This document shows, piece by piece, positions 1 to 64,000 of a stretch of DNA of 64,000 nt (positions are counted from its first letter, which is position 1; the number at the start of each line of letters is the position of its first letter). The notes beneath the pieces were generated by a model. It saw only the letters and a list, made by a program, of their open reading frames with translations. It was not told the origin of the DNA and ran no database searches. The position numbers and the translations under genes were made by a program. Origin of the DNA: Chitinophaga cymbidii (lineage in GTDB: Bacteria > Bacteroidota > Bacteroidia > Chitinophagales > Chitinophagaceae); NCBI RefSeq assembly GCF_007992715.1, contig NZ_BKAU01000006.1:62001-126000 (forward strand), in the 5' to 3' direction.

Positions 1-40
1 TACGAAAACCATCACGGGCGGGGTGACCGTAAGTTTTTAA
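1..40 (+). CDS. SusC-type TonB-dependent receptor, C-terminal tail (partial)
   Basis: Reading from base 2, the first 12 codons give a short beta-strand-like tail ending ...GGVTVSF and then TAA at 38-40. A C-terminal alternating hydrophobic strand ending in Phe is the usual end of a SusC/RagA outer-membrane barrel, and a SusD gene follows 147 bp later, the standard SusC-SusD order. The rest of the gene lies upstream of the window, so the assignment rests on this tail and the context. Confidence 0.7.
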   Translation, partial: TKTITGGVTVSF

Positions 41-78
41 CTTTTCAAATGAAACCGAGCATGATACATTTATGGCAC

Positions 79-112
79 CGGGCCATGTTAATGCGAGGTT
101 CCATCTGGCCCG
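79..112 (+). promoter_or_regulatory. Hairpin in the susC-susD spacer
   Basis: Arms CGGGCCA (79-85) and TGGCCCG (106-112) are perfect 7-bp complements with a 20-base loop, followed by TAAAAAATTA. It lies between the SusC stop and the SusD start and could tune transcript ends or the SusC:SusD ratio. A near-repeat, GTTCCATCTGGC (98-109) and GTTCCATCCGGC (153-164), brackets the first candidate SusD start. The function is inferred only. Confidence 0.35.
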
Positions 113-187
113 TAAAAAATTAAACATTAACAGATGAAACAGATGAAACGGAGTTCCATCCGGCTAAAACCAATAAAATATTTACGG

Positions 188-1636
188 ATGAAAAAGATAT
201 TTTTTATACTGATTGTATTCTTCGCCGCCGGTTGTAAAAAGCAGCTGACGGAAGATCCGCAGGGCCTGGTGGTAGGCTCCATTGCGCTGAGCAATATGGC
301 TGGTCTGGAATCCGCGCTGAGCGGGGCTTATGCCAGCCTGCAGGTAGGCTTCGAAAGCGGCTTTGTGACCGTTTCACAGATCGCGATGTGCATGGGTGCG
401 GACGACCTTACCACACATCCGGGTTCTAACAAGGAAGAGTTCCGCGAATTTGACCAGTTCAATGTTTCCTCATTGAACAGCCGCATGAATCCCATCTGGC
501 GCGGTTGCTACAAAACGATCCAGTCCACCACCAATATCATCAACAATTATACGGCGGTGACGGACGGCGAAGAAGCGAAGATCCACGAGATCGTGGGTGA
601 AGCCTATTTCCTGCGCGCGCTGTGTTATTACTGGCTTACCCGCTACTGGGGCGCTGTACCCATCATCCCTACGGAAAAATACCTGGAAGAATACCTGAAG
701 CTGGAAAAAAGTTCCCCGGCTGAAGTATATAAACTGGTAGAAGCCGATCTCGCCAAAGCGGAAGAGTGGGTGCCCAACACCAAACGCAATCCCGGCCGGC
801 CCAACAAAGGCTCCGTGAAAGCATTGCTGGCCGATGTATACCTCACGCAAGGCGGATGGCCGATCAATGACGCGTCCAAATATGCGCTGGCCGCCGCAAA
901 AGCAAAAGAGGTGATCGACAACAAGGCTGTGTATGGCTTTGATCTTTACCAGGACGGTTTCCTGAAGATATTCGCCGGCGGTACCCCCGAAGATGTATTC
1001 ACCATCTTCACGCGCGGCAACTGGATCACCTATAACTCCTTCTACGGCGTATCCGGTATGCCCGACGAAGAAGCCGGCTGGAGCGACTTCTTCCCGGAAA
1101 TGAATTTCTACAACAACTTCCCCGAAGGCTCCCGCAAGGATGCGACCTTCTCCCTGGAATTTACCAAACCCGGCACCACCACGCCTATACCCTGGCAGGA
1201 CCTCGCCACCAAGCATCCGTACTATAAAAAGTTCAGGATTCAGAACGGAAAGGCGGATGTGTACATGTCCAACAGCCCCGTGCTGATGATACGGTACGCG
1301 CATGTGCTCCTGATCTACGCGGAAGCGCAGGCCCGGTCTTCCGCCGCTCCCAATACGGACGCCTATAACGCGGTCAATGCCGTGCGTTTGCGTGCCGGTC
1401 TTGGTAACATCTCCGGCCTCGGAAAAGAGGACTTCCTCAAAGCCGTGATCGACGAAAGAGCCTGGGAGTTCGCAGGTGAATGGAACCGCTGGTTTGACCT
1501 CGTGCGGCTGGACATGGTAGCCGCTGCGAATGAAAACAAACACCCGGACGACCTGGAACCCATCGGTACCATCACGCAGGATAAGTACTGGATGCCTATT
1601 CCGGGCGCGGATGCCCTGGTGAACCCGAATCTGTAA
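188..1636 (+). CDS. SusD/RagB-family outer-membrane glycan-binding lipoprotein
   Basis: SusD-family proteins are surface lipoproteins that cap the SusC channel and bind the target oligosaccharide. The start at 188 gives a lipoprotein signal, with a hydrophobic stretch ending AAGC and the lipidated Cys at residue 16. An in-frame ATG at 134 would add a basic 18-residue extension in front of the signal and is less likely. The TPR-like N-terminal part and a C-terminal region containing NAVRLRAGL and DERAWEFAGEWNRWFDLVR are typical of the family. It follows a SusC tail and precedes a GH16 glucanase, so its ligand is probably a beta-glucan. The mature length of about 480 residues is normal. Confidence 0.93.
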   Translation: MKKIFFILIVFFAAGCKKQLTEDPQGLVVGSIALSNMAGLESALSGAYASLQVGFESGFVTVSQIAMCMGADDLTTHPGSNKEEFREFDQFNVSSLNSRMNPIWRGCYKTIQSTTNIINNYTAVTDGEEAKIHEIVGEAYFLRALCYYWLTRYWGAVPIIPTEKYLEEYLKLEKSSPAEVYKLVEADLAKAEEWVPNTKRNPGRPNKGSVKALLADVYLTQGGWPINDASKYALAAAKAKEVIDNKAVYGFDLYQDGFLKIFAGGTPEDVFTIFTRGNWITYNSFYGVSGMPDEEAGWSDFFPEMNFYNNFPEGSRKDATFSLEFTKPGTTTPIPWQDLATKHPYYKKFRIQNGKADVYMSNSPVLMIRYAHVLLIYAEAQARSSAAPNTDAYNAVNAVRLRAGLGNISGLGKEDFLKAVIDERAWEFAGEWNRWFDLVRLDMVAAANENKHPDDLEPIGTITQDKYWMPIPGADALVNPNL

Positions 1637-1640
1637 ACGG

Positions 1641-1673
1641 ACGGGCGGCTAAAAAATACCTTTAGCCGCCCGT
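1641..1673 (+). terminator. Strong hairpin between susD and the GH16 gene
   Basis: Perfect 13-bp arms, ACGGGCGGCTAAA (1641-1653) and TTTAGCCGCCCGT (1661-1673), with a 7-base loop, begin 4 bp after the SusD stop. No T-run follows, so it may be a 3'-end-stabilising or attenuating hairpin rather than a full intrinsic terminator. The GH16 gene starts about 70 bp further on. Confidence 0.6.
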
Positions 1674-1743
1674 ATCGTATCGTATTGAATAGTGTTGGCC
1701 CGAATCGAGAAAGAATCCTATCCACGTATAAAATGAAAACGTT

Positions 1744-4700
1744 ATGAAAAACAAATTTACAACACTCCTCGTGTTGTTCAGTCTGCTGCTGTGCGGCAAG
1801 CTGAATGCACAATTTCTCCTGCTGGATGATATGGAAGGCAACGGTCCCTGCTCCGGCAGATGGACCTACTACGCCGGCGCCGGCGCTACCGGGAAAGTAG
1901 AGTTCGGCGTACCGAACCCGCAACCCTCCGGCCTCAACACCAGCTCACACGTAGCAAAATTCACCAAAGACACCACCTGTTTCGAGTACATGAGCGCCAA
2001 CGTCAGCATGCCGGAAGCGTTTGATATCTCCACGAACAGCGTGTTCAAAATGATGGTGTACGCCACTACCAAAGACGAGATACTCTTCAAGCTGCAACCC
2101 GGTACCGACTACACGAAAGCCGTGTATTTCACCTACAAAGTCAGCCAGATCAACCGCTGGGAAGAAGCTACCTTCAACTTCCAGAGCGTCAGCCACCGCA
2201 CGGACTTCAACTATATCGGTGTGCATTTCATCGATGGAAAGAAAGGAACCGGCACCTTGTACTTCGATCTTGTGCAGGCTCCCAATCCCACCAATATCAC
2301 GCTCACCAGCACCACGGTGGAAATGGGGCAGGAGCACGGCGCCGTATTGCAGGCAGAAGTGAACGGCGATATTTTCAGCCCTACGCTCAACACCGCTAAC
2401 TGGACGGCCCTCAACCTGCCGCAGGGCGTTACCATAGACAGTGTGCACCGCGTGAACGACACCATTGCCACCATCACGCTGAGCGGCAATTCCCCCATCA
2501 ACTATTCCCGCACCACGCTGCAGCTGACCATAGCGGGAGCGGAGCTGCAAAATCCCAATACGGCGCTGTATACTGCCAAAGGGAATGTAGTGTTCGCCGG
2601 AAATCCCAACTGGACCATGATCTACCAGGACGAGTTCAGTGTGAACGGCCTGCCTGACCGCAATAAATGGACGGTAGACGCGAAGCCCAAAGGATGGATC
2701 AACGGAGAGCAGCAGGTATACACAGACACTACGCACGACAATATCCGCATCGTGGACGGCAAGCTCATCATCAAAGGGAAAAAGGATTTCCCGAACGGCA
2801 CCACCACGGAGCCCTGGTCTTCCGGCAGAATGATCTCCCAGTACAAAATGGATTTCCAGTACGGCAAAGTGGAAGTTTCCGCCAAGCTCCCGCGCGCACG
2901 CGGCTCCTGGCCGGCCATCTGGCTCATGCCCACTACGAGCGCGTACGGCGCATGGCCCCGCAGCGGCGAGATCGACATCCTTGAACATATCGGTAATAAT
3001 TACGGCAATGCCATGTCTACCGTACATACGCAGAATAACAACTGGATGAACGGCGGGCATCTCACCGGCTCGCGCAATATCCCCGATGCGGCGGACAACT
3101 ATCACGTGTACGCCCTGGAATGGAGCCCGGATTCCCTGCGCTTCACCTATGATAGCGTGCACGTCTACACATATGCCAATCCGCATACAGACTGGAAAGA
3201 CTGGCCTTTCGACCAGAAATTCCACGTCATCCTCAACGTAGCCATTGGCGGCGGCATGGGTGGTCAGATATTCGAAGCGGACTGGCCGGACAGCATGATG
3301 GTGGATTATGTGCGCGTATACCAGAAAGGATTGGGCACGCCGGTGCTGGATTCCGTGATGGTAACACCCAAAGACCTTTCTTTCGTGCCCGGTAAAACGC
3401 AGCAATACACCGCGAAAGCGCTGGACCAGAATGGTCATGATATGGCGATCACACCGGTATGGAGCATCACCGGCGCCGGCAATACGATCGACTCCACCGG
3501 TTTTGCCACACTGCAATCTTCCGGCGTGGTAACCGCCACGGCTACCGTGGATTCCGCGACGGTCTCCGGCTCCACGAACTTCAACGTGCGGCCTGTCAAC
3601 TACAAGCCCATCCCCGCAAAGATCGAAGCGGAGAACTACGACAACTCCAATGTCTGCTGCACGGAACCCACGCAGGACACAGGCGGCGGGCAAAACGTAA
3701 GTTACATTGGCGCCGGAACCTGGATGGAATATGATATTGATGTGCCCTCCGCCGGAGATTACCGGCTGCGTTTCAGGGTGGCCGTCAGCTATAACACCAG
3801 CCTGAAAGTGCAGCAGGACACTGCAACGCTTGCCACCGTGAACCTGCCCGCCAGCGGAGGATGGCAGAACTGGATCTCCGTAGCCTCCGCGCCCGTGCAT
3901 CTTGCGGCAGGCCAGCAAACCATCCGCATCTGGTCTAACGCCTCCGGCTGGAATTTCAACTGGCTGGAATTTGTGGATGCGGACGATATCACCCTCTCCC
4001 GCATCAGCATTGTGCCGGACAGTGTGTCGCTGATAGCCGGTACTACCAAGCAGTTTAAGGCAACAGGATATGATGCCGACAGCAATGTGGTATCCATTAT
4101 ACCGGCATGGTCGGTGACCGGCAGCGGCAACAGCGTGGATACAAACGGGCTTTTCACCGCGGGCCCCACTGCCGGCACTTACACTCTAAGCGCCGTGGCG
4201 GAATCAGTAACGGGAACGGCTATTGCAAAAGTGACGCCGGAGCCGGTGCTGACAAGACTGGAGATCAGTCCGGATACAATAACCGTCCCTCTCAACGCAT
4301 CACAGCAATTTACCGCTACCGCATATGATCAGTTCGACAGTGTAATGCAGGAAGCGCCGGCCATCACCTGGACGACCACCGGAGCTGGCAACACCATTTC
4401 GGCAACAGGCATTTTCACCGCCAGCGCAACCGCCGGTACCTACACTATTACGGCCACTGCGGACACCATCAGCAGCACGGCCGTGGTAACTACCGGTTAC
4501 GCCTGTACGGTAAATAACAAGCATGAAGCGGAAAGCTCTTCCAACTATGCTTCCGGCCCTTACCTCGAAACCTGCACGGACGTTGGCGGCGGGCAGAACT
4601 TCGCCGGGCTTAATTCCGGTAAATGGTTCGCTTATAACACGCTGAACGTTCCGGTAGCAGGCAGGTACAGGATCAGCCTTCGCGTGCTGTCCACCGCCGC

Positions 4701-5820
4701 ATCTACTGTGAAGATCGGCCACAGCGGATATACTTTCGGTACCATCAGCATACCGTCAACCGGCGGCGTGTGGAAGACCGTTAGCGATACGATGACCTTG
4801 CCGGCATTGACTTACACCGGCGTTCACGTTACCTCCGGCTCCTTTAAGTTCAACTGGTTCAGCATCGATAACTGTGCGGATGAACCGCAGGTATTAACGA
4901 GGATCGTGATATCCCCGGATTCAGCGATCGTGGCGGCTGGCGGAACGCAGCAGTTCACCGCTACCGGGTATGATGCGGACAGCAACATGATGGCGCTGCC
5001 GCCGGTGACCTGGAGCGTGGACGGCAGTGGAAACACGATCTCCTCCACCGGTACGCTGACGGCTGGTCTTACTTCCGGTATGTTTACCGTAACAGCTACA
5101 GTGGACAGCATCAGCGGCACCGCAACAGCAGACATCCAGGCCAATGCCTGCACGGTGAATCAAAAGTACGAGGCGGAAACCGCCAGCGCGAAAGCCCCCG
5201 GTCCCTATCTGCAAACCTGTACCGATGTGGGCGGCGGACAGAACTACGCGGGCCTTTGGGTCAACGATTACTTCGCTTACAACAACCTGAACGTACCGGT
5301 ATCCGGCGTGTACAATATCAGCTTCCGCGTATCTACCACCGCGCCCGCGCAGATCAGCGTAGGCCACAGCGGCATGCGGTTCGGTATCATTGATGTACCG
5401 TCTACCGGCGGCGCATGGCAGACGATCACAGACACGATCACCCTGCCCGCGCTGAGCTACACAGGCATACACGTATATTCCGGCACCTTCAAGTTCAACT
5501 GGTTCAGCATAGACAACTGTGCGCCGGATAGTCTTGATGCCGGCGGCATAGCCTTTGTAAAACAGGAAGAAAGCAAGCCGGTTTCAAAAACGCAGCTGTT
5601 CCCGAACCCCACTTACGGGCCGGTGAACGTGGACATTCCGGCTGATGCGTTTAAAACCGCAACGCTGCTGGACATGCAGGGCCGGATGGTGCGCCAGTGG
5701 AGCGTACCGGCGGGGCAGACAAGGTTGAACCTTGACATCAGTGCTTTCCAGGGTGGAGCGTACATCCTGAAGCTGGAAGGAGGAAAGGAAACAGCAACTT
5801 TACGATTGATCAAACTGTAG
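1744..5820 (+). CDS. Secreted modular GH16 beta-glucanase with Ig/CBM6 repeats and T9SS sorting domain
   Basis: This is a 1358-residue secreted endo-beta-glucanase, probably beta-1,3(-1,4) (laminarinase-like). In order it has: a signal peptide ending LNAQ; a beta-sandwich binding-like domain (about 25-185); an Ig-like domain; a GH16 catalytic domain (about 290-528) with the signature EIDILE, giving Glu409 as nucleophile, Asp411 as helper and Glu414 as acid/base; an Ig-like (BIG2-type) domain; a CBM6 module (about 626-745); two more Ig-like domains; a CBM6-like module (920-1045); another Ig-like domain; a second copy of that CBM6-like module (1135-1260); and a type IX secretion type-A C-terminal domain (1285-1358, starting LFPNPTYGPV). 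It sits behind SusC/SusD, so extracellular glucan cutting before import is the likely role. The exact linkage cannot be told from sequence alone. Confidence 0.93.
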   Translation: MKNKFTTLLVLFSLLLCGKLNAQFLLLDDMEGNGPCSGRWTYYAGAGATGKVEFGVPNPQPSGLNTSSHVAKFTKDTTCFEYMSANVSMPEAFDISTNSVFKMMVYATTKDEILFKLQPGTDYTKAVYFTYKVSQINRWEEATFNFQSVSHRTDFNYIGVHFIDGKKGTGTLYFDLVQAPNPTNITLTSTTVEMGQEHGAVLQAEVNGDIFSPTLNTANWTALNLPQGVTIDSVHRVNDTIATITLSGNSPINYSRTTLQLTIAGAELQNPNTALYTAKGNVVFAGNPNWTMIYQDEFSVNGLPDRNKWTVDAKPKGWINGEQQVYTDTTHDNIRIVDGKLIIKGKKDFPNGTTTEPWSSGRMISQYKMDFQYGKVEVSAKLPRARGSWPAIWLMPTTSAYGAWPRSGEIDILEHIGNNYGNAMSTVHTQNNNWMNGGHLTGSRNIPDAADNYHVYALEWSPDSLRFTYDSVHVYTYANPHTDWKDWPFDQKFHVILNVAIGGGMGGQIFEADWPDSMMVDYVRVYQKGLGTPVLDSVMVTPKDLSFVPGKTQQYTAKALDQNGHDMAITPVWSITGAGNTIDSTGFATLQSSGVVTATATVDSATVSGSTNFNVRPVNYKPIPAKIEAENYDNSNVCCTEPTQDTGGGQNVSYIGAGTWMEYDIDVPSAGDYRLRFRVAVSYNTSLKVQQDTATLATVNLPASGGWQNWISVASAPVHLAAGQQTIRIWSNASGWNFNWLEFVDADDITLSRISIVPDSVSLIAGTTKQFKATGYDADSNVVSIIPAWSVTGSGNSVDTNGLFTAGPTAGTYTLSAVAESVTGTAIAKVTPEPVLTRLEISPDTITVPLNASQQFTATAYDQFDSVMQEAPAITWTTTGAGNTISATGIFTASATAGTYTITATADTISSTAVVTTGYACTVNNKHEAESSSNYASGPYLETCTDVGGGQNFAGLNSGKWFAYNTLNVPVAGRYRISLRVLSTAASTVKIGHSGYTFGTISIPSTGGVWKTVSDTMTLPALTYTGVHVTSGSFKFNWFSIDNCADEPQVLTRIVISPDSAIVAAGGTQQFTATGYDADSNMMALPPVTWSVDGSGNTISSTGTLTAGLTSGMFTVTATVDSISGTATADIQANACTVNQKYEAETASAKAPGPYLQTCTDVGGGQNYAGLWVNDYFAYNNLNVPVSGVYNISFRVSTTAPAQISVGHSGMRFGIIDVPSTGGAWQTITDTITLPALSYTGIHVYSGTFKFNWFSIDNCAPDSLDAGGIAFVKQEESKPVSKTQLFPNPTYGPVNVDIPADAFKTATLLDMQGRMVRQWSVPAGQTRLNLDISAFQGGAYILKLEGGKETATLRLIKL
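4501..5523 (+). repeat. Tandem duplication of an Ig-like/CBM6-like module in the GH16 gene
   Basis: Residues 920-1045 (4501-4878) and 1135-1260 (5146-5523) are clear copies. Both begin ACTVN, share CTDVGGGQN near the N-terminus, and end with FKFNWFSIDNCA. The Ig-like domain between them resembles the ones just upstream, so the unit Ig + CBM was duplicated. By eye the copies match at well over half of their positions, which suggests duplication within this gene. Confidence 0.8.
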
Positions 5821-5840
5821 GTTATACCATTCCTGAACGG

Positions 5841-5874
5841 AAGGCGTGCCGGAGAGATCCGGTGCGCCTTTTTT
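5841..5874 (+). terminator. Intrinsic terminator after the GH16 gene
   Basis: Arms AAGGCGTGCCGG (5841-5852) and CCGGTGCGCCTT (5859-5870) pair over 12 bp with one G-U, around a 6-base loop, and run directly into six T residues (5869-5874). It closes the first glycan locus. Confidence 0.88.
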
Positions 5875-5941
5875 ATCACTTTATCCGGCTGTTTCATCAC
5901 ATTTGGCCGGCGGAAGCCAATAAAGCACGGAACTTTCCGGT

Positions 5942-6886
5942 ATGAACTTCAACACATTTGACAGGCTGGTAAGCCGCAAAAGCGGTCATATCTATCGCTG
6001 GTTACTATTGCTGCTGCTTCCGGCCCAGTTTTCCATGGCACAAAGTGTCATGGTAGACGGTAAAAAGATGAATTATACAAGCTTTGGCCTCGAAAACCGT
6101 AAGCCCGGCGAGCCCGTGCTGGTCTTTGAAAGCGGCATGGGCTCCGGTGGCGGCGCATATGGCATGTTGTTTCCCGGACTTTCGGAAAAAGCCGCCGGCA
6201 TCGCATATGACCGGAACGGACTGGGCGGTTCCGACATTGATACTACGCTTAAAAGCGACCGTGATGTGGTGATGCGGCTGCATCATCTTTTGGAAACATT
6301 GAAGATCGCGCCGCCTTACGTTCTGGTTGGTCATTCCCTGGGCGGCGCTTTCATTCGCCTGTTCATAGCTGTTTACCCGGACGATGTAGCCGGTTTGTTA
6401 TTCATCGATCCTACCGATTTCATGCTGACAAAAAAAGAAGATGAGGAGATCAGAACGCTTTCAGGCAGTGCGATGGGGTACCGCGGCTTGTCCGCTTTTA
6501 TGCAGAAGCGTTTTTCCGCGGATGCAACGAGAACAGCAGGGGAGCGGTATGAAATGGAACGGGTCAGGAATAACGGGTATTTCAAAGAATATGTTTCGCT
6601 TGCGCCGCTTCCCGATATCCCGGTTACAGTGCTGCTTGCTTATAGCCGTCCGGTGGAACACGGGGAGAAACTGCTGGCGGATGAACTGAAGATCAACATC
6701 GTGCCGTGGTTCCGGGAAGTAGACCGCTTCCGCATGCTGCATTTTACAGCGCTGATAGAGAAGAACCACAATAGCCGTGTTGTATTGCTGCCGGGGCGCA
6801 GCCACGGTATCCATCATCAGGACCCTGCACTGGGTACCGCCGCCGTGCTGGACCTGTACAATCAGGTGAAAAACGGGAAACGATGA
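5942..6886 (+). CDS. Exported alpha/beta hydrolase
   Basis: This is a 314-residue alpha/beta-hydrolase fold protein with an N-terminal hydrophobic segment (about 19-34, ending FSMAQ), so it is probably exported to the periplasm. The nucleophile elbow is GHSLGG with Ser132. A conserved DPT follows at 156-158, and a C-terminal GRSHGIHH segment offers the catalytic His (about 288). An oxyanion-hole-like ESGMGSGGG lies near residue 63. The substrate is unknown: the family contains esterases, lipases and peptidases. It follows the terminator of the glucan locus and precedes a TlpA-like gene by 83 bp. Confidence 0.85.
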   Translation: MNFNTFDRLVSRKSGHIYRWLLLLLLPAQFSMAQSVMVDGKKMNYTSFGLENRKPGEPVLVFESGMGSGGGAYGMLFPGLSEKAAGIAYDRNGLGGSDIDTTLKSDRDVVMRLHHLLETLKIAPPYVLVGHSLGGAFIRLFIAVYPDDVAGLLFIDPTDFMLTKKEDEEIRTLSGSAMGYRGLSAFMQKRFSADATRTAGERYEMERVRNNGYFKEYVSLAPLPDIPVTVLLAYSRPVEHGEKLLADELKINIVPWFREVDRFRMLHFTALIEKNHNSRVVLLPGRSHGIHHQDPALGTAAVLDLYNQVKNGKR

Positions 6887-6969
6887 TTTCACAACACCAT
6901 CTTATTCATTCATCACATTCCGTTCCCTACCGCCGCAACGGGTATTATCCTTGCAAAAAATTATCCGCC

Positions 6970-8472
6970 ATGAAAAAATATCTTTCGCTTGTTCTCTTAC
7001 TGTGTTGCACGCAGGTATGTCTGTCCCAATCCATATTGACCGGCAAGGTCAATGCCCGCATAGCAGGAGAGGTGGAGCTGAACATTTCCCGCGATGTATG
7101 GTATCAGTCCGCCAATTCGGTATATAGCAAAATTGCGCCGGATGGCACGTTCTCATTTTCTGTTCCGGGGGATGATCCGGTGTTTGTCACCTTGCATTAT
7201 AACAAGAAGGAACAGCAGCTGCTGCTAAGCCCCGGCCGGCCTTTGCATGTTACATTTGCCGGGAACGACCTTCCCGGCACTATTCAATACACCGGCAAAG
7301 CGGCTGTTGAGAACGGCATGATCCACGCGTTCTTTCCGCCCCGCCCGTTTTTTATGAAGGAGTTCTCCGCTAAGAATGAATATGGAAAAATGTCTGAAGA
7401 TTCCCTGCTGCATATATTGTTGCCGGCTATTCTGAAGGAAGCGGACAGCTTGCGGCAGCTCGTTAAAAAGTCAGCCATACCCGCTGATATCAGGGCTTCG
7501 CTTGCCACCCAGATCAAATATTATTATGCACTGAACATGGACGAATTTTCATCTGTGCTGAGCAGCTACACGAAGAACCCCGCCGTGCAGCGCTGGCAGG
7601 ATACGCTGATGCACATTACAGGCATTCCGTCCATGCAGGAAATGGACAGAAGCCCATACGCAGGGTATTTCCTCTATGCCTGCGCGAAGTATGAAATGAG
7701 AAGGCTGGGCCTCATTTACCGGAAAGATAAGGCGCGGGGCCAGCAACTGCTGGTGGAAGCCACCGGCCTGCCCTTCGATTCGTTGATGCACCTGGCAAAG
7801 ACATACGGCGATGAGATCATTGCGGTCCTGCTTGCCGAAAAGTCGATGCCCGCGCCGCAATTCGAGCGGCTGCTATCCAACCGCCTGATCTATTATTGCA
7901 ACGACCAGGAGCTGCCCATGGCCCGGAAGCTCATGGCCGGCATCGATGAACATTTTGCCGCAGGAAAGGAAGCGGAAAACGGACATAAAGGGATCGCGGC
8001 GCTGGAAGCCATGCTGGAAAAGGGAAAGCAGAATACGGGCATCGCTTTCCGGAAAGACTACCGGGAGATATCCACGGTCAACGAGTTGCTGGCGCCCTAC
8101 CAGGGAAAGATCGTGTATCTCGATATCTGGGGGACCTGGTGCGGCTGGTGCAAAGTGGAAATGGGATATGTGCCCGATCTGAAAACGAGGATGTCCGGCA
8201 AGGATGTGGTATTTCTTTATCTGAGCAATGACGATGAAGAGGCGGACAGGAAATGGCGGGAGTATGTGCAGCTGAACGGGATCACCGGGGAACATGTAAG
8301 GATGAGTAACGAACGTATTGAAAAGATATGGAAGGAGTTGTTGCCGGGTGAGGAAGCCAGGAAGTATCCTACGTATTTCATATTTGACCGTAATGGAAGG
8401 GTGGCGGTGAAAGAAGCGAAGCGGCCTAGTGATGGGGAGGCGTTGTATGCGCAGTTATCCGGATTGTTATAA
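6970..8472 (+). CDS. TlpA-like thioredoxin-fold protein with N-terminal extension
   Basis: The C-terminal third (about residues 370-500) is a thioredoxin domain of the TlpA/ResA type with the active site WCGWC (Cys391, Cys394) and the cis-proline element KYPTYF. The long N-terminal part resembles the extension often found on Bacteroidota TlpA proteins. The start at 6970 gives a signal peptide ending CLSQS; an upstream in-frame ATG at 6883 overlaps the previous gene and would put 29 residues before the signal, so it is rejected. It probably reduces or isomerises disulfides in the periplasm. Its partner is unknown. An AT-rich defence-like module follows directly. Confidence 0.87.
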   Translation: MKKYLSLVLLLCCTQVCLSQSILTGKVNARIAGEVELNISRDVWYQSANSVYSKIAPDGTFSFSVPGDDPVFVTLHYNKKEQQLLLSPGRPLHVTFAGNDLPGTIQYTGKAAVENGMIHAFFPPRPFFMKEFSAKNEYGKMSEDSLLHILLPAILKEADSLRQLVKKSAIPADIRASLATQIKYYYALNMDEFSSVLSSYTKNPAVQRWQDTLMHITGIPSMQEMDRSPYAGYFLYACAKYEMRRLGLIYRKDKARGQQLLVEATGLPFDSLMHLAKTYGDEIIAVLLAEKSMPAPQFERLLSNRLIYYCNDQELPMARKLMAGIDEHFAAGKEAENGHKGIAALEAMLEKGKQNTGIAFRKDYREISTVNELLAPYQGKIVYLDIWGTWCGWCKVEMGYVPDLKTRMSGKDVVFLYLSNDDEEADRKWREYVQLNGITGEHVRMSNERIEKIWKELLPGEEARKYPTYFIFDRNGRVAVKEAKRPSDGEALYAQLSGLL

Positions 8473-8490
8473 AAAAAATCACCTGATTTT

Positions 8491-8520
8491 TTTGTGGGTT
8501 GATTTTTTATTCTATATTTG
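8491..8520 (+). promoter_or_regulatory. Bacteroidota-type promoter upstream of the abi module
   Basis: TTTG (8491-8494) and TATATTTG (8513-8520) match the -33 and -7 elements of Bacteroidota housekeeping promoters, with exactly 18 bp between them. Transcription would start near 8524-8527, just ahead of the structured RNA and outside the preceding thioredoxin gene. Confidence 0.7.
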
Positions 8521-8523
8521 TGA

Positions 8524-8580
8524 TGACATAGTCTGCCACCCCTCTGTTTCATGGGCAAATCTGGCAGGCTCTTTTTTTTT
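8524..8580 (+). ncRNA. Candidate abiF-type structured RNA (RNA antitoxin) upstream of Abi_2 gene
   Basis: Between a well-formed promoter and the Abi_2 start there is a short segment that folds. AGTCTGCCA (8530-8538) pairs with TGGCAGGCT (8562-8570) over 9 bp with one G-U, around a 23-base loop, and nine T residues follow (8572-8580). The loop holds CCC and GGG tracts that could form an inner helix or a pseudoknot. The stop-free frame running through this stretch encodes nothing recognisable. From memory, a conserved 'abiF' RNA motif upstream of Abi_2 genes has been described in Bacteroidota and other phyla. The position, size and U-tract fit, but membership needs a covariance-model search. 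Confidence 0.62.
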
Positions 8581-8593
8581 ATACCACCTCGTT

Positions 8594-9577
8594 ATGAATA
8601 TGTTTGTAGCCCCTTCTCTGACTATATCAGAGCAAGTGCAATTATTTAAAGACAGAGGTTTGATTATTGCATCAAACGATGTCGTTGAACACTGGTTATC
8701 TCATATCAGTTATTTCAGGTTAAATGGTTATGCCAACAAACTTAGAAATCCGGAAACCGGTGATTTTCTCCCTGGCTGTACTTTTGAGCAGATCACGAGG
8801 CTCTACCTGTTTGACAAGCATCTGAAGCTGGTATTGTTTGATGCAATAGAAACAATAGAGGTCGCTTTCAGAACGCTGATATCAAACCAGATGTCTTCCG
8901 TGTATGGGGCGCATTGGTATTTGAACAGGGAACGCTTTTTGCCTACGTTCAGGTTTGATGACTTTATCGCGTATCTGCAACGAAGTATGATAAATAGTGA
9001 AGACCCCGCGATAAAAAGATACAGGAAAAATTCCAATGACTTGCCCACTCTTCCCTCCTGGATAGTGATGGAGCTGCTGCCTTTCGGCTCAATATCAAGG
9101 ATATTCGAATACCTCTCCGCAAGAGATGTCAAACATCATATTTGCAGCAGGTACAATTTGCCTGATAACATCCTTGTCAACTGGCTGCATTGCTTTTCCC
9201 AGTTGCGAAACAGATGCGCGCATCATGGTCAGATCATCTACAGATCAACCGCGAAAACCATTGTTGTACCCACGGGGAACAGATACAGGTTTTTAGCGGA
9301 AACGGAGGGGCTGGACGGAAGTAAACTCTACAGTACATTATGCTGTATCCAGTATCTTGTAGAAAAGATAGAACCTTCATCTTCCTTTAAACGTATGCTT
9401 TTACAACTGGTGGAAGACAATCCGGAGATAGATTACGGATATATGGGATTTCCTCCAAACTGGCGGTTGGAGCAGATCTGGCATGTGCTTTGGCAATGGC
9501 TTATGCCTGATGAAACAGATATGCCTGAAATAGAAGCAGGCTGGCTGCCATTGACCAGCCTGTTCTATGCAGATTGA
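8594..9577 (+). CDS. Abi_2 (AbiD/AbiF-like) HEPN-family abortive-infection protein
   Basis: This 327-residue protein has the Abi_2 features: an N-terminal ISYFRLNGY segment, a central helical region with LFDKHLKLVLFDAIETIEVAFR, and the HEPN RNase motif RNxxxH as R205-N-R-C-A-H210. Family members are phage-defence or toxin RNases. The start at 8594 is used because the upstream in-frame extension runs back through the promoter, the structured RNA and the tail of the previous gene; ATG at 8600 is an alternative. The gene is visibly more AT-rich than its neighbours, a sign of horizontal acquisition. It ends 5 bp from the convergent M3 peptidase gene with no terminator between them. Confidence 0.88.
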   Translation: MNMFVAPSLTISEQVQLFKDRGLIIASNDVVEHWLSHISYFRLNGYANKLRNPETGDFLPGCTFEQITRLYLFDKHLKLVLFDAIETIEVAFRTLISNQMSSVYGAHWYLNRERFLPTFRFDDFIAYLQRSMINSEDPAIKRYRKNSNDLPTLPSWIVMELLPFGSISRIFEYLSARDVKHHICSRYNLPDNILVNWLHCFSQLRNRCAHHGQIIYRSTAKTIVVPTGNRYRFLAETEGLDGSKLYSTLCCIQYLVEKIEPSSSFKRMLLQLVEDNPEIDYGYMGFPPNWRLEQIWHVLWQWLMPDETDMPEIEAGWLPLTSLFYAD

Positions 9578-9582
9578 ATTTT

Positions 9583-11682
9583 TTATTTATCCAGCCCGCG
9601 GTTCTTCAGCAGGAACTTCACTTCCGGCGCCCGCATTCTGAATGCTTTATAAAGATTCATCGGATCGTCCGTATCGCCTTTTTCCAGCACGTTCCTGCGG
9701 AACGATGCGGCAGTGGCGGGATCAAAGATGTCGCCGGTTTCCTTGAACGCGGCGAATGCGTCGCTGTCCAGCACTTCAGACCAGATATAGCTGTAGTATC
9801 CCGCGGAATATCCGCCGGAGAAAATATGCTGGAAATAGGTGCTTTTGTACCGCGGCGCGATCTGGTCGATCAGGCCGAGCTTTTCCATTTGCGTTTTCTC
9901 GAAGCTCACCGGATCTACCTGCTGGCCCGCGGGGAGGGTGTGATAGCCCATGTCCAGCAGGGAAGCGGCGAGGTATTCCACGGTGGCGAAGCCCTGGTTG
10001 AATTTGGAAGCGCTTTTCATTTTTTCTACCAACCCGTCGGGTATGATCGCGCCGGTTTCATAATGTTTGGCGTAGAGTTGCAGCACCTCTGGCTCAAATG
10101 CCCAATGTTCCATAATTTGAGAGGGCAGCTCTACGAAGTCGCGCGGCACGGAGGTGCCGGAAAGGGTTTCGTATTTTACGGCGGAGAGCAGGCCGTGCAG
10201 AGCGTGACCGAATTCATGGAAGAATGTTTCCACTTCATCCGGCGTCAGCAACGCAGGCTGATTGCCGTTCGGTTTTGAAAAATTGCATACGATGGACACT
10301 ACCGGTGATACGCCTGCGGCCTGTTTGCGGTAGGAGGTCATCCATGCGCCGCCGCGTTTGGAAGTGCGGGGAAAGAAGTCCATGTAGATCACACCGATGT
10401 GTTTGCCATTGGCTTCCTGCACTTCATAAGCCATCGCATCGGTATGATACAGCGGAATATCCTTAATGGGCAGGAATTTCAGGCCGTACAGCTTTTTAGC
10501 AACGGTGAAAATGCCTTCGCGCACGTTCTCCAGCTTGAAATAAGGCCGCATGGCCTCGGCATCGTAGTTGTATTTTTCCTTGCGTACTTTATCCGCATAG
10601 TAAAACCAGTCCCAGGCTTGCAGCTGCTCACCTTTTCCTTCGCGGTCCATTACTTTCTGCATTTCCGCGGCTTCCTCTTTCGCAACCGGCAGGGCTGCAT
10701 TCCACAGGCGGGTCAGCAGCTCGTTCGCCTGCGCCGGTGTTTTGGCCATGTTTTCTTCCAGGATGAAATCCGCGTGGCTGGCATATCCGAGCAGTGCGGC
10801 CTTGCTGGCTCTCAGCATGGCGATCTTTGCCACGATCTCTTTATTGTCTTTGTCGTTGCCCTGGTTGCCGCGGCTGGTGTACCCCTTGTACATGATCTCC
10901 CGCAGCCGGCGGTTGTCCGCATATTGCAGGAAGGGCATTACGCTGGCGTTGTGCAGGGTGAAGCGCCATTTGCCGGGCTTGCCGGCTTCTTTCGCTGAGT
11001 TGGCGGCCGCTTCTTTGAGCGACGCGGGCAGGCCGGCGAGGTCTTCTTCCTTGTCTACGATCAGCTCGAAGCTGTTGGTTTCCGCGAGGAGGTTCTGGCC
11101 GAAACGTACGGTCAGCAGCGAGAGCTCTTTGTTGATCTCCCGCATTTGCGCCTGTTTGTCCGCGTCCAGGTTGGCGCCGGCGCGTACGAAGGATTTGTAG
11201 GTTTTTTCCAGCAGGCGTTTTTGTTCGGGCGTGAGCTTGCCGGGCTTGTTATGTACGGCCTTTATCAGTCCGAAGAGCACGGTATCCAGGTAAATATCGT
11301 CGCTGTGCTGCGCCAGCTTGGGCGCCATCTGCCGGGAGATATTTTCCAGTTCCGGGTTGGTATTGGCGGAGGTGAGATTATAGAAAACGGTACTGACCTT
11401 CCGGAGCAGCGCGCCGCTTTTTTCCAGCGCAACGATGGTGTTTTCGAATGTTGGCGCTGCTTTCCGGATAACGGCAATATGGCCGTTCTGCGCTTTGATC
11501 CCTTCCTCAAAGGCCGGGATGATATGCTCCGGCCTGATCTGGTCGAACGGCGGTACGCCGAACGGTGTCTGATATTCCTTTAAAAAAGGATTGTCTGTTG
11601 CGGGCGATTGCGCCGCCGCTGCTGTTCCTGTCATCATACTTACTGCTAAGATCAGGTTCTTTGTTGTGTTTTTGATATGCAT
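9583..11682 (-). CDS. dcp: M3 family zinc metallopeptidase, dipeptidyl carboxypeptidase-like
   Basis: This is a 699-residue peptidase of family M3 that removes C-terminal dipeptides or cleaves short oligopeptides. The zinc motif is HEFGH (His489, Glu490, His493), with the third ligand Glu518 in DFVELPSQ. The N-terminus (about 1-24, ending AAAAQ) is a signal peptide, placing it in the periplasm. The phrase NPFLKEYQTPFGVPPFDQI near the start is typical of bacterial Dcp. It lies 38 bp downstream of the Mrp antiporter operon on the same strand, so read-through from that operon is possible. Confidence 0.93.
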   Translation of the reverse strand: MHIKNTTKNLILAVSMMTGTAAAAQSPATDNPFLKEYQTPFGVPPFDQIRPEHIIPAFEEGIKAQNGHIAVIRKAAPTFENTIVALEKSGALLRKVSTVFYNLTSANTNPELENISRQMAPKLAQHSDDIYLDTVLFGLIKAVHNKPGKLTPEQKRLLEKTYKSFVRAGANLDADKQAQMREINKELSLLTVRFGQNLLAETNSFELIVDKEEDLAGLPASLKEAAANSAKEAGKPGKWRFTLHNASVMPFLQYADNRRLREIMYKGYTSRGNQGNDKDNKEIVAKIAMLRASKAALLGYASHADFILEENMAKTPAQANELLTRLWNAALPVAKEEAAEMQKVMDREGKGEQLQAWDWFYYADKVRKEKYNYDAEAMRPYFKLENVREGIFTVAKKLYGLKFLPIKDIPLYHTDAMAYEVQEANGKHIGVIYMDFFPRTSKRGGAWMTSYRKQAAGVSPVVSIVCNFSKPNGNQPALLTPDEVETFFHEFGHALHGLLSAVKYETLSGTSVPRDFVELPSQIMEHWAFEPEVLQLYAKHYETGAIIPDGLVEKMKSASKFNQGFATVEYLAASLLDMGYHTLPAGQQVDPVSFEKTQMEKLGLIDQIAPRYKSTYFQHIFSGGYSAGYYSYIWSEVLDSDAFAAFKETGDIFDPATAASFRRNVLEKGDTDDPMNLYKAFRMRAPEVKFLLKNRGLDK

Positions 11683-11720
11683 GTCGCGTATTTTTCAATG
11701 GTTGGTTTCCGAAAGATGGT

Positions 11721-12128
11721 TCAGAATGTTTGCTCTTGTGCGTTTTCGCTTCCGGGGCCATTCCGCCGGGGATTGTCTCCGCTTTCAAGGCCATGGGTGG
11801 TTTTATCATATTTTCCTTTCAATTCATCCAGCACCGATCCTTTCCACTGTTTCACGCCGATGAAGTGCGCGGCCCTGCTGATCATATGACCGGCCACGGG
11901 CGTGGTCAGCAGCAGGAAGAACACGATGGCGATGGCTTTGGTATTGACCGAAATGTCGCCAAAGAATACGGCCGCGGCCATCAGCAGCAAACCGGTTCCC
12001 AGGGTAGCGGCCTTGATGGTAACGGACAGGCGGAGGTAGAAATCGGGCATCCGCACAATGCCGATCGCGGCGATCAGGATCACCAGCGCGGCAACCGTAC
12101 ACAGGACCATAATAATGATATCGTTCAT
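11721..12128 (-). CDS. mrpG: Mrp cation/proton antiporter subunit G
   Basis: This small membrane protein of the MnhG/PhaG/MrpG family is the last subunit gene of the Mrp operon. Three hydrophobic segments fall within the first 90 residues, with GIVRMPDFYLRLSVTIKAATLG as a recognisable family stretch. The 135-residue length includes a polar C-terminal tail of about 45 residues (KQWKGSVLDELKGKYDK onward), longer than many MrpG proteins. It overlaps mrpF by 4 bp, implying translational coupling. Confidence 0.93.
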   Translation of the reverse strand: MNDIIIMVLCTVAALVILIAAIGIVRMPDFYLRLSVTIKAATLGTGLLLMAAAVFFGDISVNTKAIAIVFFLLLTTPVAGHMISRAAHFIGVKQWKGSVLDELKGKYDKTTHGLESGDNPRRNGPGSENAQEQTF

Positions 12129-12397
12129 TTTTCCTCCTTCTTTTCAAGATAATAAGAAAATGCCACCGTGCCCAGAAACGCGATCAGCGCGAGGATCATC
12201 GCGTCATCAAGGAACGTGGCCTGGCTTGTAAAAATACTGTAAACGGTGATAACGCCGATGCCGATACTGATCAGCAGGTCCAGCGCGATCACCCGGTCCG
12301 CAATGCTCGGCCCTTTGAAAAAGCGGTACGCTACCAGTATAACAGACAGGCAGAGCATCGGCATGACCACGTAAAAAAGATAATCGTTCAGGCTCAT
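12125..12397 (-). CDS. mrpF: Mrp cation/proton antiporter subunit F
   Basis: This 90-residue, three-helix membrane protein matches MnhF/MrpF, with the phrase GPSIADRVIALDLL in the first third. MrpF is an essential small subunit of the hetero-oligomeric Na+(Li+)/H+ antiporter in the inner membrane. It overlaps mrpE and mrpG by 4 bp each, in the standard E-F-G order. Confidence 0.93.
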   Translation of the reverse strand: MSLNDYLFYVVMPMLCLSVILVAYRFFKGPSIADRVIALDLLISIGIGVITVYSIFTSQATFLDDAMILALIAFLGTVAFSYYLEKKEEK

Positions 12398-12870
12398 CGT
12401 AAAATATCTAAAAGTTTTCTCTCCAGCCCTCCCTTGATCTGCCGGATAAAATCATCTTTGTCAGCCAGGTACATCACATGGATGTACACCACTTTCCGGT
12501 CGTCGCTGACATCGAGTATCAGCGTGCCGGGCGTGAGGGAGATAAGGTTGGTAAGGATGGTGATCTCCAGGTCGGACTTCGCATCCAGGGGATACCTCAC
12601 GATGCCCGGCTTCATGAAGAACTTAGGGGTGACCACGTCGTACGCCACCTGAATATTGGCTTTCAGCAATTCGTACAGGAAAAAGAACACGAAGCTGATC
12701 ACCGCGGGCACCCGGCTGAAGTAGCGTTTCCCTTCTCCTTTCTGCGCAACGATCCAGAGCACGAGATAGCTCAATATGAAGCCGAATGCAAAATTATAGA
12801 ACATCAGCTGCCCCGTGAGCGCTACCCAGATGAAGGTCAACATAAGATTCATCAAAAACTGCTTGACCAT
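12394..12870 (-). CDS. mrpE: Mrp cation/proton antiporter subunit E
   Basis: This 158-residue MnhE/MrpE protein has two hydrophobic N-terminal segments and a soluble C-terminal part containing NLISLTPGTLILDVSDD, the family's most recognisable stretch. It starts 9 bp after the mrpD stop and overlaps mrpF by 4 bp. MrpE belongs to the antiporter complex and is thought to aid its assembly or stability. Confidence 0.93.
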   Translation of the reverse strand: MVKQFLMNLMLTFIWVALTGQLMFYNFAFGFILSYLVLWIVAQKGEGKRYFSRVPAVISFVFFFLYELLKANIQVAYDVVTPKFFMKPGIVRYPLDAKSDLEITILTNLISLTPGTLILDVSDDRKVVYIHVMYLADKDDFIRQIKGGLERKLLDILR

Positions 12871-12879
12871 AATCCACTG

Positions 12880-14400
12880 TTAAAAGTTAACGATCTCACG
12901 GCCCAGTACTGCCTTGATGTAAGGAGCCGTGTCTTTCAGGTCCGTTGCAATGCGTTCGGACAAACGGGCGATGTGTTCCGCGCCAAAGCCGATGTACAGC
13001 GATACCGCCGCCAGCACCAGCACAGGTGTGACGAGCAGGGAACGCCTGTACCAGGACATGGCGGAGAAGTCGTCCGTTGGCGGAACTTCCTGTACGGGCC
13101 TGGTTTTCCAGAACGCATCTGACCACAGCCGCGCGATCACGAACAGCGTGATGAAGCTGGCGATGATCATGGCGATCAGCAAATACCAGGTGTCGGTGGA
13201 AAACGCCGCGTCGAACAGCCAGATCTTCGGCCAGAACCCCGAAAGCGGCGGAATCCCCACCATCGAAAACAACACCACCGCCACCAGCAGCGACAGCTTC
13301 GGATAATCCGCATAAAGCCCCCCGAGCTTGTCCATATTCGTAGTGCCGCTGATCTTGTACATGATCCCCGCGGCCAGGAATATATTCGTTTTCACAATGA
13401 TGTCGTGAATAAGATAGAACACCGTTCCGGCCAGCGCTTCACTGGTATGCATGCCCAGCCCGCCTATCAGAAAGCCGATATGGCATACGATGAGGTAAGA
13501 GAACAGCTTGCGGATATTCCTTTTGATAAAAGCCCCGAAAGCGCCGGTAAGCAAAGTGGCGGTAGCCACGATGGTGAACATGGTGGCGGTAAATTCATCC
13601 GGAATGAATATCAGGGTGAATACTCGCAGCAATGCATACACGCCCACTTTTGTCAATAGCCCGCCAAACACGGCGGCGATGGCGGACGGCGGTGTATGAT
13701 AGGAGGAGGGCAGCCAGAAGTACAGCGGAAATACGGCGGATTTGATGCCGAAGCCCAGGAAGAACAGCAGCCCGGTTATATTCACCAGCCCGCGGTTTTC
13801 GATCTTCGCCATTTTCAGTGAAAGATCGGCCATATTAAGACTGCCGGTGAGTCCATATAAAATAGCCACTGCCGTCAGGAACATCACGGAGGCCAGCAGG
13901 TTCAGCGTTACGTATTTGATCGCGCCTTCCACCTGCGGTTTCCGTCCACCCAACGTCATCAATACGAAAGAAGAAATGATGATCACCTCGAACCATACGT
14001 ACAGGTTGAAGATATCGCCGGTGAGGAAAGCGCCGTTCAACCCCAGCAGCAGAAAATGAAAGATGGGAAAGTAGCCGTACTGTATGCGGTGCCGGCTGAT
14101 GCCAACCGTAGAATAGATGCTCACGGCCAGCCCCGCGATGCCCGCCAGGAGGATCATGGTGCTGCTGAACACATCCGACACAAAAGTGATCCCGAAAGGC
14201 GCCTGCCAGTCCCCCGCCTGCATGGTGAGGTAACCGGCCCTCCATGTTTTGATGAATAACCCGATGCTGAAGCCAAGTATAAGGATGTTGCCCGCTACGC
14301 TGACGGCCTGCTGTATCCTGACCTTGCGCCAGAAGAATATCAGCAGCACGGCGGTGAACAGGTGTGCGATAACGGGTAGTATGATGCTGTTGTCTGTCAT
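12880..14400 (-). CDS. mrpD: Mrp cation/proton antiporter subunit D
   Basis: This 506-residue polytopic membrane protein belongs to the proton-translocating family shared with NuoL/M/N. Visible marks are [17 protein letters not shown] (the conserved Glu-bearing helix), [17 protein letters not shown] and the broken-helix region around [11 protein letters not shown]. MrpD carries one of the ion channels of the complex. It overlaps mrpC by 4 bp and the order matches other Mrp operons. Its length is normal. Confidence 0.95.
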
Positions 14401-14750
14401 ATGTCGGTTTCCGGTGTGGTGAGATCGTTCAGATCATCCGTTTCAATTAATACGTATACTCTTTTCAACAGCACGATGGCAAAGGCTTGTAAGCCGAAGC
14501 TGATCACGATGGCCGTGAGGATGAGGGATTGCGGAATAGGATCTGCGTAAATGCCGCTGAGGATCTTTTCGCTTTCGCCGATGATGGGCGGCTTGCCGGT
14601 GGTGATGCCGCCGAGCACGAATATCAGCATGTTGGCGCCGTTACCAAGCAATATCAGCCCGATGAGCAGCTTTACCATGCTGCGCCGCAGCATCATGAAA
14701 ATGCCGGTAGCATACAGTACGCCGATCAGTATGATCAATAATAACTCCAT
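14397..14750 (-). CDS. mrpC: Mrp cation/proton antiporter subunit C
   Basis: This 117-residue NuoK-like membrane subunit has three hydrophobic helices, [14 protein letters not shown] in the second, and [18 protein letters not shown] in the third, both typical of MnhC/MrpC. It forms part of the membrane ion path of the antiporter. It starts 1 bp after the mrpB stop and overlaps mrpD by 4 bp. Confidence 0.94.
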
Positions 14751-14751
14751 A

Positions 14752-15165
14752 TCAGAGGATGTTTTCGGAGATGTTGAACAGGATGCTCAGCGTAATGCCG
14801 ATCACCACAAAAAACACCCCGATGTCAAAAAATAAAGGCGTGCCCACCAGCCCGATGATAGGCACCGGCGTGCTGAACCACAGCGCTGTGAGAAAGGGCT
14901 TGCCGATGAATACCGGCGCCAGCCCGCTCAGCAATGCAATGGCGAGCCCTACCGGGATGAAAGCCCCCGGCGGATAGCGCAGCAGCTTCCGCGTGTTTTC
15001 CAGTTTGTTCGCGAAGGCGTGCAGCACAAAAGCGATGGAGGCCATCAGCCCGCCCACGAACCCTCCTCCCGGCGAGTAGTGGCCGCGCACAAGGATAAAT
15101 ACGGAAAAAAGCAGCAGCAGCGGCAGCAGGTAGTTGGACGCTGTTCTTAAAATAACACTCTTCAT
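14752..15165 (-). CDS. mrpB: Mrp cation/proton antiporter subunit B
   Basis: This 137-residue MnhB/MrpB-type protein has four hydrophobic segments. The motif RGHYSPGGGFVGGL (about residues 27-40) is the family hallmark. It follows mrpA by 3 bp. It is a distinct gene rather than a fusion to MrpA, so this operon is of the seven-gene type. Confidence 0.94.
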   Translation of the reverse strand: MKSVILRTASNYLLPLLLLFSVFILVRGHYSPGGGFVGGLMASIAFVLHAFANKLENTRKLLRYPPGAFIPVGLAIALLSGLAPVFIGKPFLTALWFSTPVPIIGLVGTPLFFDIGVFFVVIGITLSILFNISENIL

Positions 15166-15168
15166 ACG

Positions 15169-17472
15169 CTATTCTTTTTCTATTGCGCTGACCCTGAGTT
15201 TCAGCAGGCTGTAAACGCCCAGCGCGGCGATGATCAGCACGGTGATCTCCACCAGTGTGTCGAACCCGCGGAAGTCTACCAGCATCACATTTACCACGTT
15301 CTTGCCTTTGGCCATCAGGTAGGCATTCTCCGCGTAGTACCGGCTGGTTTCCTTGTTGGTGGGCTCATTCATGACTTCCAGCGCAATGACGGAGATCAGT
15401 GCGCCGAATACGGCGGATACGATGCCGTCCCGCAGCACCACTTTCCGGTCGTTGATCCGGAGGAAGCGCGGCAGGCGGAAAAGCACCAGCACAAATAATA
15501 TGACGGTCAGTGTATCGATCGTGAACTGGGTCATCGCCAGATCCGGCGCGCTGTAGATCACGAACAGCAGGCAGATGCAATAACCTACCACGCTCATGCA
15601 GGCCACCGCCGTGATGCGCGACGAAGTGGAAATGGTTTTCCAGATGGCGACGATAATGATGCAGAAGATGGTGGCGTCGTAGATGGATATTCTTGAAACG
15701 TTGCTGAGATCGAGGTAAAGGTTGACGCCGGTGGCGATCTTGTAGGCCAGCAGCCCGCTCATGAATATCACGATGATGTAGACGTAGGAGCGGAGGTTGC
15801 CGCTGTGCAGCTTGTTGGTGTACCAGTGGCTGAAATCGTCGAATCTCCCCGCGCCCTTCAGTACCAGGGTTTCCGGGCTGAAGGGATCGTACCGGCGGAT
15901 GGACTGCAACCTGGAATGCGCGGGCCGCCGGTAATAATACAGCCCGATTCCGCCCGCCAGCGTGAGGCCGCTCAGCAGCAGCACAGGATTGACGCCGTGC
16001 CATACTTTCAGCGGCGCGGTAACGGCGCCGGGAGAAAGGGACTGCACCACGGGCTGCATCAGCGAAGCGTCGGTCAGCGAAGGCAGGATGCCGTAGACGA
16101 CACCGAGAATGGCCAGCAGGAGCGGCGGCACCCACAGCCGCATGTCCGGCAGGTGAACGTTTTTAAATGCCTCCGGCAGCTCGCCGCTGAAGGGCTTGAT
16201 GCCCGCGAGGAAACCGGCGTACAGCAAGAGAATATTCGTCAGCACGGCCGCGGCGGTCAATAGTATGCCGAGGCTGTCGTGCAGGGTGGCTTCGTAGATC
16301 AGGTCCTTGCCCACAAAACCGAAGGTGAGCGGTATGCCGGCGCTGGACAGCGCGGCGAGCAAACCGGTGAGGGCAACGGGTTTCATCACTTTACGCAACC
16401 CGCTGAGCTGCGTCACGTCGCGCGTGCCGGTCTCATGGTCCAGGATACCCGCGGTGAGGAACAAAGCGGCTTTGTACAGCGCATGCACGAGGATGAACAC
16501 GGCCACCGCCATCATCGCCTGTTCGCTGCCCGCGCCCAGCAGGAATACCAGCATGCCTAACGCCGCAATGGTGGAGTAGGCGAGGATGCCTTTCAGGTCC
16601 GTGCGCAGCGTGGAGTGGAAGGCGCTGTATAACATGGTGATGCCGCCAGCGATCAGCAGCGTGTAGTTCCAGTAAGGATGGCCGCCGAGCACAGGTGTGA
16701 ACCTTGCCAGCAGGTAGATGCCCGCTTTTACCATGGTGGCGGAGTGGAGGTAGGCGGATACCGGGGTGGGGGCCTTCATCGCGCCGGGCAGCCAGAAATG
16801 AAAAGGGAACTGCGCCGATTTGGTGAATGCACCCGCGAACAGGAAGAATAATATCCATCCGTAATTGGCATGTTCTTTCAATGCGGCGGAAGACACCAGC
16901 ATCTCCCGGATAGAATAGGTGCCGCTGATACCGCCCAGTAAAATAAAACCTGCCATCAGCAGGAATCCGCCGCCACCGGTGACAGCCAGCGCCATAATAG
17001 AACTTTTCCGCGAAGCGGGATCGTCATTATTGAATCCGATCAGGAAAAAAGAGCTGATGCTGGTCAGCTCCCAGAAAACAAATAATAATATGACGTTGTC
17101 CGACAATGCCAGGCCGAGCATCGCCGCCATAAAAATGCAGAGATAACTATAAAACCGGTCCAGGTAACGGTGCCCCTTCAGATAGTAAGACGCATAAAAG
17201 AACACCAGCGCCCCGATCCCCGAGATCAGCAAACAAAATAATAATGACAATCCGTCCGCCTTGAAATCCAGGTTAATACCCATGGACGGTATCCACTGAT
17301 AGCTGAACAGCAATGCATTACCGTTGGCCGTTTCCGGCAGGAGGAACAAAAAATAGGTAAATAAGCCAAGTGGAAGAAGGGTCAGCCCCGCCGCTAACTT
17401 TCCTTTGACCTGTTTGCCGAAGAACAGGACCAGTATTGCCAGTAAGAAGCCGGAAAGTATTGCATAGAGCAT
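15169..17472 (-). CDS. mrpA: Mrp cation/proton antiporter subunit A
   Basis: This 767-residue first subunit of the antiporter resembles NuoL in its N-terminal two thirds, with VFWELTSISSFFLIGF, FPFHFWLPGAMKAPTPVSA and YSTIAALGML. A C-terminal extension includes the DUF4040/MbhD-like part (SAPDLAMTQFTIDTLTVI) and an MbhE-like tail ending in DFRGFDTLVEITVLII. Together with the small subunits it exchanges Na+ or other monovalent cations for H+ and serves pH and salt homeostasis. It is the first gene of the operon transcribed leftward from about 17.5 kb. No clear Bacteroidota promoter was found in its 173-bp upstream spacer. Confidence 0.95.
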   Translation of the reverse strand: MLYAILSGFLLAILVLFFGKQVKGKLAAGLTLLPLGLFTYFLFLLPETANGNALLFSYQWIPSMGINLDFKADGLSLLFCLLISGIGALVFFYASYYLKGHRYLDRFYSYLCIFMAAMLGLALSDNVILLFVFWELTSISSFFLIGFNNDDPASRKSSIMALAVTGGGGFLLMAGFILLGGISGTYSIREMLVSSAALKEHANYGWILFFLFAGAFTKSAQFPFHFWLPGAMKAPTPVSAYLHSATMVKAGIYLLARFTPVLGGHPYWNYTLLIAGGITMLYSAFHSTLRTDLKGILAYSTIAALGMLVFLLGAGSEQAMMAVAVFILVHALYKAALFLTAGILDHETGTRDVTQLSGLRKVMKPVALTGLLAALSSAGIPLTFGFVGKDLIYEATLHDSLGILLTAAAVLTNILLLYAGFLAGIKPFSGELPEAFKNVHLPDMRLWVPPLLLAILGVVYGILPSLTDASLMQPVVQSLSPGAVTAPLKVWHGVNPVLLLSGLTLAGGIGLYYYRRPAHSRLQSIRRYDPFSPETLVLKGAGRFDDFSHWYTNKLHSGNLRSYVYIIVIFMSGLLAYKIATGVNLYLDLSNVSRISIYDATIFCIIIVAIWKTISTSSRITAVACMSVVGYCICLLFVIYSAPDLAMTQFTIDTLTVILFVLVLFRLPRFLRINDRKVVLRDGIVSAVFGALISVIALEVMNEPTNKETSRYYAENAYLMAKGKNVVNVMLVDFRGFDTLVEITVLIIAALGVYSLLKLRVSAIEKE

Positions 17473-17645
17473 CCAGGATGGGTTTGGTGAGCGCTAAATA
17501 TAGCAAAAGTCTGCCGAAATTCTGAATGCGACAGGTGGATGTGATTCTTAACGGTTATTTAATTTTGTTAATTTTCATATTTAATTCCCTTTTTTTATCT
17601 TACATGCTGTAACCACTCCACGATATGTAACGCGCCTGTATCATA

Positions 17646-18245
17646 ATGAAAACAGAACAATCTTACGGCCAACTGACGGACAACGAGTTGTTGCGTTGTG
17701 TTACGGACAACGACGAGCTTGCTTTTAACGAGCTGTTCGCGCGCTACCGGAACAGGCTGCTGGCATATTTGCTGAAGGTGACCAGATCACAGGAAATAGC
17801 GGAAGAAATGGTGCTGGACATCTTCATTAAAATATGGAACGGCCGTACGGGAATGCCGGGGATCGAGCATCCGGAAGCTTTTCTTTTTACGGTAGCGCGA
17901 AACAAAGCTTTTGATTTTCTGCGGCAGGTGAAGAAAAGCCGCCGGCAGCAAGCCGCGCTTTGGGAGCGCCTGCAGGAAAATCAGGCGGACCCGGCGGACA
18001 AAGAACTGATGCGCGGCAGCCTGGAAGCCACTATCCGCAAAGCCGCCAGCCAGCTGTCCCCGCAACGCAAAATAGCGTTCCTGCTCAGCAGGGACCACGA
18101 TCTTACCTATGAGCAGATTGCCGAGAAATTGCAGCTCTCCACCAATACCGTGCGCAACCACATCGCGGCGGCGCTTCAGATCATCCGTTCACATATTCCT
18201 CCCGGGCTGGATATCATCATCCTGCTGATTTCTCTTATCCCGTAA
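17646..18245 (+). CDS. ECF RNA polymerase sigma factor, FecI-like
   Basis: This 199-residue sigma-70 family ECF factor has region 2 at about residues 20-90 (DELAFNELFARYRNRLLAYL; AEEMVLDIFIKIW) and region 4 at about 125-175 (LSPQRKIAFLLSRDHDLTYEQIA, a helix-turn-helix). A hydrophobic C-terminal tail follows, as seen in many Bacteroidota FecI-type factors. FecR and a SusC with an STN domain follow directly, so it should activate the downstream glycan locus when its FecR is signalled by SusC. A TAATTTTG at 17560-17567 could be a -7 element, but no matching -33 is present. Confidence 0.95.
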   Translation: MKTEQSYGQLTDNELLRCVTDNDELAFNELFARYRNRLLAYLLKVTRSQEIAEEMVLDIFIKIWNGRTGMPGIEHPEAFLFTVARNKAFDFLRQVKKSRRQQAALWERLQENQADPADKELMRGSLEATIRKAASQLSPQRKIAFLLSRDHDLTYEQIAEKLQLSTNTVRNHIAAALQIIRSHIPPGLDIIILLISLIP

Positions 18246-18297
18246 AAAAAATCGGGCAGCCATTAGTACACCATCTTTTTTCCAACGTCTATCATAT

Positions 18298-19449
18298 ATG
18301 CAAGAAAACAGTTCATCACGCCTGCAGCATCTTTTTAAACTATATCTGGAGGGTACCATTACCAAAGATGAATATGCGGAGCTGTGGGAACTGTTGCAGG
18401 CAGCGGAAAACAGGGACGGGTTGTCCGCCCCGTTGCAGGAGCTGTGGGAAACCACCCGCGACGCGCCTCCGTTGCTGAAGGATGAAAAATGGACGGAAAA
18501 GTTGCGCCATGCCCGCACGAAGCAGCGGGACTTCTTCTACAGAAAGCTTGCCGCGGCCGTGCTCGTGCTTATATTCGGCGCCGCGGGATACCTGCTGCTG
18601 AAAGACCCGGAACGCCCGGTTACGCTCGTGGAGGAGGCAGGCAATGCGGATGTGCGCCCCGGTGGCAACAAAGCCGTTCTGACCCTTGCAGACGGCAGCA
18701 CGCTGGTGCTGGACAGTGCGTCAAACGGGCAGGTGGGGCAACAGGGGAATGTCCGCATCGTCAAACTTGATAGCGGCAGACTGGCCTACCGCGGTGTGAA
18801 TGTTGCAGCGCGCGAGATGGTATATAATACGCTTACGACACCACGGGGCGGGCAGTTCCAGCTTCAATTGCCCGACGGAAGCCTCGCCTGGCTGAACGCC
18901 GGATCGTCCATCCGTTTTCCGAACTTTTTCGGAGATAAGGAACGGGTGGTGGACGTTACAGGAGAAGTGTATTTCGAGATCGCCCGCGATGCGCAAAAGC
19001 CTTTCATCGTTCATGCCAGGGGCACCCGCATTGATGTGCTCGGCACGCATTTCAATATACAGGCTTATGATGCGGAGCAAGTGGCCACCACGTTATTGCA
19101 GGGAAGCGTGAAGGTTTCCAGGGGCGCGGCTTCCATGTTGCTGAAGCCCGCACAGCAGGCGCTGGCAACGGAAAACGGAGGGCTTCAGCTGGTGCGTGAT
19201 CCGGATATGGATGCGGTCATCGCCTGGAAGAACGGCCTGTTCTGGCTGAAGGATGTGGACATGCCCACGCTTGCCCGTCAGCTTTCATTATGGTATGATA
19301 TCGATATCGTCATCCAGGGACATATTTCACAACGTTTTAACGGTACTATTCCACGCAATGTAACTGTGTCCCGGGTATTCAGCGTACTGCAGGAAACGGG
19401 AGGCCTGCACTACGAGATCCGCGACAACCGCATTATTGTTTCACCGTAG
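18298..19449 (+). CDS. FecR-family anti-sigma factor
   Basis: This 383-residue protein relays the SusC signal to the ECF factor encoded 52 bp upstream. It has a cytoplasmic N-terminal part (about 1-80), one membrane helix (about 83-102, LAAAVLVLIFGAAGYLLL), a periplasmic FecR domain (about 120-300, with TTPRGGQFQLQLPDGSLAWLN and VTGEVYFEIA) and a C-terminal DUF4974/secretin-like domain ending near NRIIVSP. This is the usual Bacteroidota layout, in which the C-terminal part meets the STN domain of the partner receptor. It precedes the susC gene by 35 bp. Confidence 0.95.
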   Translation: MQENSSSRLQHLFKLYLEGTITKDEYAELWELLQAAENRDGLSAPLQELWETTRDAPPLLKDEKWTEKLRHARTKQRDFFYRKLAAAVLVLIFGAAGYLLLKDPERPVTLVEEAGNADVRPGGNKAVLTLADGSTLVLDSASNGQVGQQGNVRIVKLDSGRLAYRGVNVAAREMVYNTLTTPRGGQFQLQLPDGSLAWLNAGSSIRFPNFFGDKERVVDVTGEVYFEIARDAQKPFIVHARGTRIDVLGTHFNIQAYDAEQVATTLLQGSVKVSRGAASMLLKPAQQALATENGGLQLVRDPDMDAVIAWKNGLFWLKDVDMPTLARQLSLWYDIDIVIQGHISQRFNGTIPRNVTVSRVFSVLQETGGLHYEIRDNRIIVSP

Positions 19450-19484
19450 AATCCCTCATTCTTTACCAAACTAAAGTATAATGT

Positions 19485-22400
19485 ATGTTTGAAAATTTAC
19501 TTTTCAAAGGCACCGCCATGCTGTTAAGGTCCGCTGCGCTGATCGCGCTGACGATCTGCCTGCAGTCCGGCACGGTGTCTTACGGCCAGAAAGTGAGCAT
19601 CACGCAAAAAAATATGCCGCTGGCGGAAGTGCTGAAAAAGATCAGGGAACAAACCGGCTACAACTTCGTTTTTACCAGCGACGCGCTGGAGAAATCCGTG
19701 CCCGTTACGCTGGACCTAAAAGATGCCGGCCTCGACAAAGTGTTGCAGCTCATCTTTTTATCGCAACCGCTTGCGTTCACGGTGCAGGATAAATTCATTA
19801 TTGTAAAGCCGCGCAAGGCGGCAGCCGCGGCCGAAAGCGCCAGCGCTCCGGCTCCAATAAAAGTGGCGGGCACGGTGACGGATGAAGAGGGAGCGCCGCT
19901 CACGGGTGTGAGTGTGCGCATACAGGGAACGGCGCAGGGCGCCATGACGGATGACAAGGGCGCTTTCTCCCTGCAGGCGGAACCGGATGCTGTGCTCGAA
20001 TTTTCTTTTATCGGATTTGAGCCGCAGCAGGTGGAGTTAAAAGGAAAAACATTTGTTGACATAAAAATGAAAGCCGTCGCTTCGGGTCTCAGCCAGGTCG
20101 TTGTCGTGGGCTACGGCACCGCGAAAAAGAAAGACCTTACCGGCTCCATTGCGAGCATCGACGCAACCCGGTTCAATACCCAGGCCACCACGAACCTTAC
20201 AGAATTTTTCAGCGGCACGGTGGCCGGTCTCAGTTCCAACCAGGGCACTTCGGCGGACGGCGGCGGCTCGCTGGAGATCCGCGGCGTTAACTCACTGCAG
20301 GGTTCCACGTCGCCGCTGATCGTGCTGGATGGCGTGATCTATAACGGTAATATCCGCGATATCAGCCCGTCCGACGTGGCAACGATAGATGTGCTCAAAG
20401 ACGCCAGCGCGGCAGCGGTATATGGTTCCCGCGCTGCCAACGGCGTGATCATCATTTCCACCAAGAAAGGGCGCACGGGGCTGCCGGTGATCAATTTCTC
20501 CACCACCATCGGTTACGCCGAATCCGCGAAAGACTACTGGTCATTTGGTCCCGCCGAATACCTCCGCTTCCGGAAAGACCTGTTCGATATTCTCCGCCCG
20601 CAACACGATTACTACTACCACGATCCTTTTAATCTGCCGGATAGCGTGTCTATTGACGAATGGCGCAATTTCAGCAACAACCCCAATGCCAACGATACCG
20701 TTGAATGGCTGGGGCGCCTTAACCTCAACGCGCTGGAAATCCAGAATTACCTGGCCGGCCGTACCGTGAACTGGTACGATGAAGCGATGCAGAAGGGCCT
20801 GCGCCAGCACTACGACCTCAGCGTGTCCGGCGGCGCTCCGAAGATCAACTACTACTTTTCAACCGGCTATACCCGCAACCAGGGCATTGTAAAAGGAGAT
20901 GAGATCAAAATATTCCGTTCGCGGCTTAACCTGGACGCGCGTATTTCGGACTTTATCCGCGTAGGCATCAACTCACAGTTCTCCGGTACCGACAACAGTT
21001 CCGTGCCGGTGCCGACGGGTGATATGGTGGACCTCAGTCCCTATGGCAGCATGTATAACGCAGACGGTACGCTGAAGCTGAATCCGCAGGATGACGCGCT
21101 TTTCCGCAACCCGTTTCTCGAATACCAATACAAGGAGCAGCTCAACAAAACCAATGCGCTGTTTGCCACCCTGTTCGGCGAGGTCACCTTGCCGTTCGGG
21201 TTCAGCTACCGCATTTCTTTCCAGAACAGGCTGGCCAACACGCGCAATTACCAGTTCTGGCCTTCGTCTACCGTCAGAGGCGGTATCTCGCACATCAACG
21301 GGTACGGCAGCCGGGATGATGATAATACCTATGAATGGATGGTGGATAATATCCTTCGCTGGAACAAGACTTTCGGGCGGCATGCTTTTGACGTGACCTT
21401 GCTGGCGAATGCGGAGAAGCTGCAAAGCTGGAGCTCCTCGCAAACGAATGAAAATTTCCAGACGAGCGAGAACCTTTCCTGGCATGGATTGCAGTTCGGC
21501 AGCAATCCTACGCTGGGCAACAATGATGCGGTGCGGACGGGGGACGCGCTCATGGCGCGGGTGAATTATACGTTGAAAGATAAATACCTGCTGACCGCAT
21601 CCTGGCGCCGCGACGGCTTTTCCGCTTTCGGCCAGCGGAACCCCCGGGCCTATTTCCCCGCTGTAGCCCTGGGATGGCGCATTTCGGACGAACCCTTCTT
21701 TAAAGTGCCCTGGGTGGACCAGCTGAAGCTCCGCGCTTCCTGGGGCGTGAACGGCAACCGCGAAGTAGGCACTTATGCGGCGCTTGCCAACCTTAGCAGG
21801 AACGTGTATTTCGATGGAACAAACGTTATTACCGGCGTCACCAATGCGTCGCTGGCCAATCCCGATCTCAAATGGGAGCAGACGGAATCCTGGAATGCGG
21901 GCATCGACCTGAATGCATTCAACGGACGTGTCAATCTCACACTCGACGTATATCGTTCCTTCACGAACGACCTGCTGATCAACCGCTCGCTACCGGTCAT
22001 CACCGGCTATGCGGACATGATCACCAACCTCGGCCAGCTTTCCAACAAAGGGATAGAACTGAACCTCACCACCGAGAACATACGGAACAAACACTTCTCC
22101 TGGCGGTCGAATCTCACGTTCTACGCCAACAGGAACAAGATAGAAAAGTTATGGGGCGATTACGAAACCGTTACCGTCAACGGAAAGGAAGTGCGCCGCG
22201 AGCTGCCGGACTATTCCCGCGGCTGGTTCCCCGGCCAATCCATCGACCGCATCTGGGCATATGACATTGTTGGTATCTGGCAAACGGCGGAAGCGGACGC
22301 CGCGCGGAAATACGGGCTGTCGCCCGGCGATTTCAAGTCCCGAGATGTGAATGGCGACAGTATGTACCGCCAGTTTGACGACAAGATGTTCCTCGGTTAT

Positions 22401-22859
22401 ACCACGCCCCGCTACCAGCTGGGGTTGCGGAATGAATTTACCATTTACAACAACATCGATGTGATGATCTTCCTGCGCGCGGACCTGGGGCATTACGGCA
22501 CCCGGTCCGACTTCAACCGGCCCAGCTCCAATACTTTCGACAGGAGCAATGCCCGTGCGCTGCCATACTGGAGCAAGGACAATCCTTCCGACCGTTATCC
22601 GCGCCTGAATGTGAACAACAGCGCTTATGAAGGCGGCATCGTGATGTATGAGTCCGCGGCATTCCTGCGTGTGCAGGACGTATCCGTTGCGTACAATTTT
22701 CCGAAAGCATTGCTGGCGCCCGTGAAGCTCTCCGCGCTGAAAGTATTTGTCAGCGCCCGCAACCTTTTCACTTTTACAAAATGGACGGGCTGGGACCCCG
22801 AATCACGGAACGCCGCCATGCCGCGGATATTCTCGGCAGGGCTTAACACTACGCTGTAA
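19485..22859 (+). CDS. SusC/RagA TonB-linked outer-membrane receptor with STN signalling domain
   Basis: This 1124-residue importer has a signal region (to about residue 35, SYGQ), an STN domain (about 40-105, LAEVLKKIREQTGYNFVF) that contacts FecR, a carboxypeptidase-D-like regulatory domain (about 125-195), a plug domain (about 205-330, with GYGTAKKKDLTGSIASID and EIRGVNSLQG) and a TonB-dependent beta-barrel to the C-terminus. The STN domain with adjacent FecI/FecR genes indicates trans-envelope induction by the bound substrate. SusD follows 24 bp downstream. The barrel ends in Leu rather than Phe. The cargo is probably a sulfated, arabinose-containing oligosaccharide, judged only from the downstream enzymes. 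Confidence 0.95.
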   Translation: MFENLLFKGTAMLLRSAALIALTICLQSGTVSYGQKVSITQKNMPLAEVLKKIREQTGYNFVFTSDALEKSVPVTLDLKDAGLDKVLQLIFLSQPLAFTVQDKFIIVKPRKAAAAAESASAPAPIKVAGTVTDEEGAPLTGVSVRIQGTAQGAMTDDKGAFSLQAEPDAVLEFSFIGFEPQQVELKGKTFVDIKMKAVASGLSQVVVVGYGTAKKKDLTGSIASIDATRFNTQATTNLTEFFSGTVAGLSSNQGTSADGGGSLEIRGVNSLQGSTSPLIVLDGVIYNGNIRDISPSDVATIDVLKDASAAAVYGSRAANGVIIISTKKGRTGLPVINFSTTIGYAESAKDYWSFGPAEYLRFRKDLFDILRPQHDYYYHDPFNLPDSVSIDEWRNFSNNPNANDTVEWLGRLNLNALEIQNYLAGRTVNWYDEAMQKGLRQHYDLSVSGGAPKINYYFSTGYTRNQGIVKGDEIKIFRSRLNLDARISDFIRVGINSQFSGTDNSSVPVPTGDMVDLSPYGSMYNADGTLKLNPQDDALFRNPFLEYQYKEQLNKTNALFATLFGEVTLPFGFSYRISFQNRLANTRNYQFWPSSTVRGGISHINGYGSRDDDNTYEWMVDNILRWNKTFGRHAFDVTLLANAEKLQSWSSSQTNENFQTSENLSWHGLQFGSNPTLGNNDAVRTGDALMARVNYTLKDKYLLTASWRRDGFSAFGQRNPRAYFPAVALGWRISDEPFFKVPWVDQLKLRASWGVNGNREVGTYAALANLSRNVYFDGTNVITGVTNASLANPDLKWEQTESWNAGIDLNAFNGRVNLTLDVYRSFTNDLLINRSLPVITGYADMITNLGQLSNKGIELNLTTENIRNKHFSWRSNLTFYANRNKIEKLWGDYETVTVNGKEVRRELPDYSRGWFPGQSIDRIWAYDIVGIWQTAEADAARKYGLSPGDFKSRDVNGDSMYRQFDDKMFLGYTTPRYQLGLRNEFTIYNNIDVMIFLRADLGHYGTRSDFNRPSSNTFDRSNARALPYWSKDNPSDRYPRLNVNNSAYEGGIVMYESAAFLRVQDVSVAYNFPKALLAPVKLSALKVFVSARNLFTFTKWTGWDPESRNAAMPRIFSAGLNTTL

Positions 22860-22883
22860 AACGTTAACATCAAACAGAACAAC

Positions 22884-24641
22884 ATGAAACCGATCAGATA
22901 TGTCCTCCTCTTCGTTTTGACGGCCGTTATGCTGGCCTCGTGTTCAAAAGACTGGCTGAAGCCGGAGCCGCTTTCTTTCTTTGCGCCGGAAAACCTGCTG
23001 GTAGACAAAAAGGGGTATGAAGCCTTTATGATCACGCTCCGGAAGAACCTCCGCAACACGGTTTACGGTGAATTCAACACCATCGTTTCCGAAGGTGTTT
23101 TTTCCGAACTGGGCGTTGCGGGGCCGGTGAATAACAACGCCATCCGCAATATGGACCGCCAGCTGACGCCCAGCGCGGACGGCAACTATTATGTGCTGGC
23201 CAACTATCAGTGGGGCTACCGCCCGATTCGTGTAGCCAACACCGTGATCACCCGCATCGATGATATCACCTGGGACAATGAGCAGGACCGCAACAGCATC
23301 CTCGGCGAAGCTTTCTTTCACCGCTCGTACTGGTATTACCTGCTGGTGCACGAGTTCGGTGATGTGCCGTTTATCGGAAAGGAGTTGATGTCCCCACGGC
23401 TGGATTTCAGAACGCATGCCCGGACGGCCATTCTGAAGAAGCTCATAGAGGACATGGAGTTTGCGGTGCAGTGGATGCCGGAGAACACCGTGCCGGGGGC
23501 GCCGTGCAGAGCCGCCGCCTTTCATTTGCTCACGAAGATCTATCTCGCCGCCGGCGAATTTGAAAAGGCGGTAACCGCGGCCACAACGGTCATCAACGGC
23601 AAATACAAGCTCGTGCAGCAACGCTTCGGCATAGATGCGTCAAAAGCCTACCGCAATTACATATGGGACCTTCACCGCCCCGCCAATATCCATCACGCCG
23701 CCAATACGGAAACCATCCTGGCTACGCTGGACCGCTTTGAGCTGACCGCGGATGCGCGGACCTCCGGGTTATATACCCTGCGGAACTATACGCCTTCGTG
23801 GTGGACACGGGCGCTGGACAGCAGGGGCAGCAACGGCACGGTAGACAACGGTCCGCAGTACGATTCCCTGGGGCGCGGTGGCGCCGTTCTCCGGCCATCT
23901 CCCTATTACACCGGCGATATATGGACGGACCCTAATGATCTGCGCCGCCTTGACGGCAACTGGATCTTCAAGGAAGACCTGAAATATAACAACCCGAAGT
24001 CCGTTGACTTTGGTAAACCCATCGACCCTACCAAAATGCGCGCACTCGCCGATACCTTCCAGCATTACTTTTCATTTCCTTACTACATCGCCTACGTGCC
24101 GCAGGGCAGTAAAGACCAGGTACCGAACGGCGGCAACGGCGACTGGTATATCTTCCGCCTGGCGGAAACCTACCTGCTGCGGGCGGAAGCCTATTTCTGG
24201 CTGGACGACAAGGGCGCCGCGGCCGAAGATATCAATGCCGTGCGCAGGAGAGTGCATGCGCAGGATATATCCGCCGGCGACGTAACAATTGATTATATAC
24301 TGGATGAACGCGCCCGGGAACTGTTCGGCGAAGAGCCCCGTAAATCGGAATTGACGAGAATTTCCTATATTATGGCCGCGAATCACTACAACGGATATAC
24401 GCTGGAAAATTTCAGCACGAAGAACTACTGGTACGACCGCGTGATGGAAAAGAACCATTTTTACAGGACGCATCTCAAATGGGGCGAAAACGAATGCCGC
24501 ATCAGTCCCCATCACGTGTTATGGCCCGTACCCGCCGAAGTGATCAATACGAATACGCTCGGGGTGATCAATCAGAACATTGGCTATCCCGGCGCGGATA
24601 AAAATCAGCCGCCGCTGACAGTTATCACGCCAAACGATTAG
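22884..24641 (+). CDS. SusD/RagB-family outer-membrane lipoprotein
   Basis: This 585-residue partner of the upstream SusC has a lipoprotein signal with LASC and the lipidated Cys at residue 20. SusD family features include AFFHRSYWYYLLVHEFGDVPF in the N-terminal TPR-like part and AEDINAVRRRVHAQ plus ILDERARELFGEE near the C-terminus. At the cell surface it should bind the glycan and lid the SusC barrel. A sulfatase gene begins 3 bp after its stop, so the two are cotranscribed. Confidence 0.95.
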   Translation: MKPIRYVLLFVLTAVMLASCSKDWLKPEPLSFFAPENLLVDKKGYEAFMITLRKNLRNTVYGEFNTIVSEGVFSELGVAGPVNNNAIRNMDRQLTPSADGNYYVLANYQWGYRPIRVANTVITRIDDITWDNEQDRNSILGEAFFHRSYWYYLLVHEFGDVPFIGKELMSPRLDFRTHARTAILKKLIEDMEFAVQWMPENTVPGAPCRAAAFHLLTKIYLAAGEFEKAVTAATTVINGKYKLVQQRFGIDASKAYRNYIWDLHRPANIHHAANTETILATLDRFELTADARTSGLYTLRNYTPSWWTRALDSRGSNGTVDNGPQYDSLGRGGAVLRPSPYYTGDIWTDPNDLRRLDGNWIFKEDLKYNNPKSVDFGKPIDPTKMRALADTFQHYFSFPYYIAYVPQGSKDQVPNGGNGDWYIFRLAETYLLRAEAYFWLDDKGAAAEDINAVRRRVHAQDISAGDVTIDYILDERARELFGEEPRKSELTRISYIMAANHYNGYTLENFSTKNYWYDRVMEKNHFYRTHLKWGENECRISPHHVLWPVPAEVINTNTLGVINQNIGYPGADKNQPPLTVITPND

Positions 24642-24644
24642 CAT

Positions 24645-26111
24645 ATGAATAGTAAGAAGATCTTCAGCCTGTTCCTGCCACTGGCTATTGCCTGCAGCGT
24701 ACAAGCCCAGCAGCGGCCGAACGTGCTGTTTATTTGTGTGGACGACCTGCGGCCCGATCTCGGTTGCTATGGCAACCCGGAAGTACATTCTCCGAATATC
24801 GACGCATTTGCGGAGAAAGCCGTTGTATTCAGGAAACAGTACGTGACAGTGCCTACCTGCGGCGCCTCCCGGATCAGTATGCTCACGGGCCGCTATCCGC
24901 GTACGAAGGCCGCATTGAGCAACGACGCGGCGGAAAAGCTGCTCGCGAATCTGCCGCGCAACGGAAAGCCGGAAACATTCATCGAGAACATGCGGCGTAA
25001 TGGATATTATACCGTCGGCATCGGGAAGATCAGCCATTCCGCGGACGGCTACGTATATCCCTATACGGCATCCCGCAGCAATCAGCTGGAATTACCGAAT
25101 AGCTGGGACGAAATGCTGATGGACCCGGGCAAATGGAAAACCGGCTGGAATGCGTTTTTCGCTTATGCGGACGGCTCCAACCGGCAAAGCCGGAAAGGGA
25201 ATGTAAAACCTTACGAAGCAGGGCAGGGGGAGGACGATGCGTACCCCGACGGGCTGACGGCAACGCTGGCGGTGCAAAAGCTGAAGGAACTGTCCGCAAA
25301 AGGCCAGCCTTTCTTTCTCGGCGTAGGCTTCTTCAAGCCGCACCTGCCTTTTAACGCGCCCAAAAAGTATTGGGACATGTACGATGAATCAAAGTTGTCG
25401 CTGACGCCTTCGCCGGATATTCCTGAAAATGTCAATGCAGCCAGCCTGCACCCGAGCGCGGAATTTGCTTCCTACAAAGCCGGCGATGAACGTGCTTCGC
25501 TGAAAGACCCTGTTTCTGACGCCTATGCCCGGAAGTTGCGGCATGCGTACTATGCCGCCGTAAGCTACATGGATGCGCAGGTGGGCAAAGTGCTGGAAGC
25601 GTTAAAGCAGAACGGGCTGGATGAAAATACCATCGTTATTATCTGGGGCGATCATGGCTGGCAGCTGGGCGATGACCGCGTATGGGGCAAGCACACGCTG
25701 TTTGAATGGTCGTTGCGCAGCGCCTTCCTGGTAAGGACGCCCGGTATGGAGAAAGGTTTTATCTGCGACCGCGTGATCAGCTCCGCGGATATCTATCCAA
25801 CGCTGATGCAGCTTTGTAATCTCAGTTCGCCGGTTAAAACAGATGGGAACAGTTTTGCGGGATTGCTGGCTTCGCCGGATGATGCCACCTGGCGGGATGT
25901 GGCTTACAGCTATTTCCGGCAGGGGGTTTCCATGCGCACGCCGCGTTACCGGCTTACAAAATATTTCAGGGAAGCGCAGCCCGCCGTTGAGCTGTACGAT
26001 CATGAAACCGACCCGTTTGAGAACAAAAATATTGCCGCCACTCAACCCGCGTTAATAGCGGAACTGATGAAAACCTGGGAAAAGGGCAATACAGGGCTGT
26101 TTTCAAAATAA
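24645..26111 (+). CDS. S1-family sulfatase, iduronate-2-sulfatase-like
   Basis: This 488-residue exported sulfatase has a signal peptide ending VQAQ. Metal ligands are in VDDLRPDL (Asp33, Asp34). The modification site is CGASR, with Cys72 expected to become formylglycine, followed by ISMLTGRYP. A second metal/substrate site is WGDHGWQLGDD. The overall sequence, including the site in CGASR form, recalls iduronate-2-sulfatase-type members (S1_7, from memory). Maturation needs a formylglycine-generating or anaerobic maturase enzyme, none of which is in this window. It lies between SusD and a GH43 enzyme, so it should desulfate the imported glycan in the periplasm. Confidence 0.93.
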   Translation: MNSKKIFSLFLPLAIACSVQAQQRPNVLFICVDDLRPDLGCYGNPEVHSPNIDAFAEKAVVFRKQYVTVPTCGASRISMLTGRYPRTKAALSNDAAEKLLANLPRNGKPETFIENMRRNGYYTVGIGKISHSADGYVYPYTASRSNQLELPNSWDEMLMDPGKWKTGWNAFFAYADGSNRQSRKGNVKPYEAGQGEDDAYPDGLTATLAVQKLKELSAKGQPFFLGVGFFKPHLPFNAPKKYWDMYDESKLSLTPSPDIPENVNAASLHPSAEFASYKAGDERASLKDPVSDAYARKLRHAYYAAVSYMDAQVGKVLEALKQNGLDENTIVIIWGDHGWQLGDDRVWGKHTLFEWSLRSAFLVRTPGMEKGFICDRVISSADIYPTLMQLCNLSSPVKTDGNSFAGLLASPDDATWRDVAYSYFRQGVSMRTPRYRLTKYFREAQPAVELYDHETDPFENKNIAATQPALIAELMKTWEKGNTGLFSK

Positions 26112-26135
26112 CGGCACATTACATATCTTGTAAGC

Positions 26136-27140
26136 ATGCAACGTACATTATTATGCTGCCTGATGCTGCTGGCCGGCATCTGCGCGCAAGCCCAGGAAAC
26201 CTTTACCAATCCCTTGCTGCCTTCGGGCGCTGATCCTTTTTCGTTTTATAAGGACGGATACTATTATTACACGCACACCAACGGCCGCAGCATCGTGCTT
26301 TGGAAAACCGCCAGCCTGGCGGACCTGAAGACAGCGCCCCGCAAAACCGTTTATACGCCGCCCCGTGATTCCGCGTACGGCAAGGAAATCTGGGCGCCCG
26401 AGATCCATTTCATCCGTGGAAAATGGTACGTCTACTTCGCGGCGGACGACGGGAACAATCACAACCACCGCATGTACGTGATCGAGAATGATTCGCCCGA
26501 TCCGCTGGAAGGTACCTGGACGTTCAAAGGAAAGGTAGCCGACCCCACCAACAAATGGGCGATCGACGGTAACGTATTTGAACACAACAGGCAACTGTAT
26601 ATGCTCTGGTCCGGCTGGGAAGGCGATGTAAATACCCATCAGAACATCTACATCGCTAAAATGAAAAACCCCTGGACCATTGAAGGGGATCGCGTGCTGC
26701 TGTCCACGCCCACGTACGATTGGGAAAAAAGCGGTCAGAAAGTGACGGTGAATGAAGGGCCGCAGATATTGATGAACGGAAAGAAGCTGTTCATTGTGTA
26801 TTCCGCCAGCGGCTGCTGGACGGACTTTTATGCCCTCGGCCTGCTGACCTTCACCGGCAAAAAGAATCTGCTGGATGCAGCTGCCTGGAAAAAAGCGGAA
26901 GCGCCGCTGTTCAAATTATCGAAAGAAAACGGCGTATATGCGCCCGGTCATAATTCATTCTTTATGTCCCCCAACGGCAAGGAGAACTGGATACTTTACC
27001 ATGCGAACGACAACCCCGGAGATGGCTGCGGTGGCAAACGCTCCCCGCGCATGCAGCCGTTTACCTGGAAGAAGGATGGAAGCCCTGACTTTGGTGTGCC
27101 GGTGAAGCCCGGAACACCGCTGCCGGTACCCGCGAAATAA
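26136..27140 (+). CDS. GH43 glycoside hydrolase, probable arabinofuranosidase
   Basis: This 334-residue five-bladed beta-propeller hydrolase has a signal peptide ending CAQAQ. The GH43 catalytic triad is visible: Asp33 in ADPF (base), Asp144 in AIDGN (pKa modulator) and Glu207 in NEGPQ (acid). The run WAPEIHFIRGKWYVYFAA and the PGHNSF element near the C-terminus recall subfamily 26, exo-alpha-1,5-arabinofuranosidases; that subfamily call is from memory and less certain than the family. It is the last gene of the ECF-controlled locus, 24 bp after the sulfatase. Confidence 0.92.
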   Translation: MQRTLLCCLMLLAGICAQAQETFTNPLLPSGADPFSFYKDGYYYYTHTNGRSIVLWKTASLADLKTAPRKTVYTPPRDSAYGKEIWAPEIHFIRGKWYVYFAADDGNNHNHRMYVIENDSPDPLEGTWTFKGKVADPTNKWAIDGNVFEHNRQLYMLWSGWEGDVNTHQNIYIAKMKNPWTIEGDRVLLSTPTYDWEKSGQKVTVNEGPQILMNGKKLFIVYSASGCWTDFYALGLLTFTGKKNLLDAAAWKKAEAPLFKLSKENGVYAPGHNSFFMSPNGKENWILYHANDNPGDGCGGKRSPRMQPFTWKKDGSPDFGVPVKPGTPLPVPAK

Positions 27141-27145
27141 TAAAA

Positions 27146-27213
27146 GAGGCTGCATCAAACCTGAAGTCCCCAAAAGATCAGGGCATTTCAACTCCGATGC
27201 AGCCTCCTTTTTT
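27146..27213. terminator. Bidirectional intrinsic terminator between convergent operons
   Basis: Perfect 11-bp arms GAGGCTGCATC (27146-27156) and GATGCAGCCTC (27196-27206) are flanked by AAAA on the left and TTTTTT (27208-27213) on the right, so the element works on both strands. The 39-base loop holds a smaller hairpin (CCTGA 27160-27164 with TCAGG 27178-27182). It closes the sulfatase/GH43 locus from the left and the SGNH-hydrolase operon from the right. Confidence 0.88.
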
Positions 27214-27230
27214 GTGCACATGGCGCAGTA

Positions 27231-27893
27231 TTACAAAGTCTTGATCACCTTCCACATCGCGTCCGCCACCTGTGCATTCCCTTCTTTATTAAGATGTACG
27301 CCGTCTGTGGTGAGAATCCCTTTTTCCCTGTTGTCAGCATTGTGCGCGATGTTGTAATCGGTGAACAGCTTGCGGAGGTCAACCAGCGGTAGTTTCGTGT
27401 CTTCACTGATCTTGCGGATATTGGCGCTGTATTTGTCGAGGTCCGCATCCTGGGCGTTGCCGCCGTTCTTCTTTTCACCGATCACGGCAGGCGTGCAAAG
27501 GATCACTTTAGCATGATGCGCCTGCAGCTTTTTGATCAGCGCCCGGTAGAATTTCTCGAATTTGTCGTAGTCCGTGCCCGTGCCGGAAGAAGTCTTGTGC
27601 CACACATCGTTCACACCGATGTAGATCACCACGATGTCCGGCTGTTTGGACAGTACGTCTTCCTCCATCCGCAGATAGAGATCGTACACTTTGTTGCCGC
27701 CGATACCGGCGCCGATCAGTTCATAGTTGTCCGCTCCGGCTTTCTTTTTCATCTGGCTGATATACCCTTCCGGCTGCACGCCCGCGGCGGTAATGGAATC
27801 GCCAAAGAAGATCACCTTCTTCTTTTTGGCCGGCGTGTAAGATAACAATGCCAGTGTGCTGCATACCAGGAGCATCAGGGAAAATCTTTTCAT
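27231..27893 (-). CDS. SGNH/GDSL-family exported hydrolase
   Basis: This 220-residue SGNH hydrolase has all four blocks: GDSIT (Ser33), GIGGNKV, IGVND and DGVHL (Asp197, His200). The N-terminal hydrophobic stretch to about residue 21 is a signal peptide. Such enzymes are esterases acting on acetylated glycans, lipids or similar substrates. It is the last gene of the leftward operon and faces the GH43 gene across a shared terminator. A role in glycan deacetylation is possible but not shown. Confidence 0.92.
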   Translation of the reverse strand: MKRFSLMLLVCSTLALLSYTPAKKKKVIFFGDSITAAGVQPEGYISQMKKKAGADNYELIGAGIGGNKVYDLYLRMEEDVLSKQPDIVVIYIGVNDVWHKTSSGTGTDYDKFEKFYRALIKKLQAHHAKVILCTPAVIGEKKNGGNAQDADLDKYSANIRKISEDTKLPLVDLRKLFTDYNIAHNADNREKGILTTDGVHLNKEGNAQVADAMWKVIKTL

Positions 27894-27927
27894 GTTACGT
27901 ATAGAATTTAATGATCAAAACATTTTA

Positions 27928-28722
27928 TCAGAGAATGGACCTCACGAGCCCGCCGTCCGCCCGGAGCGCGGCTCCATTGACGGCGGCAGCGAGCGGACTG
28001 GCCACATAGGCTACGAGGCTGGCGATCTCTGAAACGTCCGCGAAGCGCTGGATGAGCGACGAAGGGCGCATGGTCCGGAAAAAATCTGCTTCTGCTTCCG
28101 CGGCGCTGACATTCTGCGCGATCGCCAGCTGGCGTACAAATTCGTTCACGCCTTCGGATTTAGTGGGACCGGGCAGTACGCTGTTCACCGTTACGGCGGT
28201 ATTTTTCGTCAGTTCCGCCAGTCCCCGGCTCACGGCCAGCTGCGCCGTTTTCGTCATGCCGTAGTGGATCATTTCATCCGGCGTCATGATGGAAGATTCG
28301 CTGGAGATGAAGATGATACGTCCCCAGTTCTTGGCGAGCATTTGCGGGAAGTAATGGCGGGAGAGGCGGATGCCGCTCAATACGTTTACCTCAAAGAAAC
28401 GCAGCCATTCTTCATCGGTTATATCAGCAAAAGGTTTGGGTTCAAAGATGCCGGCATTGTTGACCACGATGTCTACTTCCGGTACTTTTTCCAGCAGGGC
28501 GGACACCTCTTCTGCTTTGGCGAAGTCTGCCGCCACGCCGGATACGTTGGCGCCGTTCACGGCCTGTTGCAGTTTCTTCACGGCTTCGGCGATCTTGCCG
28601 TCTGACCGTCCGTTAATGATGACCGTAGCGCCTTCTTCCAGCAACCGCTGCGCGATCGCAAATCCGATTCCTTGCGTAGATCCGCTTACAAGAGCGGTCT
28701 TTCCTTTTAATTGCAGGTCCAT
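27928..28722 (-). CDS. Short-chain dehydrogenase/reductase
   Basis: This 264-residue classical SDR oxidoreductase has the cofactor motif GSTQGIG (residues 14-20), the NNAG block (VVNNAGIF), the catalytic Ser in FISSESS and the YxxxK motif as YGMTK. No signal peptide is present, so it is cytoplasmic. The substrate is unknown. It is expressed with the DUF4401 gene 18 bp upstream and the SGNH hydrolase 34 bp downstream. Confidence 0.92.
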   Translation of the reverse strand: MDLQLKGKTALVSGSTQGIGFAIAQRLLEEGATVIINGRSDGKIAEAVKKLQQAVNGANVSGVAADFAKAEEVSALLEKVPEVDIVVNNAGIFEPKPFADITDEEWLRFFEVNVLSGIRLSRHYFPQMLAKNWGRIIFISSESSIMTPDEMIHYGMTKTAQLAVSRGLAELTKNTAVTVNSVLPGPTKSEGVNEFVRQLAIAQNVSAAEAEADFFRTMRPSSLIQRFADVSEIASLVAYVASPLAAAVNGAALRADGGLVRSIL

Positions 28723-28740
28723 TTTTGTTCATTTTATAGA

Positions 28741-29892
28741 TCAGTAATCACTGCCGGCGCCGCCGCCACCTCCGGAACCACCGCCGAACCTGAATCCCTG
28801 CGGGGGCTTCGGCGTTTCGTGGAAGGTTTCCGCGATCACCAGCGATTCAATTTGCAGCTTTTCAACATCATCATGCTCATCATCGTCCTCTCTTGTGAAG
28901 CCGGCCTTCGGCTCTTTCAGGTAGTGGGTAACATACCATGCCAGCGCGATCACCACCGCACCCCCTACAGACATCGCCAGTTCGGCCGGCAGTATGCCAT
29001 AATAGTAGCGGACGGTGAATACGACAGCACCTGTCAGCAACAAGCCCACCCGCAGCAGCGCGAGGTTCCTGCGCCGGATGCCAAGGTAAATATAAGCCGT
29101 GGGCACCGCCACCGTAAATATCCAGAACAGCCATCCCAGCCGCATGGGCGCACGGAACATTTCTTCACCGATCTCCCGTACAACATAATAATTGCCGGCA
29201 AGGTAAAACGTGATGAGCGAGAGAATGGACAATATTTCAAGGCAACCAAAGTAATGGCGGAAGCGCTGCTCCCGCAGGAACCTTGCAGACAAGCGGTACA
29301 GCAGGAGGGAGAGGCCCATCACCACAAAGGGTAGCAACGTCTGCGCGGTACTGCCGAGATGGAAGCAGGTGAAGAATATCATCGCTATAAAACCGGCAAA
29401 AGCCACCGCACACATCAGCACATTGGCGAAACGCAATGTGAACAAGGTTCCTGCTACGAATATCAGCATATATATCCAGGCATCATCCAGGTCAAAGTCA
29501 GTTGCTATAAAAAATCCGCTAAGCATGAATGCGCCGCTCATCCACATTAGTGCATCATCCACGCCTGAAGCAAAGTGATGCTTCACCCGCACAAACATTT
29601 CCAGCGCCAGATAAAAAAGAAAGCTGAAAAAGAAGGTCAGCGCTGTGACAGATTCCGTGCTGCTGCCGACGGTAAGCAGCAGTATACACATCCCGAATAC
29701 GGAAACCCCGATGACGGCCGTAGCAATGAACAATCCGATGCGGATAAAAGGATTCGGCGTATAAAAGCGCACCGGGCAGGCATGCAGCACGGCGGCCTTT
29801 TCCGCTTCCGTGATGCATTGCTTTCTACAGGTGGTTTCCACTTCCTGCTGTATCAGCCGGTTGTCAAGGCTTGCCTGGTCATACGCGATCAT
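28741..29892 (-). CDS. DUF4401-type multi-pass membrane protein
   Basis: This 383-residue integral membrane protein has about 10 hydrophobic helices. It resembles DUF4401 proteins, which usually sit next to a DUF2157 gene, as here. The N-terminal 70 residues are soluble. The C-terminus after the last helix is charged (DDDEHDDVEKLQ) and ends in a glycine-rich tail (GGGSGGGGGAGSDY). The function is unknown. It overlaps the DUF2157 gene by 4 bp, so the two are probably made together. Confidence 0.78.
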   Translation of the reverse strand: MIAYDQASLDNRLIQQEVETTCRKQCITEAEKAAVLHACPVRFYTPNPFIRIGLFIATAVIGVSVFGMCILLLTVGSSTESVTALTFFFSFLFYLALEMFVRVKHHFASGVDDALMWMSGAFMLSGFFIATDFDLDDAWIYMLIFVAGTLFTLRFANVLMCAVAFAGFIAMIFFTCFHLGSTAQTLLPFVVMGLSLLLYRLSARFLREQRFRHYFGCLEILSILSLITFYLAGNYYVVREIGEEMFRAPMRLGWLFWIFTVAVPTAYIYLGIRRRNLALLRVGLLLTGAVVFTVRYYYGILPAELAMSVGGAVVIALAWYVTHYLKEPKAGFTREDDDEHDDVEKLQIESLVIAETFHETPKPPQGFRFGGGSGGGGGAGSDY

Positions 29893-30854
29893 GGGCGGCG
29901 CAGTGTTTTATTCAGGCGAAGCAGCAGGAATACCATGCCCGTGCCTGAAATGATGAAATACAGGAAGGTCACGACCGTATCTACAGCAACGGTTTCCAGC
30001 CAGCGCAACACGATGTAGTTCAACTCCACGTAGCCATACAACACCACTACCAGCGCGAAATAGAAGGAACGGTAACGGAATGCCTGCCATAACATGAACG
30101 CACACACGCCAGCCAGTATCCCGGACCAGGTGAGCTTGCTGTCAAACACGATCAAAGCGCACAGCAAGGCAATGAAAAGAATATGTGTGCCGAAATTGCT
30201 GTAGGTGAAAGCGAAATGTCTTTTCAGTTTTTTATGCTGACTGACGAAGGCCACCGCCAGCAGGATCAGGCCGAGCAGCATGCCGGTATAGATCAGCCGG
30301 TCGCTGGAAAAATCGTTGCGGGAGAAAATGCGGTAGGGGGTAATGGTGACGCCCATCCAGGCGGCGAAGTTGGTGATGGCCAGGCTGAGCACGCCGAGAT
30401 GATCGAAGTAATAGGCGCTGAAAAGCAGCACGACCATCGGGATGAAGGTAGCCATACCGTAACGGGTGCCGAACGTTTCATATTGCACCTGCAGGTAAGT
30501 AAGAAAAGTGACGAGCAGCAGGCATGCCAGCAGGATCGCATATTCCGCGAATACGCTCGGGGAATCTACTTTGGTCCATGCAAAAGGCTGCCGGTGCCGG
30601 AAGCTGTAATAAAAACCGCCGAGGCAGAGGAAAGCGATCACAAAAAGTACGGCCTGGTGACTGATGGTATCGATGTTCTTGTAAACCAGCACGCCCAGTC
30701 CGCCGCTCAGCAGCAGCACGCCGAGGTACAGCACCACCTTCAGCTCCCAGTGTACGGAAAGCAATTTCGTGCCCGAAGCGGCCTTTGTTTTTTCGAGGGA
30801 AGCCGCGGAGATCAATCCTTCTTCCGCCAGTTTTTCAAACAGGGAAATATTCAT
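29889..30854 (-). CDS. DUF2157-type multi-pass membrane protein
   Basis: This 321-residue protein opens with a soluble stretch containing LAEEGLISAASLEK and then has about nine membrane helices, the layout of DUF2157 proteins. The pair with DUF4401 is recurrent in Proteobacteria and Bacteroidota (from memory) and its role is unknown; a joint membrane complex is a fair guess. It starts 2 bp after the pirin stop in the same operon. Confidence 0.78.
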   Translation of the reverse strand: MNISLFEKLAEEGLISAASLEKTKAASGTKLLSVHWELKVVLYLGVLLLSGGLGVLVYKNIDTISHQAVLFVIAFLCLGGFYYSFRHRQPFAWTKVDSPSVFAEYAILLACLLLVTFLTYLQVQYETFGTRYGMATFIPMVVLLFSAYYFDHLGVLSLAITNFAAWMGVTITPYRIFSRNDFSSDRLIYTGMLLGLILLAVAFVSQHKKLKRHFAFTYSNFGTHILFIALLCALIVFDSKLTWSGILAGVCAFMLWQAFRYRSFYFALVVVLYGYVELNYIVLRWLETVAVDTVVTFLYFIISGTGMVFLLLRLNKTLRRP

Positions 30855-30856
30855 AA

Positions 30857-31711
30857 TCAGTATTCAAGCGTGCCGAACCGGCCGTTCCTGTAGTCTTCCA
30901 TCGCCTGTTCCACTTCTTCAGGCGTGTTCATGACAAAGTTGTCTTTCGCGGCAACGGGTTCATCGATCGGTTCTGCGGAGAGATAGAGGATAGCGGAATC
31001 TTCGGCGGCGGTGATCACGATCTCGTCGTTTTCCCGGTCGAATACCACCAGCTGGTGCATTTGCGCCGTTTGCTCATTGACGTTGATGCTGCCTTTGGAC
31101 ACGTAGAGCAAAGCCTGGTAGCCGGGTATGGCCGCAATATAAACGGTTTTACCTTTTTCAATGGAGCCGGTGATGGCGGTCACGGGCGTGAAGCTCTTCA
31201 TTGGGCTTTTCTTTCCTTCATATTCGCCGCTGGCAAGCCGCAGCTGCACGCCGTCCTGTTCCAGCACAGGCGGCAGCGCTTCTTTTTGGGCGGACTGGTA
31301 ATAAGGTTCGTCCCATTTATTGGCTTTGGGTACGTTCACCCATATCTGTATCATTTCCTGTATGCCGCCTTTTTCCAGCATTTCTTTCGTGGGGCCTTCG
31401 CTGTGCAGCAATCCTTTTCCCGCGAACATCCACTGTATGCCGCCGGCGGCAATGGTGCCGGAATGCCCGGCATTGTCCATATGATACCCCTCGCCCTGGA
31501 TAAAAAACGACACCGGTGAAAAGCCACGGTGCGGATGCGGATGTATGCGCATCGCCGAGCCCGCCGGAATTTCCTTCGGCCCGATGTGGTGCAGCACGAT
31601 AAAAGGATTGGCAAACCTGAAATCCTTATGCGGTAACGGCTGTATCACCGTTTCATCCGCCGTGATGCGCTTTTCCCTGCCCTGCAAGACATGCCTGATA
31701 ACCTTTCTCAT
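30857..31711 (-). CDS. Pirin-family bicupin protein
   Basis: This 284-residue pirin-like protein has an N-terminal cupin with HIGPKEIPAGSAMRIHPHPHRGF supplying metal-binding His residues and GIQWMFAGKGLLHSE supplying His and Glu; a second cupin follows. Some family members have quercetinase activity or bind transcription factors; the role here is unknown. It is the first gene of a five-gene leftward operon and is divergent from an AraC regulator with only 39 bp between the two starts. Confidence 0.92.
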   Translation of the reverse strand: MRKVIRHVLQGREKRITADETVIQPLPHKDFRFANPFIVLHHIGPKEIPAGSAMRIHPHPHRGFSPVSFFIQGEGYHMDNAGHSGTIAAGGIQWMFAGKGLLHSEGPTKEMLEKGGIQEMIQIWVNVPKANKWDEPYYQSAQKEALPPVLEQDGVQLRLASGEYEGKKSPMKSFTPVTAITGSIEKGKTVYIAAIPGYQALLYVSKGSINVNEQTAQMHQLVVFDRENDEIVITAAEDSAILYLSAEPIDEPVAAKDNFVMNTPEEVEQAMEDYRNGRFGTLEY

Positions 31712-31750
31712 ATTGTAAATATAACCAAAGAAATAATATATTAGTGGCGC

Positions 31751-32857
31751 ATGAAACTGGATGTGTTTTCGTTAGTGGTTTTGCTCGGCGCGCTGCAGGC
31801 GTTGTTCTTCGGGATCTACCTGCTCTTTTCCCGTTCTCCCAACAAACTGCAGCAACGATCGCTCGCCATTTTTATCCTGATATTGAGTTATAACGGTTTT
31901 GAAACGCTGAACTGGAGCTCGGGGTTGACGAGCCTGGTGTATGTATTCAGCTTTTTTCCTTTTGTACTTGTATTCGGCCTGGGGCCGGCTTTATACCTTT
32001 ACTACCGCTCCTTTCGCAGCAGCGACCCTGTCCGCCACCCCCGCTATTATTATCTTGTGATCTGGGTGCTGCTGGCGTTCCGCGCTGTGCTGGTAGTGTT
32101 ATGGGTGATGTATGCGCAAAGCGGCAGATCTCTTGCAGGTTTGATTGAGATCGACAACAAATATGGAATGATCGCGGAGCCGTTGTCCGTTGCTTCCTAT
32201 GTGATTTATTATATACTGGCGGCGGGTGTTTACCGTAAGCTGCGGCGGGAGCTTGCGGGGGATGATGCCTCGCTGGTCTTACGCTGGCTGGGGACCTTGC
32301 TGATCGTAACCGGTATTTTTGCACTGGTATGGCTGGTGACGGTGTTTTCACCTTATGTGACGGGCATCTGGGATGGCCGGCAGTATTATGTGATAGAGGT
32401 TTTGCTCGTTATTTTTATTTACTGGATCGGTTTTGCCGGCTATCACCGCACGAAAGTGATCTATGTCGCTCAACAGAAAAAAACGCAATCCTATTTTGAT
32501 AATCTTTCGAAGGATGAGATCGACGGCAGCCTGGCTGCACTGCAAAAGGCCATGGAACAGGATAAGCTGTACCTCGATCCCGATCTGAATATCTCCGCGC
32601 TGGCGGCGCAAACCGGCATCAACGCCAAAACGCTTTCATCGGTGTTGAATCAGCGGCTGAACAAAGGGTTTAATGAATATGTGAATGCTTACCGGGTGGA
32701 AGCCGTTAAATCGAAAATATTAAATCCTGCCAACAGCCATTTAACGATCACCGGCATCGCTTTTGAATGCGGGTTCAATTCCCAGCCTACTTTTCAGCGG
32801 GCTTTCAAGGCGGCAACGGGCATGACGCCGAAGGAATTTCAGTCAAAACACCGCTGA
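31751..32857 (+). CDS. Membrane-anchored AraC-family transcriptional regulator
   Basis: This 368-residue protein has an N-terminal membrane region of about seven hydrophobic helices (residues 1-235) and a C-terminal AraC DNA-binding domain (about 265-368), with LNISALAAQTGINAKTLS as the first helix-turn-helix and ITGIAFECGFNSQPTFQRAF as the second. The layout occurs widely in Bacteroidota. It could sense a membrane or periplasmic signal and act on the adjacent divergent pirin operon, since only 39 bp separate them. This target is inferred. Confidence 0.92.
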   Translation: MKLDVFSLVVLLGALQALFFGIYLLFSRSPNKLQQRSLAIFILILSYNGFETLNWSSGLTSLVYVFSFFPFVLVFGLGPALYLYYRSFRSSDPVRHPRYYYLVIWVLLAFRAVLVVLWVMYAQSGRSLAGLIEIDNKYGMIAEPLSVASYVIYYILAAGVYRKLRRELAGDDASLVLRWLGTLLIVTGIFALVWLVTVFSPYVTGIWDGRQYYVIEVLLVIFIYWIGFAGYHRTKVIYVAQQKKTQSYFDNLSKDEIDGSLAALQKAMEQDKLYLDPDLNISALAAQTGINAKTLSSVLNQRLNKGFNEYVNAYRVEAVKSKILNPANSHLTITGIAFECGFNSQPTFQRAFKAATGMTPKEFQSKHR

Positions 32858-32910
32858 CTGCTATTCAAATCCGGATATGAATAGGCGCCGGCGCGGCATT
32901 TTCATTGGTT

Positions 32911-32930
32911 TGTGATCAAAAAAGATCACA
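32911..32930 (+). promoter_or_regulatory. Palindrome in the leader of the M1 peptidase gene
   Basis: TGTGATC (32911-32917) and GATCACA (32924-32930) are perfect 7-bp inverted arms with six A residues between them, ending 4 bp before the ATG at 32935. It may be a protein-binding site or a leader hairpin. A second inverted pair, CTATTCA (32861-32867) and TGAATAG (32878-32884), follows the AraC stop without a T-run. Confidence 0.4.
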
Positions 32931-32934
32931 TTGT

Positions 32935-34851
32935 ATGAAAGTATTATGCAGCCTTGTACTGATCGTGTTAACCGCTCCCTTGTTATCATGCGCCCAGTCC
33001 TTTCCCCGTTTTACCGGTACCTATCAGTTGAAGGTGGAACCCTTGCGGATATTTGCCATAGAAGAGGAAAATGGTAAGCTGTTCTGGAAAGATGAAACCC
33101 ATATCCGGCGGGTACTAAGGCAGGAGTCCGCGTCGAAATTCATGCTGGACAGCCTGAAGACCCCGGCAGGACTGGAGTTCGCGCCCGGCAAACTCTACAT
33201 TACGCAGGATGGCCGTTTTGAGGCACTGAAGATCCGGGAAACGACCGATTTACCCAAAGCGAAACGCATTCCCAACCGCCGGAACGGGTTTACCCGCGCC
33301 GATACCCTGCGGGGGCAGTTATCCGGGTACCGGAGTTGTTACGATGTCACTTACTACCACCTGGATGCGGCGATAGCGCCGGCCCGGCGGCATGTGTCCG
33401 GCAGCAACCTGATCCGCTTCAAAGCGCTGGCTGATATTGATACGCTGCAAATTGACCTGTATGAGAACATGGTGCTGGAAAAGATCCTCTATAAAGGCCG
33501 GGAATTGCGTTTTACGCGGGAATATGATGCGGTGTTTGTCCGGTTTCCTGCAACGGTCCCGCGGGGCATGGAAGAAGAGATCATTGCTTACTATCACGGC
33601 CAGCCGCAGGAGCCGGACCGCGGCGTGCCGATGAACGGCGGTTTTCTCTGGCGGAAAGACCGCGATGGAAAGGATTTTGCGCAGGTGGTCTGCCAGGGTT
33701 CCGGGGCGAGCCTGTGGTGGCCGAATAAAGATCATCTTTCAGATGAGCCGGACAGTATGCTGATCAGCATTACCGTACCACCGGGATTGCAGAACATTTC
33801 CAACGGCCGGTTAAGGGCAAAAAAGGAACTGGCGGATGGCAGCACGCGCACGGACTGGTTCGTCAGCTACCCGATCAACAATTATAATGTAACCGTCAAT
33901 ATCGGAGATTATGTCCGTTTTTCGGATATCTATGTCCGCCACGGCGATACGCTGACGCTGGACTATTATTGCCTGCCCTATCATCTTGAAAAGGCGAAGG
34001 CGCTCTCGCAAAAAGTAAAACCGATGCTGGCTTTTTATGAGCAATCCTTCGGGCCGTATCCTTTTCCCCGTGACGGATTTACGCTGATCGAAACCCTGCA
34101 TGCCATGGAACACCAGAGCGCTGTTGCGCTCGGCGGTTTTGGCGGCGATGCGGGGGAGCTGGAACGCCTGATGTGGCACGAGGTGGCGCATGAATGGTGG
34201 GGCAATAGCCTGAGTTGTAAGGACATGGCGGATTTCTGGCTGCATGAAGGGTTTGCCACGTATGCGGAAAAGATGATGATCGGGCAAACGAAAGGGGAGG
34301 AAGCGGCGCTGAAAGCGCTGGAACAGGAAAAGCCCGCCAACCGTGAACCGCTGATCGGTGAGCACGATGTGAACCATATATTTTACGAGTTGTGGGACGT
34401 TTATTCCAAGGGCTGCCGCGTAATACATACCCTGCGCAGCGTGCTGGACGACAGCGCCGTGTTCTTCGACGTGCTCAAAGCCCTGCAGGAACATTTCAGG
34501 TATCAGACCATCACCACAGAAGATGTGACCGCCTTCGTTGCGCAGGTGACGCACCGGGACCTGTCGGGCTTCTTTGAGCAATACCTGCGGCAGACCAGCG
34601 TGCCGGAGCTGACCTGTTTTATTACAAAAGAAGACGGTGCTTTATATGTATACTACAAGTGGAGCGGCACGGTGGAGCGCTTCCGCATGCCGGTAAAGGT
34701 CACGCTGGAAAAGGACAGCTTTTCTTTCATTTACCCGGAACAGGAATGGAAACGCAGCGAGCTGAAAGATATGACGGAAAAAGATTTCAAGGTGCGCACC
34801 GAGGATTTTTACATCCGCGTTAAACGCCTGAGCTCCCTGAAGGACATTTAA
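32935..34851 (+). CDS. M1-family zinc aminopeptidase
   Basis: This 638-residue gluzincin peptidase has zinc motif HEVAH (His415, Glu416, His419) and third ligand Glu438 in WLHEGF, the M1 pattern HExxH-18-E. The exopeptidase motif appears as AMEHQSAVA rather than the classic GAMEN, which is common in Bacteroidota members. The start at 32935 gives a signal peptide with LLSCAQS (lipoprotein-like Cys); an upstream ATG at 32905 would precede the leader palindrome and is rejected. It probably trims peptides in the periplasm or at the outer membrane. Confidence 0.92.
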   Translation: MKVLCSLVLIVLTAPLLSCAQSFPRFTGTYQLKVEPLRIFAIEEENGKLFWKDETHIRRVLRQESASKFMLDSLKTPAGLEFAPGKLYITQDGRFEALKIRETTDLPKAKRIPNRRNGFTRADTLRGQLSGYRSCYDVTYYHLDAAIAPARRHVSGSNLIRFKALADIDTLQIDLYENMVLEKILYKGRELRFTREYDAVFVRFPATVPRGMEEEIIAYYHGQPQEPDRGVPMNGGFLWRKDRDGKDFAQVVCQGSGASLWWPNKDHLSDEPDSMLISITVPPGLQNISNGRLRAKKELADGSTRTDWFVSYPINNYNVTVNIGDYVRFSDIYVRHGDTLTLDYYCLPYHLEKAKALSQKVKPMLAFYEQSFGPYPFPRDGFTLIETLHAMEHQSAVALGGFGGDAGELERLMWHEVAHEWWGNSLSCKDMADFWLHEGFATYAEKMMIGQTKGEEAALKALEQEKPANREPLIGEHDVNHIFYELWDVYSKGCRVIHTLRSVLDDSAVFFDVLKALQEHFRYQTITTEDVTAFVAQVTHRDLSGFFEQYLRQTSVPELTCFITKEDGALYVYYKWSGTVERFRMPVKVTLEKDSFSFIYPEQEWKRSELKDMTEKDFKVRTEDFYIRVKRLSSLKDI

Positions 34852-34902
34852 TTGACTATGTCAATTAATTTAGTTGACTAAATCAACTAAATTGTATATT
34901 TG
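34850..34902 (+). promoter_or_regulatory. Promoter with two palindromic operators upstream of the MarR-GNAT gene
   Basis: Two adjacent perfect palindromes lie here. AATTGAC (34850-34856) pairs with GTCAATT (34860-34866), with 3 bp between. AATTTAGTTGA (34867-34877) pairs with TCAACTAAATT (34883-34893), with 5 bp between. The promoter TTG (34874-34876), 18 bp, TATATTTG (34895-34902) has its -33 element inside the second palindrome. The leader to the ATG at 34920 would be about 12 nt. Both arms share the TTGAC/GTTGA core, so the encoded MarR protein is the obvious candidate autorepressor. Confidence 0.72.
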
Positions 34903-34919
34903 GTGAAAATATACATGAC

Positions 34920-35858
34920 ATGGAGGCGGAACAACTTATTGCGGATATCCGGCAGTTCAACCGTTTTTATACTTTACAGCTTGGCCTGTTGCAGCAGCAT
35001 GTGTTTGACAGTGAATATTCCCTGACGGACATTCGCGTGCTGTATGAGATCCACTTTGCGGGGCGTACCACGGCCACGGGCATACGGGAAGCGCTGAAAA
35101 TGGATGCGGGCTATCTCAGCCGCATTCTCCGCGGCTTTGAAAAGCAGGGGCTGCTCATCAAGCATCCATTGCCGGAGGACGGGCGTTCCTTTTACCTGCA
35201 GCTGACCGCCCGCGGCAGGAAGGTGGTGACCCGTATGAATGAGCTGTCCGACCACCAGATACAGGAAATGCTGAAGGGGCTGGACCACACGCAGCAGGAA
35301 CAGATCGCCGGCGCGATGGGCACGGTGCGCCGGCTGCTGAAGGCGCCGAACAGTACACCCAGGCTGGAAGACATCGTCATCCGCCACGAGCTGCGGCCCG
35401 GCGATATCGGGGATATTATCCGGCTGCACGGCGTATTGTACGCAAAGGAATTCGCCTATAACATCGATTTTGAAAAATATGTGGTGTCCACCTTCCATGA
35501 GTTCCTGCCTGCGTATGATCCGGCGCGTGACCGGCTCTGGTTGGCTACCTGGCACGGGGAACTGGTGGGGCTGGTAGCGATCATCCACCGCGGAAAGGCG
35601 AAAGCGCAGCTGCGCTGGTTCCTTATCCATCCGTCATTCCGCGGGATCGGTTTGGGTAAGGCGCTGATGGACAAAGCCATGGCTTACTGCCGGAAGAAAG
35701 CCTTCCGCGAAGTGTACCTGCTTACCACGCATCAGCAGGATGTAGCGGCAAAGCTCTACACCCGCGCGGGATTTGTGAAAACAGGCACGGAGCCGCAACA
35801 GATGTGGGGGCATGACCTGTATGAGGAAAGATATGAGCTGAAGCTGCGTCAGAGGTAG
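34920..35858 (+). CDS. MarR-type regulator fused to GNAT acetyltransferase
   Basis: This 312-residue protein joins a MarR winged-helix domain (about residues 25-140, with DIRVLYEIHFAGRTTATGI and MDAGYLSRILRGFEKQGLL) to a GNAT N-acetyltransferase domain (about 150-312, with the acetyl-CoA loop FRGIGLGKAL). The fusion is known in many bacteria and combines DNA binding with acetylation of an unknown small molecule or protein. The palindromic promoter directly upstream argues for autoregulation. Its stop overlaps the convergent DUF1624-type gene by 10 bp. Confidence 0.93.
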   Translation: MEAEQLIADIRQFNRFYTLQLGLLQQHVFDSEYSLTDIRVLYEIHFAGRTTATGIREALKMDAGYLSRILRGFEKQGLLIKHPLPEDGRSFYLQLTARGRKVVTRMNELSDHQIQEMLKGLDHTQQEQIAGAMGTVRRLLKAPNSTPRLEDIVIRHELRPGDIGDIIRLHGVLYAKEFAYNIDFEKYVVSTFHEFLPAYDPARDRLWLATWHGELVGLVAIIHRGKAKAQLRWFLIHPSFRGIGLGKALMDKAMAYCRKKAFREVYLLTTHQQDVAAKLYTRAGFVKTGTEPQQMWGHDLYEERYELKLRQR

Positions 35859-37039
35859 CTCAGCCACCATTTCCGGTGCGTTTGCTTATAGGCGGCGTAC
35901 CGCTTGCAAAGCGGGTACAGCAGCGCTACTACGCCGATCCATACCAGGTATACGGTCCCGAGGGGATAACCGAAATCCGGCGGCCTGAACAGGAAGGGCA
36001 CCTGCGGGTTCGCGATATCATTCACGCCGTAGCCGGATACAAAGAACATGATCAGGCAAAGCAGGTGAATGAGATAGAAGTGCAGGATGTAATAAAAGAA
36101 AGGCACGCTGCCGTAGATCTTCGCGATGTCTGTAAACCGGCTCTTTTTGCCTTCGAGCCAGGCGAGCACCAGCAGGGCGGGGCCGAGGGTGGCGCAGGCG
36201 TACATCAGTGAGGGGGGATATTTCTGTACGTTCATGAAATCCCCGAGCGTGGCGGCCCAGTGTGGCTGGGAGGCCCAGGGGCGAGGGTCCCCGTACCCGT
36301 TCAGCCATCTTACCACAACAAACACAACCATCATCGTTATACCGGTCGCTACGAGTATCCGTTTCCGTTGTACAGTGCCGACATCCGCCTGAAAGAACCG
36401 CCCAAACCCATATCCCATCAGCATAATACCTAGCCAGGGCAGGAAAGGGTACAGTACAATGAAACCATGCCCCGGCAGATATTCAAAGAAAGTATACCGC
36501 GTCTGGTGCATCAGCTGCCACCACAGTCCGGCTTCGAAACCCGGTTTCGCTTCCACATAATTCAGGAGGTTATGCGAAGCCGTGATGAGCAGCCCCAACC
36601 CCAGGATCACCTGCCAGGGCAGAAAAACAAGCAAGGCCAGGCAAACAAAAGATATCCCGATCGCCCATATCACCTGCAACACCACTACATTCATAAGCGG
36701 GTTAAAGCTCAATGCGAACGATACCAGCGTGATCTCCACAAGAATAAGCCAGAGCCCGCGTTTCATCAGGAAGCTGCTGATCTCCTTCGATGTTTTCCTG
36801 CCATTCATCAGCTGAACGGACAGGCCGGAAAGAAAAACAAATACCGGCGCGCAGAAATGCGTGATCCAGCGTGTGATGTACAGCATGGGATGCGTGGTCT
36901 GCACGTCCAGCGGGTCTTGCGTCATGGCGGTGGAATGGAAAAAATCGCGCGTGTGGTCCAGCGCCATCAGGATCATTACCAGGCCCCTGAGCACATCAAC
37001 GGAATAAATTCGTTCGCGGGGAATAGACAGTGGTTGCAT
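35849..37039 (-). CDS. DUF1624/heparan acetyltransferase-like membrane protein
   Basis: This 396-residue multi-pass inner-membrane protein has the N-terminal family signature RIYSVDVLRGLVMILMALDH and a downstream THFCAPVFVFLSGLS, as in DUF1624 and heparan-alpha-glucosaminide N-acetyltransferase-like proteins. About ten hydrophobic helices are visible. The start at 37039 places the signature near the N-terminus; an upstream ATG at 37084 adds 15 residues and cannot be excluded. It may acetylate or otherwise modify a surface sugar. It is convergent with the MarR-GNAT gene and overlaps its 3' end. Confidence 0.85.
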   Translation of the reverse strand: MQPLSIPRERIYSVDVLRGLVMILMALDHTRDFFHSTAMTQDPLDVQTTHPMLYITRWITHFCAPVFVFLSGLSVQLMNGRKTSKEISSFLMKRGLWLILVEITLVSFALSFNPLMNVVVLQVIWAIGISFVCLALLVFLPWQVILGLGLLITASHNLLNYVEAKPGFEAGLWWQLMHQTRYTFFEYLPGHGFIVLYPFLPWLGIMLMGYGFGRFFQADVGTVQRKRILVATGITMMVVFVVVRWLNGYGDPRPWASQPHWAATLGDFMNVQKYPPSLMYACATLGPALLVLAWLEGKKSRFTDIAKIYGSVPFFYYILHFYLIHLLCLIMFFVSGYGVNDIANPQVPFLFRPPDFGYPLGTVYLVWIGVVALLYPLCKRYAAYKQTHRKWWLSYL

Positions 37040-37131
37040 GAAAGGGATATTGTAGTATATTAGTATGGAGATGCCAAAAGGCATTTTTAACCATTTCCTA
37101 TGTAGCAGCGCCGCTTTTCAGTGGCGCTGTT

Positions 37132-37596
37132 CTATTGTACGACATATTTGCGCAGCAGCACGATCTGTCCGAGGTGATAAGCAATATGCTGCAATACGCC
37201 AACGATATAATAGTAAGCATTGTGCTGCGTTTCCGGTACCGGGGTGAACAGCTTTTCTTCCGGAAAATTACGGATTGTTTCCACCATTTGCGTAATAGAA
37301 TGTTCCAGCCGGTGCAGCGTGGCCTGCCAGTTGTTTTCACCGTGGTTCTCCGGCAGGTAAAAATCCGGCAGATCGCCTTCCTGCTCCGGCTTTTCGCCTT
37401 TCAGCTTCCGGGTAACGTTCTGATGCCAGTAGATCAGGTGGTTCACCAGCTCCCAGATGCAGTGCGATTCCCCGATCCGCCGCGTGGCCTGCTCCGCGTC
37501 CGTTTCCTGCAAATGCTCCAGTAACGTCACATCCAGCCAGGGCTGACCATGATAAATGTGCTGTAATGATTCGGATAATACAATGAGTGTAGACAT
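37132..37596 (-). CDS. DinB-like four-helix metalloprotein
   Basis: This 154-residue cytoplasmic protein has the DinB/YfiT helical-bundle look, with metal-binding His candidates in WELVNHLIYWH and in the C-terminal GVLQHIAYHLGQ. Family members include thiol-dependent transferases and many proteins of unknown role. It is a single gene, 92 bp upstream (in its own direction) of the DUF1624-type gene, with no visible terminator between them. Confidence 0.82.
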   Translation of the reverse strand: MSTLIVLSESLQHIYHGQPWLDVTLLEHLQETDAEQATRRIGESHCIWELVNHLIYWHQNVTRKLKGEKPEQEGDLPDFYLPENHGENNWQATLHRLEHSITQMVETIRNFPEEKLFTPVPETQHNAYYYIVGVLQHIAYHLGQIVLLRKYVVQ

Positions 37597-37697
37597 AAAG
37601 AAAAGGTTTTATGATACGGCTATTGCTTTATCATCCTTTTACAATTAGCAGGCCATTCCCTCATTTTCCCTTATTTTTAGCCAAATAAATACCGTTT

Positions 37698-39335
37698 ATG
37701 GAGCAACAGCAACTGGAATTTAACAAAAATGAGGATATCATGCGCAGGTTGGTCAGCACCATGAAACAAAAGCTGGCGGTGATAGCACAGGGTGGAGGTA
37801 AAAAAAGTATTGAAAAGCTCCGCCAGCGCGGTAAACTAACACCCCGGGAGCGGATCGGCTACCTGGTGGATAAAAACACGGAATTCCTGGAGATCGGCGC
37901 TTTTGCCGCATATGAAATGTACGGGGAGCATGGCGGCTGTCCCGCCGCGGGAACCGTAGCCGGACTTGGTTATGTAAGCGGCCGGCAATGCGTGATCGTT
38001 GCCAACGACATGACCGTGAAAGCCGGCGCCTGGTTCCCGATGACGGGCAAGAAAAACCTGCGCCTGCAGGAGATCGCCATGGAAAACCGCCTGCCCATTA
38101 TTTACCTGGTAGACAGCGCGGGCGTTTACCTGCCGATGCAGGACGAGATATTCCCGGATAAGGAGCATTTCGGCCGTATTTTTCGCAACAATGCCCGCAT
38201 GAGCGCAATGGGCATCACGCAGATCGCCGCCGTGATGGGAAGCTGTGTGGCGGGCGGGGCGTACCTGCCCATCATGAGCGATGAAGTGCTGATGGTGGAA
38301 GGCAACGGCTCCATCTTTCTCGCCGGGCCTTATCTTGTGAAAGCGGCTATCGGGGAGGAGGTGGACGCGGAAACCCTTGGCGGCGCCGTGACGCATACAG
38401 AGATCTCCGGCATTGCCGATTATAAATTTAAAAATGATAAAGAGTGCCTGGACAGGATCAAACAGATCGTATCCCGGATCGGGCATAATACCACCGCGGG
38501 TTTTGATCACATCACACCAGTAGCGCCGCTGAAATCACCTGAAGGGCTATACGGCGTTGTGCCGGCGGACAGCACGCGGTCATACGATGTACGGGAGATC
38601 ATTGAAAGGCTGGTGGATGGTTCTGTGTTTGATGAATACAAGGAAGATTACGGTAAAACGATATTGTGCGGTTACGCCCGTATCGAAGGCTGGGCCGTGG
38701 GCATCGTGGCGAACCAGCGGAAGATGGTGAAGAACCGCAAAGGTGAAATGCAGATGGGCGGCGTGATCTATAATGACAGTGCTGACAAGGCGGCCCGCTT
38801 CATCATGAATTGCAACCAGAAAAAAATACCGCTGCTTTTCCTGCAGGATGTAACAGGCTTCATGGTGGGCAGCAGGAGCGAGCACGCCGGCATCATCAAG
38901 GACGGTGCAAAACTGGTGAATGCCGTAGCCAATTCCATCGTGCCGAAGATCACCGTTATCATCGGAAATTCCTACGGCGCGGGCAACTACGCCATGTGCG
39001 GGAAAGCCTATGATCCGCGCTTTATTTTCGCCTGGCCGAATGCCAAGATCGCGGTGATGGGCGGCGAACAGGCCGCGAAAACCCTGCTTCAGATCCAGGT
39101 GGCCTCGCTGAAAGCAAAAGGAGAAGTCATTTCTCCCGAAACAGAAACAAAGCTGCTGAAAGATATCACCGACAAGTACAACGCGCAGACAACACCTTAC
39201 TACGCCGCCGCGCGGCTGTGGGTGGACGAGATCATTGATCCGGCGCAGACCCGCCAGGTGGTGGCGGAATGCCTCAGGGCGGCCAACCAGGCGCCGGTGG
39301 AGGAGAGTTTTAAAACCGGGGTTTTCCAGGTCTGA
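37698..39335 (+). CDS. Acyl-CoA carboxylase carboxyltransferase (beta) subunit
   Basis: This 545-residue biotin-dependent carboxyltransferase (propionyl-/methylcrotonyl-CoA type) transfers carboxyl groups from carboxybiotin to an acyl-CoA. Both halves of the domain are present: an N-terminal half with RGKLTPRERI, VANDMTVKAGAW and MGSCVAGGAYLP, and a C-terminal half with LFLQDVTGFMVG and GNSYGAGNYAMCG. The wording of these blocks is closer to methylcrotonyl-CoA than to propionyl-CoA carboxylases, but the substrate is not certain. No biotin-carboxylase alpha subunit is adjacent, so its partner is encoded elsewhere. Confidence 0.92.
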   Translation: MEQQQLEFNKNEDIMRRLVSTMKQKLAVIAQGGGKKSIEKLRQRGKLTPRERIGYLVDKNTEFLEIGAFAAYEMYGEHGGCPAAGTVAGLGYVSGRQCVIVANDMTVKAGAWFPMTGKKNLRLQEIAMENRLPIIYLVDSAGVYLPMQDEIFPDKEHFGRIFRNNARMSAMGITQIAAVMGSCVAGGAYLPIMSDEVLMVEGNGSIFLAGPYLVKAAIGEEVDAETLGGAVTHTEISGIADYKFKNDKECLDRIKQIVSRIGHNTTAGFDHITPVAPLKSPEGLYGVVPADSTRSYDVREIIERLVDGSVFDEYKEDYGKTILCGYARIEGWAVGIVANQRKMVKNRKGEMQMGGVIYNDSADKAARFIMNCNQKKIPLLFLQDVTGFMVGSRSEHAGIIKDGAKLVNAVANSIVPKITVIIGNSYGAGNYAMCGKAYDPRFIFAWPNAKIAVMGGEQAAKTLLQIQVASLKAKGEVISPETETKLLKDITDKYNAQTTPYYAAARLWVDEIIDPAQTRQVVAECLRAANQAPVEESFKTGVFQV

Positions 39336-39361
39336 TGTTCGGGGTGTTCTTCATGTGGCAA

Positions 39362-39387
39362 CCTGCAAGGCACAGGCATCTTGCAGG
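39362..39387 (+). terminator. Hairpin after the acyl-CoA carboxylase gene
   Basis: CCTGCAAG (39362-39369) and CTTGCAGG (39380-39387) form a perfect 8-bp stem with a 10-base loop. The downstream sequence is only moderately T-rich (ATTTTACTTTG), so termination would be partial. It lies just before the rnhA promoter. Confidence 0.45.
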
Positions 39388-39400
39388 ACTGAAATTTTAC

Positions 39401-39430
39401 TTTGTGCTTCGGGATTCTCCCTTATTTTTG
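39401..39430 (+). promoter_or_regulatory. rnhA promoter
   Basis: TTTG (39401-39404) and TATTTTTG (39423-39430) fit the Bacteroidota -33/-7 pattern, with 18 bp between, the same spacing as the abi and MarR-GNAT promoters in this window. The start codon at 39452 lies about 17 nt after the expected transcription start. Confidence 0.62.
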
Positions 39431-39451
39431 CAGCCTTAAAACAGAAAGGCA

Positions 39452-39916
39452 TTGACGAACCAGCAACTGATCATTTATACGGATGGCGCGGCCCGCGGGA
39501 ACCCCGGCAGGGGAGGATATGGCGTAGTACTGATATGGGGAAAGGTCCGCAAGGAATTATCACAGGGATACCGTATGACCACCAACAACCGCATGGAACT
39601 GCTGGCAGTGATCGTGGCGCTGGAAGCGCTTACAAAAGAAGGGCTTTCCATCACCATTTATACAGACAGCCAGTATGTGGTCAACTCCGTTGAGAAAGGC
39701 TGGCTGTGGAACTGGATCAAGATCGGCTTCAAGGATAAAAAGAACCGCGACCTATGGGAACGCTTCATTCCCCTCTATAAAAAACAACGCATCAAATTCC
39801 AGTGGGTGAAAGGCCATGCCACCAACCCCGAAAACAACCGTTGCGACGAACTGGCTACGGCCGCGGCGGACGGCGGCTCCCTGCTGATTGATGAAGGATA
39901 TGAAAGAGGCGAGTAA
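39452..39916 (+). CDS. rnhA: Ribonuclease HI
   Basis: This 154-residue type 1 RNase H cuts the RNA strand of RNA-DNA hybrids. The catalytic residues are Asp11 (YTDGAARGNPG), Glu49 (NRMEL), Asp72 (TDSQYV) and Asp132 (NNRCDELA), with His122 in VKGHAT. The start is TTG at 39452: no in-frame ATG/GTG precedes the conserved first strand, and this start gives the normal N-terminal spacing. It has its own promoter and stands alone. Confidence 0.95.
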   Translation: MTNQQLIIYTDGAARGNPGRGGYGVVLIWGKVRKELSQGYRMTTNNRMELLAVIVALEALTKEGLSITIYTDSQYVVNSVEKGWLWNWIKIGFKDKKNRDLWERFIPLYKKQRIKFQWVKGHATNPENNRCDELATAAADGGSLLIDEGYERGE

Positions 39917-39935
39917 TATCAGAAAAAATCGTAAC

Positions 39936-39966
39936 TTGCTTTATCGTCTTTAAGCAACAATTTTTT
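39936..39966 (+). terminator. Possible weak terminator after rnhA
   Basis: TTGCTT (39936-39941) pairs with AAGCAA (39952-39957), and six T residues follow at 39961-39966. The stem is short and AT-rich, so efficiency is doubtful. Confidence 0.4.
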
Positions 39967-39998
39967 AACCCGTTTGAACCGTCGAGGCAATATTTTTC

Positions 39999-41168
39999 AT
40001 GGAGAAAAATTTGCCCATGCCTCAATTATTTCCTGTAGAGGTCATCGAACACTCTGCGTTTACCTGGTTGCCCCGTGTAAAGGTCAGAACACAGGTGATT
40101 TACGCTACCGTACTTTTGGCAGTGCTGCTCAGCCTGCTTGCGTTACCTTTTATTAAAGTAGATGTTTCCGTTAAGTCCGCCGGCATCGTCAGGCCCATTA
40201 CGGAAAAGAATGAACTGCGCAGCCTTGTGGCCGGTACCATTGAAGAGGTGCTGGTGCATGAAGGACAGTATGTAAACAAAGGTCAGCTGCTCCTGCGCCT
40301 GCAGGAAGACATCAGCAACAGCAAGCTGATGCAGACTTCTTTTGAGCTGAAGCAGCGGGATGCCTATATCAGCGATCTTGCCCGCCTCGCGGCAGGCGGC
40401 GGTGGCAACGGGCTGCAGTCCGCTTTATACCAGCAGCAATACAGCCGCTTTGTATCGTCGTTGAACGAGCAGCATGCCACCATGCGCAAGCTGCAAAGCG
40501 ACCTGGAAATGTATGAGAAGCTGCATGCGGACAAAGTGATCGCGGAGAAAGAGCTGCGGGACAAACAGTATGAATACGACAAAAGCGTGGCGGCCTACAG
40601 GCTGGCCATACAGCAGCAGCGCAGCGCCTGGCAGGAAGAGCTGAGCCGGTATAAAATGGAAAGCAACCGCCTGCAGGCAGATGCCGCACAGCTGGAAAAG
40701 CAAAAAGAATGGAACCTGATCAAAGCCCCTGTGAGCGGTACCTTGCAGGAATTCAACGGGAAATATGCCGGTGGTTTCGTGCAGGTAGGCGAACTGATGG
40801 GCATTATCTCGCCCGATTCCAACCTGGTAGCCGAGTGCCTTGTTTCACCGAAAGATATTGGTTATCTGCGTGCAGGCATGCCCGTTAAATTCCAGGTAGA
40901 TGCTTTTAATTATAATGAATGGGGCGTGGTAGACGGCACGGTGGAAAGTGTGGACAATGATTTCACGCTGGTGGACAACCAGCCCGTGTTCAAGGTGCGC
41001 TGCCTGTTTGATAATACCGAAGTACACACCGCCGGCGGCATCAAAGGAAAACTCAAAAAAGGTATGACCCTGCAGGCGCGTTTTATACTCACGAAACGCA
41101 GCCTCTTTCAATTGTTATATGATAGAACAGACGACTGGATCAATCCCAACACCTCCGGTAAAAAATAG
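39999..41168 (+). CDS. HlyD-family membrane fusion (adaptor) protein
   Basis: This 389-residue periplasmic adaptor has one N-terminal membrane helix (about 37-57, VIYATVLLAVLLSLLALPF). A lipoyl-like half-motif follows (VAGTIEEVLVHEGQYVNKGQLLL), then a long alpha-helical coiled-coil hairpin (about 105-235, rich in Gln/Glu/Lys) and beta-barrel parts. It bridges an inner-membrane ABC exporter to an outer-membrane channel. The exporter gene begins 3 bp later; no TolC-type gene is nearby. Confidence 0.92.
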   Translation: MEKNLPMPQLFPVEVIEHSAFTWLPRVKVRTQVIYATVLLAVLLSLLALPFIKVDVSVKSAGIVRPITEKNELRSLVAGTIEEVLVHEGQYVNKGQLLLRLQEDISNSKLMQTSFELKQRDAYISDLARLAAGGGGNGLQSALYQQQYSRFVSSLNEQHATMRKLQSDLEMYEKLHADKVIAEKELRDKQYEYDKSVAAYRLAIQQQRSAWQEELSRYKMESNRLQADAAQLEKQKEWNLIKAPVSGTLQEFNGKYAGGFVQVGELMGIISPDSNLVAECLVSPKDIGYLRAGMPVKFQVDAFNYNEWGVVDGTVESVDNDFTLVDNQPVFKVRCLFDNTEVHTAGGIKGKLKKGMTLQARFILTKRSLFQLLYDRTDDWINPNTSGKK

Positions 41169-41171
41169 CCC

Positions 41172-43343
41172 ATGTCCGCTAACATCAGATTAAAGAAAAA
41201 CGCCCGCGTCCGCCAGCGGGATATCAGCGATTGCGGCGCCGCCTGCCTCGCATCTGTGGCCGCCTTTTACAACCTGCAGCTCCCCGTTGCCCGTATCCGC
41301 CAGATGGCGGCAACCGACAGCAAGGGAACGAACGTGCTGGGCGTGATCGAAGCCGCCGGCAAGATCGGCTTCCAGGCCAAAGGCGTGAAAGGCCCGTTCG
41401 ACGCGCTTTTTAACATTCCCAAGCCTGCTATCGCCCATGTGGTGATCCAGGAAAAGCTGCATCACTTCGTGGTGATATACCGCGTTACCAAAACGCATAT
41501 CACCGTGATGGACCCCGCCGACGGCCTGTTCCATAAAATGACTCATGCGCAGTTCACCGCCATCTGGACCAATGTGCTGATCCTGCTCATGCCCGATGAA
41601 AGCTTCCAGGCCGGGAATGAGAAGGTTTCGCATCTGCAGCGCTTCTGGTTCCTGCTGCGGCCGCACCGTACCGTGGTGCTGCAAGCCCTGTTCGGCGCCT
41701 GCATATACACCGTGCTCGGCCTTTCCACTTCCATCTACGTACAGAAGATCGTGGACAATGTGCTCGTGGAAGGCAACGGCAACCTGCTCAACCTGCTCGG
41801 CGTTATCATGCTGCTCATACTGGTGCTGCAATTTTTCATCGGGCAGTGGAAGAGCATTTTCGCGCTGAAAACCGGGCAGCAGATCGATGCGCGGCTGATC
41901 CTGGGCTACTACAAGCATTTGCTGCGGCTGCCGCAGCAGTTCTTCGATACCATGCGGGTGGGCGAGATCACTTCCCGTATAGGCGATGCCGTTAAAATTC
42001 GTGTATTCATTAATGATGTAGCGATCGGACTGGTGGTGAATGTGTTCATTGTGCTGTTTTCTTTTGCGCTGATGTTCACTTACTACTGGAAGCTGGCGCT
42101 GATCGTGCTGGCGATATTGCCGGTGTACGGCATCGTATACCGGATCAGCAACCAGATCAACCGCAGGATGCAGCGCAGGCTGATGGAGGATAATGCCGAA
42201 CTGGGCAGCCAGCTGGTGGAATCGCTGAATGCGGCGGCCACCATCAAGCGTTTCGGGCTGGAGGAATATGCGAACATGAAAACGGAAAGCCGCTTCGTGC
42301 GTTTGCTGAAAACGATCTTTTCTTCCTCCGTCAGCAACCTGTACATCGGGAATATCAGCAGTTTTGTGACGAGCGCTTTCGTGGTAGTACTGTTGTGGGC
42401 CGGATCGTATTTTGTGATGGACAGGCAGCTGAGCCCCGGGGAGCTGTTGAGCTTTTACGCTTTGATCGGCTATTTCACCGGTCCCGCTATGAGCCTCATC
42501 GGCGCGAACAGAAGCCTGCAGGACGCCCTCATCGCGGCGGACCGCCTCTTCGAGATCATGGACCTGGCGCAGGAAGAAACCGGCAATAAAGTAAAGCTGG
42601 CCGCCGGGCAGGCGGGAGATATCGTGTTTCAAAATGTTTCTTTCCGCTATGGCACCCGCGTGGAAGTGTTCCGGCATTTTAACCTGCACGTCCGCAAAGG
42701 CAAGATCACCGCGATAGTGGGAGAGAGCGGCTCCGGCAAATCCACGCTCATGGCTCTGCTGCAGAACATTTATCCCCTGCAGGAAGGCAGCATCACCATT
42801 GGTAATATGGATATCCGTTATATCGAACATGAAAGCCTGCGGAGGCAGGTGAGCGTGGTGCCGCAACAGATCGATCTTTTCGCCGGCACCGTACTGGAAA
42901 ATATTGCAGTGGGCGAGTTTGAGCCGGACATGCAAAAGGTGCTGCAAATATCGGCACAGCTGGGCATCCTTCATTTTATCGAAAAACTGCCCGAAGGCTT
43001 TAATACCATGCTGGGGGAACATGGTGTGAACCTCTCCGGCGGCCAGCGCCAGCGGCTCGCCATCGCGCGGGCGCTCTACCGTGATCCCGACATCCTCATC
43101 CTCGACGAAGCTACTTCCTCCCTCGATTCCGTTTCCGACCAGTACGTGCAGGAAGTGATGCAGGAGCTGCGGAACAAGGGGAAAACCATTCTTGTGATCG
43201 CGCACCGCCTCAGCACAGTGATCAATGCGGACAAGATCGTGGTATTGCAGGAAGGCGTGATGGCGGAGGAAGGCACACACAGCCAGCTGCTGCAGAACAA
43301 TGCGCTCTATTCAAAGCTGTGGCATCATCATCAGGCGATCTGA
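41172..43343 (+). CDS. Peptidase-containing (C39) ABC exporter
   Basis: This 723-residue bacteriocin-type exporter processes and exports a leader peptide-bearing substrate. The N-terminal C39 peptidase domain (about 1-140) has Cys21 in DCGAACL, His98 and Asp114 as the catalytic triad. A six-helix membrane domain (about 160-450) follows, then an ATPase domain with Walker A GESGSGKST, signature LSGGQRQR and Walker B ILILDEATSSLD. An intact catalytic Cys means it should cut double-glycine-type leaders. Together with the HlyD gene it forms two thirds of a type I secretion path, but no precursor peptide gene was seen around it. Confidence 0.95.
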   Translation: MSANIRLKKNARVRQRDISDCGAACLASVAAFYNLQLPVARIRQMAATDSKGTNVLGVIEAAGKIGFQAKGVKGPFDALFNIPKPAIAHVVIQEKLHHFVVIYRVTKTHITVMDPADGLFHKMTHAQFTAIWTNVLILLMPDESFQAGNEKVSHLQRFWFLLRPHRTVVLQALFGACIYTVLGLSTSIYVQKIVDNVLVEGNGNLLNLLGVIMLLILVLQFFIGQWKSIFALKTGQQIDARLILGYYKHLLRLPQQFFDTMRVGEITSRIGDAVKIRVFINDVAIGLVVNVFIVLFSFALMFTYYWKLALIVLAILPVYGIVYRISNQINRRMQRRLMEDNAELGSQLVESLNAAATIKRFGLEEYANMKTESRFVRLLKTIFSSSVSNLYIGNISSFVTSAFVVVLLWAGSYFVMDRQLSPGELLSFYALIGYFTGPAMSLIGANRSLQDALIAADRLFEIMDLAQEETGNKVKLAAGQAGDIVFQNVSFRYGTRVEVFRHFNLHVRKGKITAIVGESGSGKSTLMALLQNIYPLQEGSITIGNMDIRYIEHESLRRQVSVVPQQIDLFAGTVLENIAVGEFEPDMQKVLQISAQLGILHFIEKLPEGFNTMLGEHGVNLSGGQRQRLAIARALYRDPDILILDEATSSLDSVSDQYVQEVMQELRNKGKTILVIAHRLSTVINADKIVVLQEGVMAEEGTHSQLLQNNALYSKLWHHHQAI

Positions 43344-43356
43344 TAAAGTAAAATCC

Positions 43357-43785
43357 CTATTTCGCAACGAATTTCGCTAGCGGCGTATTGTCCTGGCTCA
43401 ACACCAGGAACCCTTCCGTTACGCTCCAGGTATTTACTTTCGCGATGATCTCATGGAATTTGCTTTCCAGGCTCATATCCGGACAGGCCATTTTAGTGGC
43501 GGCCATGGGTGAGAAGGTCAGTTTGTTGGGGGCTTCCAGTGTATATTTGCCGGTCATGGAATTACAGCCCGCGGAACCGAACACGCGCTGGTCCGCTGCT
43601 TCAAAAGTGAGTTGCGCGGGGCGGTTCAGTTTGGTGGTATCCACCGCCTGCCCATCCAGCTCTATCAGCCGCCACGTTTTAAAAAGATCTGCATCGTTGT
43701 TCGCGGACGATTTCTGGGAAGATGCGCAACCGATGAACAGCATTCCGGCTATAAGCGCCATGAATGCGGGAATGGATTTTTTCAT
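43357..43785 (-). CDS. META-domain lipoprotein
   Basis: This 142-residue lipoprotein has the signal ending FIGC (Cys at residue 20). The META/HslJ-like domain follows, with LFKTWRLIELDGQ at its start, FGSAGCNSMTGKY and KMACPDMSLESKF. HslJ-type proteins are linked to heat shock and novobiocin resistance in E. coli; the role here is unknown. It is convergent with the ABC exporter gene (13 bp apart). Confidence 0.9.
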   Translation of the reverse strand: MKKSIPAFMALIAGMLFIGCASSQKSSANNDADLFKTWRLIELDGQAVDTTKLNRPAQLTFEAADQRVFGSAGCNSMTGKYTLEAPNKLTFSPMAATKMACPDMSLESKFHEIIAKVNTWSVTEGFLVLSQDNTPLAKFVAK

Positions 43786-43825
43786 GTGAGCGTTTTCAGG
43801 TTATAACAATAAAGGCGGAAAAAGG

Positions 43826-44944
43826 TTAATACTGGTTGTAAAAGCTTTGCAGCTCGCCGGCCAGCCTGTCGTAGATCGGTCTTGTCAGTTCGAGGAACAG
43901 GTCTTGCGGCGGTGGTGGCGGAATGTCGCGGCCGCCCATCAGCTTTTTATCCTCGTCGCTCAGCGCCCTTTCATCACCGCGGTAGGTACCGAACTGGTTC
44001 TGCCAGGTAAAGCTGCCGGGCACCCTGTTCTGGCGCAGCACGCGGTTATTGCCCACGTCGGTGATGCGGTAATCCAGCACGCCGCTGGACGCTACGGTCT
44101 TTCTCGTAATGAAAAGCGTTGCTTTTACGGTGATGTAAACAACGCTGTCCTTTTTATTGCCAGGCACGGCTATCTTTTTGGAAACTTCCCGCTGCGAGCG
44201 GTCTACGTACGTTTGTCCCACTACAAAATCATAAAAGCGCATTTCCATATACTGGTCCGGCCTGAAATCGCGGTCGCCGCGCACATACCGTTCATCGTAG
44301 AATTTTACGAAGCTGTTGATCCGGCGCTGTTCGAGGTTACGGACGAGCGCATCCCTGAACTGGTCCGCGGAGAACTGGAAGTAGGGGGAGCGCACGTCAA
44401 TCTCACTTACTACCACGTTCACCAGTCCCATCTGGAAAGCCTGTTCGCGCAGTTGCTCCGCATCTTTATAATTCGGTGCGAGGCGAAGGGCGGCATTGAA
44501 CTCTTCGTATGCCTGGCGGGCGCTGTATTTGTCGCCTTCATCCAGCAGCTGAATACCGCGCGCATAGCGGGCTTCGGCGGCATTTTCCTGCGCGCCGGTG
44601 ATGGCGGTAGAATAATCCTTCGGTTTTACTACGCTGTTGGCGGCGGGGGATGACCGGATGGCGTTGTAGAGTGCCTGCATGGCGCGGTATTCCGTGCGCA
44701 CGGCTTCCCATTTCAGGTCGTTATTGGATGCGAGCGCCTGCTTCGCCCGGCTTTCATGGTAATCCATGGCGGCTTCGTAGGCTTTGGGCAATAGTTGCAG
44801 GGATGTGGCGTCCTGTGGCCTGCGCTGCAGTTTCTTGACGAACGCTTCCACAGCATCGCCGTAGCGGCCCTGGTTGTACAGTTTCTCGCCGGACTTGCAG
44901 GAAAACAGGACCACGGCCAGGAGGATAGGTAAGTAGCGGAACAT
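43826..44944 (-). CDS. Lipoprotein with TPR-like N-terminal region, unknown function
   Basis: This 372-residue protein has a signal peptide with LFSC (Cys16). The first 190 residues are helical with TPR-like stretches (LYNQGRYGDAVEAFVKKL; ARQAYEEFNAALRLAPNYKDAEQL). The second half is more beta-rich, with VVVSEIDVRSPYF and a region around KKDSVVYITVKATLFITRKT. I do not recognise a named family. It could be an envelope scaffold or assembly factor. It lies 40 bp upstream of the META gene on the same strand and may share its transcript. Confidence 0.75.
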   Translation of the reverse strand: MFRYLPILLAVVLFSCKSGEKLYNQGRYGDAVEAFVKKLQRRPQDATSLQLLPKAYEAAMDYHESRAKQALASNNDLKWEAVRTEYRAMQALYNAIRSSPAANSVVKPKDYSTAITGAQENAAEARYARGIQLLDEGDKYSARQAYEEFNAALRLAPNYKDAEQLREQAFQMGLVNVVVSEIDVRSPYFQFSADQFRDALVRNLEQRRINSFVKFYDERYVRGDRDFRPDQYMEMRFYDFVVGQTYVDRSQREVSKKIAVPGNKKDSVVYITVKATLFITRKTVASSGVLDYRITDVGNNRVLRQNRVPGSFTWQNQFGTYRGDERALSDEDKKLMGGRDIPPPPPQDLFLELTRPIYDRLAGELQSFYNQY

Positions 44945-45012
44945 AAACCTTTAATTGATTGCGAATATAGATAATATATTCAAATACCGGGGTATATCGG
45001 GACGGGGTGCGC

Positions 45013-45453
45013 TCAGACTTTAAAATTCCTCCGCAGTTCGCGGTCTACTTCCCGCTGTTTGATGGAATCGCGTTTGTCGTGCAGCTTTTTACCTTTGCCC
45101 ACGCCGATCTCCATTTTAGCCAGCCCTTTCTCGGTAATGAATATACGAAGCGGAACGATCGTATAGCCTCTTTCCTGGATCTTTTTTTCGAGTTTCTTCA
45201 GCTCTTTCTTTTGGAGGAGGAGCTTGCGCTCGCGGATGGGGTCGTGGTTGGCGTAGGTGCCGTAAGTGTATTCAGCGATGTGGAGGCTTTTTACGTACAG
45301 CTCTCCCTTTGAGAAGTAGCAAAAGCTGTCGGCAAAGCTCACCTTGCTCTGGCGGATGGATTTGATCTCGGTGCCGGTCAATACGAGGCCGGCGATAAAT
45401 TTATCTTCTATCGCAAATTCAAAGTATGCCGATCTGTTCTTTAGTTCTGCCAT
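45013..45453 (-). CDS. smpB: SsrA-binding protein SmpB
   Basis: This 146-residue tmRNA partner rescues stalled ribosomes by trans-translation. The beta-barrel hallmarks AGLVLTGTEIKSIRQ and SFCYFSKGELYVKSLHI and the basic C-terminal tail (GKKLHDKRDSIKQREVDRE) are present. Its length is normal. It is 55 bp downstream of accD on the same strand. The tmRNA gene itself is not in the window. Confidence 0.96.
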   Translation of the reverse strand: MAELKNRSAYFEFAIEDKFIAGLVLTGTEIKSIRQSKVSFADSFCYFSKGELYVKSLHIAEYTYGTYANHDPIRERKLLLQKKELKKLEKKIQERGYTIVPLRIFITEKGLAKMEIGVGKGKKLHDKRDSIKQREVDRELRRNFKV

Positions 45454-45508
45454 GGTGCCGGAAATTCTTTCCGGTGCCGTTTGCCGTCACCGGAAAGAAT
45501 GGTCTATA

Positions 45509-46354
45509 TCATTTCTCAAAAAGCTCCAGCAGGGTGCTGAGCCTGTTCTTCAATTCCTTTCGGTCCACGATGAAGTCCAGGAACCCGTGTTCCAGGAGGA
45601 ATTCTGCACTTTGGAAGCCTTCGGGGAGATCTTTTTTAATTGTTTCCTTGATCACGCGGGGGCCGGCGAAGCCGATGAGGGCGCCGGGCTCTGCGGTATT
45701 GATGTCGCCAAGCATGGCGTAGGATGCGGTTACGCCGCCGGTGGTCGGGTCGGTCATCAATGAAATATAGGGGAGGCGCGCCGCCGCCAGCTGCGTCAGC
45801 TTCGCGGAGGTCTTTGCCATCTGCATCAGCGAGAAGGCGCTTTCCATCATGCGCGCACCGCCGGATTTGGAGATGATCAGCAGCCCTACTTTATGGGCAA
45901 TGCAATGATCAATGCTGCGCGCGATCTTTTCACCCACTACGGAACCCATGGAGCCGCCGATGAAGTTAAAGTCCATACAGGCCACCACCAGCCCTTTCCC
46001 GTTCACTTCACCTGCTCCCACGCGCATCGCGTCTGTAAGACCGGACTTTTTCTGGGCTTCCTGCAGCCTGGCGCCGTAGGGCTTCAGGTCATTGAATCCA
46101 AGCAGGTCTTTCGGGTAGATATTGGTGAACAGCTCTTCGAAAACATTGTCGTCAAAAATGATCTCGAAGTACTCGGGTGAATTAATGCGGTTGTGAAAGT
46201 TACATTTGTCGCATACGTACAAATTCGCTTTCAGGTCTTTCATTGTGGTCGTTTTCTTGCAATTCGGGCATTTGTGCCATAAACCGTCCGGTGCTTCTTT
46301 CTTCTCACTGGTAGTGGTCTGAATACCCTGTTTAATTCGCTTAAACCAGCTCAT
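45509..46354 (-). CDS. accD: Acetyl-CoA carboxylase carboxyltransferase subunit beta
   Basis: This 281-residue AccD pairs with AccA to carboxylate acetyl-CoA in the first step of fatty acid synthesis. The N-terminal zinc ribbon has Cys29, Cys32, Cys48 and Cys51 (CPNC...CDKC). The carboxyltransferase core shows SGGARMMES and [15 protein letters not shown]. It lies between the fructan locus and smpB and looks like a housekeeping gene unrelated to either. Confidence 0.96.
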
Positions 46355-46410
46355 ACTAGTATTTGATTAAAGAATAATGGTGCAAGATACGATAAATTAA
46401 AATTAAGCGC

Positions 46411-48081
46411 TTACCAGATACTTTTCAATCCATAAACCGTTGTTTTGCCCAGTTTCGCCGTACCGCCTTTCACAGACAGGCCCAAAGAACGTTTAGTCGT
46501 GTCAATGTTCACATTTACCGGCATAAAAAGCAGCCCGTCCGCCGTAAACACTTCCACCCCGATGCGGTCAGCATAAATGATCAGTGATAATTTGCCGTTC
46601 ACCAGCGGCGCGGGGGCGTTGACGCCGTCTATCTGCAACTGTTGTTTTGCTACATCATATACTACCGGCAGGCCGTTGATATCCAGCGTTACCTGGCTGG
46701 CTTTGCCCGGCTCAATCGTAGTGCGGATTTCCAGCAGTTCCTCCTGGATGTCCGCGAACGGGTTGCTGCCGCCTTCTTTCAGGCTGCGGGCTTTGACCGT
46801 ATAGGTCTTTTCGCGCAGCACTTCCAGTTCCTTTACGGGAGTACGGGTCAGCCGGAGCCCTTCCGCGGTAGGCACCAGCTTGAGTTCCATGGGAATGCTT
46901 TGGGACTGGTTGAAGCTGTTGCCGCCCTTGTCCGTATGCGTACGCCACCAGCCGATCTCTATGCGCCGTCCCTGCGGCTGGTCGGAGAAGGTCTGGGCGG
47001 CGTAGAAGTCGCGGCCACGCTGGCCTTGCAGCCTTTCTGCTTCGGGTGTAAAAGTAATTCCGTCGAACGTGCCGATGGCGTATTCGCTGTTGGCGGCGGT
47101 CAGCACCCATTTCTTTTCTCCCGGCCGGCCTTCCACGGGCAGCTCGAAAAATTCAGGGCATTCGAACAGGTAGCGGTCGTCGCCTCTACCGCCCATTGTG
47201 ATGCTGGTCTTCGTCCAGTGCTTCAGGTCGGGGGAGTTGAGGAACTGCATGCTGTTCTGGCCGTTTTCTCTTTCCACCCAGAGCACCATCACCCATTTTT
47301 TGGTGGGCGCATGCCAGATCACTTTGGGATCGCGGTTGTCTTTATTGATGCGGTGCACCACGGTGCGGTCCATTTTGGAAAACGTTCTGCCGTCGGTGCT
47401 CCAGGCAAGTCCTTGTCCCCATGAACGGGCGCCGGTAAAGAACATCACCATCGGCGGTTTGCCGGCCTGTCCGAAGCCGCTGGTGTTATTACTGTCCACC
47501 ACCGCGCCGCCGCTGAACATGGGGCCGAATTTATCCGGGTAGAGGGCTTCACCCAGCTCTGTCCAGTGCACGAGGTCTTTGCTGACAGCATGCCCCCAGT
47601 GCATATTTCCCCATTTCACACCATAAGGATTATGCTGGAAAAAAAGGTGATATTCCCCGTTGTAGTACACCATGCCGTTCGGATCGTTTGTCCATCCCCG
47701 TTTGGGAGAGAAATGGAACTGGCCGCGGAGCTTTTCCTTGTAAAGCACGCCTTCGTTCTTGTCCTCATCGCTTTGACGGATAGGGTTAAAGGCTTTGGAA
47801 GCCGCATCCAGCTTGTCTACCCGCAATTCAATATCCATCCCTTTCCAGTCGCTGATATCGAGATAAGCGTACCAGTCGGGTTCCCCGTCCGCCAGTTCAA
47901 TATCAAACCAGCGTTCATTTTCGCCGTCTATCCATAACTCCACGTTCTTTTTCGGCGCGCCGTTCTTCACGGGCAGCGCCAGCCACTTTTGCGAAGCTTT
48001 GAAAGTTTTGCTGAATTGTTGCGCGCTGGCAGTTTGCGCGAGCACACAAAGGCATAATATTCCAGTCCAGATGATCTTCAT
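46411..48081 (-). CDS. GH32 fructan hydrolase (levanase/inulinase/invertase type)
   Basis: This 556-residue exported enzyme hydrolyses beta-fructosyl linkages. The signal peptide ends TASAQ. An extra N-terminal beta-domain (about 22-115) precedes the GH32 five-bladed propeller: Asp133 in WTNDPNG (nucleophile), Asp251 in RDPK (transition-state stabiliser) and Glu307 in ECPEF (acid/base). A C-terminal beta-sandwich follows. Start 48081 is preferred over the ATG 9 bp upstream because it opens directly into the signal peptide. It is the last gene of the fructan operon, 30 bp after susD. Confidence 0.94.
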   Translation of the reverse strand: MKIIWTGILCLCVLAQTASAQQFSKTFKASQKWLALPVKNGAPKKNVELWIDGENERWFDIELADGEPDWYAYLDISDWKGMDIELRVDKLDAASKAFNPIRQSDEDKNEGVLYKEKLRGQFHFSPKRGWTNDPNGMVYYNGEYHLFFQHNPYGVKWGNMHWGHAVSKDLVHWTELGEALYPDKFGPMFSGGAVVDSNNTSGFGQAGKPPMVMFFTGARSWGQGLAWSTDGRTFSKMDRTVVHRINKDNRDPKVIWHAPTKKWVMVLWVERENGQNSMQFLNSPDLKHWTKTSITMGGRGDDRYLFECPEFFELPVEGRPGEKKWVLTAANSEYAIGTFDGITFTPEAERLQGQRGRDFYAAQTFSDQPQGRRIEIGWWRTHTDKGGNSFNQSQSIPMELKLVPTAEGLRLTRTPVKELEVLREKTYTVKARSLKEGGSNPFADIQEELLEIRTTIEPGKASQVTLDINGLPVVYDVAKQQLQIDGVNAPAPLVNGKLSLIIYADRIGVEVFTADGLLFMPVNVNIDTTKRSLGLSVKGGTAKLGKTTVYGLKSIW

Positions 48082-48111
48082 GACATGCAATTTAATAGTT
48101 ACAAATTGTTA

Positions 48112-49836
48112 TTACCACCCATAATTTTGTTTGTAGAGCCCGCGGCTGTAGTTGATCTGGTTAAGGGGGACGGGCAGGTATTCATCCCTGTTTTCCTGGA
48201 ACGCGGCATCGCTGAGGTGTGCGGACCGGGCTTTCTCTACCGTAAAGTAGTGGTTGATATAATCCGCGGCAATTCCCCATCGAACCAGGTCAAAGAAATG
48301 ATAACCTTCGGTCGCAAATTCCAGCCGGCGCTCCCAGCGCAGGGCCTGCCGGGCGAAGGGCTGCGTCCACGTGCAGTTTACACCAGGCTGGTAGGTAGCC
48401 ACGTGGTAGTTGGACGAAGCGGTGCCGTCCTGCTTCTTCAGCCGCGCGGTGCTGCCTGCCGAACGGGTGCGCAGCTCGTTGATAAGCGGGAGGGCTTCGT
48501 TCTGCCGTCCCAGTTCTATCAGTGCTTCAGCTTTGAAGAGCATTACATCACTGAACCGGATGATGTCCCAGTTCTTGGAGCTGGACATGAAAGGCGGGAT
48601 CTTCTGAAACGAAGGATCATCCGGCGCCACGGCTTCTTTCAGGCTGGCGAATGCATCATACACTTCGGGGGCGCGCGCCCAGGAGCGCTGGAAAACAAAC
48701 AACGGATCGTATTTGTACGGTTTGCCGGGAATGGCCACGGTATGATCGAGGCGCGGATCGAAGGTGCCGGTCTGGTAATCGCCGGATTCGGCAACGTCCA
48801 CATCATTGTAATGATCGAACATCGGCAGGCCGCTGGCGTCCGTTTTAAATGCGTTGATCAGATCGTGACTCGGTACGTGGAACCCGCAGCACCCGAACTC
48901 CTGGTTCATCGGGTAGTTCAGCGCATGGCCGTAATCGAGGCGTCCTTTGGGCGTACCGTCGTCTTTCGAAAACTGTATGGCGAATACGGATTCGCGGCTG
49001 TTCTCGGTTTGTGCGCGGAAGTTATCGCCATAATCATCATTGAGCACATATTTCTGCGCACCGATGATCTCGTCGCACAGCTTGTTCACTTCATTGAGCC
49101 TGTCCGTATTGATGTTGATCACTTCGTTCTTTTCATTCTGCTCATACGCCTGGTAGAGCAATGTTTTGGCGAGATAAGCCTTGGCGGACACCTGGTTGGC
49201 GCGGCCCACCTCGGCCTGGTTGGGCGGCAGCTGTGCCACGGCGGCGCGGAAGTCGTCCGCTATCTTCGTCCACAGCGCGTCGTTGGAAAAAGCCCGGTTG
49301 GAGATGGTGTCGTACGCTGTTCTTTCGGCGTTCTCATCGATGTAAGGCATGTATTTGAACAGCACTTTCAGCAGGAAATAAAAGTGCCCGCGCAGGAAGC
49401 GCAGCTCGCCCTGCCTGATCTCCTTGTCGGGATATACGCCCGCATCGATGGCATTGAGGCGCCGCAATGCGTCGTTCACCCGGCCGATGCCCACATACAG
49501 GCGGAACCACAGTTCATCGGTGAGGCCATTGTCCACCCGGTTCAGCGAAAATGTTTCCAGCAGGTGAAATTCGCTGATATCTCCGGGGCCGTCGCCGCCT
49601 TTGTAGGCATCGCCGCCGCGGATGCTGCCGTAGGCCCAGAGGCTGGTGTAAGGAGAAGTGTAGTGGTCGTTGCCGAGCGCGGAATAGGCGGCGATCACCA
49701 TTTTATCTACGTTCTCGGGCGTATTGAGATCATCGTCCGATACAACGCCCTGCGGCGTCTGGTCCAGCACATCTTTACAGGAAGATGTGAGGAGGAAGGC
49801 GGAGAGGATGAGCAAGAAGATGTTTTTCATTTTCAT
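48112..49836 (-). CDS. SusD/RagB-family lipoprotein of the fructan locus
   Basis: This 574-residue surface lipoprotein has the signal ending TSSC (Cys20 from the start chosen). SusD marks include LRFLRGHFYFLLKVLFKYMPY in the N-terminal half and the C-terminal RWERRLEFATEGYHFFDLVRWG. With the upstream SusC it should bind fructo-oligosaccharides. ATGs at 49860 and 49830 are alternative starts; 49836 gives a compact lipoprotein signal. It is transcribed with susC and GH32. Confidence 0.94.
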   Translation of the reverse strand: MKMKNIFLLILSAFLLTSSCKDVLDQTPQGVVSDDDLNTPENVDKMVIAAYSALGNDHYTSPYTSLWAYGSIRGGDAYKGGDGPGDISEFHLLETFSLNRVDNGLTDELWFRLYVGIGRVNDALRRLNAIDAGVYPDKEIRQGELRFLRGHFYFLLKVLFKYMPYIDENAERTAYDTISNRAFSNDALWTKIADDFRAAVAQLPPNQAEVGRANQVSAKAYLAKTLLYQAYEQNEKNEVININTDRLNEVNKLCDEIIGAQKYVLNDDYGDNFRAQTENSRESVFAIQFSKDDGTPKGRLDYGHALNYPMNQEFGCCGFHVPSHDLINAFKTDASGLPMFDHYNDVDVAESGDYQTGTFDPRLDHTVAIPGKPYKYDPLFVFQRSWARAPEVYDAFASLKEAVAPDDPSFQKIPPFMSSSKNWDIIRFSDVMLFKAEALIELGRQNEALPLINELRTRSAGSTARLKKQDGTASSNYHVATYQPGVNCTWTQPFARQALRWERRLEFATEGYHFFDLVRWGIAADYINHYFTVEKARSAHLSDAAFQENRDEYLPVPLNQINYSRGLYKQNYGW

Positions 49837-49866
49837 ATGTTTTGATGGCGCGGACGCCATTGTTGA

Positions 49867-52800
49867 TCAGAGAGAAACATTAAAACCTGCGGTGACGATC
49901 ACGGGAATGGGGAAGGACTGGCCCGGCGCTTCGGGGTCCGCGGCCGTGAACCCTTTGTTCTTGAACGTCAGCAGGTTGCTGGCCTGGAGGAACACGCGCG
50001 CGTTCTGGATGCTGGTATTCCGCAGTGCCTGGCGCAGATTATAGCCGAGCTGGATGTTACGCAGCTTCAGGTAGGAGCCGTCCTCGTAGAAATAGGTGGA
50101 GGCGCGGCCTTCGTTGTTCCGGTTTACGAGCGTCAGCGCGGGGATGGTGGACGTTGGGTTGGAAGGGGTCCAGGCGCTGAGGGTCCTTTCTCCCCAGTTG
50201 CTGCCCACCCAGAGCGATGAAAAATCCGTGAAGGTCTTGAATTCATTATACACCTGTATCCCCTGCACGCCTTGCAGGAAAAAGCTCAAATCGAAATTTT
50301 TGTAAGACAGCTCGAAGTTCAGCCCGTAAAGAAAATCAGGATTGCCGTCTGCGATATAATCGCGGTCTTTATCGTCGATGACGTTATCGCCGTTCAGATC
50401 GCGGTAACGGATTCTGCCAAGCCCTTTACCGGTTTGCGCGGGCGATTCGTCCAGCTCTTTCTGCGAAGTGAACAGGCCGTCCGCAATATATCCGAAAGAG
50501 GAGTTGATGGAGCGGCCGAGAATGGTTTTATCTGTGCCGTTGCCGGGATAGGAGGTCAGCACCTGCACCGGCAGATAGGTGACCTTGTTGCGGTAGGTGG
50601 AAAAGTTGCCGGTAACGGTGAAGCTCAGTTCCCGGGAAATGTTGCCGTTGTAGGACAGCAGCACTTCCAGCCCTTTGTTCTGCATGGATGCGCCGTTGAA
50701 CCAGTAGTTGCCGCCTTCGCCCTGCACGGCGAGGTAACCGGGACTGATGAGAATGTCGGATGTTTTTTTGATGAAATAATCTACGGAGCCGGTCAGCTTG
50801 TTATCGAACAACCCGAAGTCCACACCGAAGTTGGATTCCATGGTGGTTTCCCATTTCAGGGAATCGTTGCCCTGCTGTATGCGCGTGAAGCCGGAGGGCA
50901 ACTGACCGGAGCCGCTGCCGTTGATGTCGTACGCGCTGCCGCTGTCAAAGCCCCAGGTGGGGTCTACGCCGTAGATGGACGCATACAGCGCGTAGGTAGC
51001 GTTGTTGGCGATCTCCTGGTTGCCGGATTTACCCCATCCGTACCGGAATTTCAGATCGGAAATGATATCCTGGTCTTTCATAAAGGCTTCTTCGCTGACG
51101 CGCCATCCTACTGAGAATGCGGGGAACACGCCGTAGCGGTATTCTTTACCGAACCGTGAAGAACCGTCCCTGCGCAGCGTTACAGAGGCAAGGTAACGGT
51201 CCGCATACACGTAGTTCGCTTTGCCGAAGAAAGATAACAGCGCGTAGCCGCTGCCGCCGCCGCCATTGTCTTTGTTGGAAGAGCCGGCGTCGATGTAAGC
51301 GTAGTCGATGTTTTCCAGTGCATAGCCTTGCCGGCTCGCGAAGAAGGACTGGTTCATGTACTTGATCTGTTCATGCCCAGCGAGGAATTCAAAGCGGTGC
51401 TGACCGAGGTCCAGCTTGTAGTTCAGCGTATTCTGCCAGAGCCAGTTACCGTCGTATCCCTGGTTGGTGGAGGTCTGGTTGGATGGATCGGAGAGGAAAC
51501 CGGAGACGTATGATTTGCGGAGCGTGCGCTGGTAGTTGCCGTTATAATCGATGCCCAGGCTCGTCCTGAAATGCAGGCCGGGGATGATGTCCAGGTCCGC
51601 ATACACGTTGCCGAACACGCGGTAGAAGTGATTGAGGTTTTGTTTATTGTCCTCGATCAGGCGAACGGGGTTGTGGCGGTCGGTCATGCCGGGCGCGGGG
51701 CCGCCCCATCCGCCGTCTACCGTATGCACCGGCACAACGGGTTGCTGCACGAGTGATGTGAACAGTACGTCGCTGATGGGAATGAGCCTGTTGCGGATGT
51801 AGGAGAAGTTGAGGTTCTCACCGATCTTCAACCTGTTCTTGAAAAAGCTGTAGTCGGAATTGAGGCGGGCGGTGATCTTTTTGTTGTTGGATTCTTTTAC
51901 CACGCCCTTGTTGTCATAATACCCGAGCGAAAACAATGCGCTGCCGCGTTCGCCGCCGGTGCTGACGGAAACATTGTATTGCTGGATAACGGAGGTCTGC
52001 GCAATTTCATCGTACCAGTAGGTGTTGGCGGGGCGCATGGTTTGGTCCGCATCAATGAAATCCGGGTAAACGATGTTGTTGAGCACCGGGTTGTCATAAT
52101 CGCCATTCCAGTCGTATTGATAGATCTGGTTATTATTCGGATCGGTCCGGTCGTTCACAGCCGCCTGCCAGTAAGCCTTTCCGCGTCCGTCCGCGTCCAG
52201 CGTCTTTTGTTTGGTAGCGTAATACTGAAGCGAAGTAGACGCATCAAAATCCACCCGTGTAAAACCTTTGCGTGCTTTTTTAGTGGTCACGATGATGACG
52301 CCGTTCGCTGCGCGGGAGCCGTAGATAGTGGCGGAGGATGCGTCTTTCAATACCTGTATCGACTCAATATCATCCTGGTTCAGTTCCTGTAAACCTCTTT
52401 TGGTGGGAACGCCGTCGATCACATACAGGGGATCGTTATTGCCAAGCGTGCCAATGCCGCGGATGCGCACGGTGGCGCCGCCGGAGGGAGAGCCGTCGCT
52501 GGTGATGAGAACGCCGGGAACGCGGCCCTGCAAGGCTTTCACGGGATTGCCGAGCGGAATGTCCTTAATGGCTTCCACGTCTACCACGGAAACGGCGCCG
52601 GTGAGGTCTGCTTTCTTCTGCGCCTGGTAACCGGTGACCACCACTTCGTTCAGGTTACTGGCGTCTTTGTCCAGCGCCACCTGGATGTCTCCGCTGGCGG
52701 GGACTTTCACCATGGAGGGTTTCATGCCGATATAGGTAAATGTGAGGATCTCGCCGGCGGCAGCTGTTATGGAGAACCTGCCGGTGCTGTCGCTGATGAC

Positions 52801-52944
52801 AGAATTATTGGTTGCCTGTACACTGACACCGGGAAGTGGCGTGCCGGTGCTTTTTTCCGTGACGGTGCCCGTCACTTTTCGCTGCTGGGCAAGACTGGTC
52901 AGTCCTGTGAGCAGGATGGCGATGATTGTCAGACAGTATTTCAT
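49867..52944 (-). CDS. SusC/RagA TonB-linked outer-membrane receptor of the fructan locus
   Basis: This 1025-residue importer has a signal peptide ending TSLAQ, a carboxypeptidase-D-like domain (about 22-100), a plug with GYQAQKKADLTGAVSVVD and RIRGIGTLGNNDPLYVIDG, and a long beta-barrel ending in Leu. It lacks an STN domain, consistent with control by the hybrid two-component protein rather than FecI/FecR. It starts 12 bp after the fructokinase stop. Fructan oligosaccharide import is inferred from the neighbours. Confidence 0.95.
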   Translation of the reverse strand: MKYCLTIIAILLTGLTSLAQQRKVTGTVTEKSTGTPLPGVSVQATNNSVISDSTGRFSITAAAGEILTFTYIGMKPSMVKVPASGDIQVALDKDASNLNEVVVTGYQAQKKADLTGAVSVVDVEAIKDIPLGNPVKALQGRVPGVLITSDGSPSGGATVRIRGIGTLGNNDPLYVIDGVPTKRGLQELNQDDIESIQVLKDASSATIYGSRAANGVIIVTTKKARKGFTRVDFDASTSLQYYATKQKTLDADGRGKAYWQAAVNDRTDPNNNQIYQYDWNGDYDNPVLNNIVYPDFIDADQTMRPANTYWYDEIAQTSVIQQYNVSVSTGGERGSALFSLGYYDNKGVVKESNNKKITARLNSDYSFFKNRLKIGENLNFSYIRNRLIPISDVLFTSLVQQPVVPVHTVDGGWGGPAPGMTDRHNPVRLIEDNKQNLNHFYRVFGNVYADLDIIPGLHFRTSLGIDYNGNYQRTLRKSYVSGFLSDPSNQTSTNQGYDGNWLWQNTLNYKLDLGQHRFEFLAGHEQIKYMNQSFFASRQGYALENIDYAYIDAGSSNKDNGGGGSGYALLSFFGKANYVYADRYLASVTLRRDGSSRFGKEYRYGVFPAFSVGWRVSEEAFMKDQDIISDLKFRYGWGKSGNQEIANNATYALYASIYGVDPTWGFDSGSAYDINGSGSGQLPSGFTRIQQGNDSLKWETTMESNFGVDFGLFDNKLTGSVDYFIKKTSDILISPGYLAVQGEGGNYWFNGASMQNKGLEVLLSYNGNISRELSFTVTGNFSTYRNKVTYLPVQVLTSYPGNGTDKTILGRSINSSFGYIADGLFTSQKELDESPAQTGKGLGRIRYRDLNGDNVIDDKDRDYIADGNPDFLYGLNFELSYKNFDLSFFLQGVQGIQVYNEFKTFTDFSSLWVGSNWGERTLSAWTPSNPTSTIPALTLVNRNNEGRASTYFYEDGSYLKLRNIQLGYNLRQALRNTSIQNARVFLQASNLLTFKNKGFTAADPEAPGQSFPIPVIVTAGFNVSL

Positions 52945-52956
52945 AACTACGTGGTT

Positions 52957-53880
52957 TTAAATATGAGTTATCCTTTTCAGAGAATCTGCTTCTTTAATGT
53001 CATAGTCGGGGCATGCGCCTTTGTAGGTGGTAATGGTGGCCGCGAGGCGGTTGGCGAAGTCCAGCGTGTCCGCTGGGCCGGCGTTGTCCTGCATCATGGA
53101 GAGGGTGGCGGCGAGGAATGCGTCGCCGCTGCCTACGGTGTCCACCACCTTCATCTTATAACCCGGATGGTTATACGTTTTTCCGTTGATGTCCAGCATG
53201 GCGCCGTTCGCGCCCATGGTCAGCACGATCACCGGGATGCTGAACCGTTCGCGCAGGTGCGCCAGGCGGGCGGTGATGCTGACGGCGCCGGGATACCAGC
53301 CGGACACCAGTTCCAGTTCGTCGATGTTCAGCTTGAGGATGTCCGCCTTTTGCAGGAGCGATTCAATCAGCGGGCGGTCGTAATGCGGAGCGCGGAGGTT
53401 GATGTCCAGCACTTTGGTACGCGCTTTTTCCAGCAGCTGGAACAGCGTTTCACGGGAGGCGGGATGGCGGCAGGCGAGGCTGCCGAACACAAAGTAGTCC
53501 GCCTGCTCCACCATGGCGGCGGTGCGATCGTCGGCCGTGATGTGGTCCCATGCCGCGGGCGCCACGATCTCGTAGGTCATGTCGCCATTTGCATGCTGCT
53601 GTGCATTGACGATGCCGGTAGGCACGGTATCGTCCTGCTGGATGTAATCCGTGCAAACGCCTTTGTTTTGCAGGATGTCCAGCAGCTTGCGGCCTCTTTC
53701 ATCTTTCCCGGTACGGCTGATCATGGCCGGGTTGCGGTTCAGCTTGTGGAGGTGATAGGCCACGTTCATGGGGGCTCCGCCCGGCTGGGGGCCGGATGGC
53801 AGCAGGTCCCAGAGCACTTCGCCAAAACAGGCGATACTGTGACGTGGAATAGACGGTGGAATTTTCATGTTGTCGAACAT
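52957..53880 (-). CDS. PfkB-family carbohydrate kinase, probable fructokinase
   Basis: This 307-residue ribokinase-fold kinase has the N-terminal substrate block CFGEVLWDLLPSG with PGGAPMNVAYHL and the C-terminal ATP/catalytic block DTVGSGDAFLA, whose Asp is the catalytic base. The first block is typical of fructokinases. Its start codon directly abuts the stop of the sugar transporter, so transport and phosphorylation of fructose are coupled. ATG 12 bp further in is an alternative start. Confidence 0.93.
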   Translation of the reverse strand: MFDNMKIPPSIPRHSIACFGEVLWDLLPSGPQPGGAPMNVAYHLHKLNRNPAMISRTGKDERGRKLLDILQNKGVCTDYIQQDDTVPTGIVNAQQHANGDMTYEIVAPAAWDHITADDRTAAMVEQADYFVFGSLACRHPASRETLFQLLEKARTKVLDINLRAPHYDRPLIESLLQKADILKLNIDELELVSGWYPGAVSITARLAHLRERFSIPVIVLTMGANGAMLDINGKTYNHPGYKMKVVDTVGSGDAFLAATLSMMQDNAGPADTLDFANRLAATITTYKGACPDYDIKEADSLKRITHI

Positions 53881-55209
53881 TTATGAATGCATGATGAGGC
53901 TACCCTCCAATTGTTCCAGTGATTTTCCTTTTGTTTCCGGCATGATCTTCCAGACGAATATCAATTGCAGTACCATCATGATGCAGAAGAATAAAAAGGT
54001 GTTCCCGCCGCCGAGGTTTTCCGTCAGCATGGGAAATACAAAAGCAATAACGGCCGCCATCACCCAGTGCGTCATACTGCCCAGCGTTTGCCCTTTTGCC
54101 CTTACCTGGTTGGGAAAGATCTCGGAGATGAACACCCATATCACGGCGCCTTGCGAGAAAGCGAAGAAGGCGATGTACACCAGCAGGAATACCGTTACGG
54201 CCAGGCCGGAAAAGTCGTTGAGATAAAATGCGCGGGACACCAGGCCCAGTGTGGCGATCAGCCCCACCGACCCGATCAGCATCAGCGTACGCCTGCCAAA
54301 ACGGTCAATGAAATTGAGGGCCAGCAAGGTGAAAATGAAATTCACCAGCCCGATGCCTACACTGGATAATAAAGCGGACTGCTTGCCCAGTCCCGTCATT
54401 TCAAATATCCGCGGCGCGTAATAAATGATGGCATTGATCCCCGATACCTGGTTGAACACCGCAAAAGCGATGGCGAGGAACACCGGGAAGCGGTTTTTCC
54501 GGGAGAACAGCGTTTCACCGGCCGTGGCGAAACTGTTTTGCATATCTTTCCGGATCATCTCCATTTCCTTTTCAAATCCTTGCGGATTGATCACCCGGAA
54601 TGTTTTTTCCGCCTGCTGAAAATCGCCTTTGCGGATCATCAGCCAGCGGGGGCTTTCCGGCACAAACCGCAGCATGACCAGGAAAAGGAGGGAAGGAAAG
54701 GTCTGCACGCCCAGCATCCAGCGCCAGGAAGATTCGCCGCCCTGCCCGATCAGGTAGTTGGACAAATAAGAGATCAGTATGCCGAATACGATATTGAACT
54801 GGAAAAGCGCTACCAGCTTACCCCTGGAAGCCGCGGGCGATATTTCGGAAATATATACCGGCGCCGTTACGGAAGAAGCGCCCACGCCAATGCCGCCCAG
54901 GAACCGGAAAACAAGGAAAACATACCAGTTGGTGGCCAGCGCGGTGCCAAGGGATGAAAACAGGTATAACACCGCGATCAATATCAATGTATTCTTTCTG
55001 CCAAGCCTTTCCGATGGAATGCTGCCGAGCATGGAACCGAGGATCGTGCCGATGAGGGCGATGGACACGGTGAGCCCGTGCTCGAAACCATCCAGGCTCC
55101 AGTATTTTTGAATAGACTGCTCTGCACCGGAAATCACTGCCGTATCAAAGCCAAAAAGAAAACCGCCAAGGGCTACCGTAATACTCCAGAAGAAAACTTT
55201 GTTTTTCAT
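53881..55209 (-). CDS. MFS sugar porter, probable fructose transporter
   Basis: This 442-residue, 12-helix sugar/H+ symporter has the family marks GFLFGFDTAVISGAE in helix 1, RFLGGIGVGASSVTAPVYI, PESPRWL after helix 6, a GRR loop and the terminal PETKGKSLEQLE. It should bring monosaccharide released by GH32 across the inner membrane. It is the first gene of the fructan operon (transporter, kinase, susC, susD, GH32), divergent from the hybrid regulator. Confidence 0.94.
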   Translation of the reverse strand: MKNKVFFWSITVALGGFLFGFDTAVISGAEQSIQKYWSLDGFEHGLTVSIALIGTILGSMLGSIPSERLGRKNTLILIAVLYLFSSLGTALATNWYVFLVFRFLGGIGVGASSVTAPVYISEISPAASRGKLVALFQFNIVFGILISYLSNYLIGQGGESSWRWMLGVQTFPSLLFLVMLRFVPESPRWLMIRKGDFQQAEKTFRVINPQGFEKEMEMIRKDMQNSFATAGETLFSRKNRFPVFLAIAFAVFNQVSGINAIIYYAPRIFEMTGLGKQSALLSSVGIGLVNFIFTLLALNFIDRFGRRTLMLIGSVGLIATLGLVSRAFYLNDFSGLAVTVFLLVYIAFFAFSQGAVIWVFISEIFPNQVRAKGQTLGSMTHWVMAAVIAFVFPMLTENLGGGNTFLFFCIMMVLQLIFVWKIMPETKGKSLEQLEGSLIMHS

Positions 55210-55533
55210 ATATCGTGTGGAATTTCATCCAACTTACAAGTGTTCCCGCCGTCAGGCGTGAATACCCGTTTCAATCAGTTATAAAATCGTATCATTTTGA
55301 AATTTTTTCAATAGGATGTTTTTAAATCGATTAAACAGGTTGAATATTTTTAATTCGATTTGATTTTTAGATTTGGTGCAGGATATTTTCAATTCCGGAT
55401 CATTTTTGAGGGCTTTCGTATGCGATTCCTGTCCGCAGTTGAAAGAAAAATTCTACATTGGAATATGAATTCCACCGTATTGAACCGGTTACCGCCGCAG
55501 CTTCCGGCGCCCGTACCGCCAAAATTTCCGGCG
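55210..55533. promoter_or_regulatory. Divergent regulatory region of the fructan locus
   Basis: This 324-bp AT-rich spacer separates the fructan operon from the regulator. TAGATTTG at 55368-55375 fits a rightward -7 element; only a T-tract, not TTTG, lies at the right distance upstream. No leftward TAnnTTTG was found before the transporter gene, as expected if that promoter depends on the activator. Stretches around 55285-55350 are rich in A/T tracts and may hold activator sites, but no clear operator repeat was found. Confidence 0.45.
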
Positions 55534-58263
55534 ATGTGGAAGAGGACATCTTTATGCCGGCTGCTCCTGCTGCTAATTGTAATGGCTGGTTGCAGGCAAT
55601 CGCCGGAGCCGCGCCATTTCAGGATCGGTTTTTCGCAGTGCGGTGATGCCGATCACTGGCGAAAGTCCATGCTGGCTGAAATGCAACGGGAGCTTTCCTT
55701 CCATCCCGGTATAGAGCTGATCTACAAGCAGGCGGACGACAACAGCCAGTTGCAGGTGAAGCAGGTGCAGGAGCTGATGGCGGAGGGCATCGACCTGCTG
55801 ATCATTTCCCCGAATGAGGCCCGGCCGCTGACGCCGGTGGTGGAGGAAGCATATAATAGTGGCATACCAGTGATCGTAGTGGACCGGAAGATCGCTTCCA
55901 CCAGCTATACCAATTACATCGGCGCGGATAATTATGAGCTTGGCAGGATCGCCGGTGAATATGTGGCCGCTTTGCTGAAGGGAAAAGGGAATGTGATAGA
56001 AGTGGTGGGACTGCCCGCATCTTCTCCCGCCATCGAACGGAAGCGCGGGTTCCAGGACGGGATCAGCCGGTATCCGGGGATTCATGTGCTGCAACAGGTG
56101 CATGGCGACTGGGTAAAACAGAAATCGGAATCGGCGCTGGACAGCATCCGCAACATCCTGCCGCAGGCAGACCTGGTATTTGCCCATAATGACGTGATGG
56201 CGCTGGGCGCCCGTAATGCCGCTATCAAGGCCGGTGCGCGTTCCATGAAGATCATCGGCGTGGATGCGCTGCCCGGCAAAGGGGCGGGGCTGGAAATGGT
56301 GTCCGGCAAAGTGCTCACCGCGTCCCTGTTATATCCTACCGGCGGCACCGAAGCTATCCGGAACGCCATCAGCATACTCAACAAAACAGCGCTGCCGAAG
56401 GAAACTTTTCTGCAAACACTGGTGGTGGATTCCACGAATGTGAGAATGATGCAGCTGCAAACCGACAAGATCCTCAACCAGCAGAAAGACATCGAGCTGC
56501 AGCAGGGCATGATCGCGGAGCAGCTGCGCGTGTACAAAAGCCAGCGCACCATGTTGTACGTGCTCGGCATCACGCTGGGCGCGGCGGTGATCTTCGCGGG
56601 GCTGCTCTGGTATTCGCGCAACCTTAACAAGCAGATCAACCGCAAGCTGGCTTTGCAGAACGAAGAGATCAGCCGTCAAAGCAAGCAGCTGATGGAAATG
56701 AGCGCCGCCGCGGCGCAGGCCAACGAAGCCCGCATCACCTTTTTTACCAACATCTCCCACGAGATCAGAACGCCACTGACGCTTATTCTTGGTCCGCTTG
56801 ACGAAATACTGCAACATGCGCGCCTGCAGGGCGGCGACCGGCAGCAGCTGTCGCTTGTCAGAAAAAATGCGGGGCGCCTGCTGCATCTTGTCAATCAGCT
56901 GATGGATTTCCGCAAGCTGGAATTTTCCAAAATGCAGGTGCGCGCATCAGAAAACGACCTGGTGCTTTTCTGCCATGAGATCGTGGAGATTTTCCAGCAG
57001 ATCGCGCGCAAGCGGGGGATCGACTGCCGGCTGGTGACTACGGAAAGAACCTTGCCGGTGTGGATGGATACCGGGATGATGGACAAGGTGTTGTTCAACC
57101 TGATGTCCAACGCCTTCAAATTCACGCCTGACCAGGGCGCGGTGCTCATCAAGCTGGAAAAGCGCGGGGAAGAAGCGGTGATCCAGGTGCAGGATACGGG
57201 CATCGGCATGTCTCCCGAAGTGATGCAGCATGCTTTTGATATTTTTTACCAGGGCGATGTGGACAATCATAAAGGCTCCGGGCTGGGGCTGGCGCTCTGC
57301 AAAGAGCTGGTGCAGCTGCATCACGGTACTATCTCGGCAAACAGCGGCAAGAACCGGGGCACCATTTTCACGGTTTTGCTGCCATTGGGCAACCGGCATT
57401 TTGAGCCGGCGGAGCTGAGCGAATCTTCCACGAAAGAAGAGCCGCAGTTTTATATGGCGGACCTTTTGCCGGTGGAGAACGGGCCGGAAGAAACGGGCGT
57501 GCATGATAAAAGGTCTGTTGTGCTGCTGGTGGAAGACAACCCGGAACTGCGGAGCTTCATCCGGCACCGGCTGGCGGACGACTACGAGGTGCTGGAAGCT
57601 GAAAACGGCCAGCAGGGCTTGCAGATGGCTTTCGAATACCTGCCGGACGGGATCATTTGTGATGTGATGATGCCGGTGAAAGACGGGCATGCGCTGCTGA
57701 AGGAGATCAAGGCGGATGTGCGTACGGCCCACATTCCCGTGGTGCTGCTAACGGCGCGGGTGACGCCGGACCAGCAGATAGAGGGGCTGCAGAACAAAGC
57801 GGACGCCTACATCGTAAAACCTTTCGATTTCAAAATATTGCAACATACGCTCACCAGCCTGCTGGCCAACCGCAGCCACCTGAAGGAACATTTCACGGCG
57901 GACATCCCCGCCGGGCTGAGAGGCACGGCGTCCCGCAGAACGGACCTCCGCTTTGTTTCGGAGTTCACGTCCATCGTGGAAAGCAATATCGGGAACGAAG
58001 AATTTTCAATCGAGGATATTTATAAACAGATGAATATCTCCAAAGTGCAGCTTTACCGGAAAGTGAAAACGCTGATGGGCACTAACGTGAACGAATATAT
58101 TCTGAATACCCGTTTGCAGAAGGCGCGCTATTTCCTGCAGCATGAAGATTTTTCGGTGGCGGAAGTGGCGTATAAGACGGGGTTTTCGTCGCCGGCTTAT
58201 TTTTCCACGGTGTTCAAGAGCAAGCTGGGGGTATCGCCTACTACGTTCAAAGGGAAAAGATAG
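55534..58263 (+). CDS. Hybrid two-component regulator with periplasmic sugar-binding sensor domain
   Basis: This is a one-protein sensor-kinase-regulator of about 909 residues. In order: an N-terminal hydrophobic signal or anchor (VMAGC); a LacI/ribose-binding-like periplasmic domain (about 25-300, with YNSGIPVIVVDRKI and FAHNDVMALGARNA); one membrane helix (about 341-360); a HisKA domain with phospho-acceptor His409 in SHEIRTPL; an HATPase domain (NLMSNAFKFTPDQG, GSGLGLALCKEL); a receiver with Asp710 in CDVMMPVKDG; and an AraC DNA-binding domain (about 810-909). The fused sugar-binding sensor resembles the fructose-sensing regulator of the B. thetaiotaomicron fructan locus, BT1754 (from memory). 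An in-frame ATG at 55360 lies upstream of the likely -7 element, so starts at 55420, 55465 or 55534 are more plausible; 55534 gives the cleanest signal. Confidence 0.93.
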   Translation: MWKRTSLCRLLLLLIVMAGCRQSPEPRHFRIGFSQCGDADHWRKSMLAEMQRELSFHPGIELIYKQADDNSQLQVKQVQELMAEGIDLLIISPNEARPLTPVVEEAYNSGIPVIVVDRKIASTSYTNYIGADNYELGRIAGEYVAALLKGKGNVIEVVGLPASSPAIERKRGFQDGISRYPGIHVLQQVHGDWVKQKSESALDSIRNILPQADLVFAHNDVMALGARNAAIKAGARSMKIIGVDALPGKGAGLEMVSGKVLTASLLYPTGGTEAIRNAISILNKTALPKETFLQTLVVDSTNVRMMQLQTDKILNQQKDIELQQGMIAEQLRVYKSQRTMLYVLGITLGAAVIFAGLLWYSRNLNKQINRKLALQNEEISRQSKQLMEMSAAAAQANEARITFFTNISHEIRTPLTLILGPLDEILQHARLQGGDRQQLSLVRKNAGRLLHLVNQLMDFRKLEFSKMQVRASENDLVLFCHEIVEIFQQIARKRGIDCRLVTTERTLPVWMDTGMMDKVLFNLMSNAFKFTPDQGAVLIKLEKRGEEAVIQVQDTGIGMSPEVMQHAFDIFYQGDVDNHKGSGLGLALCKELVQLHHGTISANSGKNRGTIFTVLLPLGNRHFEPAELSESSTKEEPQFYMADLLPVENGPEETGVHDKRSVVLLVEDNPELRSFIRHRLADDYEVLEAENGQQGLQMAFEYLPDGIICDVMMPVKDGHALLKEIKADVRTAHIPVVLLTARVTPDQQIEGLQNKADAYIVKPFDFKILQHTLTSLLANRSHLKEHFTADIPAGLRGTASRRTDLRFVSEFTSIVESNIGNEEFSIEDIYKQMNISKVQLYRKVKTLMGTNVNEYILNTRLQKARYFLQHEDFSVAEVAYKTGFSSPAYFSTVFKSKLGVSPTTFKGKR

Positions 58264-58336
58264 GGCGTTACGTCAATGCATAAGAAAGGCCGGCCTGTTG
58301 CCAGACCAGCCTGTTGCTATCTAAAGATATCTGATA

Positions 58337-59404
58337 TTATGCGTTACGGTTAATGCAATTCAGGTCGGTGAATGCTTCCGTGAGGCGGGATACAAAGGTT
58401 TCTTCGCCTTTGCGGAGCCATACGCGCGGATCGTAGTATTTTTTGTTCGGCTTGTTCTCGCCTTCGGGGTTGCCGAGCTGTGCCTGCAGGTACCCTTCAT
58501 TTTTCTTGTAGTAATTCAGTACGCCTTCCCAGAAAGCCCATTGCATGTCGGTATCAATGTTCATTTTAATAACGCCGTAGCCGAGGGTTTCGTTGATCTG
58601 GTTCTTGGGAGAGCCGGAACCGCCGTGGAATACGTAGTATACGGGTTTTTTAGCGGTGCCGAATTTCTTTTCGATGAAGTCCTGGCTGTTTTTCAGGATC
58701 TCGGGGCGCAGCTCCACGTTACCGGGGCTGTATACGCCGTGCACGTTGCCGAAAGCGGCGGCTACCGTGAAGCGGGGGCCTACCTGGGAAAGCTGCTCAT
58801 AAGCATAGGCAACGTCTTCCGGCTGCGTGTACAGCAGGGAGTTTTCCACGCCGGAATTGTCCACACCGTCTTCTTCACCGCCGGTTACGCCCAGCTCTAT
58901 CTCAATGCTCATGCCCATCTTGTTCATTCTTTCGAAATATTTTTTGGATATTTCGATGTTCTCGTGGATGGGTTCTTCGGAAAGGTCGAGCATGTGGGAG
59001 CTGTAGAGGGGCTGGCCTTTTTCTTTGAGGAAGGTTTCACCCGCGTCCAGCAGTCCGTCGATCCAGGGCAACCATTTTTTGGCGGCATGGTCGGTGTGCA
59101 GCACTACGGGCACGCCATAATATTTAGCTACTTCATGTACGTGTTTTGCTCCGGATATGCCACCGGAGATGTTCGCCTGGAGCTTATCATTGGGCATTCC
59201 TTTACCGGCGAAGAATTGGGCGCCGCCGTTGGAGAACTGGATGATCACCGGGGAGTTGACCTTCGCGGCTGTTTCCAGCACGGCATTCACGGAGTCTGTG
59301 CCTACTACGTTCACCGCAGGCATCGCAAATTCATTTTCTTTGGCATCTTTATAGAGCGCTTCCAGCTCTTCACCGAATAATACGCCGGCTTTGTACTTTC
59401 CCAT
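58337..59404 (-). CDS. fbaA: Class II fructose-bisphosphate aldolase
   Basis: This 355-residue zinc aldolase cleaves fructose-1,6-bisphosphate in glycolysis. Marks are AMPAVNVVGTDSVNAVLE near the start, the metal-binding block VVLHTDHAAKKWLP, and later YYVFHGGSGSPK with a zinc His. The length and wording fit the E. coli class IIA type. It lies convergent to the fructan regulator; the link to fructose breakdown may be functional or chance. Confidence 0.95.
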   Translation of the reverse strand: MGKYKAGVLFGEELEALYKDAKENEFAMPAVNVVGTDSVNAVLETAAKVNSPVIIQFSNGGAQFFAGKGMPNDKLQANISGGISGAKHVHEVAKYYGVPVVLHTDHAAKKWLPWIDGLLDAGETFLKEKGQPLYSSHMLDLSEEPIHENIEISKKYFERMNKMGMSIEIELGVTGGEEDGVDNSGVENSLLYTQPEDVAYAYEQLSQVGPRFTVAAAFGNVHGVYSPGNVELRPEILKNSQDFIEKKFGTAKKPVYYVFHGGSGSPKNQINETLGYGVIKMNIDTDMQWAFWEGVLNYYKKNEGYLQAQLGNPEGENKPNKKYYDPRVWLRKGEETFVSRLTEAFTDLNCINRNA

Positions 59405-59436
59405 AAATGATATGTTTCGTTTGATTTTAAGGAAAG

Positions 59437-59444
59437 CAAATATA
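59437..59444 (-). promoter_or_regulatory. Possible -7 element for the aldolase gene
   Basis: On the minus strand TATATTTG (59444 to 59437) matches the Bacteroidota -7 consensus about 33 bp before the aldolase start. No TTTG lies at the expected 18-bp distance, so the call is tentative. Confidence 0.4.
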
Positions 59445-59601
59445 GGGATTTCAAATTTTGCATTTTTGCAAGATTTTGCGGCGAGGGGGGCTTTTTTTTA
59501 GGAGAATGCCAATAAAAGGCTTTGCAAACGGTTGAAATTGCTAAAAAAAGGGGGTGTTTTTTGGTTATTGTTTAAGGTGGATGGGAGGGATAGGTTTTGA
59601 A

Positions 59602-59630
59602 GCTGACCGGAAAGGAGCCTTCCGGTCAGC
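59602..59630 (-). terminator. Hairpin after the Rieske-like gene
   Basis: GCTGACCGGAA (59602-59612) and TTCCGGTCAGC (59620-59630) form a perfect 11-bp stem with a 7-base loop, 12 bp beyond the stop of the Rieske-like gene. There is no strong U-tract on the minus strand, so it may be a stabilising 3' hairpin or a weak terminator. The rest of the 59445-59600 spacer shows only G/T-rich sequence without a gene. Confidence 0.55.
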
Positions 59631-59642
59631 CTGGTATGCATA

Positions 59643-60089
59643 CTATTTCACTGTCAATGTAGTGCCGCTGATCTCCACCGTGTATTTCGCCAGGGCCGTT
59701 GTAGCCGGGCCGTTGCTCACCGAGCCGTCCGCATTGAAACGGCTGCCATGCCCGCAGGAGCTGCCGCATTCGATCTTGCCACCGCTGTAGCCGGACAAGG
59801 TGCAGCCTTGATGTGTACAGGTACTGGTGACCGCCGAGAAAGAAGCCGGTACATTGCCCGCGGCGATCCTTATCAGCACTACGCCGCCGCTGATGAGATA
59901 ATCGCCTACGTTCTGCACCTGTGAATTAAGGTTCACGGTCAGCCTTGTTCCGGGATTCGGGTTGGGATTCGGATTTGGATTTGGATCTGGTTCAGGGGAA
60001 TCTCCGCCTTTGCTGCAGGCAGCGATACCGCCCGCACAGGCAATAGCAAGGGTCATGCCCATGGTGGACAAAAAATCTCTTCTTTCCAT
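59643..60089 (-). CDS. Rieske-like [2Fe-2S] Tat lipoprotein with non-canonical second motif
   Basis: This 148-residue small Rieske-fold protein has an N-terminus with RRDFLS (Tat-type) followed by a hydrophobic stretch and GIAAC, a lipobox; both signals on one protein are common for exported cofactor proteins. A Pro-Asn repeat linker (about 36-48) leads to the Rieske domain. Motif 1 is regular (CTHQGC). Motif 2 reads CGSSCGHGSRF in place of the usual CPCHGSRF: the His and GSRF are kept but the two Cys sit 6 and 2 residues before the His instead of 3 and 1. Whether a cluster forms is uncertain. It could be an electron carrier in the envelope. Confidence 0.85.
   Translation of the reverse strand: MERRDFLSTMGMTLAIACAGGIAACSKGGDSPEPDPNPNPNPNPNPGTRLTVNLNSQVQNVGDYLISGGVVLIRIAAGNVPASFSAVTSTCTHQGCTLSGYSGGKIECGSSCGHGSRFNADGSVSNGPATTALAKYTVEISGTTLTVK
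59953..59988. repeat. Hexamer tandem repeat encoding a Pro-Asn linker
   Basis: Six imperfect 6-bp units (GGATTC, GGGTTG, GGATTC, GGATTT, GGATTT, GGATCT) encode the Pro-Asn repeats between the lipid anchor and Rieske domain. Such repeats can vary in length between strains. Confidence 0.75.
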
Positions 60090-60144
60090 AAATTGAGTGG
60101 TTTGTTTTCGGGAAGGATACGGAGCGGAATGTGCGAAGGTTGCC

Positions 60145-60924
60145 TTATGATCCCAGTGAGTTGATCAGCTCCTGGAAATACGCGGGGGCGTGCAGCAGGC
60201 GGCTGCCGTACCAGGAGAACATTTCGCCGTCTACCAACCGGATCTCCGCATCGGGCAGATATTCCCTGACCTCCGCCACATGTTTCTCTTTGAAAGGGTA
60301 AGGCTCGCTGGAAAGCAACACCAGCCTGCAGCCGCTGGCAGCCAGCTGCGCGAGGGATATGGAAGGATAACGGGGAAGATCTTCGAATACATTGCGGAAG
60401 CCGCAGGCATGCATCATTTCGTGGATGAAGGTATCGCCGCCGGCGATCATCCAGGGATCGCGCCAGATGAAGTAGGCGGTGGGAATGGTGGTGGGAGCGG
60501 GGTGCAGCCGCGCGAACCTTTCCCTGATGGTGGCCGCGATGGCTTGTGCTTTGTCCGTTTTCCGGAGGATATCGCCGATGGAAACGATCATGTTGCAGGC
60601 GTTTTCGAGGGACTGGATATCGCTGATCCAGACGGGGAATTTTGCCGCGAGGGTTTCTATCTGCGCGCGTTCGTTCTCTTCTTTATTGGCGATGATGAGG
60701 TCTGGTTGTAAAGATGTGATCAGGTCGATGTTCAGCTGCTTGGTGCCGCCCACACGGGTAATGCTGCGGAACCAGCTTTCCGGATGTACGCAGAATTTGG
60801 TGATGCCGGTAACGGTGGCGCCGAGGTCGTACAGCAACTCCGTTTGTGAGGGCACCACGGATATGATCCGCTGCGGGGGAGCAGGGATCGTGATGGTACG
60901 GCCTAATTGATCGGTGAATAACAT
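60145..60924 (-). CDS. BtuF-like helical-backbone substrate-binding protein without signal peptide
   Basis: This 259-residue protein of the periplasmic binding protein class III (cobalamin/iron-siderophore) family has the opening PQRIISVVPSQTELLYDLG, the block LITSLQPDLIIANKEEN and the C-terminal half after the helical backbone (DTFIHEMMHACGFRNVF). The usual signal peptide is absent: the ORF starts at the first strand. No btuC/D permease genes are adjacent. It starts 1 bp after the stop of the cystathionine beta-synthase-like gene, suggesting coupling. A cytoplasmic binding role is possible. Confidence 0.85.
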   Translation of the reverse strand: MLFTDQLGRTITIPAPPQRIISVVPSQTELLYDLGATVTGITKFCVHPESWFRSITRVGGTKQLNIDLITSLQPDLIIANKEENERAQIETLAAKFPVWISDIQSLENACNMIVSIGDILRKTDKAQAIAATIRERFARLHPAPTTIPTAYFIWRDPWMIAGGDTFIHEMMHACGFRNVFEDLPRYPSISLAQLAASGCRLVLLSSEPYPFKEKHVAEVREYLPDAEIRLVDGEMFSWYGSRLLHAPAYFQELINSLGS

Positions 60925-60925
60925 A

Positions 60926-62284
60926 TCAGCTTCCGAGCGCCTGGATGATGTCGTATTTCGTAACGATGTGCGCGTTGCCGCTGTCGTCTTTCGTCAATAC
61001 AGCGCCATTTTCCTTATTGATGTACATCGTCAGTTTTTCGATGGGCGTATCCATAGACACCTGTGGAAACGCTTTCTGCATCACGTTCCTGACGGATGAT
61101 TCCTTCAGATCAGGCTGATCGATCAGCTTGTTGAAAAGACCGCCTTCGGAAATGGCGCCGATATAATCTCCGTTCCGGGCAACGGGCAGATGCTCGATAT
61201 CGAATTTCTTCATCTTCGCGATGGCTTCGCTTACGGTTTCGTCCGGCGAGATCGTTACCAGCGGCAGGTTGCGGCGGCTGTTCACAATGTCCTTGACGGT
61301 CTTTACATCGAGGAAGCCGCGTTCCATCATCCACTGATCGTTATATACTTTTCCCACATAACGGCTGCCATGATCGTGGAATACCACCACCACTACGTCC
61401 GTCGGTTTAAGCCTGCTTTTCAGCTGCACCAGTCCTGCTATGGCAGATCCTGCCGAATAACCCACAAAAATGCCTTCTTCCTTGGCGATGCGCCGGGCCA
61501 TCACCGCCCCGTCCTTATCTGTCACTTTTTCAAAGTGATCGATGACGCTCATATCGTAGTTCTGCGGCACGAAATCTTCACCGATGCCTTCGGTAATGTA
61601 GGGATATACCTCGCTCATGTCCAGCTCGCCGGTTTCATGGAACTTTTTCAGCAGCGAACCGTAGCTGTCGATCGCCCAGACCTGTATGGCGGGATTTTTT
61701 TCTTTCAGGAACTTGCCGGTGCCGGTGATAGTACCACCGGTGCCCGTGGCTACTACGAGGTGAGTGATCTTTCCTTCCGTCTGCTCCCATATTTCCGGGC
61801 CTGTCTGCTCGTAATGGGCGTCGCGGTTGGCGAGGTTATCGTATTGATTGACGTAAAAAGAATTGGGAATTTCCTTGCTGAGCCTGCGGGAAACGGAGTA
61901 GTAGGATTTGGGATCTTCCGGCAGCACATTGGTGGGGCATACGATCACTTCGGCGCCTACGGCTTTGAGGATGTCTACCTTTTCCTTGGATTGTTTATCG
62001 GTAGTAGTGAAAATACACTTGTACCCTTTGATCACGGCCGCGAGGGCGAGGCCCATGCCGGTGTTGCCTGACGTGCCTTCAATGATGGTGCCGCCGGGCT
62101 TCAGCAATCCCTGTTTTTCGGCTTCTTCCACCATTTTCAGGGCCATGCGGTCTTTGATGGAGTTGCCGGGATTGAAGAATTCCACTTTTGCCAGCACGGT
62201 GCAGGGCAGTCCGGATGTTACACGATGCAGTTTTATCAGCGGCGTATGTCCGATCGTTTCCAGTATATTTTCACAGTACTTCAT
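60926..62284 (-). CDS. Cystathionine beta-synthase-like PLP enzyme with CBS domains
   Basis: This 452-residue fold type II PLP enzyme has the PLP Lys44 in NPGNSIKDR, the substrate loop GTSGNTGMGLA and the phosphate-binding GTGGTITGTGKF. A C-terminal pair of CBS domains (about 330-452) is likely regulatory. Its architecture matches cystathionine beta-synthase (homocysteine + serine); a cysteine synthase role cannot be ruled out. ATG at 62284 opens straight into the conserved ILETIGHTPL; ATG at 62302 is an alternative. It is cotranscribed with the BtuF-like gene. Confidence 0.92.
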   Translation of the reverse strand: MKYCENILETIGHTPLIKLHRVTSGLPCTVLAKVEFFNPGNSIKDRMALKMVEEAEKQGLLKPGGTIIEGTSGNTGMGLALAAVIKGYKCIFTTTDKQSKEKVDILKAVGAEVIVCPTNVLPEDPKSYYSVSRRLSKEIPNSFYVNQYDNLANRDAHYEQTGPEIWEQTEGKITHLVVATGTGGTITGTGKFLKEKNPAIQVWAIDSYGSLLKKFHETGELDMSEVYPYITEGIGEDFVPQNYDMSVIDHFEKVTDKDGAVMARRIAKEEGIFVGYSAGSAIAGLVQLKSRLKPTDVVVVVFHDHGSRYVGKVYNDQWMMERGFLDVKTVKDIVNSRRNLPLVTISPDETVSEAIAKMKKFDIEHLPVARNGDYIGAISEGGLFNKLIDQPDLKESSVRNVMQKAFPQVSMDTPIEKLTMYINKENGAVLTKDDSGNAHIVTKYDIIQALGS

Positions 62285-62333
62285 AATCTTGATGCTTGTC
62301 AACGAAATTAAGGTAATTGGTTGAATGATGGTT

Positions 62334-62341
62334 TATATTTG
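62334..62341 (+). promoter_or_regulatory. Possible -7 element directly before bioD
   Basis: TATATTTG (62334-62341) is a perfect -7 consensus ending 5 bp before the bioD ATG, which would make the transcript leaderless or nearly so. No -33 TTTG lies at 18 bp, so this may be coincidental in an AT-rich spacer. Confidence 0.4.
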
Positions 62342-62346
62342 CTTTT

Positions 62347-62997
62347 ATGAACAACATCTTCATCACCGGTATCGGCACAGGCGTAGGTAAAACGATTGCA
62401 TCGGCCTGTGTTGCGGAAGCGCTCGGCGCTAATTACTGGAAGCCTGTACAGGCGGGCTTGCAGGATGTGACGGATTCCCAGACGCTGCGCGCCCTGCTGA
62501 GCGACAACACCCGCGTCAAGGAAGAGCTGTACAGGCTGCGCATGCCTGCTTCCCCGCATCTCGCCGCCGCGCGGGAGGGGATCACCCTGCAGGAAGACCG
62601 GATCGTGCAGCGGGCGCAGGAGCTGCAGCAACCGGACGTTCCGCTGGTGATCGAAGGCGCGGGCGGCCTCATGGTGCCACTCAACAAGAAAGTGTTCACC
62701 ATCGACCTGATCAAAGCCCTCGGCGCCAGGACCATCATCGTTGCACAAAACTACCTCGGCAGCATCAACCATTGCCTGCTGACGGCCATGGCGCTCAGGC
62801 AGGCGGAGATACCCGTCATCGGCTGGATCTTCAGCGGCGACCATCATTCCAATGAAGACGATATCGTCGGCTGGAGCCAATACCCGCGTATCGCCCGCAT
62901 TCCGCGGGTGCGGAAAGTAACCCGTGAATTTGTGAGCATGCAGGCGGAATTGCTGCAACCAGCCCTCCTGCAATACCTTTCCGGTGATGGTCACTAA
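62347..62997 (+). CDS. bioD: Dethiobiotin synthase
   Basis: This 216-residue ATP-dependent enzyme closes the ureido ring of dethiobiotin in biotin synthesis. The P-loop is GIGTGVGKT (residues 8-16); WKPVQAGLQD and VIEGAGGLMVPL are family marks. Other bio genes are not in the window. It overlaps the next gene by 14 bp and is divergent from the CBS-like gene (62 bp between starts). Confidence 0.95.
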   Translation: MNNIFITGIGTGVGKTIASACVAEALGANYWKPVQAGLQDVTDSQTLRALLSDNTRVKEELYRLRMPASPHLAAAREGITLQEDRIVQRAQELQQPDVPLVIEGAGGLMVPLNKKVFTIDLIKALGARTIIVAQNYLGSINHCLLTAMALRQAEIPVIGWIFSGDHHSNEDDIVGWSQYPRIARIPRVRKVTREFVSMQAELLQPALLQYLSGDGH

Positions 62998-63562
62998 AAA
63001 GGATATACGAAAAGCCTATCTTGCAAAGCGGCTGTCGCTCACGGAAGAAGAGGCGGAAGCGCTGAACAGCGCTTTGCTGGAACAATGCCGGCAACTGCCG
63101 CTGGATGATGTGAACATCGCGCACCTGTTCCTGCCCATCGCCACTAAAAAGGAGATCGATACCTATCCGCTGGCGGAGTGGCTGCGGGAGCGGTATCCGG
63201 GTTTACAGCTGGCGCTGTCCCGCTCTTACCTCGCCACCGGCGACATGCAGCATTATCTTTGGGAAGCGGATACCCGGCTGGTGCCGAATTCCCTCGGTAT
63301 CCCGGAGCCGGAAAGCGGCAGGCTGGTGGCGCCGGAAGAGATCGACCTGGTATTTGTGCCGATGTTGGCGTTCGACGAGCAGGGCCACCGCGTAGGATAC
63401 GGCAAGGGGATGTACGATGCTTTCCTGCGGCAGTGCAGGGACAACGTCCGGAAGATCGGGCTGTGCCTGTTTCCGCCGTTGCCTGCTATTGAAGATGTGT
63501 ATGAAGGGGACGTGGCGCTGGATGTGGTGGTGACGCCGTTCAGGATCTGGCAGTTTTCATAA
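62984..63562 (+). CDS. 5-formyltetrahydrofolate cyclo-ligase
   Basis: This 192-residue enzyme converts 5-formyl-THF to 5,10-methenyl-THF with ATP. Family marks are the N-terminal KKDIRKAYLAKRLSL, the middle LPIATKKEIDT, and GYGKGMYDAFL, which holds the conserved glycine-rich YGxGxYD motif. The ATG at 62984 lies inside the bioD 3' end, indicating translational coupling. An lpxK start follows 73 bp later. Confidence 0.93.
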   Translation: MMVTKKDIRKAYLAKRLSLTEEEAEALNSALLEQCRQLPLDDVNIAHLFLPIATKKEIDTYPLAEWLRERYPGLQLALSRSYLATGDMQHYLWEADTRLVPNSLGIPEPESGRLVAPEEIDLVFVPMLAFDEQGHRVGYGKGMYDAFLRQCRDNVRKIGLCLFPPLPAIEDVYEGDVALDVVVTPFRIWQFS

Positions 63563-63635
63563 AGCATTTACCCGTCGCGCAGCGATACTACCATATGCAG
63601 CCGGCAAAACATTATTTAATTTAAACCTGAAGCCA

Positions 63636-64000
63636 GTGTGGCGCTATCTGAATTATCTGTTATATCCTTTCTCGCTTTTATACGGCCTCGTATTGTGGGT
63701 CCGCAACCGTTTATACGATAATGGTATGCTCACAGCCGTGGAATTCGACCTGCCCGTGATCGCCGTGGGCAACCTTTCCGTAGGCGGCACCGGTAAAACG
63801 CCGCATGTGGAATACCTGATCCGCCTGCTGAAAGACACCTATCGCACCGCTACCCTCAGCCGCGGCTATAACCGCCGCACGCGGGGCTTTTTGCTTGCCA
63901 AAGCGGATTCCACTTCGGCAGACATCGGCGACGAACCCATGCAGTTCCATCAGAAATTCCCGGATATCACCGTTTGCGTGGGAGAGGAAAGGATGCTGGC
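63636..64000 (+). CDS. lpxK: Tetraacyldisaccharide 4'-kinase LpxK, 5' part (partial)
   Basis: The first 121 codons of lpxK run off the window end. LpxK adds the 4'-phosphate in lipid A synthesis at the inner membrane. The N-terminal membrane stretch (YLLYPFSLLYGLVLWVRN) is followed by the Walker A region VGNLSVGGTGKTPHVEYL and LSRGYNRRTRGF, both characteristic. GTG at 63636 is the chosen start: no in-frame ATG precedes it and it puts the first helix at the N-terminus. The next in-frame ATG, at 63723, is downstream of that helix. Confidence 0.92.
   Translation, partial: MWRYLNYLLYPFSLLYGLVLWVRNRLYDNGMLTAVEFDLPVIAVGNLSVGGTGKTPHVEYLIRLLKDTYRTATLSRGYNRRTRGFLLAKADSTSADIGDEPMQFHQKFPDITVCVGEERML

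Follow-up and report, generated by a model that had tools for sequence, protein, structure and literature searches.

Abi_2/AbiF proteins with the HEPN ribonuclease motif are in some bacteria encoded next to a small RNA that holds them in check. A 64-kb stretch of the Chitinophaga cymbidii genome, hereafter the window, contains a short block (8491-9577) that raises the question of whether such a pair is present here. A sequence-only reading had proposed that the block is an acquired AbiF HEPN gene with an upstream RNA antitoxin. We therefore asked what the gene encodes, whether the RNA preceding it is related to the RNAs at other AbiF loci, how the block came to its present site, and how it would work.

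Layout of the locus and its promoter

The block lies between two convergent neighbors, a thioredoxin-like domain gene (6883-8472) on one side and an M3 peptidase gene (9583-11682) on the other. Within it, a TATATTTG box (8513-8520) is followed by a 57-nt structured RNA (8524-8580) and then by a gene for a 327-aa Abi_2 protein (8594-9577). One predicted abiF-type RNA and a putative promoter box are thus positioned ahead of an Abi_2/AbiF HEPN gene (Table 1).

The -7 box of Bacteroidota promoters has the consensus TAnnTTTG, with which TATATTTG at 8513-8520 agrees. Such boxes occur in the window at chance level (26 found vs 27.3 expected), and the case for a promoter therefore rests on the position of the box, not on the box alone. 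Among 60 distinct homologous loci (a count that excludes L025, L051, L078, and duplicates), 36 have TAnnTTTG no more than 30 nt 5' of the stem, compared with 63 of 6569 control pieces; in these 36 loci the box is always 18-20 nt from the stem, and the other 24 are without it. This kept position confirms the promoter that had been proposed ahead of the RNA. A scan for E. coli-type promoters gave no match at the site.

Table 1. Predicted features of the block, in window coordinates
Feature	Position	Strand	Basis or remark
Bacteroidota-type promoter (candidate)	8491-8520	+	-7 box TATATTTG at 8513-8520; possible -33 TTTG at 8491-8494
abiF-type RNA, predicted antitoxin, divergent subtype, 57 nt	8524-8580	+	held-out model R1; near-invariant in related loci; no Rfam match
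Outer stem, 5' strand	8530-8537	+	pairs with 8563-8570; RNAfold adds A8538-U8562; fold, and covariation in 53 homologs
Inner helix, 5' strand, CCC	8539-8541	+	pairs with GGG 8553-8555; position by homology; inner positions covary
Loop, CUCUG then variable part	8542-8552	+	alignment of ten related loci
Inner helix, 3' strand, GGG	8553-8555	+	fold, alignment of related loci
3' bulge, CAAAUCU	8556-8562	+	alignment of ten related loci
Outer stem, 3' strand (8563-8570), then C and nine U	8563-8580	+	predicted intrinsic terminator of the RNA itself; sequence, fold
abiF gene, 327 aa, predicted Abi_2/AbiF HEPN ribonuclease toxin	8594-9577	+	homology; alternative start ATG at 8600
HEPN catalytic motif RNRCAH, R205-H210	9206-9223	+	aligned with PbAbiF R210 and H215

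The gene encodes a homolog of PbAbiF

The product of 8594-9577 matched the Abi_2 domain with 169.6 bits, over the curated cut-off of 25.6, and the PADLOC AbiD model with 228.2 bits; an NCBIfam search of the protein returned nothing at E≤1. Among solved structures, sequence searches gave 8vz6 as the sole credible relative, with an E value of 5.9e-42 from the single protein and 4.3e-87 from a 35-sequence profile. This structure is named as PbAbiF bound to its RNA, and an R210A+H215A variant of the protein is reported to be inactive (PMC12373285). Residues R205 and H210 of the R-phi-x3-H motif in the window protein align with R210 and H215 of 8vz6, and none of the 35 aligned sequences departs from R205, N206, A209, or H210. 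Judged by homology, 8594-9577 encodes a relative of PbAbiF, an Abi_2/AbiF HEPN protein, and toxic RNase activity of the product is predicted. The domain score, the R205-N-R-C-A-H210 motif, and the homology to 8vz6 bear out the Abi_2 protein with an RNxxxH HEPN motif that had been recognized from the letters.

The nearest protein found had 66% identity (43 proteins at E≤1e-20). Protein-pattern scans of the genome-contig and viral-contig collections returned no relative; the genome search did find relatives. Positions 9490-9577 encode a C-terminal tail of about 28 residues that extends past the usual end of the family and, among the 35 aligned sequences, is held in common only with P0002.

The upstream RNA belongs to a covarying family

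In the RNAfold prediction, 8530-8538 pairs with 8562-8570 in a 9-bp stem, after which come one C and nine U residues (8572-8580), in agreement with the 57-nt segment, 9-bp stem, and nine U described earlier; the program shifts the 5' strand of the inner helix by one base inside a run of four C. The folding energy was unremarkable (z of -1.78, with 12 of 200 shuffles folding equally well), single-sequence folding separated the RNA poorly from shuffles, and the case for the RNA is therefore carried by comparative evidence. A simple terminator scan with a loop limit of 8 did not list the terminator of the RNA.

We compared the upstream regions of 68 homolog loci, most of which have one RNA of about the size of the window RNA. 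The usual layout is a promoter box, a short leader, an outer stem, one unpaired base, a 3-bp inner helix, and a loop, followed on the 3' side by a bulge of about 6 nt, the outer stem, and a U-rich tail. The short form with a single motif, which the sequence-only reading held to be perhaps undescribed in this lineage, is not peculiar to it and is shared by most of these Bacteroidota homologs. Eight regions were dropped for poor fit to the structure finder (L023, L024, L025, L048, L051, L052, L066, and L078), four duplicates were removed, and three loci were held out (L033, L004, and L003, the window itself), leaving 53 aligned RNAs. RNAalifold predicted eight of nine pairs in these unaided. With the nine-pair structure given, 95.0% of 477 cells pair (82.7% in shuffles) and 55 cells carry changes in both partners (13.5 in shuffles), values that none of 500 shuffles reached, in a test that leans towards this layout because the structure finder searched for this very layout. 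Within this alignment the outer and inner helices both covary, and the covariance support across homologs on which the proposal had been made to depend was thus found in both helices.

A covariance model, R1, was built from the 53 RNAs with the clade of the window held out. Searched over the 64 kb with filters off, it placed 8524-8580 first (25.6 bits, E of 0.00041), the next match having 13.7 bits. Genome-wide, the hairpin L082 scored 26.2 bits, above the 25.6 bits of the window RNA, so place and conservation are needed besides score; L082 was rejected as an abiF RNA since its sequence is that of a plain terminator hairpin. Among 22 further loci (held-out, dropped, and truncated or distant Abi_2 loci, 18 of them never in R1 training), 15 matched at E≤1 on the gene strand, the weakest being L066 (14.7 bits, E of 0.47). 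L031 matched on the opposite strand only, and R1 found no match in L002, L025, L027, L028, L029, or L062. Locus L002 (G000 C4 674433-674951) is a second, weak Abi_2 locus of the same genome, with 28.2 bits against the cut-off of 25.6.

Rfam gave no match in the window at gathering, the window RNA falling short of the RF03085 threshold, and abiF was absent from the matches at E≤10 in 8300-9700, which were chance matches only. The check with the Rfam abiF covariance model suggested in the sequence-only reading was accordingly negative, and support came from the model built in this analysis. Rfam detected abiF RNA in only 2 of 20 homologous loci (L008 and L012) and 2 of 14 further loci (L086 and L104), so abiF modules are probably undercounted; at gathering it also misses the related loci L033, L143, L144, L145, L004, L087, L096, L099, and L109.

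A blind scan of the inner helix defines RNA subtypes

As the covariation test leans to the sought layout, a blind scan of the inner helix offered a fairer one. The pattern left two inner-helix positions free on each side and matched 33 stretches in genome contigs and four in viral contigs. At both free positions, 28 of the 37 matches were complementary; 27 of these 28 have at least two of three further outer pairs, and in 26 the 12 bases after the stem include seven or more T. The complementary match L117 has only two T after the stem. L101, with no further pairs and no T, was set aside as a chance match. The nine non-complementary matches have one to six T, and L094 alone among them has all three further pairs. 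Complementary letters at the free positions were thus present in all matches that showed the remainder of the RNA. By covariance model, alignment, and blind scan, the window RNA is homologous in structure to the RNAs at other AbiF loci.

The 27 fall into four inner-helix types: AGC/GCU, CCC/GGG, CUC/GAG, and GGC/GCC. The CCC/GGG subtype of the window is also found at L033, L143, L144, L145, L087, L096, L099, and L109, and CUC/GAG at L004. When ten related loci were aligned, the inner helix, loop, and bulge were near-invariant, with a variable loop part of about 6 nt in most. RNAs of the window clade are 81-100% alike, and the 300-nt 5' flanks of the same loci are mostly at shuffled level. We found no published description of the window subtype, which may be contained in Zilberzwige-Tal et al. 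2025 or Weinberg et al. 2017.

Two abiF RNA copies were seen at each of three loci: L050 (1339-1397 and 1429-1487), L048 (1403-1455 and 2484-2538), and L103 (2673-2736 and 2806-2874). RNAs of the AGC/GCU type were present in Verrucomicrobia, Chloroflexi, and other genomes (L084, L085, L091, L106, L107, L110, and L111); no Abi_2 was found in the DNA fetched around these seven.

Linkage to abiF and signs of acquisition

A second model, R2, was built from A2, an alignment fitted to the model and leaning, like the covariation test, towards the sought layout. Its training included many of the loci counted here, and in 60 same-genus genomes this partly self-trained model found 34 RNAs at 40 bits or more. 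For 23 of the 34, an Abi_2 match on the same strand starts no more than 250 nt away; each of the 23 Abi_2 loci found in these genomes has the RNA directly upstream. Three of the 23 are broken or remnant (G006, G1011, and G978 near 8491877); two unmatched Abi_2 rows are 3' pieces of broken genes. Homologs were present in 16 of 60 genus, 29 of 294 family, 44 of 396 order, and 48 of 395 phylum genomes, in samples that overlap. Relatives of the protein were also found in 440 plasmid and 70 phage records, none of them reaching 60% identity.

Comparison of related genomes for presence or absence of the block, as had been suggested, revealed an empty site: G229 has the same neighbors with neither RNA nor abiF between them, and its M3 peptidase, 85% similar, is the closest among the 22 of 60 genomes that have one. 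The block had also been described as more AT-rich than its flanks, and the gene indeed has 43.2% GC compared with 53.7% for the window, the lowest value among 984-nt stretches outside the block (in 20-nt steps) being 46.2%. Its GC3 is 48%, compared with 57-75% for the other long ORFs listed. Flanking repeats of transposition were not evident, with only short or imperfect pairs at the block edges. The composition and the empty site are signs of horizontal acquisition. Three loci of same-genus genomes have their middle 80 bases in common with named Chitinophaga records, L172 with L096 (C. hostae), L173 with L099 (C. eiseniae), and L143 with L116 (Chitinophaga sp. CF118), in line with the genus of the window.

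abiF RNAs without a toxin gene

Several abiF RNAs stand apart from a toxin gene. G978 carries five tandem toxin-less units of about 328 nt between two abiF genes (L146/L157, C1 689289-692125), and G1006 carries three (L156, C1 8211463-8213591); overall, units are about 280-330 nt long. Every unit combines a TATATTTG-type box with an abiF RNA and its U-tract, and retains a short piece of the beginning of abiF. Across the eight units the stems have no differences in 504 letter comparisons, compared with 0.116 per site in the rest; the whole RNA differs by 0.076 and the 25 nt ahead of it by 0.219. This identity suggests, without proving, selection on the stems, as the eight units are related to each other and do not yield independent comparisons.

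In the 60-genome survey, G996 (L096), G982 (L099), and G967 have an RNA at 40 bits or more and no Abi_2 match. RNAs of the window type occur at L087 (4425-4482) and L099 (5507-5564) with no abiF in 8 kb, and with abiF remnants at L096 (6387-6444) and L109 (5741-5798).

Nine viral contigs fit the canonical abiF RNA pattern, all with at least 44.9 bits by R2. No Abi_2 was found in the fetched DNA of eight of the nine (L189 and L191-L197), the contigs being partial and fetched in part and the profile Bacteroidota-made. Two phage contigs from the blind viral scan, L119 (8763-8822) and L120 (6104-6168), likewise have an abiF RNA and no Abi_2 in the fetched part. Genes near these RNAs are phage genes; they encode integrases (L119, L120, and L194), an exonuclease subunit of DNA polymerase (L192), an amidase (L196), and a virion-type protein (L189). 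A search of the phage collection with the L119 RNA region gave no match. A solo abiF RNA has been reported in cyanophage S-CREM1, its function being given as unconfirmed (PMC9964418, PMC12197685). The solo RNAs of phages may serve as RNA decoys, or they may mark attachment sites within abiF RNA genes.

A broader, speculative reading, which we think doubtful, is that abiF RNAs are selected apart from the toxin, with bacterial arrays and orphans shielding against AbiF and phage RNAs acting as decoys for host AbiF. If true, the shield would amount to anti-addiction or dosage protection against AbiF modules, and the arrays would show a single antitoxin RNA gene turning into a CRISPR-like array. 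The toxin-less copies would make both the passage from antitoxin RNA to array and phage RNA counter-defense against AbiF testable.

Proposed mode of action and alternatives

The best explanation of the block is, with a probability of about 0.83, an acquired AbiF module with an RNA antitoxin that works in a type III-like way and has a divergent RNA subtype. The core of the sequence-only reading is thereby supported by homology, covariation, linkage in the genus, and the empty site. Its anatomy, homology, covarying RNA structure, linkage, and acquisition signs were observed here. The mechanism is taken from relatives because the window matches them part for part and in order, and co-transcription, binding, neutralization, and RNase toxicity are accordingly those expected from them. 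One promoter would transcribe the 57-nt RNA, and the stem and U-tract would stop most transcription, with occasional read-through yielding abiF mRNA. RNA in excess would bind the AbiF dimer and block the HEPN active site (R205/H210), keeping the RNase off. Were RNA synthesis to drop, as for example in phage-infected cells, free AbiF would cut RNA and growth would stop; a role in phage defense and its trigger are the most tentative step, and the acquired state of the block fits such a role without demonstrating it. Tandem RNA repeats, which in classical type III systems are cut by the toxin, were not seen, a single strong R1 match indicating one motif only. This lowers the fit with classical type III systems, not with working like one. 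Some homologs, such as L025 and the second weak Abi_2 locus of this genome (L002), have no detectable RNA.

Improbably, the RNA could act in cis alone, as an attenuator whose stem and U-tract limit abiF transcription, and have no function once free. A stem followed by nine U is a terminator by design, and termination is reported to limit the toxin in C. difficile (PMC12373285). A terminator, however, needs no conserved inner helix, loop, or bulge, and these are near-invariant and covary; the RNA persists without a toxin gene at L087 and L099, the stems of the eight toxin-less array units are identical, and the relative RCd22 is reported to act in trans (PMC12373285). Less probable still is a decayed or silent module whose acquired gene no longer makes active toxin: broken copies do exist in the genus (G006 and G1011, with remnants at L096 and L109), but in the window the frame is intact, the catalytic residues are present, and the RNA and promoter box are intact. 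That the RNA loop directs cleavage to targets in the manner of Cas13 is hardly credible, for although the loop varies more than any other part of the RNA, only about 6 nt of it vary in most of the related loci, and the published account of PbAbiF is of a non-specific ssRNase that its RNA inhibits (PMC12737573).

Comparison with known systems

The abiF RNA of Rfam, RF03085, has the same place and layout and is found at the four loci named above, not in the window RNA. The PbAbiF-AbiFr pair of a Prevotellaceae bacterium (PDB 8vz6), reportedly described by Zilberzwige-Tal et al. in Cell in 2025, shares with the window a protein homologous over its length, the same catalytic R and H, and one short RNA adjoining the gene. 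In the usual RNA of Bacteroidota the inner helix is CGC/GCG, whereas the window RNA has CCC/GGG, a CUCU loop, and an AU-rich bulge. One AbiFr per PbAbiF monomer is reported to inhibit the non-specific ssRNase, and the AbiFr bulge is reported to inhibit the RNase (PMC12737573).

AbiFCd-RCd22 of C. difficile prophages has the same order of promoter, RNA, terminator, and abiF, with RNQCAH as the RNase motif where the window protein has RNRCAH (PMC12373285). There, most transcription is reported to end at the terminator, leaving RNA in excess, with read-through giving the toxin mRNA, and the RNA binds the toxin directly and neutralizes it both in cis and in trans (PMC12373285). With a length of about 100-130 nt, RCd22 has two abiF motifs and a separate terminator hairpin (PMC12373285), whereas the window has one motif, and its own stem and U-tract would terminate. 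AbiFCd-RCd22 lies in prophages, and the window block is chromosomal, between housekeeping-type genes. Lactococcal AbiD, AbiD1, and AbiF belong to the same Abi_2 family, in line with the PADLOC AbiD match of the window protein, and phage resistance is reported for them (PMC12373285).

A divergent yet covarying RNA subtype would serve as a natural experiment on what AbiF recognizes in its RNA and on whether RNA and toxin pairs are specific to each other. Cas13 has been proposed to descend from AbiF and its RNA. The doubled motif of RCd22 has been suggested as a possible step towards arrays (PMC12373285).
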